A stretch of 38,796 nucleotides of DNA from Alphaproteobacteria bacterium (GTDB lineage: Bacteria > Pseudomonadota > Alphaproteobacteria > Sphingomonadales > Kordiimonadaceae). The notes under the pieces were generated by a model that ran no database searches, was not told the DNA's origin, and was given only the letters and a program-made list of their open reading frames with translations. The position numbers were made by a program, and so were the translations under genes. Shown in pieces: positions 1 to 38,796 of the stretch. The stretch lies in the NCBI GenBank assembly GCA_013372925.1, contig JABXIV010000121.1, forward strand, positions 1 through 38,796, given 5' to 3'. Numbering within the stretch: the stretch's first letter is position 1; every line of letters starts with the position of its first letter.

Positions 1-308
1 AGTTCCTGTCGTTTTTCCGGCACCAGACAGCACGCATGCGGTTTGTGCCGGAGGGCAATTTCCAGCATTTCATCGGTTGCCGCCATTTCAAGGTTCAGCG
101 GCACCGTAAGAACATCGGAAAGTGATGCGATATCCTCATCCGAGATATGCCGACGATCCTCCCGAAGGTGGGCGGTGATGCCGTCAGCTCCCGCACGCAC
201 AGCAAGGCCCGCAGCCCTTACAGGGTCAGGGTGCCGGATACCGCGTGCATTACGGATTGTTGCCACATGGTCGATATTGACCCCAAGACGGAGTTTACTG
301 TTGCTCAT
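1..308 (-). CDS. pdxJ: Pyridoxine 5'-phosphate synthase, N-terminal part (cut by window edge)
   Basis: PdxJ is the cytoplasmic enzyme that makes pyridoxine 5'-phosphate from deoxyxylulose 5-phosphate and 3-amino-2-oxopropyl phosphate, the last ring-forming step of DXP-dependent vitamin B6 synthesis. About 102 codons are visible. They carry the family's N-terminal signature [16 protein letters not shown] (residues ~7-22) and the strongly conserved [16 protein letters not shown]. The ATG at 308 follows AGAGG with a 6-base spacer. The gene lies 18 bases after the DUF2062 gene, so it is probably the third gene of a pyrE-DUF2062-pdxJ unit. The C-terminal half lies outside the window. Confidence 0.95.
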
Positions 309-326
309 ATGCTGCCTCTATAACCT

Positions 327-884
327 TTATTGCGGCTTCTTTTTCGCCAATCGGCGTGATGCTCTTGCCGCATGATAGCCCGTTAACAGCCCTTTGAAAG
401 AAAAATAGAACAAGACCCAAACAATGATCGCTACAGGAATACCACCAACAAGCAGCGGAAACACCAGCGGCAGAAATGCAGACAGATAGGTAACCGGATC
501 ACCGAGAAGCGCTTCCCAGTTCCAGGCGGGAAACTCTGTCGCAACAGTATCCCCCAAAATAAGCCCCCCCACCTGTCCGGTAAGGGCGAAAATAAAGGGG
601 AATGTCCAGGGATTGCCCACTGCCGTACCGATGGCAGACGCAAGCAAGTTAGCCCGCGTCAGCCACGCAACGGCAAACCCCATCAGAAAATGAAGCCCAA
701 GAAAGGGCGTGAAGGAAACAGCAGCCCCCGCAGCAACACCCGCGGCGATACTGTGCGGCGTGCCCGGCAACCGGGCAATCCGGTGCCAAAGATACTGCGA
801 CGCGCGCTTCAGCCCCGATCTTGGCCACAACCAGCCAAGAAACGTTTTCCACATGGGCAATCTATCGCGACGCCGGAACAGCAT
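327..884 (-). CDS. DUF2062 family inner-membrane protein
   Basis: This 185-residue protein has the DUF2062 pattern: a short basic N-terminus, then a glycine/alanine-rich hydrophobic stretch containing SIAAGVAAGAAVSFTPFLGL (residues ~45-64), followed by a conserved GNPWTFP segment (~91-97). Three hydrophobic segments are apparent, near residues 48-78, 95-112 and 133-165, so an inner-membrane location is likely. The biochemical function of DUF2062 is not known to me. It sits 16 bases after pyrE and 18 before pdxJ, which suggests co-transcription. A later ATG at 854 is possible, but the basic leader before it looks like a normal part of the family. Confidence 0.85.
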   Translation of the reverse strand: MLFRRRDRLPMWKTFLGWLWPRSGLKRASQYLWHRIARLPGTPHSIAAGVAAGAAVSFTPFLGLHFLMGFAVAWLTRANLLASAIGTAVGNPWTFPFIFALTGQVGGLILGDTVATEFPAWNWEALLGDPVTYLSAFLPLVFPLLVGGIPVAIIVWVLFYFSFKGLLTGYHAARASRRLAKKKPQ

Positions 885-900
885 GTGCGTGTTCTTTCCT

Positions 901-1482
901 TTAGGATTTAAGGCCCCGGCTGCCAGGTTTTACGGCCGGGATAGCCTTCAATTCTTCCGGCAGGTCTTCCGGTTGATACGTTGGGGCATCAATCGTCGCA
1001 AGTGCCGTAATGGGCGCACCAACATCAGCCTTCCCGCCAGAGCGGTTGATCAGACAGCCCGCAGCCACAACATTGCCGCCTGCCGCATTGATCGTCTCGA
1101 TACATTCACGGGAAGAGAGCCCGGTTGTGATAATGTCTTCCATCATCAGGATACGGGCGCCTTGTGGCAGGTCGAACCGACGGAACTTGAACTCACCCTC
1201 AACACGCTCGCAGAAAATGCTATCAACACCAAGCTGGCGCGCAACTTCGTAGCCCACGATCACGCCGCCCATGGCCGGGCTGACAACAAGATCGATTTCC
1301 ACGCCTGTAGCCTTCAGTTTTTCTGCAAACGCCGCACAAAGGCGCGCTGCTCGCTCAGGGTTCATCAGAACGCGGGCACATTGCAGGTACACAGAACTAT
1401 GAAGCCCTGACGACAGCTTGAAGTGTCCTTCCAGAAGCGCGCCTGCCGCACGAAATTCATTCAAAACCGCTTCCTGGTCCAT
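901..1482 (-). CDS. pyrE: Orotate phosphoribosyltransferase
   Basis: PyrE transfers the phosphoribosyl group of PRPP to orotate, giving OMP, the fifth step of UMP synthesis. The 193-residue protein carries the type I phosphoribosyltransferase PRPP loop MMEDIITTGLSSRE (residues ~113-126). It also has SSGLHSSVYLQ near residue 24 and SPAMGGVIVGYE near residue 68, both usual for the family, and its length is normal. It begins the pyrE-DUF2062-pdxJ string and lies about 100 bases downstream of rsh. The intervening region holds competing hairpins (see the terminator entry at 1562-1589). The other pyrimidine genes in the window, pyrB and a pyrC-like gene, are about 30 kb away. Confidence 0.96.
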   Translation of the reverse strand: MDQEAVLNEFRAAGALLEGHFKLSSGLHSSVYLQCARVLMNPERAARLCAAFAEKLKATGVEIDLVVSPAMGGVIVGYEVARQLGVDSIFCERVEGEFKFRRFDLPQGARILMMEDIITTGLSSRECIETINAAGGNVVAAGCLINRSGGKADVGAPITALATIDAPTYQPEDLPEELKAIPAVKPGSRGLKS

Positions 1483-1554
1483 GCCAAATGCTCCTGCTTT
1501 TTTCTGATGTCAAAAATCGCTATAGCGCGGATAGTGCGCGGGGGCCTGAAGGTC

Positions 1555-1589
1555 AAGAAATTTCGCCCTTTTGAGGCGAATTGTCGCCT
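1555..1589 (-). terminator. Probable rsh terminator with an overlapping alternative hairpin
   Basis: On the minus strand, TTCGCC (pairing partner at 1575-1580) and GGCGAA (1562-1567) form a 6-bp stem with a 7-base loop, followed by ATTTCTT. The same TCGCC segment can instead pair with an AGGCGA that begins immediately after the rsh stop codon (1584-1589 with 1574-1579, 4-base loop). The two hairpins exclude each other. The T tract is weak, so termination may be partial and may allow read-through into pyrE. Confidence 0.4.
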
Positions 1590-3728
1590 TTATCCAATAA
1601 CGCGATCAACCCGGCTGATCACACGACTGACGCGAAGCGCCCGGCTGATATCGTTCAGGTGTTTCACATCCCTGACTTCCACGTCAATCACCATAACATA
1701 AAACTCAGGGTCTCGCTCAGGGATCACAAGGTTGGAAATATTTCCACCGCCTTTTGAAACTGTAGCCGCAATCGACGCCAAAGCACCCCGCTCGTTGATC
1801 ACTTCAAGGCGCAAACAGCCGGTATAGAACGCCCCACCGTCTTCGCCTTCATGCCAACGCAGATCAAGCCACAGATCGGGATGATCGTCATAGTTCGACA
1901 GCCTGCTGCAGTCGATGGTGTGGATTTCCGCCCCTTTGCCCGGAATTCTGATGCCCACAATCCTGTCACCGCGCACTGGATGGCAGCATTCAGCAAAATG
2001 AACAGCGGATTCTTGATTGATACCAGAAATCGGCACGGCGTTACCTACAGTCTGTTCCCAGTCGTGGTGAACTTCCGGCAGGCCTTCACCACGCGCGTCT
2101 TCCTTGAAACCCGGGAATGCAGCCCGCAGGATTTCCTCTTCGGTAAGCGTGCCCTGCCCAACAAGGGCATACAGCATCGACCCGTCATCCAGATTGAGTA
2201 CTTTCGCAGCTTGCTCGATCACACGATCAGAGAAATCCAAGCCATTTCGGCGACAGGCTTTCTCAATGAGCGTATGGCCAAGCTGGCCATATTCGGTTCT
2301 GCGCTTGTGCTTCACATGACGCCGGATGGCTGATCGGGCCTTACCGGTAATTACGAAACTTTCCCAGCGCGGGGATGGTGCCTGGCCCTTGGACGTCAGA
2401 ATCTGGACCTGATCGCCGTTTTCAAGCTGATGCCGCAGCGGCACCATCCGCCCGTTCACCTTGGCACCAACACAGTGGTCACCCACTTCGGTGTGCACAG
2501 CATAGGCAAAGTCAACGGTGGATGACCCACGCGGCAAGGACACCAGTTCGCCCTTGGGCGTGAAGCAGAAAACCTTATCCTGGAACATCTCAAGTTTGGT
2601 GTGCTCAAGGAATTCTTCCGGATCGGTGGTATGTTCAAGAATTTCCAGAAGTTCACGTACCCAGCGATATTGCGAACCTTCCACATTGTCGCCACCCTGC
2701 TTGTACTGCCAGTGGGCCGCCACACCGATCTCGGCTTGCTCATGCATCTTGTGGGTGCGTATCTGAATTTCCAGACGGTAGTTTTGTGGCCCAATCACTG
2801 TTGTATGGATCGAACGATAGAAATTCCGTTTCGGCGTGGAGATATAATCCTTGAAGCGCCCAGGCACCATCGGGAATGCCTGATGTACAATACCCAGGGC
2901 CCGATAACAGCCTTCAATGTCATCAACCTTGACGCGGAAGGCCATGACATCAGACAGCTGCTCAAATGTAATATTCTGACGTTCCATTTTCCGCCAGATA
3001 GAATAAGGCCTTTTGATACGGCCACTTACTTTCGCATCAATGCCTTTTTCTTGCATCAGCTTCGAAAGAGCTTCGACCATATCTTTTTCAAGATCCGGGC
3101 TTTCTTCGATCAAATAATGCAGCCGTGCATTGATGGATTCCATGGCTTCCGGATCAATATGCTGGAACGAAAGATGCTCAAGCTCATCCTTCAGTTCATG
3201 CATGCCGATCCGTTCTGCGAGCGGTGCGTAAATCTCAAGCGTTTCAAGCGAAATCCTGCGGCGCTTTTCCGGCTTCTTGATGAAATACAGCGTGCGCATA
3301 TTATGCAAACGATCAGCGAGCTTCACCAAAAGCACACGGATATCGTTCGACATGGCCAGCAGAAATTTGCGGAAGTTCTCCGCCTGACGCAGGCTTTCGG
3401 TCTGCATCTCGATTTTTGACAACTTGGTAACGCCATCAACCAGTTCTGCAACCTTGGGCCCGAACAGCTCTTCAATTTCCTCTATGGTCGCTACCGTGTC
3501 TTCTACGACATCATGCAAAAGGGCCGTGGCAATCGTATTGCCGTCCAGCTTCATGTCAGTGAGGATACCGGCCACTTCAAGCGGGTGGGAAAAATAAGGA
3601 TCGCCTGACGCACGCGTTTGGCTGCCATGAGCCTTCATGGCGAAAACATATGCCCGGTTCAGCAGCGCCTCATCGACATTCTTGTCGTAGGCCCTCACCT
3701 TTTCCACAAGCTCAAACTGACGGATCAC
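1590..3728 (-). CDS. Bifunctional (p)ppGpp synthetase/hydrolase (Rsh, RelA/SpoT family)
   Basis: This 712-residue protein is the single long Rsh enzyme typical of alphaproteobacteria. It makes and hydrolyses the alarmone (p)ppGpp in the stringent response. Hydrolase (HD) domain: SHPLEVAGIL (~46-55), LLHDVVEDT (~70-78) and DRLHNMRT (~139-146), so the metal and substrate residues are present. Synthetase domain: VMAFRVKVDD and GRFKDYISTPKRN (~280-305), then EIQIRTHKMHEQAEIG. A TGS domain follows around residues 390-450 (VFCFTPKGELVSLPRG), and a C-terminal ACT domain occupies the last ~80 residues. The start codon is GTG at 3728, and the sequence MIRQFELVEKV matches the usual family start. It lies downstream of rpoZ, the conserved alphaproteobacterial order. 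Both catalytic halves look intact. Confidence 0.96.
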   Translation of the reverse strand: MIRQFELVEKVRAYDKNVDEALLNRAYVFAMKAHGSQTRASGDPYFSHPLEVAGILTDMKLDGNTIATALLHDVVEDTVATIEEIEELFGPKVAELVDGVTKLSKIEMQTESLRQAENFRKFLLAMSNDIRVLLVKLADRLHNMRTLYFIKKPEKRRRISLETLEIYAPLAERIGMHELKDELEHLSFQHIDPEAMESINARLHYLIEESPDLEKDMVEALSKLMQEKGIDAKVSGRIKRPYSIWRKMERQNITFEQLSDVMAFRVKVDDIEGCYRALGIVHQAFPMVPGRFKDYISTPKRNFYRSIHTTVIGPQNYRLEIQIRTHKMHEQAEIGVAAHWQYKQGGDNVEGSQYRWVRELLEILEHTTDPEEFLEHTKLEMFQDKVFCFTPKGELVSLPRGSSTVDFAYAVHTEVGDHCVGAKVNGRMVPLRHQLENGDQVQILTSKGQAPSPRWESFVITGKARSAIRRHVKHKRRTEYGQLGHTLIEKACRRNGLDFSDRVIEQAAKVLNLDDGSMLYALVGQGTLTEEEILRAAFPGFKEDARGEGLPEVHHDWEQTVGNAVPISGINQESAVHFAECCHPVRGDRIVGIRIPGKGAEIHTIDCSRLSNYDDHPDLWLDLRWHEGEDGGAFYTGCLRLEVINERGALASIAATVSKGGGNISNLVIPERDPEFYVMVIDVEVRDVKHLNDISRALRVSRVISRVDRVIG

Positions 3729-3780
3729 GCGCTTATCTCACTTTCAAACAACTAAAGACTAGCTAACAGAAATAATGGTT

Positions 3781-3797
3781 CTGGCAGATTATGCCAG
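3781..3797. repeat. Inverted repeat in the rsh leader
   Basis: CTGGCA (3781-3786) and TGCCAG (3792-3797) form a perfect 6-bp inverted repeat with a 5-base centre, lying 53 bases upstream of the rsh start codon. It could be an mRNA hairpin or a protein site. No function can be assigned from the sequence alone. Confidence 0.3.
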
Positions 3798-3844
3798 CCC
3801 TTATTGTGCCCTCAGGAGATTCTCAGAAAATTATACCGGCACAA

Positions 3845-3875
3845 ATAAAAAAGCCCGGCAAACAAGCCGGGCTTT
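3845..3875 (-). terminator. Rho-independent terminator of rpoZ
   Basis: AAAGCCCGGC (3850-3859) pairs perfectly with GCCGGGCTTT (3866-3875) around a 6-base AAACAA loop. On the minus strand the stem is followed by a T-rich tract ending in TTTATTTGT. It lies 27 bases after the rpoZ stop codon, so rsh is probably expressed at least partly from its own promoter. Confidence 0.9.
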
Positions 3876-3901
3876 CAAAATCATGCGTAGCTGGGAAAGG
3901 C

Positions 3902-4216
3902 TTATTCAGTGCCCTCTTTCTTAGGCGCTGCACCTTCTTCCATACCAGCCATAAGAATGGACATATCCACTTCTTCCGGCTCGTCTGATTCCACAACTTT
4001 GCGAAGACCATGGATCACTGATTCCATCAGGTCATCAGCGATAACTTTTTCTTCTGCGATTTCACGCAGGGATACAACGGCGTTCTTGTCGTTATCGCGA
4101 TCAACTTCAAGCGGAGCGCCAGAAGAGATTTGGCGGGAACGCTGAGCAGCAGCCAGCACAAGATCAAACCGGTTAGTTACCTTATCGACGCAATCCTCAA
4201 CGGTAACGCGAGCCAT
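3902..4216 (-). CDS. rpoZ: DNA-directed RNA polymerase omega subunit
   Basis: Omega is the small RNA polymerase subunit that helps assemble beta-prime and forms part of a ppGpp-binding site in proteobacterial enzymes. The 104-residue protein begins [13 protein letters not shown], followed by [16 protein letters not shown] and [15 protein letters not shown], the classic omega motifs. The acidic, Glu-rich tail after residue ~75 is usual in alphaproteobacteria. GGAG lies 9 bases before the ATG at 4216. A good sigma-70-like promoter lies about 60 bases upstream and a strong terminator follows. Its position next to rsh fits the functional link between omega and ppGpp. Confidence 0.96.
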
Positions 4217-4281
4217 GCTTCATTTCTCCAATTCTTTTAACATCGGGCGTTCAACTTTGCCGCCCGGCATACGAGCGCCCG

Positions 4282-4310
4282 CTTATACAGGGACCACTCG
4301 CCCCTGTAAA
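4282..4310 (-). promoter_or_regulatory. Sigma-70-like promoter of rpoZ with inverted repeat in the spacer
   Basis: Read on the minus strand, TTTACA (4305-4310) and TATAAG (4282-4287) are separated by exactly 17 bases, close to the consensus pair. The predicted transcript starts near 4275, leaving about a 60-base leader before rpoZ. ACAGGG (4287-4292) and CCCTGT (4302-4307) form an inverted repeat that fills the spacer and touches both hexamers, so a repressor could bind here. Confidence 0.6.
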
Positions 4311-4328
4311 GCTTGGAATCAGTATAAT

Positions 4329-4934
4329 TCAAGCACTGCTATTGACCAATGGAATTTTCCAGACACCCGACAGACCGTCTGTGCGATAAAGGTCCTCATA
4401 AAGCTCTGCCACTGTCTTCTTCAATACCGGATGCACCCACTTTGGCGCCACATCCTTCAGGGGAGCAAGCACAAAACCCCGTTGATGCGCCCTGGGATGA
4501 GGAACAACAGGCTCTTCAAGGATTGCAGCAGGGTCGTCACTTTCCACAAGCAAACGCCACGCTGCCTTGTCCGGCAACACCAAATCACCATAGCCGATCA
4601 AGTCAAGGTCCAATGGACGAGCACTCCAGCGCGCAGCGGGTTTCCGACCATAGGCACGTTCGATTGCCTGCACTTCCTGCAGGATTTCCGCAGGTGTCAA
4701 ACTAGTTTCAACCAGAACGCAGGCATTGATGAAATCGGGGATATCTTCCTGCCCCTCAAGCGTGACCGCCGTACTTTTGTAGAGGCTGGATGCCTGCCGC
4801 ACACTGCCAATGCTGCGGTCGATATCCTCAACAGCCGCTCGTATTGTCTGTTCTGGTGCGCCGACAAAAGACGGAAGGTTCGCGCCCAGCGAAAGCATTA
4901 CTTCCTTACTTTTCAACAGCTTCCCCCACTTCAC
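4329..4934 (-). CDS. folK: 2-amino-4-hydroxy-6-hydroxymethyldihydropteridine diphosphokinase
   Basis: FolK transfers pyrophosphate from ATP to 6-hydroxymethyl-7,8-dihydropterin in folate synthesis. The 201-residue protein shows SLGANLP near the N-terminus, the catalytic signature RPLDLDLIGYGD (~107-118, with the metal-binding DLD), and VPHPRAHQRGFVLAPL (~144-159), all diagnostic. The frame opens with a GTG at 4934, 4 bases after AAGGA. An ATG at 4898 (also preceded by AAGGA) is an alternative that would start just before the first beta strand. The gene precedes rpoZ in the same direction, but rpoZ appears to have its own promoter inside the gap. Confidence 0.93.
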   Translation of the reverse strand: MKWGKLLKSKEVMLSLGANLPSFVGAPEQTIRAAVEDIDRSIGSVRQASSLYKSTAVTLEGQEDIPDFINACVLVETSLTPAEILQEVQAIERAYGRKPAARWSARPLDLDLIGYGDLVLPDKAAWRLLVESDDPAAILEEPVVPHPRAHQRGFVLAPLKDVAPKWVHPVLKKTVAELYEDLYRTDGLSGVWKIPLVNSSA

Positions 4935-4983
4935 ATTTCCTTGATACTATAGATTTTTCAATCCAAATTTACCAAACTTTAAG

Positions 4984-5006
4984 GGCCTCATAGCATGCTG
5001 GAGGCC
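4984..5006. repeat. Inverted repeat between folK and the NYN gene
   Basis: GGCCTC (4984-4989) and GAGGCC (5001-5006) flank an 11-base centre that itself contains the 8-base palindrome AGCATGCT (4992-4999). It lies in the 133-base divergent intergenic region. No T tract follows on either strand, so an operator or mRNA structure is more likely than a terminator. Confidence 0.35.
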
Positions 5007-5067
5007 ATAGATTGTATGCGAATTTGTTTAGTGTGATTTTTAATTTATAGAAACGATAGGACCTCTC

Positions 5068-5658
5068 ATGATTTTTTATCCAGAGGAACGCCTTGCACTC
5101 TTCATCGATGGTGCAAACCTCTATGCAACCGCCCGCGCCCTAGACATGGAAATCGACTATAAGAGCCTGCGCCGCTATTTTTCTGAAAAAGCGCGCCTTA
5201 TCAGGTCTTTTTACTATACTGCCATCCTTGAGGATCAGGAATATTCGCCGCTTCGCCCGCTGATTGACTGGCTCGACTATAACGGCTTCACACTGGTTAC
5301 AAAGCCAGTGAAGGAATTCACCGATGAACATGGTCGGCGGAAAATCAAGGGCAACATGGATATCGAAATCGCAGTTGATATGCTGAACATATCGGAGGCG
5401 CTTGATCATGTTGTGCTTTTCTCTGGTGATGGTGACTTCCGCCGCCTGTTAGAGGCGATCCAGCGCCGCGGCGTGCGCGCAACCGTTGTCAGCTCGAACC
5501 GCACACAACCTTCCATGATCGCTGATGAACTGCGCAGGCAGGCCGACCAGTTTGTTGACCTTGAAGATCTGCGTGATGTTATCGGCCGGTCTGGTGGTGG
5601 TTCACGTCAACCTGATCCTCGCGAGGCCTATCAGGAACTGGAAGTTGAAAGCAACTGA
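5068..5658 (+). CDS. NYN domain (LabA/DUF88-like) putative ribonuclease
   Basis: This 196-residue protein is a NYN (PIN-like) domain protein, a family thought to cleave RNA using clustered acidic residues and a metal. The expected acids are visible: FIDGANLY with D14, KGNMDIEIAVDML with D98 and D104, and FSGDGDF with D121 and D123. RGVRATVVS follows, giving the complete Rossmann-like core at about residues 8-165. The last ~25 residues are polar and probably disordered. The ATG at 5068 follows AGGA with a 7-base spacer. A strong terminator follows the gene. In alphaproteobacteria this family often sits near rpoZ and rsh, as here. The substrate is unknown. Confidence 0.88.
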   Translation: MIFYPEERLALFIDGANLYATARALDMEIDYKSLRRYFSEKARLIRSFYYTAILEDQEYSPLRPLIDWLDYNGFTLVTKPVKEFTDEHGRRKIKGNMDIEIAVDMLNISEALDHVVLFSGDGDFRRLLEAIQRRGVRATVVSSNRTQPSMIADELRRQADQFVDLEDLRDVIGRSGGGSRQPDPREAYQELEVESN

Positions 5659-5689
5659 CACTCGCGTTAGGTTTCTGCAAACGCGATTG

Positions 5690-5720
5690 AGGCGGCCTGA
5701 TTAATCGGCCGCCTTTCTTA
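5690..5720 (+). terminator. Rho-independent terminator after the NYN gene
   Basis: AGGCGGCC (5690-5697) pairs with GGCCGCCT (5707-5714) around a 9-base loop and is followed by TTCTTAT. It lies 31 bases after the NYN stop codon and ends 10 bases before the UDG start codon. Confidence 0.8.
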
Positions 5721-5730
5721 TACCGGAGAC

Positions 5731-6381
5731 ATGCCGATGCCCCGCCATATAGCGGAACCGAAGCCAAGCTGCGCCAAATGCCCCCGCCTTGTCGCCTTTC
5801 GGCGCAAGAATGAGGCGGCCTACCCTGACTATTTCAACGGCGCATCCGCAAGCTTTGGGCCGGATAGCGCTTCAGCGCTTGTGATTGGCCTGGCGCCTGG
5901 CCTGCACGGCGCCAACAAGACAGGCCGCCCCTTCACAGGCGATGCGTCAGGTGACATGTTATATAGCTGCATGGCTGAGGCGGGGCTGACGACCGGCACG
6001 TTTGAAAACGATCCAAAGGACGGCTTTGACCTGCGCGGGATCATGATCACCAACGCTGTGCGGTGCGTGCCGCCCGAAAACAAACCTACCGCCGCCGAAG
6101 TCAAGAAATGCCAACCCTATCTGGTAGGCCGTATGAAGGCGCTACCGAACCTCAAAGCGCTGTTCGCGCTCGGCAAGATTGCGCATGATGCCACGTTGCG
6201 CGCGCTTGGGTTTCGCCTGGCCGACTATCCATTCGCGCACGGCGCTGTCCACCGCCTGCCAAACGGGCTTACCATGGTCGATAGCTATCATTGTTCCCGC
6301 TACAATGTGAACACCAAACGCCTGACGCGGGAGATGTTCCTGGATGCACTTGCTGCCCTTAAATCGGCATCCGGCCTTTAA
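5731..6381 (+). CDS. Type-5 (UdgB-like) uracil-DNA glycosylase
   Basis: This 216-residue protein matches family 5 uracil-DNA glycosylases, which remove uracil and some other deaminated bases to start base excision repair. Motif A is GLAPGLHGANKTG (residues 53-65), with RPFTGD after it. The C-terminal motif SYHCSRYNVNT (185-195) takes the place of the HPS motif of other UDGs. Four cysteines, C14, C17, C112 and C127, are placed to hold the [4Fe-4S] cluster of this group. GGAG precedes the start. Both ATGs, at 5731 and 5737, are usable, and the second has better spacing. The gene follows the NYN terminator, so its promoter is probably within or close to that hairpin. Confidence 0.9.
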   Translation: MPMPRHIAEPKPSCAKCPRLVAFRRKNEAAYPDYFNGASASFGPDSASALVIGLAPGLHGANKTGRPFTGDASGDMLYSCMAEAGLTTGTFENDPKDGFDLRGIMITNAVRCVPPENKPTAAEVKKCQPYLVGRMKALPNLKALFALGKIAHDATLRALGFRLADYPFAHGAVHRLPNGLTMVDSYHCSRYNVNTKRLTREMFLDALAALKSASGL

Positions 6382-6390
6382 ATCCCTCGC

Positions 6391-6431
6391 ATAAGAAAAG
6401 CGACGGCGCTATGGGGGCTGCGCCGTCGCTT
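6391..6431 (-). terminator. Rho-independent terminator of the 79-residue orphan gene
   Basis: AAGCGACGGCGC (6398-6409) pairs perfectly over 12 bp with GCGCCGTCGCTT (6420-6431), with a 10-base loop. On the minus strand it is followed by TTTTCTTAT. The T tract serves the minus-strand gene ending at 6481, but the stem may also help end the convergent UDG transcript. Confidence 0.85.
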
Positions 6432-6480
6432 CCACTCGAAACCGGGTACTCAGAACATCAGGAGGAAAATAACGACTGCC

Positions 6481-6720
6481 TCAGGCAGCCATCACTTCGT
6501 TGGCTAGTTCAGACTGGTTGGACAACCATGCACCAACCTTTTCAAGCACATCCCGAGGCCCCAAGTGTGAGGCGGCCTCTGGGCCTGCAACGACGGAGAA
6601 AATGCCAGCAGCCGTCGCTGCATCGCCACTTTCAACCGCCACAACCAGCGCCCGCATCAGATTTGGGCGCATTGCTGCAATGGAATGTGCATAGGTCCGG
6701 GGGAGGATATAGTCTGCCAT
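6481..6720 (-). CDS. Hypothetical protein, 79 residues
   Basis: I do not recognise this protein. The chosen ATG at 6720 gives a start MADYILPRTY and has AAGG 8 bases upstream; an upstream in-frame start at 6753 exists but runs through a 5-bp hairpin. The product is alanine-rich and probably all-helical. It has no signal peptide, no membrane segment and no cysteine. It is flanked by a strong terminator and its own intergenic region, which supports a real, independently expressed gene. A phasin-like or small regulatory helical protein would fit its composition, but nothing in the sequence proves it. Confidence 0.65.
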   Translation of the reverse strand: MADYILPRTYAHSIAAMRPNLMRALVVAVESGDAATAAGIFSVVAGPEAASHLGPRDVLEKVGAWLSNQSELANEVMAA

Positions 6721-6734
6721 TGCTTTTACCTTTT

Positions 6735-6749
6735 GTCGTTCTAGACGAC
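6735..6749. repeat. Short inverted repeat just upstream of the orphan gene's ribosome site
   Basis: GTCGT (6735-6739) and ACGAC (6745-6749) flank TCTAG. The repeat lies 15 bases upstream of the ATG at 6720 on the minus strand, adjoining the AAGG ribosome-binding sequence. It could be an operator or a weak hairpin affecting translation. Confidence 0.25.
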
Positions 6750-6868
6750 TCAATTACACAACAAATTCCTTAATTTTGAACTAAAGGCACAATATCTTGT
6801 GTTTTTACATGGATTTACCACTCCCTTAAAAGCAGGTAGACTGTTATCAAGACGAAAAAGGAGGGTCT

Positions 6869-7654
6869 ATGGTTGCCGAAACGCCCAACATGGGGGAACA
6901 GGTTACCTTTCGCGAAGGGGATACAATTTACGCCCAGGGAGACGACAGTTCTGGCGTCTATATGATCCTTGATGGCCAGATCGATATTTGGCGCTATGAA
7001 GGGGATAACAGCCACCATATAGCAGCACTCGGCAACGGCGACCTGCTGGGTGAAGTGAGTGTTATCGAGAAGAAACGACACTCCGTCACTGCGCGGGCTT
7101 CCAAGCACACCATCGCGCTGTTTATTGCAGCAGACGCTTTTCGAAAAAGTTTCTCAGACCCCCTTGTCCGGCATGTGGTCCATACACTTGCTGCAAGGCT
7201 TAGAAGCTCATACGCCATCAAGGATGCGATCGAAGCCGAAACAGACCAGCCTGCCAGCTACAAAAGCCAACACCCCATCATTGAAGGACAATCCCGCATT
7301 GTTGCCGAAAAAATGCTGACGTTCGTGGAGATCAAGGAATTCCCCTTCGCGGTTGGCAATATTGCGAACACCGGTGGGCAGGCAATTGTAAACCTCAATT
7401 CGCTGAAGGTACCGCTGAAGGGCGCTCCTGAACTGTCTGACAACCATTTTGAGATTATCCGGCGAGAAGGACAAGTGTGGGTGCGCGATCTGGGCAGCCA
7501 TCACGGTACGTCCGTGAATGGGGAAAAGCTGAGCAAATACACCATGAAGGCAACAGCAAAGTTGAAAACCGGCCACAACAGGATCTCCGCAGGTGGCCCA
7601 GAAAGCCCCGTAAGGTTCCTGATCACAGTGCCTCCAACAGTAAAAGAGACTTAG
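6869..7654 (+). CDS. Cyclic-nucleotide-binding domain / FHA domain fusion protein
   Basis: This soluble 261-residue protein joins two sensor or adaptor domains. Residues ~8-115 form a cNMP-binding fold of the Crp type ([12 protein letters not shown], then [19 protein letters not shown] in place of the usual phosphate-binding cassette). Residues ~158-250 look like an FHA domain, with S190-D-N-H193 and HHGTSVNGE (211-219), the residues that read phosphothreonine. There is no DNA-binding or catalytic domain. It may connect a nucleotide second messenger to a phosphoprotein partner. AAGGAGGG 6 bases upstream of the ATG is a near-perfect ribosome site. Its last 4 bases overlap the end of the convergent smpB gene. 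Confidence 0.85.
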
Positions 7655-8145
7655 CTCATATCTTTCATGAGACGAGATTTCTGTCGGTTCCAGTCACGCT
7701 GCTTTACGTCTTCCCGCTTGTCACGGACATTTTTGCCTTTCCCAAGACCGATGAGAATCTTGGCCCGGCCACGCTCAGTGAAATAGACCTTCAAGGGAAC
7801 CAATGTATAACCCTGGCGCTGAACAGCCCCTGCAAGCTTGTTGATTTCTCGCCGATGCATCAACAGCTTCCTTGGGCGACGAGGCTCATGGTTAAAGCGA
7901 TTACCGTGAGAAAATTCCGGAATATGGGCGTTTACAAGCCAAAGCTCGCCATCCTTTTCTTCTGCATAGCTTTCCCGGATATTCGCCTCACCATTGCGAA
8001 GCGACTTCACTTCGGTACCCGTCAACGCGATACCTGCCTCAAACTCATCTTCAATATGATAGAGATGGCGTGCCTTGCGGTTGTCGGCAGCAACGCGGTT
8101 TGGCAACTTTCCGCCCTTGTTCTTATTTTTGTTTTTCCCTGCCAT
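7651..8145 (-). CDS. smpB: SsrA-binding protein SmpB
   Basis: SmpB binds tmRNA and mimics part of a tRNA so that stalled ribosomes are rescued. The 164-residue protein shows [18 protein letters not shown] and [16 protein letters not shown], then AHIPEF and [12 protein letters not shown], and the basic C-terminal tail [18 protein letters not shown] that enters the decoding centre. Its start is 5 bases after the dapA stop, so the two form an operon, an order common in alphaproteobacteria. Its stop overlaps the convergent cNMP-FHA gene by 4 bases, and no intrinsic terminator is visible there. Confidence 0.96.
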
Positions 8146-8150
8146 AATGC

Positions 8151-9041
8151 TTATCCGAGGTTTGCCGGCTCCAGGCCAAGCTCATGAACCACAGCCGAGA
8201 TTGTCGAACGTGCTGCTTCGGTGGCCGGCAGCAACGGCAAGCGCACAGCATCTGTACCGATACCAAGCAACGAGCACGCATATTTAGCGGGTGCTGGGCT
8301 TGGTTCCATAAACATCGCGCGGTGAAGCGGCAACAGCTTATCCTGAATGGAAAGCGCGGTTTTATAGTCACCGTTCAAACAAGCTTCCTGCATCTGACTG
8401 CAAAGCTTTGGCGCCACATTCGCAGACACGGAGATACACCCAACGCCCCCAAGGGCATTAAAGCCGATCGCTGTGGCATCTTCACCGGAAAGCTGGATGA
8501 AGTCTGGGCCCATAGCCGCCCGCTGGCTGGCGCAGCGATCAAGGTCTCCGGTTGCATCCTTGACACCAACAATGCGCGGCAACTCGAAAAGCTCAGCCAT
8601 CGTATCCGTGGACATATCCACAACTGAACGCCCCGGGATATTGTAGATAATGATCGGCAGATCGCAAGCGTCATGCACTGCCTTGAAGTGGGCATAGAGC
8701 CCGGCCTGACTGGGTTTGTTATAATAAGGCGTTACAACAAGGGCCGCGTCCGCGCCTACCTTTTCGGCGTGCTTGATTAGGCCAATCGCTTCAGCAGTAT
8801 TGTTTGACCCCGCGCCCGCAATAACAGGAACACGGCCATCGGCGGCTTCAACGCACAGCTCGACAACCAACTTGTGTTCATCATGGCTCAGCGTGGGCGA
8901 TTCACCGGTGGTTCCTACAGGAACCAGGCCATGTGAACCTTCCTTGATTTGCCAGTCTACGAACTTCTGGAAAGTCGCACCGTCAACCTTTCCGTCTTCC
9001 GTGAAAGTGGTGATCAGCGCTGGAATGGAGCCTTTAAACAT
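8151..9041 (-). CDS. dapA: 4-hydroxy-tetrahydrodipicolinate synthase
   Basis: DapA condenses pyruvate with aspartate semialdehyde, the first committed step of lysine and diaminopimelate synthesis. The 296-residue protein has normal length and keeps the whole active site: T44-T45 in GTTGESP, Y107 in PYYNKP, Y133 and R138 in YNIPGRS, and the Schiff-base lysine K161 in [13 protein letters not shown] lies directly before the ATG at 9041. It is followed by smpB with a 5-base gap. A tiny open frame (9078-9140) with a good ribosome site lies just upstream. Confidence 0.97.
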
Positions 9042-9077
9042 ACCTCTGGCCTTCTACTGCGAAAAATATGGCGCACA

Positions 9078-9140
9078 CTAACGCCGGGCTGTCCAAAGGG
9101 CAATAGCCAGAAGCAAGACACAATACGACATCTGCCGCAT
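9078..9140 (-). CDS. Possible 20-residue hydrophobic small protein or leader peptide
   Basis: A 21-codon frame in the gap between the MCP gene and dapA encodes MRQMSYCVLLLAIALWTARR. An AGGAG ribosome-binding sequence sits 5 bases before its ATG, as good as any in the window. The product is a single hydrophobic stretch flanked by arginines, as expected for a tiny membrane protein. It ends 36 bases before dapA. It contains no lysine codons, so a classical lysine attenuator is unlikely. Frames this short arise by chance; the ribosome site is the only support. Confidence 0.3.
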   Translation of the reverse strand: MRQMSYCVLLLAIALWTARR

Positions 9141-9184
9141 TTTATCTCCTGCAGACCACAAGTTTTGCTTGTTATGAGTAAGCG

Positions 9185-10495
9185 TTACCGATTCAAATAT
9201 GCATCAAGCTCTTCTAGTAGAGCATCAGATTCAGAAGAAAGCCGTTCCGTGGAAGCGCGTAGCTGCTCAGCCGCCGAGCCTGTTTTCTGTGCATCCCCCG
9301 TTGCTTCCCTCAGGTCTCCCCCCAAAGAGCTCGTCATGCTGAACGCAGTCTGAGCGTGCTGGCTGATTTCCTGCGTTGCTGCGTCTTGTTGGGTCATGGC
9401 CCCTGCAACAGCCCCAAAGCTTTCATTCATGCTTTCAATTGTATCAGTAATCTTCCTGATGGATTCCGCCGCATTGTCTGCGGCTTGTTGCATAGAATTA
9501 ATCTGAGCGGTGATATCTCCTGTGGCCTTGCCTGTCTGGCTGGCCAGGGCCTTGACCTCACTTGCAACGACCGCGAAGCCTTTCCCTGCCTCCCCTGCGC
9601 GAGCTGCTTCAATGGTGGCATTCAGCGCAAGCAAGTTTGTTTTGTCGGAAACATCTTCGATCAAACGAATAATCGAAGAAACCCGGTCCGATGCGACAAC
9701 AAGTTCCTGCATGATGCTGTCTACGTGTGAGGCTTCTTCTACGGCAGACTGCAAGTCCTGGGATGATTGCGAGATTCGGTGGCTTATTTCATTGATAGAG
9801 GCGGTCATCTCTTCCGATGCTGCGGCCACTGATTTAACCGCACCTTCAGCCCCCGAGACTGTTTCGCTGGCCTGCGTACAGCGATCGGACGATTCCCGCG
9901 CCGTATCCGCAAGCATTTCCACTGCAGCCCGCATTTCTGCCATACTGGAGGCTACGTTCTTAACATTACCTGCAAATTTTTCCGTAATTTGTGCAGAGTC
10001 TTTCTGGCGCTTGTCCATTGCATCCAGGGCACCGTTGATTACGCCTGCCTGGTGCTGGAATGCGCCACCAAACCCGGTACGGCGCACCTGCCGGTAATAA
10101 AGGTCGTCTCTTACAAACTCCATCGCCGCCCCTGCTTCCCTGATGAAAGCATCGGACATATCAATGAAGTCGTTTACTCGGTCCCGCAACACCAAAAAGG
10201 CCTCACTCGCCTGCGCATTGTTCGGCAATCTGGACTCAAGATCACCGTTTGTGACTTTCTCCAACGTATCGGTGGCTAATTTTATTTCCAGTTCATACGC
10301 GAAGCACTTTTCACCGGAAGAAAGATAAGCCCGCATCAGTTCAGCAACAGGCGAAAGAGAGTTCCCCTGTTCTAGGTCAGGAATGAAAACATCTTTTTGG
10401 CCCGCTAGCAGCGCCTTGCAAGCCACGAGCAAAACGTCCAGGTCGCCAACATTTGCAGTCACCCTGTCCGGGTTAAATCGAGAAAATAAATTCAT
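9185..10495 (-). CDS. Soluble methyl-accepting chemotaxis transducer
   Basis: This 436-residue chemoreceptor has no membrane segment. Its N-terminal half (~70-160) contains HAMP-like coiled-coil sequence ([11 protein letters not shown], then [12 protein letters not shown]). Residues ~175-425 form the long MCP signalling hairpin, with the conserved tip [20 protein letters not shown] (~288-307) that contacts CheA and CheW. There is no C-terminal NWETF-like tether for CheR/CheB. Its start lies inside the 3' end of the PAS gene (23-base overlap), so translation is probably coupled. Together the two proteins resemble a split Aer receptor: the PAS protein senses redox or FAD state and this protein signals. 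Confidence 0.92.
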
Positions 10496-10991
10496 CGTAA
10501 TTCACCCCTTTTTCTTTCAGCCATCCTTCAAGAAACTGACAACTGGCCTGAATTGCGTCTTTTCGCCGCTCTACTTGAGCTTCAATCCTCAACATTTCCT
10601 CATAGATTGGCTTGATAACATCAAGCGCGCTTGACCTCGGCACCCGCCGATTGGAATGATAGCCAACATGCTGGCCCGCCTGATCAAAACTGGGGGTCAC
10701 GTGCGCCAAAACCCAGTAATAGTCACCGCCCTTGGTGCTGTTGACCACATAGGCGAAAATCTCTTTCTTGTTTTTCAAACGGCTCCAGAGAAGTTCAAAC
10801 ACGCCGCGAGGCATGGATTGATGCCGAATAATGTTGTGAGGACATCCGATGAGGTCATCCTCGCAATAATCCGCAATCGTACAAAACAAGCGATTTACGT
10901 AAGTAATTTTACCCTTTAGGTCGGTTTTACTTACGATAATCCTGTTTGAATCGAATGTGCGCTCAACGCCAGAAATAATTTGAGCTGTCAT
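10473..10991 (-). CDS. Aer-like PAS domain protein
   Basis: This 172-residue protein holds one PAS domain (~15-120) of the type found in the aerotaxis receptor Aer. Signature pieces are [10 protein letters not shown] (27-36), [11 protein letters not shown] (51-61, equivalent to the Aer NIVRHxDMP flavin pocket) and [13 protein letters not shown] (88-100). A helical tail of ~45 residues follows. No membrane or output domain is present. The downstream chemotaxis transducer starts 23 bases before this gene's stop, so the pair probably forms one sensory unit. FAD binding is an inference from the Aer family. GGGA lies upstream of the ATG at 10991. Confidence 0.85.
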
Positions 10992-11118
10992 ATTTTCCCA
11001 CTTGCCCTATTGCCGGCCCCAAATCACGCGATTTAAAGCTGCGACCCCCTGAATACTTGCGGGCACCCACAAAAAATACGGTAACTATTTCAGGCACATA
11101 GAAACAAGCCCACTCCTG

Positions 11119-11132
11119 TTAACTTATGTTAA
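11119..11132. promoter_or_regulatory. Crp/Fnr-type operator (TTAAC-N4-GTTAA)
   Basis: TTAAC (11119-11123) and GTTAA (11128-11132) are perfect inverted half-sites separated by 4 bases. This is the same 5-4-5 geometry as the FNR box TTGAT-N4-ATCAA, and it is very close to the PrfA box TTAACANNTGTTAA. The site lies in the 233-base region between the divergent PAS-MCP genes and the FNR-like gene. A TATGAT hexamer at 11144-11149 follows on the plus strand, so binding could overlap the -35 region and give autorepression. Confidence 0.5.
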
Positions 11133-11224
11133 TAAGGCTGGTCTATGATAAGCATTCAAGAGGCCTATAGTTTGTAGGAATAGTGGCACCTTGTTGGGGA
11201 AGGTTGTCGATTGGGAGGCTATTT

Positions 11225-11995
11225 GTGAGTGGTTTTTGTCAAATCTGTCCCAACCATGGGGGACCAGATAATTGTAAGTATGATCCACGCGATGATGAGG
11301 ATGAAAGCAGTCTGATTGTCGGGCATCACGAGATCGCGCCGCGGCAGGTTGTTTCAACCATCCTGAAACCGGGACAGATGGTGCATATCCGGCGTGGATG
11401 GGCGTATTCATATCGCGTTATGCCGAACGGCGAACGCCAGTTGGGCGGTATCTACAGCGATGGCGACATCCTGTGCTGGCCAAATGTTTTCAGTTCGCGG
11501 TCTGGCTGCAGTTCACGCGCCATTACCAAACTCGATATCTGTGTTATCAATATCGACTCATTTACCAAGCGTGTCCGTGGCGATGGGCGCTTTTTCCAGT
11601 TCTTTCAGCGCCTGTTGGAGCGCCAGTTTCTCGCCCTTACAGATCGCACATTCGATCTGTGCCACAGAAGTGCAGAACAGAGATTGTGCAGAATCCTGAT
11701 CAAGGCATGCCTGTCGCTGTGCGGCAAGATCGGCAACTATATGGAACCGATCCCTATCACGCAGGAAATTCTGGCCGATCTTATCGGTGCAACTAAAATC
11801 CATGTAAATCGGCTACTATCAAGCCTTAGACAACGAAATGTCTGCCATGTCAGCCACGGATACCTGAGCATTCTGGATTGGGAACGGCTGATAGAAACAG
11901 CGGAAGTTACCCTGGCCGAACTGGATGAGTGGAAAGACCTGCTGGCCCCGCAAATCTATCCACCGCCGATTCAGAAAAAAGAACTCGATGCATAA
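11225..11995 (+). CDS. Crp/Fnr-family regulator, probably FNR-like with Fe-S cluster ligands
   Basis: This 256-residue regulator has a Crp-like beta-barrel (~40-115), a dimer helix (~118-150) and a winged HTH (~178-235; ITQEILADLIGATKIHVNRLL). An N-terminal CQICPNHGGPDNC places C5, C8 and C17 like the FNR cluster ligands. C106 in LDICVINID aligns by eye with the fourth FNR ligand (C122), so an oxygen-sensing [4Fe-4S] cluster is plausible, though the third spacing is longer than in E. coli FNR. In the recognition helix, the FNR Glu209 and Ser212 positions are Ile192 and Asn195, while Arg is kept (R196). The start is GTG at 11225 with GGGAGG 6 bases upstream; a GTG at 11183 is the alternative. 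It diverges from the PAS-MCP pair. Confidence 0.85.
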   Translation: MSGFCQICPNHGGPDNCKYDPRDDEDESSLIVGHHEIAPRQVVSTILKPGQMVHIRRGWAYSYRVMPNGERQLGGIYSDGDILCWPNVFSSRSGCSSRAITKLDICVINIDSFTKRVRGDGRFFQFFQRLLERQFLALTDRTFDLCHRSAEQRLCRILIKACLSLCGKIGNYMEPIPITQEILADLIGATKIHVNRLLSSLRQRNVCHVSHGYLSILDWERLIETAEVTLAELDEWKDLLAPQIYPPPIQKKELDA

Positions 11996-11999
11996 GATC

Positions 12000-12040
12000 A
12001 ATGCGCCGGACCTTCCATCAAGGCCCAGCGCATTTCTTTA
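12000..12040 (+). terminator. Terminator after the FNR-like gene
   Basis: AATGCGC (12000-12006) pairs with GCGCATT (12028-12034), and an inner stem CCTT/AAGG extends the hairpin. TTCTTTA follows the outer stem. It begins 5 bases after the stop codon of the regulator gene. Confidence 0.6.
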
Positions 12041-12055
12041 GATATTTATATGCTA

Positions 12056-12634
12056 TTATTGACCGTGAGGTCGCTTCATGCCCTTGCCATCACGCATGCC
12101 TTTGCGGTGATGCTCGAATGCATTGCGGGTCTCCTCCGAGGTCACCTGTCCATCACCATCAATATCCATGCGCTTAAAGCGTTCTACAGCTTTGCGTGAG
12201 AATTCTTCGAAAGATACGCGTTCATCACCATCATGATCATGGCGGGCGATAAAGCGGATACGGGTGGGCTTACCCTTTGGCCCCATGCCCCGCATTTCCG
12301 GTGGTGGCATATCGTCAGCGTCCATACCACGCTCCTTCATACGCTCTTCCATGCGCTTGGCACGTTTTTCCATACGTTCGCGCACATGCTCAGGTACAGG
12401 CATTTCTTCCGGCAGCTCTGCCAGCGTGATATATCCATCATCGTCTTTATCGAACATGGAGAAACGCCCCCGAACCTTTTCCAGCATCTCTTCATGCGTA
12501 ACAACGCCGTTGCCGTCGGTGTCAGCTTCCTTGAAACGCTCTTCCATTCGGCCCTGTCCCTTGCCTGACGCAAGTACACCTGTCGCAAAAAGACTCACTG
12601 CTGATATCGCTATCGCTTGTTTCCATATTTTCAT
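12056..12634 (-). CDS. Exported EF-hand calcium-binding protein
   Basis: This 192-residue protein has a cleavable signal peptide (hydrophobic ~7-22, cleavage near ...LASG). Four EF-hand loops follow: DTDGNGVVTHEE (38-49), DKDDDGYITLAE (62-73), DHDGDERVSFEE (133-144) and DIDGDGQVTSEE (157-168). They form two pairs joined by a Met-, Arg- and Glu-rich helical linker (~82-115). The third loop has Glu where the central Gly is normal, so it may bind calcium less well. Similar small exported EF-hand proteins are common in alphaproteobacteria; their role is usually unproven. AGAGGA lies 7 bases before the ATG at 12634. The gene is convergent with the FNR-like gene and divergent from the M1 peptidase gene. 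Confidence 0.88.
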   Translation of the reverse strand: MKIWKQAIAISAVSLFATGVLASGKGQGRMEERFKEADTDGNGVVTHEEMLEKVRGRFSMFDKDDDGYITLAELPEEMPVPEHVRERMEKRAKRMEERMKERGMDADDMPPPEMRGMGPKGKPTRIRFIARHDHDGDERVSFEEFSRKAVERFKRMDIDGDGQVTSEETRNAFEHHRKGMRDGKGMKRPHGQ

Positions 12635-12712
12635 CGTTATAGTCCTCTTGAATATCGGCCAGCCAATTTGGGGCCTCTATTCTTGTTACGCGCGTATTTT
12701 CAAAAGCCTTCG

Positions 12713-12741
12713 CTGAAACCGCATAAACCTTCGTTTATAAT
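12713..12741 (+). promoter_or_regulatory. Sigma-70-like promoter of the M1 peptidase gene
   Basis: CTGAAA (12713-12718; 4 of 6 matches to TTGACA) and a perfect TATAAT (12736-12741) are 17 bases apart. The predicted start is near 12748, giving an 85- to 90-base leader before the ATG at 12835. The leader shows no obvious known riboswitch. Confidence 0.5.
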
Positions 12742-12834
12742 TTGCCCTAATTTTGCCATTGTCTTGCTCATCTGGGCTTCCTGCCCTAGTTTCTTGTGCA
12801 ACCAATCAATATTAAAATTTTGAAGGGCAATACT

Positions 12835-15198
12835 ATGCGTTTAATCGGGATCCTTTTGGCAGCTTTGGTTGCCGTCCCGGCCCATGGTGAAGTGATCAAG
12901 CAAACCAAGGGCAGTTTTGAGGACAAATTCCGCCAACTAGAAGAACATCTGCCAACGCCGAACGTCTATCGGACGGGGTCTGGTGCGCCAGGCCATGCCT
13001 ATTGGCAACAGCAGGTAGATTACAAGATCAAGGTACGCCTTGACGAGAAAGCTCGCCAGATCCACGGGTCTGAAAGCGTTACATACCAGAACAACAGCCC
13101 GGATACACTGACGTACCTGTGGCTGCAACTGGACCAGAACCGCTTTTCCAAGCACTCTGACGCATACACCACCATGGACATGGGCCAGAGCGCTGCCAAC
13201 AAAATGTCCTACCGTACGATGCGTTTCCTGGCGCTGACAGAAGGCAAAGAATGGGGCATCAACCTTGAGCGCGTTCAAGCAGGCGGCCGTGACCTGAAAT
13301 ACGCCATCAGCGATACAATGATGCGGATTGACCTTCCAAAACCGCTGCTACCTGGTGCCAGCTTCAAGTTTGATCTGGACTGGAGCTATAACATTCCTGC
13401 CGGTAAAGCGATGGGCGCACGGGGCGGTTACGAGCCTTATGAGCGCCACGGCAATGATGTTTTCTTCATTGCACAATGGTTCCCTCGCCTCGCGGCCTAT
13501 ACCGACCTTCAGGGGTGGGAGCATAAGCAGTTCCTGGGCACCGGTGAGTTTACGCTGGAATTTGGCGATTATGACGTGGAAATCACCGTACCTGCCGACC
13601 ATGTTGTCGGCTCAACAGGTGAACTGCAAAACGCCAAGGATGTACTGACCAAAGATCAACGCAAGCGCCTTGACGAGGCCCGCACTGCGGATCGCCCAGT
13701 ATTCGTAGTAACACGCGAAGAAGCGCTGGAGAATGAGAAAACTGGCACGGAAGAGACCAAAACCTGGCACTTCAAAGCTGAAAACGTTCGCGATTTCGCC
13801 TTTGCCTCTTCCCGTAAGTTCGTGTGGGATGCCTGGGGTGTGAAACTACCGGATAGCGACCGCACTGTCATGGCAATGTCGCTCTATCCTGAAGAAGCCA
13901 TGCCCGTCTGGAACAAGTTTTCCACGCAAGCCATCGCCCACACACTGGATACATATAGCCGTTATTCATTTGAATATCCCTACCCTGTTGCATGGTCCGT
14001 TCACGGCCCAATCGGCGGCGGTATGGAATACCCGATGATCACGTCAAATGGTTATCCACCAGAGATTACCAAAAACGACGACGGCACGGAAACGCGCACT
14101 TATTCAAGGCGCACGAAATACGGCCTGATCTCTGTTGTGATCCATGAAATCGGTCATATTTATTTCCCGATGACTGTGAACACAGACGAACGGAACTGGG
14201 CATGGATGGATGAAGGCATCAACAGCTTCCTCCAAACCATGGCCGAGCGTGAATGGGAAGCAAACTATCCTGCGCGCAGGTCAGTACCAAAGGGCGTGAT
14301 CTCATACATGACCAGCCCTAACCAGAACCCGATCATGACGCAAAGCGACAGCATCATTGGTTACGGCCCGAATGCCTACACCAAGCCTGCTGTAGCGCTG
14401 AACATCCTTCGGGAAACCATCATGGGCCGCGAGCTGTTTGATTTCGCCTTCCATGAATATTCCCGCCGCTGGAAGTTCAAGCGCCCTTACCCTGCTGATT
14501 TCTTCCGCACCATGGAAGATGCCAGCGCCAAGGATCTGGACTGGTTCTTCCGCGGCTGGTGGTACACCACCGATCATGTAGACATCGCCCTCACTGGCGT
14601 TACACATGCCCGGATCAACACAGAAGACCCAGAGATCGAAAACCCGATCAAACGGGAAAAGGACCGCAAGGACCGTGTCTATATCGGTGAAATGCGCGAC
14701 ACCTCTTCTGGTATCAGCCGCCGCGTTGAGCGCTTCCCTGACCTTCTGGATTTCTACAATGAGAACGACGACTTCATCGTTACTGAAAAACAGAAGAAGG
14801 CCTATAAGCACAAGCTGAAAGACCTTAAAGACTGGGAAAAAGAACTGCTGAAGTTCGGCCATGAACTCTATTTCATCGATTTCGAGAACATTGGTGGCCT
14901 TGTTATGCCGCTGGTTCTTGATGTGGAATTTGAGGATGGCAGCCGCGAAGAAGTACGGGTTGCTGCTGAGATCTGGCGTGAGAACGCCAAGAAAGTAACC
15001 AAACTTCTCGTACGCGATAAAAAGATCAAGTCCATCACGCTGGACCCATATCATGAAATCGCTGATGCAGACGAAAGCAACAACGCTTGGCCTGCCAAGC
15101 CTGTGCTTTCTCGTGTCGAACTGTACAAGCGCAGCTCATCCCGCAACCTGATGAAGGAAGTGCTGGACGGCCAGAAAGAAGAGGAAAAGGATAAATAG
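12835..15198 (+). CDS. Exported M1-family zinc metallopeptidase
   Basis: This 787-residue protein starts MRLIGILLAALVAVPAHG, a clear Sec signal peptide, so it acts in the periplasm or outside. An N-terminal beta domain (~50-260) is followed by the gluzincin catalytic domain. GGGMEYPM stands for the exopeptidase motif (Asn replaced by Tyr). The zinc site HEIGH (H437, E438, H441) and DEG with E460 give the M1 spacing HEXXH-X18-E. The last ~250 residues are Lys/Glu-rich, with a probable beta-sandwich. It probably trims peptides, but the substrate is unknown. An in-frame start at 12796 exists, but only the ATG at 12835 puts the signal peptide at the N-terminus. A strong terminator follows. Confidence 0.92.
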   Translation: MRLIGILLAALVAVPAHGEVIKQTKGSFEDKFRQLEEHLPTPNVYRTGSGAPGHAYWQQQVDYKIKVRLDEKARQIHGSESVTYQNNSPDTLTYLWLQLDQNRFSKHSDAYTTMDMGQSAANKMSYRTMRFLALTEGKEWGINLERVQAGGRDLKYAISDTMMRIDLPKPLLPGASFKFDLDWSYNIPAGKAMGARGGYEPYERHGNDVFFIAQWFPRLAAYTDLQGWEHKQFLGTGEFTLEFGDYDVEITVPADHVVGSTGELQNAKDVLTKDQRKRLDEARTADRPVFVVTREEALENEKTGTEETKTWHFKAENVRDFAFASSRKFVWDAWGVKLPDSDRTVMAMSLYPEEAMPVWNKFSTQAIAHTLDTYSRYSFEYPYPVAWSVHGPIGGGMEYPMITSNGYPPEITKNDDGTETRTYSRRTKYGLISVVIHEIGHIYFPMTVNTDERNWAWMDEGINSFLQTMAEREWEANYPARRSVPKGVISYMTSPNQNPIMTQSDSIIGYGPNAYTKPAVALNILRETIMGRELFDFAFHEYSRRWKFKRPYPADFFRTMEDASAKDLDWFFRGWWYTTDHVDIALTGVTHARINTEDPEIENPIKREKDRKDRVYIGEMRDTSSGISRRVERFPDLLDFYNENDDFIVTEKQKKAYKHKLKDLKDWEKELLKFGHELYFIDFENIGGLVMPLVLDVEFEDGSREEVRVAAEIWRENAKKVTKLLVRDKKIKSITLDPYHEIADADESNNAWPAKPVLSRVELYKRSSSRNLMKEVLDGQKEEEKDK

Positions 15199-15232
15199 AT
15201 CCTCTCTTCCAACCAGTTTAAACAGTTACACA

Positions 15233-15256
15233 GGGAGGCTCCGGCCTCCCTTTTTT
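15233..15256 (+). terminator. Rho-independent terminator of the M1 peptidase gene
   Basis: GGGAGGC (15233-15239) pairs perfectly with GCCTCCC (15244-15250) around TCCG, followed by six T residues. It separates the peptidase gene from the diguanylate cyclase gene. Confidence 0.93.
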
Positions 15257-15318
15257 CTCTTCAATTTGCCCGATTTGTTCTTCAAAATTTTACTTTTGCA
15301 GTCATAGTCTTGACCAAT

Positions 15319-15337
15319 TCAAGGTCTTTCCTTGACA
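15319..15337. promoter_or_regulatory. Inverted repeat overlapping a TTGACA hexamer upstream of the GGDEF gene
   Basis: TCAAGG (15319-15324) and CCTTGA (15330-15335) form a perfect inverted repeat with a 5-base centre. The right arm overlaps a consensus TTGACA (15332-15337). No convincing -10 hexamer lies at the expected distance (15355-15360 reads TCCTGT), so the promoter call is tentative. An operator controlling the downstream diguanylate cyclase gene is one reading. Confidence 0.3.
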
Positions 15338-15395
15338 AAACGGGGCCGGTGGGGTCCTGTGCCTGCGGGGTCACAAGTTTTTTTGAACTAGCGCT

Positions 15396-16550
15396 ATGGT
15401 AAAATTGGACATAGTCAGAGCATTATTGGGTCTGTCAGCCTTCACGCTGTTCCTTATCAGCAGAGGGTTGGGCAGCAGCGAGCCGTTTGAGCTTCCACTA
15501 TTCCTTGGTGCACTAGCCTTGGTTGGCGTGCTCTTTATGCTGAGCCTATATGACCTGAGCGGCCTCGGCGAAAAAAAGACCAAATCACCCCAATTATCGC
15601 TAAACCCAGATCATCTGCCGGATGGCGTTATCATTACTGACGAAAACGGCAACTTCCTCGGTGCCAACAAAGTAGCGCACCAGATGGTTAGTGCTCTTTC
15701 CACAAGCAGTAACATCCGAAAAATGTTTGACACATGGCATAGGGAACTCACTGACCGAGCGCAGGCGGATCAGGTTGTGGAAGCGGTCCTCGCCTCACCC
15801 GACATTCAATTCTCAGAGATGCTTAACTTGAAGGATGGCCGCGTTTTTGAGCGGAACACCCGCCCCATGGAAGCCACTGGTGAACGCTTGTGGTTCCTGC
15901 GAGATATAACGCATGTTCAATTGGCCAATCATGATAGCGCAATGCACCAGTCTATGGTTGAGGCAGATGCCGCCCGCACCGCAGAGCTTGCCGAGCAGCT
16001 TTATCATGCCAAAGCAGAGCTGGAAGCCAATCAAGCAGAACTAAAACGCCTTGCGAACACAGACTCTCTGACAGGTTTGTTAAATCGTCGCCGTTTCACA
16101 ACCCTCGGCGAAGGCGCTGTAGCAGCAGCAGACGGGCAAGAAATCTGGGTCATCATGATGGACATCGACTATTTCAAGCGCATCAACGATACCTATGGCC
16201 ACGCAGCGGGGGACACCGCTATCAAAGACTTTGCCCGCATCGCCGATGACACCGTTGCGGATGCCGGCTTTGTCGGCAGAATGGGTGGTGAAGAATTTGC
16301 AGCGATCCTGCCTGGTGTTACACAGGATGACGCCATTCGAATTGCAGAAAAAATCCGGCGCCTCACAGCAAAAAACCAAACAGTAAGTGACAATGAGAAG
16401 TTCCGCTTCACTGCAAGTATCGGCGTTGCAAAGTGGATGCCAGAAGAAATCACCATAGAACCCGCACTGGACCGCGCTGATCAGGCCCTTTATAGTGCGA
16501 AAGCCTATGGCAGAAACCGCGTTGTTGGTTTCGAATATGCCGCAGCCTAG
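15396..16550 (+). CDS. Membrane-anchored PAS-GGDEF diguanylate cyclase
   Basis: This 384-residue protein has two N-terminal membrane segments (~8-24 and ~34-52), then a PAS domain (~70-175; DGVIITDENGNFLGANK). A short coiled coil (~185-215) leads to a GGDEF domain (~220-380). TDSLTGLLNRRRF, DIDYFKRINDTYGHAAGD and an intact GGEEF (297-301) show an active site able to make cyclic di-GMP from two GTP. The RxxD inhibitory site expected 5 residues before GGEEF is absent (ADAG there), so product feedback is probably weak. No ribosome site is obvious before the ATG. The DUF6702-like gene follows after 23 bases and may be co-transcribed. Confidence 0.92.
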   Translation: MVKLDIVRALLGLSAFTLFLISRGLGSSEPFELPLFLGALALVGVLFMLSLYDLSGLGEKKTKSPQLSLNPDHLPDGVIITDENGNFLGANKVAHQMVSALSTSSNIRKMFDTWHRELTDRAQADQVVEAVLASPDIQFSEMLNLKDGRVFERNTRPMEATGERLWFLRDITHVQLANHDSAMHQSMVEADAARTAELAEQLYHAKAELEANQAELKRLANTDSLTGLLNRRRFTTLGEGAVAAADGQEIWVIMMDIDYFKRINDTYGHAAGDTAIKDFARIADDTVADAGFVGRMGGEEFAAILPGVTQDDAIRIAEKIRRLTAKNQTVSDNEKFRFTASIGVAKWMPEEITIEPALDRADQALYSAKAYGRNRVVGFEYAAA

Positions 16551-16573
16551 ACCAAATCCAGGATTTTGAAATC

Positions 16574-17086
16574 ATGATGAATACCTTGCGCACGTTCGTC
16601 GCAACCACCCTAATGCTTGTGGCACTGTCAGTCCCTGCGACAGCACATAATATCTTCGCCACTATGACCGAGATTGAGTGGAACGATCAGGATCAGTCCC
16701 TGGAGGTGATCATGCAAATGCATGCGGAGCATCTGGAAGCACGACTGTCGCTTGATTTGGGCGAGCGGCTCAATTTCCTGAACGATAGTCATTTTGAGCG
16801 GCTTGAGGCTGCCACAGCTCCCCTTATCGCCAAGCACCTGGAAATTATCGTTAACAGTCAGCCAGTCATACTTAGCTTCCTTGGGCTGGAATTCCGTGGG
16901 GATGAAGTGTTTTTGTATCTTGAGACAGAGCTGGAAAGCGCGCCTCGGTACATGGAAGTGATGAACAGCTTGTTTCTGGATGATCTTCCCGGGCAGGTAA
17001 ATTCAGTTATGGCGACGGTAAAAGGCGAGCGACAAGCCGCAGATATCACCTCTGCTGCTGAACCTGCAGAGTTCAACTTTGACTGA
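16574..17086 (+). CDS. Exported DUF6702-like protein
   Basis: This 170-residue protein starts with a signal peptide (MMNTLRTFVATTLMLVALSV..., cleavage near PATA-H). The mature part begins HNIFATMTEIEWNDQDQSLEV, which resembles the DUF6702 pattern H-x-F-x-x-x-x-TEIE...SLEV, and continues as predicted beta strands. There are no cysteines after the signal. The function of this family is not established. From general knowledge, such genes are often found near M1-type peptidase genes, and here one lies about 1.4 kb upstream on the same strand. AGGA lies upstream of tandem ATG codons at 16574 and 16577. Confidence 0.7.
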   Translation: MMNTLRTFVATTLMLVALSVPATAHNIFATMTEIEWNDQDQSLEVIMQMHAEHLEARLSLDLGERLNFLNDSHFERLEAATAPLIAKHLEIIVNSQPVILSFLGLEFRGDEVFLYLETELESAPRYMEVMNSLFLDDLPGQVNSVMATVKGERQAADITSAAEPAEFNFD

Positions 17087-17186
17087 TCAATGCCCTGGCT
17101 GCAGCAATGTTGCCGAACGCCTCTTGCGCGCCACAATTGCCGTAGCTAATGTGTAACAGGATCTCTTCACAACAAGAACGAACAGA

Positions 17187-17519
17187 ATGAAAAAACACAT
17201 CATTACAAGCGCCCTTGCTGCCGCCCTATTAAGCACAAACTTCGTTTACGCCAGTGAGACAGATTTGCTGCAGTTTGCCCGGATCAGTGCAACAACGGCG
17301 GGCGGTGCGCAATACTGCAACGCAGATGAAGACATGATCGATGAATTCATCGCCAAAGCAGAGGCACGCCTGGCGCTTCTTGCCAAGGATGAATATGAAA
17401 AGGTTCTTGGCAAACTTGAGTTCAAGAATGTGCTTGCGGGTGCTGCCGCGCGTGAGCCTCAACAAGGCTGCGACGCTTTCGTTAAATCATTCGAAGAAGC
17501 CGTTCGAAACGCCCGCTAA
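17187..17519 (+). CDS. Small exported protein of unknown function
   Basis: This 110-residue product has a typical signal peptide (MKKHIITSALAAALLSTNFVYA, cleavage before S23). The mature part of about 88 residues is predicted helical. It has exactly two cysteines, in QYCNADED and QQGCDAF, which could form one disulphide in the periplasm. I recognise no family. The ribosome site is weak. The gene is bracketed by envelope-related genes on the same strand, so a periplasmic role is likely but undefined. Confidence 0.7.
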   Translation: MKKHIITSALAAALLSTNFVYASETDLLQFARISATTAGGAQYCNADEDMIDEFIAKAEARLALLAKDEYEKVLGKLEFKNVLAGAAAREPQQGCDAFVKSFEEAVRNAR

Positions 17520-17523
17520 GTGA

Positions 17524-17541
17524 GCATTTTCGCCAAAATGC
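17524..17541. repeat. Perfect hairpin after the small exported gene
   Basis: GCATTTT (17524-17530) and AAAATGC (17535-17541) pair perfectly with a CGCC loop, 5 bases after the stop codon of the small exported protein. No T tract follows on the plus strand, so it is a weak terminator candidate or a 3'-end stabilising hairpin. Confidence 0.45.
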
Positions 17542-17574
17542 GGCAAAGCGTTTTCCCCAACCGATCAAACGACA

Positions 17575-17593
17575 GGCAAGTCATTGACTTGCC
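17575..17593. repeat. Perfect 8-bp inverted repeat upstream of the met-zincin gene
   Basis: GGCAAGTC (17575-17582) and GACTTGCC (17586-17593) form a perfect inverted repeat with an ATT centre. It lies 120 bases before the GTG start of the met-zincin gene. No T tract follows, so it looks more like an operator or leader hairpin than a terminator. Confidence 0.45.
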
Positions 17594-17712
17594 CTCCCCG
17601 TCCGTTGACACTCTTTCCCACAGCATATGGCCACATGTTCAATTGAGACCGCGCATTGTGCCACAGAGGAGCGCTCGCAAAGTGCTTACCCAGAATACTT
17701 AGGAGACAATAG

Positions 17713-20388
17713 GTGAAAAACCTGGACCAGAAATTCCGCGTTCTTCTTGCAAGCGTTGCACTTGGTGCAGTTGCCACCGTTGCCCCCACTATCGCAGCCG
17801 ATGAAAAACCGAACAAACCGGCGGCCACAAAGAAGCAGGAAGAACAGCCTGAAGCGAACGGTGACGAGAAAGCCGAAGAAAAGGAAGATGAGGAAGCTTC
17901 TGGCGAGGAAAAGAAAGGGAAAAAGAAGAAAACCATCGAAGATGTGGTGAAAGACCAGACTCCCCTCGATGGCCTTTTCAAGATGTACCGGGACCCGGAA
18001 AGAGGTTCTCTGATGATGGAGGTCCGGGCTGATCAACTGGACAAGGAATTCATCTATTTCTCCCACACAACTGATGGCGTGATTGAAGGCGGACACTATC
18101 GCGGCCAATATCGCCAGCAGAAGGTCTTTAAAATCAACAAGCACTTCAACCGCATCGAATTTGTTGAGGTGAACCCTTTCTTCTATTTCGATCCGGAAAG
18201 CGCCCTTTCAAAGGCACAGAGCGCAAACATCAGCGATTCCGTTATCTCTGCTCATGGCATTGTCGCAACATCAGAAGACGAAGACCGTTTCCTGATCCGG
18301 GCTGATGGACTTTTCAAGTCAGAAGCCTTTGATCAGGTAAAACCAACACCGAACCCACAGCGCAAGCCATGGGAACAGTTCCTTCTTGGGAAACTTTCTA
18401 CGGCCAAGACCAAAGTTACAGACATCAGGAACTATCCTGAGAATACAGCCGTTACGGTGAACTATGTCTATTCCAATCCGACACCTTTAAACCGCGGCAG
18501 CTGGTTTGATATTACGGATGCCAGGAATATCTCCGTCTCCGTGCAGCATACGCTGCTGGAGATGCCAAAAAATGACTATAAACCCCGTTTTGATGACGCC
18601 CGGGTTGGCTATTTTCTTGATTACGTCAATGACATGACCAGCCAAACGGCCACTCCGTGGCGCGATATGATCAATCGCTGGCATCTGGTGAAGAAGAACC
18701 CAGAAGCTGCTGTTTCCGAACCAGTGGAACCCATAACCTGGTGGATTGAAAACACAACACCTGTTGACCTGCGCCCAACTATTAGGAAGGCCGTAGAAGC
18801 ATGGAACATTGCGTTTGAAGCGGCAGGATTCAAGAATGCCATTGTCGTCAAGGAGCAACCAGACGACGCGGATTGGGACGCCGGTGATATCAGGTATAAC
18901 GTGCTGCGCTGGACATCCAGCCCTAGACCACCGTTTGGCGGCTATGGGCCCAGCTTTTCCAACCCTCGCACAGGAGAAATTCTGGCGGCAGACGTGATGC
19001 TGGAATACTCCTTCCTGACAAACAGGCTGAATGCCAGCAACATCTTTGAAAACGCAGCCCTTGGCCTTGAACAGAACAAAGCAAAAGCCGATGACTTCAT
19101 GGCCAGCATGAAGGAACACGAGCGCAATTGTAATGTTGCCGGCCACCTGCAGCTTAACAACATGTTGGGCAAAACCCTTGCCAGTGTGATGAACGCTGGC
19201 CCGAACGTAAGCCGCAAGGTTGTTGAAGAGTCCATCTATTATCTGGTGCTGCATGAGGTTGGGCACACGCTTGGCCTTAACCACAACATGAAGGGCACTT
19301 ACACCCGACCATACGCGGAACTAGGCGACATGGATGCACAGCAGGACGGCCTCGTTGGCTCTGTGATGGACTATCCAGCCATCAACTTCGCCGCCCCAGG
19401 TAAGAAGCAGGGTCATTACTACACCACCCGCCCAGGGCCATATGACATCTGGGCCATCCAGTACGGGTACGACCCTGAGCTTGACGACCCAACAAAAATG
19501 GAAGCCCATCTGGCACGATCCACTGAAAAAGTGCTGGCCTTCGGCAACGATGCCGACGACATGCGCAGCCCGGGCAAAGGTATCGACCCCCGCGTAAACA
19601 TCTATGACATGTCGGATGATGCGGTGCAGTTCGCAGCTGACCGTTTGAAGCTCGATCGTGACGCCATGGGCAAACTGAAGAAGAAATTCACCAAGAAGGG
19701 CGAAAGCTTTCAGGAGCTCAGGAATGCCTACATTATCCTGACGAGTGACATGGCATGGCAGGGTCGTGTCGCATCGCGCTATATCGGCGGCGTATATGTT
19801 GACCGTGCAGTGGCAGGTCAGGAAGGGGCAACTGCGCCCTACCGCCCGGTTGAAAAGGCCAAGCAGGAAAAAGCAATGGCCCTGCTGCGGGACTATATTT
19901 TCGCACCTGACGCCTTTGAAGCAGACCCTTCCCTGTTCCAGCATCTGGCAATCCAGCGCCGTGGGTTCTTCCATTTCAGCTTCAATGAAGACCCAGGCCT
20001 TCATGGGCGGGCCCTCAGCATTCAGGCTGATATCCTATCGCACCTGATGCACCCGCTAACACTGATGCGGATCACAGACAGCGCCCTTTACGGCAACAAC
20101 TACGGCATTACTGAGATGCTAAGAGATCTGACCGATGCCATATTTGAGGCAGACAGCCGCGGGGCTGTAAACAGCTTCAGGCAGGAACTGCAGGTGTTTT
20201 ATGTGAAGATGCTGATTAATATGCTTGAGGGTGAAACCTATGATTTCGTGGCGCGCTCGCATGCCTTCTCCACACTCAAGTCTCTTGGCAAAGATATGGC
20301 GCGCTGGCGCGGCGATGCGGCAACGCGGGCCCACCGTGAGCACTTGGCGTTCATGATAGAAAAGGCCCTTGAAGTGCACCGCGGATAG
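17713..20388 (+). CDS. Exported zinc metalloprotease, DUF5117/DUF4953 met-zincin
   Basis: This 891-residue protein starts with a signal peptide (hydrophobic ~9-28) and a charged, low-complexity Lys/Glu segment (~30-75). The central part (~100-330) matches the DUF5117-type region. The catalytic domain contains the metzincin site HEVGHTLGLNH (H514, E515, H518, H524), with the Met-turn SVMDYPA (M552) 34 residues after H518. The last ~250 residues are helical. It probably degrades proteins or peptides in the periplasm or outside. The start is GTG at 17713 with AGGAG 7 bases upstream, a clear choice. The second large exported metalloprotease in this cluster, it is unrelated in fold to the M1 enzyme. 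Confidence 0.92.
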   Translation: MKNLDQKFRVLLASVALGAVATVAPTIAADEKPNKPAATKKQEEQPEANGDEKAEEKEDEEASGEEKKGKKKKTIEDVVKDQTPLDGLFKMYRDPERGSLMMEVRADQLDKEFIYFSHTTDGVIEGGHYRGQYRQQKVFKINKHFNRIEFVEVNPFFYFDPESALSKAQSANISDSVISAHGIVATSEDEDRFLIRADGLFKSEAFDQVKPTPNPQRKPWEQFLLGKLSTAKTKVTDIRNYPENTAVTVNYVYSNPTPLNRGSWFDITDARNISVSVQHTLLEMPKNDYKPRFDDARVGYFLDYVNDMTSQTATPWRDMINRWHLVKKNPEAAVSEPVEPITWWIENTTPVDLRPTIRKAVEAWNIAFEAAGFKNAIVVKEQPDDADWDAGDIRYNVLRWTSSPRPPFGGYGPSFSNPRTGEILAADVMLEYSFLTNRLNASNIFENAALGLEQNKAKADDFMASMKEHERNCNVAGHLQLNNMLGKTLASVMNAGPNVSRKVVEESIYYLVLHEVGHTLGLNHNMKGTYTRPYAELGDMDAQQDGLVGSVMDYPAINFAAPGKKQGHYYTTRPGPYDIWAIQYGYDPELDDPTKMEAHLARSTEKVLAFGNDADDMRSPGKGIDPRVNIYDMSDDAVQFAADRLKLDRDAMGKLKKKFTKKGESFQELRNAYIILTSDMAWQGRVASRYIGGVYVDRAVAGQEGATAPYRPVEKAKQEKAMALLRDYIFAPDAFEADPSLFQHLAIQRRGFFHFSFNEDPGLHGRALSIQADILSHLMHPLTLMRITDSALYGNNYGITEMLRDLTDAIFEADSRGAVNSFRQELQVFYVKMLINMLEGETYDFVARSHAFSTLKSLGKDMARWRGDAATRAHREHLAFMIEKALEVHRG

Positions 20389-20410
20389 ACCGACCAGCCA
20401 TATTCGAAAC

Positions 20411-20443
20411 AAAAAAACGGCGGCCCTGTTGGAGCTGCCGTTT
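20411..20443 (-). terminator. Terminator between the met-zincin and SDR genes
   Basis: AAACGGC (20415-20421) pairs with GCCGTTT (20437-20443), with further inner pairs. The seven A residues at 20411-20417 give a strong T tract on the minus strand, after the SDR gene. The plus strand has TTTCATT, so it may act in both directions between these convergent genes. Confidence 0.8.
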
Positions 20444-20465
20444 CATTCTAAGGCCTTAGCGGCTC

Positions 20466-21224
20466 TTAACGGACGTAACTTGCCCCGTTGATATCAATGG
20501 CACAGCCCGTTGAATGGTCGATCAATCCGCTCAGGAAAAAGGCAACCATGTTTCCGATATTCTCCGGCGGTGCTGCATCCCCAATCGGGATTTCCTTCAG
20601 CATGCCTTCATTGCCCGGCTCAAACGCCACAGCCGCCATATCAGTCTTCACCCAGCCTGGGGCAATGGTGAAGGCATAAATACCCTTGTCGGCGAAACCA
20701 CGGGCAATGGACCGCATCAGCGATACCACAGCCCCTTTACTGGCGGCATAATTGAGGAAATCAGGTCCGTCCCCCCGGAAAGACGCCCGGCTTGCAATCG
20801 TGACGATACGACCTTCCCCAGCTTCGCCGAAGTCCTTGATGGCTTCACGGCATAAATCCGCGACTGCCTGTACATTCACTGTCATCACATCCGCCCAGTT
20901 CTGATGCCAACCTTCGTCGCTATCATCCAGGGGCGTTTCAGGCATGATTCCCGCGTTGTTCACAAGCCCGTTGATGTGGCCTTTGAAGCCCTTTGCTGTC
21001 TGCCACAAGGCCTTGGCTTCGCCGATCTTCGCCAGATTGGCCTGCACCGCCAAAACCCGATCCGCACCGAATTCATCCATTAATTTGGAAAGCGCTCCCG
21101 TACCGGAATTATAGCTACCTACAACACTGGCCCCTGCCTCCAGAAGGATGCGTGCAGTGGCAGCGCCAATGCCGCGTGACGCACCCGTGACAAGAAATAT
21201 CTGTTTTTCAGAAAACTGGATCAT
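20466..21224 (-). CDS. Short-chain dehydrogenase/reductase
   Basis: This 252-residue classical SDR carries the NAD(P)-binding TGASRGIG (13-20), NNAG (89-92), Asn117 in TVNVQA, Ser145 in VTIASRAS, and the catalytic YAASK (Y159, K163). The C-terminal DHSTGCAIDINGASYVR closes the fold in the usual way. The residue after the second strand is not a clear acidic NAD selector, so NADPH use is possible. The substrate cannot be read from the sequence. AGGG lies 5 bases before the ATG at 21224. The Sel1 gene lies 76 bases upstream on the same strand. No pathway neighbour points to a specific role. Confidence 0.88.
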   Translation of the reverse strand: MIQFSEKQIFLVTGASRGIGAATARILLEAGASVVGSYNSGTGALSKLMDEFGADRVLAVQANLAKIGEAKALWQTAKGFKGHINGLVNNAGIMPETPLDDSDEGWHQNWADVMTVNVQAVADLCREAIKDFGEAGEGRIVTIASRASFRGDGPDFLNYAASKGAVVSLMRSIARGFADKGIYAFTIAPGWVKTDMAAVAFEPGNEGMLKEIPIGDAAPPENIGNMVAFFLSGLIDHSTGCAIDINGASYVR

Positions 21225-21300
21225 ACTACCCTACTCCGTTAAACTTTTGGGCAGTATAAGTGCCTGACGTGATTTGGCTAGGCTGATTTCAGGAAAGCCA

Positions 21301-21579
21301 TCAATGAAGCTGCAGCCACTCTCGTGCTTGCCGCTGTGCCTCAGCAATTTGCTGGCGGCTCATGTCTTTTGCAAGTTCACAGCGATCCACCTGCGCGCGT
21401 GAAACACCCCTTATCGCAGCCAGATTGAACCATTTGTGGGCCTGAACATAGTCGCGGTCCACCCCCTGGCCTGTAGAATACAGCAAACCAAGGTCATAAA
21501 GCGCATCCGGTGCACCGTGTTCCGCCTTTGCAAGACGGTCCTCTACATATTCATATAAATCCCGATCTTTCTGTCCCAT
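21301..21579 (-). CDS. Small Sel1-repeat (TPR-like) protein
   Basis: The 92-residue product contains one Sel1-like repeat: DALYDLGLLYSTGQGVDRDY followed by AHKWFNLAA (~27-60). These alpha-alpha hairpins mediate protein-protein contacts. The ATG at 21579 is favoured by GGAGAG a few bases upstream. An in-frame ATG at 21591 and a longer open frame to 21684 exist, but their extra residues look unlike the family. No signal peptide is present with the chosen start, so the protein is probably cytoplasmic. A single repeat is too little for a full solenoid, so it may work as an adaptor or oligomer. Confidence 0.8.
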   Translation of the reverse strand: MGQKDRDLYEYVEDRLAKAEHGAPDALYDLGLLYSTGQGVDRDYVQAHKWFNLAAIRGVSRAQVDRCELAKDMSRQQIAEAQRQAREWLQLH

Positions 21580-21762
21580 GGCTCTCTCCATCCCAAAAGG
21601 TAGGCCAAGACAAAGCATCGCCATACCTCTGTGACCAATCACAGCGGGCAACACGACAGGATATATTGAACGGACATGGCGCAAATTCTATTTGGCTGCG
21701 CTCAAGGTTGAGCATAGCAAAAAAATAGCTAAAGTCGAAGCAATTTGGAAACTACCTAGAGG

Positions 21763-22941
21763 CTAGATAAAGGCATAGTCCCGATCTTCGCGAACCACTG
21801 TCCTGCTGGCAGGAAAACGAATAGCTGCACGGGTACCCTGATATTGTTGACTATCCAAGTAAAATTGGCCGCCATGCGCCTCTGTGAAGGCTTTCACTAG
21901 CGGTAATCCGAGCCCTGTTCCCTCATGCCTGCGAGAAAGCCCTGCGTCTGCCTGCACAAATGGCTCCAATACCCTAACCTGTTCTTCCGCAGACATGCCC
22001 GGGCCATCATCGAGCACGGTATATTCGATTTCGTTTTCACGCGTAAGCTTGAGAGAGATCTCAACACTGGCACCCACCGGGGAAAACTTGATGGCGTTCG
22101 AAACAAGGTTGATCAATATCTGCTTGCACACCTGCAGGTCGGCATACAGTTCAACACCGATGTCTTCTGCATCTGTAGACAGCCGAATGTTCTTCTTGCG
22201 CGCTTCAGCCGTCATCATCCGGACTACCCGGTGGATGATCTCCTGCGGGGCCTCATAATCTTCCCTGAGCGTGAAAGCGTTCGCCTCCAGTTTGGAAAAA
22301 TCAAGAATGGAGTTGATAATGCCCAGAAGGTGCGTGCCGCTATCCCGGATATCCGCAACGTACGACCATACATCGTCCACCGGTCGCCCCTGGCTTCGCT
22401 CAGCCAGAATAAACTCTGCAAAACCGATTACTGCATTCAAAGGCGTACGCAGCTCATGGCTCATATTCGCAAGAAATTGGCTTCGGGTCCGGCTGGCTGC
22501 TTCGGCCTCCAATCGGGCGGCATCAAGGGCCTTCATTCGAAGCTCTGCGCGCCTCATATGCTGCTGCAGCAACGTGTAGGAAGTACCGATCCCCTTATAG
22601 AGACCGCCTTCAGTAACGATGAAGCCCTCTTGCAGCGCCGGGCGCCAATCGCTCATCAACGAGTCATACAGGTCATCGGTGCCAAGCTCTTCATCTACAA
22701 CAAGTGGATTTCTGTCCATAAGCTCGGTTACAGGCCGGTTTTCATATAGCGGTCGCCCGAACCTGTCGGCCAGGCGAACAAGAAATTCTGTACGCTTGAG
22801 CAGCCCAATGGGCAATCCCTTGTCCGTAACAGGCACTGCAACAAGTTCAGAATCCAACTGAAAGCGCTCAAACACAACGCCACAAAGCGCATCCTGGCTC
22901 ACTGGCTTAACCGGCGTCGATATAATTTTATTGTCTTGCAT
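21763..22941 (-). CDS. Soluble sensor histidine kinase with CBS-like input domain
   Basis: This 392-residue kinase has no membrane segment. Residues ~5-125 form a CBS-like pair of the type seen in some EAL/GGDEF proteins (RPVTELMDRNPLVVD and EGFIVTEGGLYKGIGT). A coiled coil leads to HisKA with FLANMSHELRTPLNAVIGFAE (phospho-acceptor H162). The ATPase domain shows the N box (NLVSNAIKFSP), G1 (DDGPGMS) and G2 (GTGLGLPL). It should autophosphorylate and pass phosphate to a response regulator. No regulator gene is in the window, so it is an orphan. The H-box resembles DivJ/PleC-type alphaproteobacterial kinases. What the CBS-like domain binds, possibly a nucleotide, is unknown. Confidence 0.9.
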   Translation of the reverse strand: MQDNKIISTPVKPVSQDALCGVVFERFQLDSELVAVPVTDKGLPIGLLKRTEFLVRLADRFGRPLYENRPVTELMDRNPLVVDEELGTDDLYDSLMSDWRPALQEGFIVTEGGLYKGIGTSYTLLQQHMRRAELRMKALDAARLEAEAASRTRSQFLANMSHELRTPLNAVIGFAEFILAERSQGRPVDDVWSYVADIRDSGTHLLGIINSILDFSKLEANAFTLREDYEAPQEIIHRVVRMMTAEARKKNIRLSTDAEDIGVELYADLQVCKQILINLVSNAIKFSPVGASVEISLKLTRENEIEYTVLDDGPGMSAEEQVRVLEPFVQADAGLSRRHEGTGLGLPLVKAFTEAHGGQFYLDSQQYQGTRAAIRFPASRTVVREDRDYAFI

Positions 22942-23098
22942 AAAGCATGAAACCTGCTGGCTATTTCCCTATCTTTTTACAAGACAGCATGACGCAGGGA
23001 TGACAGTTTCTTTGCGCCCAAAAGACACTGCTTTTTGTTCATCAGCTATTCAGGCCCAGAACCGAATAATATGAAAAAGCGTTATTGTAGAAGTTGCC

Positions 23099-23126
23099 TT
23101 TAAAACGCCCTGTTTTAGGGTAAAAT
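23099..23126 (+). promoter_or_regulatory. Possible promoter of the glycine-zipper lipoprotein gene
   Basis: TTTAAA (23099-23104) and TAAAAT (23121-23126) are 16 bases apart. Between them CCCT (23108-23111) and AGGG (23117-23120) form a small inverted repeat adjoining the -10. The predicted transcript starts about 30 bases before the ATG at 23162. The -35 match is modest. Confidence 0.4.
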
Positions 23127-23161
23127 CCACATTGGCGAGGATGATCAGGAGTATTGCCGTA

Positions 23162-23767
23162 ATGACATTTAAAAATAAAAAACTGGCCCTTTTATTGCCG
23201 CTGGCCCTTACAGCAACAGCGTGCACCCAAACAGTTTCACCACATTCTTACGATTCATACGCTGTTGGTGAAGCACGCCGCGTGGAGCGCGGTGTGATTG
23301 AAAGCTATCGCTGGGTTGAGATCCGAAAATCAAATAACCGCACGGGCACTGCTGTTGGGGTTGGCGTTGGTGCCGCCGCAGGCTCTACTGTGGGTGACAG
23401 CGGCGCTGAAAATGTGATCGGTGCCATTGGCGGTGCCTTGATCGGCGGCCTGATCGGTAGCAGCGTTGACAAATCAGCCAGCAAAACATCCGGCTTTGAA
23501 TATATTATTCGTACTGAAAGCGGCAATCTGATCACGATCGTGCAGGCAGATCGCCAGCCTTTCGCTGAGGGCACGCCCGTTATCATCGTATTTGGTGCTG
23601 ACCGCACCCGTGTGCGGCTTGACCACTCAGCATACGAGCAACAGGAAAGCTATCAGGAATATCAGCCGCGCACCTACGAGAGCGATGGACTGGAAGATTT
23701 CGAGCCTGAAGAGGAAAAAGGGTACGAGCCAAACACAGAAGACCCTGCGGAAGACCCTTCACTCTAA
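23162..23767 (+). CDS. Glycine-zipper outer-membrane lipoprotein (SlyB / 17-kDa antigen type)
   Basis: This 201-residue protein begins with a lipoprotein signal ending in the lipobox LTATAC, so Cys21 should be lipidated. A glycine-zipper region follows (VGVGVGAAAGSTVG ... GAIGGALIGGLIGSS, ~65-105), in the style of SlyB and the rickettsial 17-kDa antigen, which insert or oligomerise in the outer membrane. The C-terminal tail (~155-201) is strongly acidic and Tyr/Glu-rich. The ATG at 23162 is chosen because it puts the lipobox at the normal distance. In-frame TTG 23132 and ATG 23141 are possible but give an unusual leader. CAGGAG lies 11 bases upstream. Confidence 0.85.
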   Translation: MTFKNKKLALLLPLALTATACTQTVSPHSYDSYAVGEARRVERGVIESYRWVEIRKSNNRTGTAVGVGVGAAAGSTVGDSGAENVIGAIGGALIGGLIGSSVDKSASKTSGFEYIIRTESGNLITIVQADRQPFAEGTPVIIVFGADRTRVRLDHSAYEQQESYQEYQPRTYESDGLEDFEPEEEKGYEPNTEDPAEDPSL

Positions 23768-23788
23768 TTAAGTATATGATCATCCTTT

Positions 23789-23814
23789 AAAGGCGGCATC
23801 TGCCGCCTTTTTTA
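23789..23814 (+). terminator. Rho-independent terminator of the glycine-zipper lipoprotein gene
   Basis: AAAGGCGGC (23789-23797) pairs perfectly with GCCGCCTTT (23802-23810) around ATCT and runs into TTTTTTATT. It lies 21 bases after the stop codon. Confidence 0.93.
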
Positions 23815-23852
23815 TTGCCACGTTGTCCATTGTACTCCGCACAAAGCGCACA

Positions 23853-23885
23853 AATAAAAAAGCCACCAATACGATTGGTGGCTTT
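23853..23885 (-). terminator. Rho-independent terminator of the Arg/Tyr-rich gene
   Basis: AAAGCCACCAAT (23859-23870) pairs perfectly over 12 bp with ATTGGTGGCTTT (23874-23885) around ACG. On the minus strand it is followed by TTATTTG after the final T run. It closes the convergent gene that ends at 23912. Confidence 0.92.
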
Positions 23886-23911
23886 GGTTTCTTCAGCAAG
23901 GAACGCTTTGT

Positions 23912-25066
23912 CTATTCATCATCGTAGACATATTCCACTTCCCATTTACGGCACACATACTCACCATTCCGGTAGGAATATTCGATACATTTACGCACCT
24001 CGCGTGGTGGCACATAACGTTCGTCCTCCAGATGGTACCTGTTTGGGTCTTCGTATCGATAGTCATCATACTCGCGGTCGTAGCTGCTAGACGAATAGTT
24101 GCTCCCGCTTGTCGCCGCATTGCCGATCGCTGCCCCTACGAGCGAGCCAATGACAATCCCAGCTGAACGGTTCCGCCCTCCATCAATTTCCGACCCCAGA
24201 ATGCCGCCAATTACGCCGCCCAGAATAGTGCCTGCCACATTGCCGCCGTCACCACCGTAATAGCCAACTGAATACTGAGTATCATAGTGATAGTCGAACC
24301 CTGGGCAGTAGCCACCATAGTGATAGTGGTGGTGGTGGTCGAACCAAACCCACGAGGCATGCGTATGCCAATAGCCAGAATAGTAAGGCCAATGACCAAA
24401 ATAATAGTAGCTCGTGTAATAAGGCACACCAAACCAGTAACGGTGATAGCTGTTGCGGTATCCGCGGTTGTAGCCGCTCCAATACCCCTGACGGTAGCTA
24501 TTGCGATAATTGCGTTCCCAATAGCGATCGTACCGGCGATCACGGTCACGATACGTGCGGTCACGGGTGCGCCGGTCATTCCGATCGCGCCAGTTTTCCC
24601 TGCGATCATAATCTCGGGTTTCACGCGTGCGGGTGCGGTCCACATCGCGGCGTTTTTTGTCGCGGCGATCCTGCGTGCGCCGCCGGTCGTCTGCCGCCCG
24701 GTACACATCCCTTGTATCTGCTGATGTTACCCTGGCCTGCTCACGCGGGTCACGCCTGACTGAACGTTCTGCCTGATCACGCACCCGGCGGTCTTGAGTA
24801 TTGCGAACGCGGCTGTCGTTCTGGCGCCCCTCTCGTACTGCAGCTGGTTGTGCCTTTTGCCCACGCTGGACCTGCGGTGGCCTTTGCGCGCGATGCCGCG
24901 GCTCGCGCTTCACGCGCTCAGTGCGTCGTTGTTCCGCCTTTTCCTGACGATAACTTGCTCGCTTGTCTTTTTTGTCACCCGCATTGGCCTCCATAGACGG
25001 CAGCAAAAGTGCCGTGGTTGCCAACAAAACAGGGGCCCAGAGTTTCAAGGATGTCTTATGCATCAC
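23912..25066 (-). CDS. Exported Arg-rich / Tyr-His-rich glycine-zipper protein
   Basis: This 384-residue protein has a signal peptide (cleavage near ANA-G30) and then four zones of very different composition. Residues ~31-178 are dominated by Arg, Asp, Gln and Lys, and are probably disordered. Residues ~180-270 are rich in Tyr, Trp, His and Gly, with a DHHHHYHY cluster at 243-250 and C254. A glycine-zipper double hairpin lies at ~275-318 (GTILGGVIGGILGSE and GIVIGSLVGAAIG). A Tyr/Glu-rich tail carries C360 and C372. I recognise only the zipper family. The His cluster might bind metal, and the basic zone might bind polyanions such as LPS or DNA. AAGGAG precedes tandem ATG codons. It is convergent with a second glycine-zipper gene. 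Confidence 0.85.
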   Translation of the reverse strand: MMHKTSLKLWAPVLLATTALLLPSMEANAGDKKDKRASYRQEKAEQRRTERVKREPRHRAQRPPQVQRGQKAQPAAVREGRQNDSRVRNTQDRRVRDQAERSVRRDPREQARVTSADTRDVYRAADDRRRTQDRRDKKRRDVDRTRTRETRDYDRRENWRDRNDRRTRDRTYRDRDRRYDRYWERNYRNSYRQGYWSGYNRGYRNSYHRYWFGVPYYTSYYYFGHWPYYSGYWHTHASWVWFDHHHHYHYGGYCPGFDYHYDTQYSVGYYGGDGGNVAGTILGGVIGGILGSEIDGGRNRSAGIVIGSLVGAAIGNAATSGSNYSSSSYDREYDDYRYEDPNRYHLEDERYVPPREVRKCIEYSYRNGEYVCRKWEVEYVYDDE

Positions 25067-25086
25067 ACGCTCCTTCTATCTTGGCC

Positions 25087-25111
25087 TTCAGCTTAACCAC
25101 CTTAAACTGAA
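25087..25111. repeat. Imperfect inverted repeat in the leader of the Arg/Tyr-rich gene
   Basis: TTCAGCTTAA (25087-25096) and TTAAACTGAA (25102-25111) match as inverted arms at 9 of 10 positions around a 5-base centre. The repeat lies 20 bases upstream of the start codon at 25066 on the minus strand. It is an operator or leader-hairpin candidate. Confidence 0.35.
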
Positions 25112-25192
25112 CGAAGCATGAACCTTGTTGCAATGACTAGCTAAGCAATATGGCAAGAAGAAGCCAACCTGATGCTTCCCCGAAAACCAAAG

Positions 25193-25222
25193 AAAAAAGC
25201 CACCGGCGCTACCGGTGGCTTT
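25193..25222 (-). terminator. Rho-independent terminator of gatCAB
   Basis: AAAGCCACCGG (25196-25206) pairs perfectly with CCGGTGGCTTT (25212-25222) around CGCTA. On the minus strand it is followed by TTTCT. It lies 30 bases after the gatB stop codon. Confidence 0.9.
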
Positions 25223-25252
25223 CTCATTTCTATTTCAAGCCAGTTGGCTGTA

Positions 25253-26740
25253 TTAACCGTCCAGCTTTGGCTTCAGGAGCTGGTTCACCATACCAGGGTT
25301 GGCCTTGCCACCTGTTGCCTTCATCACCTGGCCGACGAAGAAGCCAATGAGCTTGTCCTTGCCTGCGCGGTACTGTTCCAGCTGGGCTGGGTTGGCTGCG
25401 ATTACTTCGTCGATGATCTTCTCGATCTCGCCGGTATCGGAAACCTGTTTAAGGCCTTTTTCCTCAACAATCGCTTCGGCATCCTTGCCCGTTTCGAACA
25501 TGATCTCGAACACGTCCTTGGCGATCCGGCCGGAAATGGTACCGTCCTCCACAAGCGCAAGAAGGTCAGCGCCTTGCTTCGCGGAAACCGGGCTTTCGCT
25601 TACTGATTTGCTGGCTTTGTTTAGCGCACCAAACAAATCACCCATCACCCAGTTAGATGCCTTGGCTGCGAGCTTCTTCGCGTCCTTGCCGGTTTTTGCC
25701 GCGAGTGCCGCAAGAAGTTCTTCGAAATAGTCGCACGACTCTTTCTCACCCACGAGAACGCTGGCGTTATAGTCAGATACGCCAAGCTCTTCCACAAAAC
25801 GGGCTTTCTTGTCGTCTGGCAGTTCAGGCAGGCTTTCGCGTGCGGCCTCTATAAAGGCGTCGTCAAACTCAACCGGCAGCAGATCCGGATCCGGGAAGTA
25901 GCGGTAATCGTGCGCTTCTTCTTTTGACCGCATGGAACGCGTTTCACCCTTCGATGGGTCAAACAGGCGGGTTTCCTGATCGATCACGCCACCATCCTCG
26001 ATGATATCCACCTGGCGCTGCGCTTCATATTCGATCGCCTGACGCACGAAGCGGATAGAGTTCACGTTCTTGATCTCGCAGCGCGTACCAAGTGGATCAC
26101 CTGGTTTGCGAACGGAAACGTTTACGTCTGCCCGCATGCTGCCCTGCTCCATATTACCGTCACAGGTGCCAATGTAGCGCAGGATCGTGCGAAGCTTCGT
26201 AAGGTATGCACCGGCCTCTTCAGGGCTGCGCATATCTGGCTTGGAAACGATTTCCATCAGTGCCACGCCAGACCGGTTCAGGTCCACATAGGTCATTTGC
26301 GGATGCTGGTCGTGCATGGATTTGCCCGCATCCTGCTCAAGGTGGATACGTTCAACGCCAACTTCTTTGGTTTTGCCGTCACCCAGATCAAGGGTGACCG
26401 TGCCTTCACCAACAACCGGATGCTTGAACTGGCTGATCTGATAGCCTTGCGGCAGGTCAGCATAGAAATAGTTCTTCCGGTCGAAAACCGAGAATTTGTT
26501 GATCTGTGCACCCAGCGCAAGGCCAGTGCGAACCGCCTGGCGGATACATTCCGCGTTAATGGTTGGCAGCATGCCAGGCATAGCCGCATCAACAAGGCTT
26601 ACCTGAGCATTTGGCTCTGCACCAAATTCGGTTGAAGCACCAGAAAACAGCTTGGCGTTGGAGATTACCTGGGCGTGCACCTCAAGACCGAGGACAACTT
26701 CCCAATCACCAGTGGCGCCTTGAATACGATAGTTGCTCAT
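25253..26740 (-). CDS. gatB: Aspartyl/glutamyl-tRNA amidotransferase subunit B
   Basis: GatB is the kinase/transamidase subunit of GatCAB, which converts misacylated Glu-tRNA(Gln) and/or Asp-tRNA(Asn) to the correct amide form. The 495-residue protein has the N-terminal signature [12 protein letters not shown] (~13-24), [28 protein letters not shown] and the helical C-terminal tRNA-binding YqeY-like tail. The ATG at 26740 has GGAGG 8 bases upstream and starts 5 bases after the gatA stop. An upstream ATG at 26758 would overlap gatA and is less likely. It is the last gene of the gatC-gatA-gatB operon and is followed by a strong terminator. Confidence 0.97.
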
Positions 26741-26745
26741 GACGC

Positions 26746-28221
26746 TTACCTCCACCACTCTGCGGGCTTGGCCGTAAAGTTCGCGGCCTCTTCCATAACA
26801 CCCGATACTTTGAACACAGTTTCTTCATCCCATGGCTTGCCAAGGATTTGCAGGCCAAGCGGCAAGCCATTGGCATCCAGACCAACAGGAACGCTTGAAC
26901 CCGGCAGACCAGCAAGCGATGCCGGTACGGTGAATACGTCATTCAGGTACATGGCGATCGGGTCGTCGGACTTTTCACCCGGCGCAAACGCCGCAGATGG
27001 CGCTGTTGGCGTCAGGATCGCATCAACTTTTTCGAACGCCATCTTGAAATCGTTGGCGATCAGTTGGCGAACCTTTTGGGCCTTCAGGTAATAGGCGTCA
27101 TAGTAACCAGCGGACAGCACGTACGTGCCGATCATGATCCGGCGCTTCACTTCGTCACCAAAGCCCGCGGCCCGCGTTGCCTCATACATGTCAACGAGGC
27201 CACCGCCTTCAACGGTTTCCCTGAGGCCATACCGAACACCGTCATAGCGTGCGAGGTTTGAAGACGCCTCAGCAGGTGCAACGATATAATAGGTTGGCAG
27301 CGCATATTTGGTGTGAGGCAGGTTGATATCGACGATTTCCGCGCCTGCGGCCTTCATCCATTCAATACCCTGATGCCACAGCGCTTCAATCTCGCCCGGC
27401 ATGCCCGCGAGGTGATATTCCTGCGGGATACCGATTTTCATGCCGCGGATATCGCCCGTGAGCGCCGCTTCAAAGTTCGGCACAGGCATATCAACGCTAG
27501 TGCTGTCTTTCGCGTCAAAACCGGAAATGCTTTCCATCATGATCGCGCCGTCACGCACGTCGCGTGTAATCGTACCGGCCTGATCAAGCGAGCTTGCGAA
27601 AGCAACCATGCCGTAGCGGCTGCAGCGGCCATAGGTTGGCTTGAAACCGAATGTGCCCGTAAAGGACGCAGGCTGTCGGATCGAGCCGCCCGTATCGGAA
27701 GCCGTTGCACCCATCGCAGCAAAACCGGCAACAGAAGCCACAGAACCACCGGAAGAACCGCCTGGAACTGTATCAGTATCACCGCGGCGCCATGGGTTTT
27801 TCACCGGGCCATAGAAGCTTGTCTCGTTAGAGGAGCCCATCGCGAACTCATCCATGTTCAGCTTGCCAAGCATGACCGCACCATCGTCCCACAGGTTCTG
27901 GGTTACAGTGGATTCATACTCAGGCTTGAAGCCGTCCAGAATGTGGGAACAAGCCTGGGTGTGCACACCTTTAGTGGCGAACAGGTCTTTGATGCCTACT
28001 GGGATACCAGTCATGCCCTTGTGGTCGCCTGCCTTGATTTTTTCATCGGCGCGATCAGCCATTTCCATGGCGAGCTCAGGCGTTTTGGCGATATAGGCGT
28101 TCAGTGCATCTGCAGCATCCACAGAAGCGATATGCGCCTCTGTCAGCTCACGAGATGTAATATCGCCCTTTTTCAGAAGATCACGGGCTTCCGCAATGCT
28201 CAGTTTGGTCAAATCTGTCAC
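26746..28221 (-). CDS. gatA: Aspartyl/glutamyl-tRNA amidotransferase subunit A
   Basis: GatA is the amidase subunit that releases ammonia from glutamine for GatB. The 491-residue protein carries the amidase-signature catalytic triad: K78 in VGIKDLF, the cis-Ser S156 in PGGSSGGS, and S180 in [23 protein letters not shown]-type residues near the C-terminus also fit the family (here [14 protein letters not shown]). It starts 9 bases after gatC and ends 5 bases before gatB. Length and active site look normal. On the opposite strand a long open frame exists, explained by codon bias. Confidence 0.97.
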
Positions 28222-28230
28222 GGCTGCCCC

Positions 28231-28521
28231 CTACTCGATCACTTTTGGCACAGCGAAGAAGCCATATTCGGCGTTCGGTGCGTTTTTGAGAACACTTTCC
28301 TGCTTGTCGCCGTCAGTCACTTCGTCCTGGCGCCAACGCAGTTTCGCGTCAACCACGCTCGACATCGGCTGGATGTCGTCTGTGTTCACTTCATCAAGCT
28401 GCTCCACCCAGCCAAGGATGTTGTTGAGCTCACCAGCAAGCGGCTCCAGCTTGTCTTCCTCAATTTTAATGCGCGCAAGTCGCGCAATTTTGGCAACGGT
28501 CGCCTTGTCAATGTTCGACAT
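28231..28521 (-). CDS. gatC: Aspartyl/glutamyl-tRNA amidotransferase subunit C
   Basis: GatC wraps around GatA and GatB and stabilises the complex. The 96-residue protein shows KIARLARIKIEEDKLEPLAG (~10-29) and LNNILGWVEQLDEVNTDDI (~31-49), the standard GatC pattern. Further diagnostic residues near the end are KNAPNAEYGFFAVPKVIE. AGGA lies 7 bases before the ATG at 28521. It is the first gene of the operon. The 141-base upstream region holds a set of three evenly spaced direct repeats (28607-28657). Confidence 0.96.
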   Translation of the reverse strand: MSNIDKATVAKIARLARIKIEEDKLEPLAGELNNILGWVEQLDEVNTDDIQPMSSVVDAKLRWRQDEVTDGDKQESVLKNAPNAEYGFFAVPKVIE

Positions 28522-28606
28522 GAAAATTCCTATGATACTAGTCAGGAAAAAGCCTTGAAATCAGCGCGGAACTTAACGCCTGCAGTGCGCGTGGGCAAGG
28601 GCTTAT

Positions 28607-28657
28607 GCACCCTTTGATGCAGTTTTTGCACCTTGTGCGCCCTCCAGGCACCTTTTG
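28607..28657. repeat. Three helically phased direct repeats upstream of gatC
   Basis: Copies of GCACCYTNTG occur at 28607-28616 (GCACCCTTTG), 28628-28637 (GCACCTTGTG) and 28648-28657 (GCACCTTTTG). Their starts are 21 and 20 bases apart, close to two turns of DNA, so all three would face the same side. They lie 86-136 bases upstream of gatC on the minus strand, just after the PAS_5-like gene. Such spacing is typical of cooperative protein binding, but no binding protein can be named. Confidence 0.45.
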
Positions 28658-28662
28658 GGCGT

Positions 28663-29157
28663 TCAATCCAGCGGATCAAGCCGCAAGTAGGAGAAAAACA
28701 GGTCGATGGTTACACCATCATTTGCGAGCGGTAAGTATAGGATGCTCATCCGCACATGGGGCCCGCCCTCTGGGCGTTCCTCACTAACACCGATCACGCC
28801 GCCGCCAATGTCCGCTGCGGTTTGCATTGACGCCATGATCCGGTCGGCCACCATTGGCTTATGAACGCTTCGCACATTCTTCTGGGTATTATCTGTGTAA
28901 GCTGCAGCAACGGCACTGCCGTGCAGCGTTACAGTGCCGTCATGGATACGACCATCCGGGCCCCACTGCGGCTCAACCAGCGAAATCCAAGGCAGATATT
29001 GCTTTAGAGAAACAGGCGAAACATCTGCACGAGAATTAAAGCAGCGATTTTCCCGTAACTTTTGAAAGTAACCAAGGATTTCAGCGAAATCTTCACCAAA
29101 AACCAAGCCTTCTTCCGCAGGGTGAATGATATAATCCCCCCTGCCATAGCCTTGCAT
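28663..29157 (-). CDS. PAS_5-like domain protein
   Basis: This 164-residue protein (from the ATG at 29157) resembles the PAS_5 family that is widespread in alphaproteobacteria. It has RCFNSRADVSPVSLKQYLPWISLVE (here R..SRADVSP at ~43-53, then LPWISLVE), a central ligand-cavity strand region, and a final LYLPLANDGVTIDLFFSYLRL. No output domain or membrane segment is seen. Its role is unknown, though some relatives are regulators of cell-surface or cell-cycle functions. A GTG at 29175 is an alternative start; neither has a strong ribosome site. It is upstream of gatC on the same strand, but the gap carries phased repeats and probably a separate promoter. Confidence 0.72.
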   Translation of the reverse strand: MQGYGRGDYIIHPAEEGLVFGEDFAEILGYFQKLRENRCFNSRADVSPVSLKQYLPWISLVEPQWGPDGRIHDGTVTLHGSAVAAAYTDNTQKNVRSVHKPMVADRIMASMQTAADIGGGVIGVSEERPEGGPHVRMSILYLPLANDGVTIDLFFSYLRLDPLD

Positions 29158-29344
29158 AAGGCCTAGCCCGTCCACTGATGTGTCAAACGAGGATATCTAC
29201 GCCTCCCGCCTATTCACAAGTTCCAGCACCAAAATCGCTCAAAAAGCCGAAAATTGCAACAACGGGTGCGTATCTACACTTTCCCCTTGCACTCCCCCCG
29301 AGAATTCGCCCAAATCGTATCAAGATCATCCATGGGAAACCGCC

Positions 29345-29857
29345 GTGCCCAATATATCCATACGCCCTGCCAGGATTTCAGATGCCAAAGCACTTAATCG
29401 CTATATCCGCGAGATATATGCCGATGCGGCATTCCTGATCACGCGGCCTGATGAATTCCACATGAGCCAGTGGCGGCAACGCTATTGGATTGCCAAGAAA
29501 CTGACGACACCATTTGAAACCTGTTTAGTGGCCGTTGACGGCAATGAAATCATCGGCATGCTTGATTGCTGGACAGATCGCCGCAGGCGCATCCGGCACT
29601 CAACATGTTTCGCCATGAGCGTAAAACGATCCCGGCGGGGGCAAGGTGTAGGCAAAAAACTGCTTTTGCATTTCACCAAATGGGTGCAAAAACATGACAT
29701 AATTGAACGCATCGAACTTCACGTTCACAGCGACAACGCGGCCGCCATTTCCCTTTATAAAGGGGTAGGGTTTATAGAAGAAGGCTGCAGGAAAGGTGCC
29801 GTTCGCTACGAGGACGGCCGCATTGTGGACGATCATATCATGGCATTGTGGCCCTAG
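29345..29857 (+). CDS. GNAT-family N-acetyltransferase
   Basis: The 170-residue protein fits a complete GNAT fold: ISIRPARISDAKAL at the N-terminus, the acetyl-CoA loop RSRRGQGVGKKLL (~97-109), and ELHVHSDNAAAISLYKGVGF (here VHSDNAAAISLYKGVGF), the C-terminal GNAT strand-helix typical of RimI/RimJ-like enzymes. The substrate is unknown; the resemblance is to small-molecule and protein-N-terminal acetyltransferases. The GTG at 29345 is preceded by GGGA and gives a compact, standard protein. A frame open to a GTG at 29180 would add 55 residues of Ser/Pro/Cys-rich sequence unlike GNAT proteins. Confidence 0.82.
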   Translation: MPNISIRPARISDAKALNRYIREIYADAAFLITRPDEFHMSQWRQRYWIAKKLTTPFETCLVAVDGNEIIGMLDCWTDRRRRIRHSTCFAMSVKRSRRGQGVGKKLLLHFTKWVQKHDIIERIELHVHSDNAAAISLYKGVGFIEEGCRKGAVRYEDGRIVDDHIMALWP

Positions 29858-29894
29858 CGCCCGTGCCAGCAGTTACCAAGGGGTGGAAGCCATT

Positions 29895-31046
29895 ATGGCA
29901 AAACATAAAACAGCACCGGCAGCAAAATTTCTTCTGGCAATCGCCGCCATCGTCGTCCTGATCCTGATCGGTGGCATTATCTATACCAGCAATCAGATGA
30001 CGATGCTGCGGATCGCCTTTGTGCCATCACATGAGATTGCGAGCGAAGAACCCGCCCCAGCGCCTGATTATACGTCAGACGACGCATGGGCTGCCTTGCC
30101 AGGAAAAACATCCACTGCCCTCCTGCAGCCTGAAGGCGTACTCAAGCCCGCCATGGTGCCTGAGGTAGATGTCTTTTATGTGCACCCAACCACCTATCTT
30201 TCCAAGGAACGCTGGAACGCCACCCTTCTGGGCGATGAAAAGGCCCAGCGCTGGCGGAACAATTTCGCCCTGCGCGATCAGGCCAGCGCCTTCAACCTCG
30301 CAGGCGAGATCTACGCTCCCTATTATCGGCAGGCCACCTTTGGCGCCTTTCTGGATGATAGCGGCCAGGGCGTTCAGGCAATGCTGCGCGCCCACGATGA
30401 TGTTTTGAAAGCATTCGACAATTATATTGCCACCCGCAACAAAGGCCGCCCCTTCATTCTGGTTGGCCATTCGCAGGGCGCACTTCACACGCTTCTGTTG
30501 CTGGGCGAACGCATTGCACCAACCAATCTGAAAGACCTGATGGTTGCGGCCTACGTGATCGGCTGGCCGGTTAGCATTGAAGGTGACCTTGGTGTGCTTC
30601 CCGGCATCAATCCCTGCATGCAGGAATCCGATACAGGCTGCGTTGTTTCCTATCAAAGCTTTGACAAGGAAGGCGATCCCTCCCCGCTGTTGAAGATATT
30701 TGATGCAACACCGGGCCTGAACGGCAAGCCCCGCAAGGGCACGCAGATGCTGTGCACCAACCCGCTAAACTGGCATGTTGGTGGCGAAGCGAAGAAAGCT
30801 AAAAACCTTGGTGCCATTGAACTTCTCACCGAAGACGGCCCGATCCCTGCCCCGATCGTTGGCCTGACCGGCGCACGCTGCGGCAAGAACGGCATCCTCT
30901 ACCTGACCCGCTCACCCGCTGGTTCCTGGGCAGAATACCAGATGGCAGGCGGCAACTATCACACCTATGACATCAACCTCTTTTACATGAACCTGCGCGA
31001 GAATGCGGCAGCGCGTGCAAATGCATGGTTGAGGGCAAACCGGTGA
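29895..31046 (+). CDS. Membrane-anchored DUF3089 alpha/beta-hydrolase-like protein
   Basis: This 383-residue protein has an N-terminal membrane anchor (~11-33) with the bulk outside the cytoplasm. DVFYVHPTTY (~91-100) and the nucleophile elbow GHSQG (S193) identify a DUF3089 member, an alpha/beta-hydrolase-type family. C234 and C243 (PGINPCMQESDTGCVVSY) and two later cysteines, TQMLCTNP and GARCGKNG, may form disulphides. It probably hydrolyses an ester or peptide bond, but the substrate is unknown. The ATG at 29895 is chosen because it places the anchor at the N-terminus. Its stop overlaps the ruvX start (GTGA), so the two are translationally linked. Confidence 0.85.
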   Translation: MAKHKTAPAAKFLLAIAAIVVLILIGGIIYTSNQMTMLRIAFVPSHEIASEEPAPAPDYTSDDAWAALPGKTSTALLQPEGVLKPAMVPEVDVFYVHPTTYLSKERWNATLLGDEKAQRWRNNFALRDQASAFNLAGEIYAPYYRQATFGAFLDDSGQGVQAMLRAHDDVLKAFDNYIATRNKGRPFILVGHSQGALHTLLLLGERIAPTNLKDLMVAAYVIGWPVSIEGDLGVLPGINPCMQESDTGCVVSYQSFDKEGDPSPLLKIFDATPGLNGKPRKGTQMLCTNPLNWHVGGEAKKAKNLGAIELLTEDGPIPAPIVGLTGARCGKNGILYLTRSPAGSWAEYQMAGGNYHTYDINLFYMNLRENAAARANAWLRANR

Positions 31047-31501
31047 GCCAGCAGGTTTCCATTTCAGAACTGAAAGCTGCCCTGAAGCCGCGACAACGCC
31101 TGCTGGGCATGGACCCAGGCACCAAAACCATCGGCCTTGCCCTGTCCGACACCACCCTGATAATCGCCACCCCGATGGAAATTATCAGGCGCAAGCGCTT
31201 CAAGGATGACGTGGCCCGCCTGCGCGAAATTGTGGAAGAACACAATGTCGGCGGGTTTGTGATTGGCTGGCCGGTGAATATGGATGGCTCTGAAGGTCCC
31301 CGATGCCAGTCGGTTCGGGCCTTCTCGGAAAATCTGGCGAAGGAGTTCGACCTGCCCCAGACCTTGTGGGACGAGCGCCTGTCAACAAGCGCCGTTGAAC
31401 GCACCCTGCTTGAAGCTGACAGCAGCCGCGCCAAACGCAAGGATGTGATCGACAAGATGGCCGCCGCCTATATCCTGCAGGGGGCACTGCATGCGATTTG
31501 A
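31043..31501 (+). CDS. ruvX: Putative pre-16S rRNA nuclease / Holliday junction resolvase RuvX (YqgF)
   Basis: This product of about 152 residues (from GTG 31043) has the RNase H-like YqgF fold: LLGMDPGTKTIGLALSD at the start with the first catalytic Asp, the GFVIGWPVNMDGSEGPRC loop, LWDERLSTSAVERTLLE, and KRKDVIDKMAAAYILQ with the final Asp. The family matures 16S rRNA 5' ends and is also annotated as a Holliday junction resolvase. GAGGG lies 7 bases before the GTG, which overlaps the stop of the DUF3089 gene. An ATG at 31025 in the same frame adds six residues and is the alternative. The next gene overlaps its 3' end by 11 bases. Confidence 0.92.
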   Translation: MSQQVSISELKAALKPRQRLLGMDPGTKTIGLALSDTTLIIATPMEIIRRKRFKDDVARLREIVEEHNVGGFVIGWPVNMDGSEGPRCQSVRAFSENLAKEFDLPQTLWDERLSTSAVERTLLEADSSRAKRKDVIDKMAAAYILQGALHAI

Positions 31502-31994
31502 TACGAACCTCAGCGCAGAAGACGCGCCGAACATCGAGCACCTTTTGCTGGGGGTCTATCCAACAGAGTTTGAGGCTCATTTGGTGGAAAGCCTGCGCCG
31601 CCGCAGGCTGATGGCAGCAGAGCACGGGCTTTGGGATCAGGGTGCCCTGGTGGGCTATGTTGCCTATACGCCAGTGCATATAAAAGACCAGAGCACCGAA
31701 CGCCAGCTATTGGGGGTTGGCCCGCTGGCCATTCACCATGACTTTCAGGGTTCGGGCAACGGGCGGAAATTTCTGGAAGAAAGCCTGAAGGAAATAGATG
31801 CGGATGCACTCTTTATCCTTGGGCATCCAGCCTTCTATGAAAAAGTGGGTTTCCAGCCTGCCTCAAACTTTGGCCTGCGCTTCAGCGACGATGAAAACCA
31901 GAACGCCACCTTCATGGCCATGGAATGTTGGCATGGCGCACTTTCCGGATTGAACGGAATTGTTGAATATGACCACAAGTTTTATGAAGAATAG
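31491..31994 (+). CDS. GNAT-family N-acetyltransferase
   Basis: This 167-residue protein resembles the YhbS-like group of GNAT enzymes: GYVAYTPVHI, then LLGVGPLAIHHDFQGSGNGRKFL (~73-95, here PLAIHHDFQGSGNGRKF with the acetyl-CoA loop) and FILGHPAFYEKVGFQPA (~103-119). The substrate is unknown. It overlaps ruvX by 11 bases, so DUF3089-ruvX-GNAT probably form a translationally coupled set. A separate promoter for pyrB follows in the next gap. Confidence 0.87.
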   Translation: MRFDTNLSAEDAPNIEHLLLGVYPTEFEAHLVESLRRRRLMAAEHGLWDQGALVGYVAYTPVHIKDQSTERQLLGVGPLAIHHDFQGSGNGRKFLEESLKEIDADALFILGHPAFYEKVGFQPASNFGLRFSDDENQNATFMAMECWHGALSGLNGIVEYDHKFYEE

Positions 31995-32021
31995 ACCTGT
32001 GGCCGCACACGTAAAACGCCC

Positions 32022-32050
32022 TTGCAGGGGGCATCATTTGGCCCTATAAG
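32022..32050 (+). promoter_or_regulatory. Sigma-70-like promoter for a leaderless pyrB transcript
   Basis: TTGCAG (32022-32027) and TATAAG (32045-32050) are separated by 17 bases. With the usual distance of about 7 bases, transcription would start at about 32057-32060, on or beside the ATG of pyrB at 32060. No Shine-Dalgarno sequence is present before that ATG, so the mRNA is predicted to be leaderless or nearly so. The -10 hexamer is the same as in the rpoZ promoter. Confidence 0.55.
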
Positions 32051-32059
32051 GCACGCTTA

Positions 32060-33064
32060 ATGAGCACGCAACAGACCGACAACGCATCCTACCCGCGCGC
32101 GGAAGTTTCTCCGCCCTCGGGCCAACTTTTTCCTCATAAACATTTGCTAGGTATATGGAATTTTGATCCAACCACGATCAAGCATTTGCTTGATGTGGCC
32201 GATACCTATGTGGAACAGAACAGGCAACCCAAGAAGTCTTCGCCGAAATGTGCAGGACTTACCCAGATCAACCTGTTCTTTGAAAATTCCACACGCACGC
32301 TGATGAGCTTCGAGATCGCCGGCAAACGCTTAGGCATGGAAGTGACGTCCATGTCTACCGGCACAAGCTCGATCAAGAAGGGCGAAACCCTGCTTGATAC
32401 GGCCGCCACGCTGAATGCAATGCACCCAGATGTGTTGGTGATGCGTCATGCAGATAGTGGTGCAGTAAAGCTGTTGTCCGAAAAGATGGATTGCGCCGTG
32501 ATTAACGCGGGTGACGGCCGGGCCGAACACCCCACGCAGGCGCTTCTGGATGCGCTGACGATCCGTCGCCGCAAAGGCAAGCTCCATGGCCAGACAATCG
32601 TGATCTCGGGCGATGTGGCACACAGCCGGGTGGCCCGCTCAAACATCTATCTATTGAATGCCATGGGTGCCCGCGTGCGCCTGGTTGCCCCGCCGACCCT
32701 GCTTCCCAAGGATGTTGACCGGCTGGGTGTAGAAGTGTCTCACCGCATGGATGAAGGCCTTGAAGGCGCTGACGTTGTAATGATGCTGCGCCTCCAGCAA
32801 GAACGCATGCAAGGCGCTTTCCTGCCAAGCCTTCGGGAATATTACCGCTTCTGGGGGCTGACACGCGAAACGCTCAGCTATGCAAAAGACGACGTGCTGG
32901 TGATGCATCCTGGCCCGATGAACCGGGGTGTAGAGATCGCCTCGGATGTTGCAGACGACCTGGACCGTTCTGCCATTGAAGAACAGGTTGAGATGGGTGT
33001 GGCCGTACGCATGGCCTGCCTTGATATTCTGACACGAAATCTTCGCGAGGAGGATGCGGCATGA
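32060..33064 (+). CDS. pyrB: Aspartate carbamoyltransferase catalytic subunit
   Basis: PyrB joins carbamoyl phosphate to aspartate in pyrimidine synthesis. The 334-residue protein has the carbamoyl-phosphate signature [13 protein letters not shown] (~74-86, with S-T-R-T), [16 protein letters not shown] (~151-166), and the aspartate loop [11 protein letters not shown] (~284-294). The N-terminal ~25 residues before HKHLLGI are a usual alphaproteobacterial extension. No pyrI gene follows; instead the next gene is a dihydroorotase-like protein whose ATG overlaps this stop (ATGA). The two products probably form a class A-like ATCase/DHOase assembly. The predicted promoter gives a leaderless transcript. 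Confidence 0.96.
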
Positions 33065-34302
33065 TCACGGCTTACACAAACGCCCGCCTCATCGATCCCG
33101 CCAGCGGCTTGGACGAAAAAGGCACGCTGATTGTCAATGGCGGCGAAATTACTGAATTTGGTGCAAACCTAACAGTGCCTGAAGGTGCCGCAGTCGTTGA
33201 CTGCCAGGGCCGTGTTCTTTGCCCCGGTTTTATTGACATGCGCGCCCATCAGGTGGATGCAGAAGCTGCCCTTGCTGGCGGCATCACAACAGTGATCCTG
33301 CAACCTGACCAAACAACATTGATCGATACAGATCCGGTTGTAGAGCGCATCCGCAATCGGTCTGAAAACGCCCATACTGTGCATGTATACCCCATGGGTG
33401 CAGCTACCCGCGGCATGGAAGGTGGCGAGCTTGCCGAGATTGGCCAGATGCAAGCCTCCGGCGCCGTCGCATTCACAGATTGTCGCAAACCAGTGGCCGA
33501 TAGCCAGGTAATGCGCCGTCTACTGGAATATGCCGGTTATTTCGGGGCGCTCATCGTGCAATTCCCGCAAGATCGAGGCCTCGCGAACGGTGGCATCGCC
33601 CATGAAGGCGAAGTCGCTACCCGGCTTGGGTTTTCCGGCATTCCCGCAATGGCAGAAGTGATCCAGATAGAACGGGATGCCCGCCTCAGCGAAATGACGG
33701 GCACACCTATCCATTTCGCGCTCGTGTCATCGCGCGAGGGGGTTGAAGCGATCCGTGCTGCCAAAAAACGCGGTGTGAAGGTCACCTGCTCCACAGCACC
33801 GCATTATCTGCATTTGAATGATAATGCGATGGAAGGCTACCGGACCTTCGCCAAGGTAAGCCCACCGCTTCGGTCGGAAGAAGATCGACTGGCCCTTATC
33901 GAAGGCCTGGCTGACAGCACAATCGACACGCTTGTAAGCGACCACGATCCGAAAAGCGAGGACGTGAAACGCCTGCCCTTTGGTCAGGCCGCAGCGGGGA
34001 TTGTCGGCTTTGAAACACTGCTGGCCCTCGCGCTCGCCCCTGTTCACGCTGGCAAACTGGATTTAATCACGCTCCTTAAGGCGCTCACGGCAACACCCGC
34101 AAAACTGCTGGGCCTGCCATCCGGCAAACTGGCCGCAGGTGCGCCCGCTGATCTGGTAATCTTCGACCCTGACAAGCCGTGGCGGATTGACCGTGATGCC
34201 TTCCGCGCCAGCGCAAAGAACACGCCGTTTGACACGCTGCCTGTTCAAGGCCAAGTTTGGAAAACTATTGTAGGCGGCGAGGCGCTCTATGGCGGGGAAT
34301 AA
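33061..34302 (+). CDS. Alphaproteobacterial-type dihydroorotase-like protein, metal site altered
   Basis: This 413-residue amidohydrolase-fold protein is related to class I dihydroorotase (PyrC), which closes carbamoyl-aspartate to dihydroorotate. It aligns along the whole length: [57 protein letters not shown] and KVSPPLR. By eye, however, the DxHxH metal pair reads R61-A-H63 and the loop after it is about 12 residues shorter than in related proteins. The usual second HxxHVS histidine is Leu, while the C-terminal SDHD Asp is kept. It may be inactive and act as a structural partner of PyrB, as PyrC-prime does in Pseudomonas. If so, a true pyrC should exist elsewhere. Its ATG overlaps the pyrB stop. 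Confidence 0.88.
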
Positions 34303-34305
34303 AGC

Positions 34306-34905
34306 ATGACATTTTCGGCGGAAATGGCACTGGTATTGGCCTTCAGCTATCTTCTGGGGTCAGTGCCGTTCGGCCTTTTGTTCACGAAAATGGCCGGACT
34401 GGGCGATATCCGCAATGTTGGGTCAGGCAATATTGGCGCCACGAACGTGCTGCGTACAGGGCGCAAGGATCTCGCCCTTGCAACCCTGATCATGGATGCC
34501 GGCAAAGGCGCGATCGCTGTTCTGCTTACCCGCTATTTAATTGACCCTGCCCTTGCGCCGCTCGCAGGCGCGGCCGCCTTCATCGGCCACTGTTTCCCGA
34601 TCTACCTGAAATTCAAGGGGGGCAAAGGGGTTGCCACTTTCTTCGGCACCATCTTCGCCATCTCACCACTCCTCGGTTTGGCGTGCGGTGTTACATGGCT
34701 TCTTGCAGCCGCTATTTTCCGCTTCTCATCCCTTTCGGCGCTGATTGCTTCACTTCTGGCCCCTGCCATCAGCTATTATCTTGTTGGCCCCGGAAGCTGG
34801 ATCTTTATCGCCTTCATGACGCTTGTGATTTACATCCGGCACCATGAAAACATCGCCCGCCTAATGAAGGGCGAAGAGCCGAAGATCGGCAAGAAAAACA
34901 AATAG
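34306..34905 (+). CDS. plsY: Acyl-phosphate glycerol-3-phosphate acyltransferase PlsY
   Basis: PlsY transfers the acyl group from acyl phosphate to glycerol 3-phosphate, the first step of membrane phospholipid synthesis. The 199-residue inner-membrane protein has about five hydrophobic segments and the conserved loops SVPFGLLF, VGSGNIGATNVLRTG (~38-52), HCFPIYLKFKGGKGVATFFGT (here HCFPIYLKFKGGKGVATF) and IRHHENIARLMKGEEPKIG at the C-terminus. It starts 3 bases after the dihydroorotase-like stop, so it is in the same transcription unit. Order plsY-dprA-topA is common in alphaproteobacteria. Confidence 0.96.
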   Translation: MTFSAEMALVLAFSYLLGSVPFGLLFTKMAGLGDIRNVGSGNIGATNVLRTGRKDLALATLIMDAGKGAIAVLLTRYLIDPALAPLAGAAAFIGHCFPIYLKFKGGKGVATFFGTIFAISPLLGLACGVTWLLAAAIFRFSSLSALIASLLAPAISYYLVGPGSWIFIAFMTLVIYIRHHENIARLMKGEEPKIGKKNK

Positions 34906-34967
34906 CTTCAGGCGTATTTCCACCACCAAAGATTGACTTTACTGGCGTTCGGCTGCACTCTGCACGC

Positions 34968-36140
34968 ATGAACAAAACGGAAACAAAAATGCCACTCTCT
35001 GATACAGAGAAGCTGGCCCAGCTCAGGCTTATTCGCACGGAAGGTATTGGCCCCATTACATTTCGGGGGCTGATGGACCGTTTCGGCAACGCCAAAGCTG
35101 CACTTGATGCCGCTGTGGACCTGTCTCGCAAAAATGGCCGTAAAAAGCCACTTGTTCCGCCATCCACCGACGCATGCGAAGCAGAGCTTGAGCGAATTGC
35201 CAAGGCCGGTGGGTATGCACTGTTTCTGGGGGATGATACCTACCCCACGCAACTTGTCGCAACAGAAGACGCCCCGCCAGTGCTGTTTGCCCTTGGGCGA
35301 ACCGACCTGTTCAATACGCGAAGTGTGGGCATTGTTGGCGCGCGAAATGCCAGTGCAACAGGCCTGAAGCTGACACGCACCCTGGCAGGGGATCTTGCCG
35401 AAGCGGGCATCACGGTTGTTTCCGGGCTGGCCCGCGGCATCGACACCGCAGCCCACAAGGCATCGCTTGATCATGGCACCATTGCCTGCGTGGCTGGCGG
35501 CCTTGATATTTTCTATCCGCCGGAAAACGAAGACCTGCAGCGGGACATTGCCGAAAAAGGGCTGCTGATTTCAGAAATGCCGCTGGGCACAAGGCCGCAG
35601 GCGCGGCATTTCCCGCGCAGAAATCGGCTGATTTCAGGGCTTTCCATGGGGGTATTGGTGGTGGAGGCCGCGCTGAAATCAGGGTCGCTGATCACCGCGC
35701 GCTTTGCCCTTGAACAGGGGCGAGAGGTTTTCGCCGTACCGGGATCACCGCTGGACCCGCGTGCGAAAGGCGGCAACGCCCTGATCCGAGACGGGGCGAA
35801 ACTGGTGGAGGAAGTGCGCGACATTATAGAAGAGCTCCCTGCCCTGTTTTCCCCCATGCCGCACACCATGGCACGACCACCAAAAATGGCACACATTGGC
35901 ACACCGGGTGTGCCATCCACGCCCGACAGGGATGAAAAGGCCATCACCTCCGGCCCAATCCACCCAGCGGGCAATAGTGATCTGCTTTCACTTCTAAGCA
36001 GTACACCCATTCATATAGATGACATCGTGCGCCAATCCGGCGTGCCTGCAGAAGACGTGCTTGCCGCCTTCCTTGAACTGGAACTGGCGGGCCAAATCGC
36101 ACGGCACGCGGGAGGGCGCATCAGCCGAATTTATGGCTGA
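34968..36140 (+). CDS. dprA: DNA-processing protein DprA
   Basis: DprA binds incoming single-stranded DNA and loads RecA during natural transformation; many non-competent bacteria also keep it. The 390-residue protein has an N-terminal helix-hairpin region (~15-65), then the Rossmann-like core with VGIVGARNAS (~119-128), VVSGLARGIDTAAHKASL (~153-170), FPRRNRLISGLS and SLITARFALEQGREVFAVPGSP. A linker of ~40 residues is followed by a small winged-helix-like C-terminal domain (~325-390). The ATG at 34968 is the longest reasonable start; a later ATG at 34989 is an alternative. No other competence gene is in the window. Confidence 0.95.
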   Translation: MNKTETKMPLSDTEKLAQLRLIRTEGIGPITFRGLMDRFGNAKAALDAAVDLSRKNGRKKPLVPPSTDACEAELERIAKAGGYALFLGDDTYPTQLVATEDAPPVLFALGRTDLFNTRSVGIVGARNASATGLKLTRTLAGDLAEAGITVVSGLARGIDTAAHKASLDHGTIACVAGGLDIFYPPENEDLQRDIAEKGLLISEMPLGTRPQARHFPRRNRLISGLSMGVLVVEAALKSGSLITARFALEQGREVFAVPGSPLDPRAKGGNALIRDGAKLVEEVRDIIEELPALFSPMPHTMARPPKMAHIGTPGVPSTPDRDEKAITSGPIHPAGNSDLLSLLSSTPIHIDDIVRQSGVPAEDVLAAFLELELAGQIARHAGGRISRIYG

Positions 36141-36243
36141 TTTTGAAGAAGGCCATTGCAATCAAAGCCGCTTCGAACTAGGTGAGAGCAAAGACAAAGC
36201 GCAAAAGTGCGTACAATTCATAAGAACAGGAACGGGCTGACGA

Positions 36244-38796
36244 ATGAACGTCGTTATCGTGGAATCGCCGGCTAAGGCAAAAACCATCAACAAATATCTT
36301 GGTAAGGATTACAAGGTCTTAGCCAGTTTTGGTCACGTGCGGGACTTGCCTGCCAAAGATGGTTCCGTGAAGCCAGAAGAAGATTTCGCGATGGATTGGG
36401 TCGTGGATCGCGATTCGAACAAACGCCTCACCGAGATCGCAAATGCCGTTAAAGGCGCCGACCGATTGTATCTGGCGACTGACCCCGACCGCGAAGGGGA
36501 AGCCATCAGCTGGCACGTTCTTGAAGTTCTGAACAAAAAGAAAGCCCTGAAGGACGTGGAAGTGAAACGCGTGGTCTTTAACGAGATCACCAAATCCGCG
36601 ATCCTGAAAGCAATGGCTGAGCCCCGCGATCTGGATGATGAGCTGGTGCACGCCTATCTGGCGCGCCGCGCGCTGGACTATCTGGTGGGCTTCACGCTTT
36701 CCCCTGTTCTGTGGCGCAAGCTGCCCGGTGCACGCTCGGCTGGCCGGGTGCAATCTGTTGCCCTGCGTCTGATCTGCGAGCGCGAGAACGAGATCGAGAA
36801 ATTCGTTCCCCAGGAATATTGGACCGTGGAAGCAGGTCTGAAAGGTGAAGCCGGTAAAAGCTTCATGGCCCGCCTGTTCGCCATGCAGGGCGACAAGCTC
36901 AAGAAATATGACCTGAAAGACGAAAGCACTGCCAAAACGGCGGCTGCCCTGATTGAACGCACACCGCTGACGGTATCAAGCGTTGAGCGCAAGCCAACAC
37001 GCCGCCATCCACAACCGCCTTTCACCACGTCAACCCTGCAGCAGGAAGCGGCAAGAAAGCTTGGTTTCCCTGCACAGCGCACCATGCGTGTGGCCCAAAG
37101 CCTGTATGAAGGCAAGCCGATTGACGGTGAAGTAACCGGTTTGATCACCTACATGCGTACAGACGGCGTGACCATCGCGCAGGAAGCCCTGAACGCAACC
37201 CGAGGCATGATCCAGAGCCGCTACGGCGATAAATACCTGCCCGACAGCCCGCGCATCTATAAGACGAAGGCCAAGAACGCGCAGGAAGCGCACGAGGCCA
37301 TCCGCCCAACCGATCCCATGCGCACACCATCTGAGGTGGCCCACACACTGGATGCTGACGAGAAGAAGCTGTATGAGCTGATTTGGCGCCGTACTATCGC
37401 AAGCCAGATGGAAAGCGTGGTTGCAGAGCGCACCACCGTAACCATCATGAACAGCGACAAAACCGCAGAACTGCGCGCCACAGGCACTGTGATCCAGTTT
37501 GACGGTTTCCTTTCTGTCTATCAGGAAGGCCGCGATGATGAGGGCGACGAAGAAGAAACCCGCCTACCCCTTATCAAGGAAGGCGAGATGCTGGCCCTTG
37601 AAGACGTGCTGCCAAAGCAGCATTTCACAGACGCGCCACCACGCTTCACCGAGGCAAGCCTTGTAAAACGCATGGAAGAACTGGGCATCGGCCGACCTTC
37701 CACCTACGCTTCCATTCTTTCCGTTCTGCGGGACCGCAGCTATGTGCATATGGAGCGCAACCGCTTTATCCCGGACGACAAGGGCCGCCTTGTAACAGCG
37801 TTCCTTGAGAAATTCTTCACGCGCTATGTGCAATATGATTTCACAGCGAACCTTGAAGAGCAGCTTGACCATATCTCGGCAGGCGAGATCGACTGGAAGA
37901 AGGTTCTGAACGACTTCTGGACCGACTTTAAGCCAAAAACCGAAGAGATAATCGGCGTACGCAACGCTGTTGTGATCGATGCGCTGGATGAATTCCTTGA
38001 ACACATGATGTTCCCGGATTCAAAAGATCTGGAAGCAGCACGCAAGTGCCCGAAATGTGAAGATGGCCGCCTGGGCCTGAAAACCAGCCGCTATGGCGCC
38101 TTCATCGGCTGTTCCAACTACCCGGAATGTGGCTACACTCGCCAGTTCGGCACCAAGGGTGACGAAGGCGGCGAAGGCGCAAGCGATGAACCCGCCGTTC
38201 TGGGCGCTGATCCAGAAAGCGGCGAGCCTATCAGCATTCGAACAGGCCGTTTTGGCCCCTATATTCAGGTTGGCGAAGCCGTTAAGGGCGAGAAGCCGAA
38301 ACGTGCCAGCATCCCGAAAGACATGGATCAGGGCGATATCGATCTTGAAAAGGCGCTGGCTCTTCTTTCCCTGCCACGCGAAGTCGGCACACACCCGGAA
38401 GACGGCAAGCCGATCACAAGCGCCATTGGCCGCTACGGCCCTTATGTTGCGCATGACGGTACCTATGCCAAGCTGCAGTCTTCTGAAGAAGTATTCACCG
38501 TAGGGCTTAACCGCGCAGTTTCATTGGTGGCTGATGCCAAAGCCAAGAAAGGCGGCGGCAAGACGGTTCTCAAGGAACTGGGTGAACACCCCGAAGACGG
38601 TGAAGCTGTGCGCGTGCTGGACGGCCGCTATGGCCCCTATGTGAACCACAAGCGCACCAATGCTACCCTGCCGAAAGACACTGAGCCTGAAAGCGTGACG
38701 CTTGAACAGGCCCTTGAATGGCTTGAAGCAAAGGCCGCGAAGAAAAAGCCTGCCAAGAAAGCAGCCGCAAAGAAAAAAGCGCCTGCGAAGAAGAAG
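36244..38796 (+). CDS. topA: DNA topoisomerase I, C-terminus cut by window edge
   Basis: TopA relaxes negative supercoils by a transient 5'-phosphotyrosine link. 851 codons are visible. The TOPRIM domain (VIVESPAKAKTI ... LATDPDREGEAIS) is at the N-terminus, and the catalytic Tyr303 sits in ITYMRTDGV. IGRPSTYASI follows at ~478-487. One zinc-ribbon motif has CPKC and CSNYPEC (~602-628). Three TopA C-terminal repeats carry the motif GRFGPYI / GRYGPYV (~665-810). The Lys/Ala-rich tail runs off the window. The ATG at 36244 is the family's MNVVIVESPAKA start. The final residues are beyond the window. Confidence 0.97.
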   Translation, partial: MNVVIVESPAKAKTINKYLGKDYKVLASFGHVRDLPAKDGSVKPEEDFAMDWVVDRDSNKRLTEIANAVKGADRLYLATDPDREGEAISWHVLEVLNKKKALKDVEVKRVVFNEITKSAILKAMAEPRDLDDELVHAYLARRALDYLVGFTLSPVLWRKLPGARSAGRVQSVALRLICERENEIEKFVPQEYWTVEAGLKGEAGKSFMARLFAMQGDKLKKYDLKDESTAKTAAALIERTPLTVSSVERKPTRRHPQPPFTTSTLQQEAARKLGFPAQRTMRVAQSLYEGKPIDGEVTGLITYMRTDGVTIAQEALNATRGMIQSRYGDKYLPDSPRIYKTKAKNAQEAHEAIRPTDPMRTPSEVAHTLDADEKKLYELIWRRTIASQMESVVAERTTVTIMNSDKTAELRATGTVIQFDGFLSVYQEGRDDEGDEEETRLPLIKEGEMLALEDVLPKQHFTDAPPRFTEASLVKRMEELGIGRPSTYASILSVLRDRSYVHMERNRFIPDDKGRLVTAFLEKFFTRYVQYDFTANLEEQLDHISAGEIDWKKVLNDFWTDFKPKTEEIIGVRNAVVIDALDEFLEHMMFPDSKDLEAARKCPKCEDGRLGLKTSRYGAFIGCSNYPECGYTRQFGTKGDEGGEGASDEPAVLGADPESGEPISIRTGRFGPYIQVGEAVKGEKPKRASIPKDMDQGDIDLEKALALLSLPREVGTHPEDGKPITSAIGRYGPYVAHDGTYAKLQSSEEVFTVGLNRAVSLVADAKAKKGGGKTVLKELGEHPEDGEAVRVLDGRYGPYVNHKRTNATLPKDTEPESVTLEQALEWLEAKAAKKKPAKKAAAKKKAPAKKK

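Follow-up and report, generated by a model that had tools for sequence, protein, structure and literature searches.

Two overlapping genes of the window (the whole 38,796-nucleotide stretch analysed here) most probably encode a bipartite energy-taxis receptor free of the membrane, in which a redox-sensing FAD protein of the CetB type docks on a soluble chemoreceptor of the CetA type that controls the flagellar CheA. The PAS domain of CetB would bind FAD and answer changes in the cellular redox state by a change of conformation, CetB would dock on the HAMP region of CetA, and the coiled-coil hairpin of CetA would control CheA, the kinase of flagellar chemotaxis, with a motility response following. 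The first-pass annotation had read the locus as a split aerotaxis receptor. This was right in outline but the design is not novel, as the division of Aer into a PAS and an MCP protein corresponds to the CetB/CetA-type bipartite receptors described in the accessible parts of PMC2628428 and PMC12442639. Because that split is already known, the anchor-free form is the variant here. The pair occupies the following positions:

10473..10991, minus strand: cetB-like gene for a stand-alone Aer-type PAS protein with a putative FAD site (172 aa; PAS_3 E 1.8e-08, match to Aer 8dik)
9185..10495, minus strand: soluble cetA-like gene for a chemoreceptor (436 aa; MCPsignal E 6.4e-30, no predicted TM helix)
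10473..10495, minus strand: cetB/cetA overlap of 23 bases, with the cetA ATG inside the codons for Asp-Glu in YDEFIFSI at the end of CetB
10503..10511, minus strand: SD-like AAAGGGGTG within cetB, 7 bases before the cetA ATG, by direct reading of the sequence

CetB and CetA are two ORFs in different frames, and the overlap of 23 bases given by the first-pass annotation is exact. The 3' end of cetB reads TAC GAT GAA TTT ATT TTC TCG ATT TAA, and the ATG of cetA sits in GAT GAA, so that the N-terminus of CetA (MNLFSR) is dual-coded with the end of CetB. Homologues were compared as 134 distinct pairs, a number reached after removal of two pairs that were duplicates and of a tandem CetB lacking a CetA of its own. 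The CetB C-terminus has the consensus YDEF(I/V)(F/W)S among them (YDEF exact in 70/134, a loose form in 128/134), and therefore the two ORFs do not overlap by mere chance. An ATG is embedded at -23 to -32 from the CetB stop in 58 of the 134 pairs, 21 of which have it at exactly -23. A frameshift splitting a fused Aer was rejected, since there are two genes in the relatives as well, and the extent by which they overlap or stand apart differs from one relative to another. Because the start codon and SD of cetA lie inside the coding end of cetB, translation of cetA is probably coupled to that of cetB, which would hold the two proteins near 1:1. Searches of the window for tRNA, tmRNA and Rfam families gave no match.

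The window CetB contains a PAS domain alone and is, as judged from its sequence and structural model, an Aer-type protein of the CetB kind with a putative FAD site. Aer was its best solved-structure match both by sequence (8dik, E 1.2e-20) and by fold, and the CetB model (pLDDT 95.8) superimposed on the Aer PAS with a TM-score of 0.95 on the target and an rmsd of 1.0; the next match was the FAD PAS of NifL. The Aer-type assignment and the NIIRHxxMP motif proposed earlier were both confirmed, and the residues of the FAD pocket are kept. All eight FAD-contact positions of CetB2 from Magnetospirillum gryphiswaldense are identical in the window CetB at an offset of -2 (H52, N53, R56, F65, W69, N84, V98 and R115). 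H52, R56, F65, W69, N84 and R115 are invariant in 134/134 CetB homologues, with soluble and anchored partners alike, while the N53 position is more often Ser and V98 differs in 5 rows. The equivalents of F65, W69 and N84 are required for CetB2 function in M. gryphiswaldense, according to the available part of PMC12442639. E. coli Aer resembles the CetB model in a nearly superimposable PAS fold, the same motif region and the FAD-site residues, but is a single polypeptide in which the PAS is joined to a membrane anchor, HAMP and MCP (PDB 8dik; accessible part of PMC13401364).

The partner, CetA, was divided into three segments on the minus strand:

10301..10495: CetA N-terminal segment, residues 1-65, at the position of the short membrane hairpin in most anchored homologues
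10001..10300: CetA-type di-HAMP region, residues 66-165, with invariant R89, N108, D112, E120, R135, G141 and N154
9542..9640: tip of the signalling hairpin, residues 286-318

A TM helix was called when a 19-residue stretch exceeded a Kyte-Doolittle mean of 1.6, with the values of the hydrophobicity scales entered by hand. The best stretch of the window CetA reached 1.48, under this cut-off, and residues 1-65 contain no predicted membrane helix. On the summed insertion scale the window CetA scored 9.2, while all 59 anchored homologues scored 3.9 or less and the 75 soluble ones 5.5 or more. The membrane-free MCP of the first-pass annotation is thus supported by both scores, and since a TM helix is not predicted, the pair was filed as a soluble variant, apart from the characterised CetA proteins. 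The single-chain model of CetA is all-helical (pLDDT 85.0, pTM 0.44, with residues 1-50 at low confidence) and places two HAMP-like connectors (residues 83-97 and 130-143) before a long hairpin. Across an alignment of 30, the HAMP region is invariant at seven positions and nearly so at seven more. The Pfam HAMP model did not match the window CetA and matched 14 of the 49 members of the family alignment. The CetA-type di-HAMP can be used as a sequence marker to recognise transducers whose PAS partner is a protein of its own. A nine-residue HAMP list was reportedly published in Elliott 2009, which is said to be the paper defining the CetB/CetA family. Two CetA partners, L066 (4113-5630) and L097 (4025-5557), carry a C-terminal extension of about 100 residues, which by eye resembles PilZ.

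The pairing of CetB with CetA was followed in 59 genomes, the own genome and 58 relatives. At E < 1e-40, where the next weaker match had E 2.4e-18, 58 CetB-type genes were counted in 36/59 genomes. The profile of the CetA-type HAMP region gave 58 matches in the 59 genomes, 57 of them clear and one weak (E 9.5e-6), which was set aside. With that match excluded, 36 genomes had both CetB and the CetA-type HAMP, 23 had neither, and none had one alone. Widely unlinked orthologues, which the first-pass annotation had named as an argument against its own reading, were not what we found: 55 of the 58 CetB genes lie no more than 1 kb from a CetA-type HAMP on their own strand, and 55 of the 57 clear HAMP matches are paired. 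The pairing is not absolute, as three CetB genes and two clear CetA-type HAMP genes lack an adjacent partner. For two CetA-type HAMP chemoreceptors, L193 (3015-4577) and L194 (3051-4397), the surrounding 1 kb gave no CetB gene. L057 of G041 (3302-4649) and L054 of G046 (3116-8691) are tandem arrays with extra CetB genes, one being CetB-CetB-CetA and the other a run of two CetBA pairs with a single unpaired CetB behind them. A wider set consisted of the best-scoring 80 loci of at least 581 relatives found in a contig scan, which is not a random sample; there, an MCP ORF lay directly downstream of 82/82 CetB ORFs. The own genome has three CetB-CetA pairs, on C76 (the window), C204 and C168, and among its 13 MCPs with a readable tip (two further matches had none) the CetA-type motif occurs in three, which are exactly the three CetB neighbours. 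Several pairs in one cell raise the question of how pair specificity is kept.

The sequences of the two partners also covary. The CetB-CetA covariation score was 12.0, above all of 60 label-preserving partner shuffles (largest shuffled value 8.7), with relatedness uncontrolled. The strongest pairs, under the same reservation, fall on CetA residues 93, 94 and 101 in the first HAMP, and 17 of the top 40 pairs lie in HAMP1 (shuffled mean 8.6), as compared with 11 in the adjoining bundle (shuffled mean 13.5). Since shuffling removes relatedness as well, the covariation is only suggestive of an interaction between CetB and CetA.

The two described CetB/CetA systems closest to the pair have their transducer in the membrane. 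According to the accessible part of PMC2628428, CetB and CetA of Campylobacter jejuni are, like the products of the window, a stand-alone PAS protein, thought to sense redox, and a HAMP-MCP transducer encoded by adjacent genes. CetA of C. jejuni is membrane-bound and has a helical hairpin, whereas the window CetA is without a predicted membrane helix and its gene overlaps cetB by 23 bases. M. gryphiswaldense has four CetBA gene pairs of similar overlapping organisation, as described in the available part of PMC12442639. CetB2/CetA2 of this species share with the window pair the overlapping cetB-cetA genes, the FAD-contact positions and the occurrence of several paralogous pairs per genome, but CetA2 is membrane-linked, and FAD, a direct CetB2/CetA2 interaction and an FAD-dependent oxygen-repellent response were demonstrated for them, while the window pair is known from sequence (PMC12442639, available part). 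Because the transducers of both species are in the membrane, their behaviour is not simply transferable to a soluble version. The accessible part of a 2026 review gives membrane CetA proteins to bipartite receptors and a single-chain architecture to soluble PAS receptors (PMC13401364). AerC of Azospirillum brasilense and other PAS_FAD2 receptors resemble the window pair as soluble FAD-PAS chemoreceptors able to join polar clusters, but AerC-type receptors are single chains with two PAS domains and not the products of two genes (PMC13401364, accessible part). The same part of the review reports that Aer responds only if membrane-anchored; with the experimentally studied CetA proteins of C. jejuni and M. 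gryphiswaldense also in the membrane, soluble pairs are of interest.

Anchor-free CetA is, by sequence prediction, common in the order of the window, which here means the grouping of the tool (nearest named relative, Kordiimonas sediminis). A TM helix was predicted in none of 54 distinct CetA partners of this order, a count that includes the window and two fragments. L087, a normal CetB-CetA pair with a soluble CetA (Kyte-Doolittle 1.25), stands outside the 54 and outside the 134 pairs. Among the best 80 loci of at least 581 in the wider set, 59/82 CetA proteins were anchored, or 59/80 without two duplicates. With start codons chosen by rule, an overlap of at least 20 bases was present in 56/59 anchored pairs versus 12/75 soluble pairs, and the ATG at -23 to -32 was found in 53 of the anchored pairs and in five of the soluble ones, with the window among these five. 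A literature search, which left out most subscription papers including the family-defining Elliott 2009, found no description of a soluble CetA.

Trees were built from 127 of the 134 pairs (seven fragments dropped) or from 52 hand-picked rows of these, and a CetB-only tree was built from all 134. The concatenated tree of 127 rows required at least six changes of the soluble/anchored label, four of them forced by strongly supported branches. The corresponding numbers were seven and three for the CetA tree, and five and two for the 52-row tree. The short CetB-only tree required 17 label changes; its supported branches force only one, and taken alone it is therefore compatible with a single origin. 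A single clade of all soluble forms was rejected on the 52 hand-picked rows (AU p 0.004), a rejection weakened by the definition of the group only after a tree had been seen. For the window pair, the main soluble class (AU p 0.59), a second soluble class (p 0.35) and the pair of K. sediminis (p 0.81) were not rejected as partners in a group, and grouping with either paralogue of the own genome was weakly rejected (p 0.031 and 0.025). The trees do not tell the gain of an anchor from its loss.

We give about even chances to a broader reading, in which CetBA receptors switched several times between anchored and soluble forms, the order of the window has the soluble form only, the interface of sensor and HAMP rather than the anchor is the working core, most anchored cetA genes share their start with the codons of the CetB C-terminus, and the soluble pair of the window has kept a junction of this anchored type. 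The estimate is lowered by the choice of the clade group after a tree had been seen and by the CetB-only tree, which does not force several origins. The anchor-free CetBA pairs would offer a natural set for a direct test of whether the anchor matters for redox sensing, and they would allow one to ask whether such receptors join polar arrays.

The 23-base junction and the length of the window CetA match anchored homologues, and for this reason a decayed membrane hairpin was considered as the source of its N-terminus. This origin is not claimed: another soluble CetA aligns with the window CetA from Met1 over nearly the full length, the CetA N-termini of the set gave no significant match to residues 1-62 of the window (best E 0.04), and the trees did not reject grouping with the soluble classes. 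A related explanation takes the window pair as a decaying copy, in which CetA lost its hairpin and CetB-CetA no longer signals. The end branch of the pair (0.93, against a median of 0.28) would agree with this, as would the anchored-type length and junction combined with a hairpin region without a predicted membrane helix. We nevertheless consider decay improbable, as both frames are intact, nothing is lost from the FAD-site residues, the invariant positions of the HAMP or the tip of the hairpin, the anchor-free CetA is the rule in the order (54/54 distinct partners), and the N-terminus is included in the alignment with the other soluble CetA. It is more doubtful still that the two proteins act independently, with the PAS serving other partners and the MCP sensing something else. 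The few unpaired CetB and CetA genes would allow it, but the co-occurrence in 36/36 genomes, the adjacency in 55/58 cases, the overlap or near-overlap of most pairs and the direct interaction of the homologous CetB2/CetA2 (PMC12442639, available part) argue against it.

The output of the receptor was considered with two further features of the window:

11225-11995, plus strand: CRP/FNR-family regulator, probably starting with the GTG at 11225, whose N-terminus is rich in Cys (CxxC...C)
11119-11132, between the divergent regulator and cetB: 14-bp palindrome TTAACTTATGTTAA, found once in the window with 0.01 expected

The FNR-like regulator noted in the first-pass annotation exists as a CRP/FNR-type gene divergent from cetB (Crp HTH E 5.7e-12; best FNR model 30.5 bits versus a cut-off of 228), but the neighbourhood is not conserved. 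No protein similar to the regulator (E <=1e-8) was found within a few kb of CetB in 132 other loci, two of them duplicates, by a single-sequence search that a distant CRP/FNR relative could escape. The palindrome has three sites in the genome, one of which lies between ctrA and fliI on C129, and the reversed control pattern is commoner (five sites). A functional link of the CetBA pair to the regulator is therefore unsupported. A search for che operons, suggested in the first-pass annotation, detected one cheA-W-Y-B-R cluster, which adjoins CtrA, FliI, FlhA, FlhF-like, MotA-type and FliN genes; the FlhF-like and MotA-type proteins both score under the curated NCBIfam cut-offs. Its CheA domain is the only one detected in the own genome, which is 81% complete, and because of this completeness and the start of the CheA gene at a contig edge, another CheA, or partners that are not linked, may have escaped detection. 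A CheA domain is present in 36/36 genomes with CetB and also in 20/23 without it. The adjoining CRP/FNR-family gene and the palindrome would be in line with a CetBA receptor of non-swimming output, such as a cytoplasmic cluster regulating gene expression or biofilm formation. Such an output is unlikely, however, given that no second CheA was found in the 81% complete genome, that the sole detected che cluster adjoins flagellar genes, that the regulator has no similar protein in the 132 other CetB loci and that the palindrome is less frequent than its control.

The preferred receptor acting on the flagellar CheA may signal either in a separate cytoplasmic cluster or in a membrane array. The signalling domain of the window CetA has the same length as those of nine of the 12 other readable receptors in the own genome, namely both remaining CetA proteins and seven receptors for which transmembrane segments are predicted. 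Since its length matches these seven, the window CetA could just as well be part of membrane arrays. Three other chemoreceptors of the own genome (L001, L004 and L012) have paired inserts flanking the tip (7+7 or 7+14 residues) and form a second length class of receptors, though just one CheA was detected.

Elsewhere in the window, an EF-hand protein is encoded at 12056-12634 (minus strand), which matches lanmodulin below the cut-off (E 2.1e-10; 40.8 bits versus 135), and the gene at 6869-7654 (plus strand) encodes a single protein with both a cyclic-nucleotide-binding and an FHA domain.
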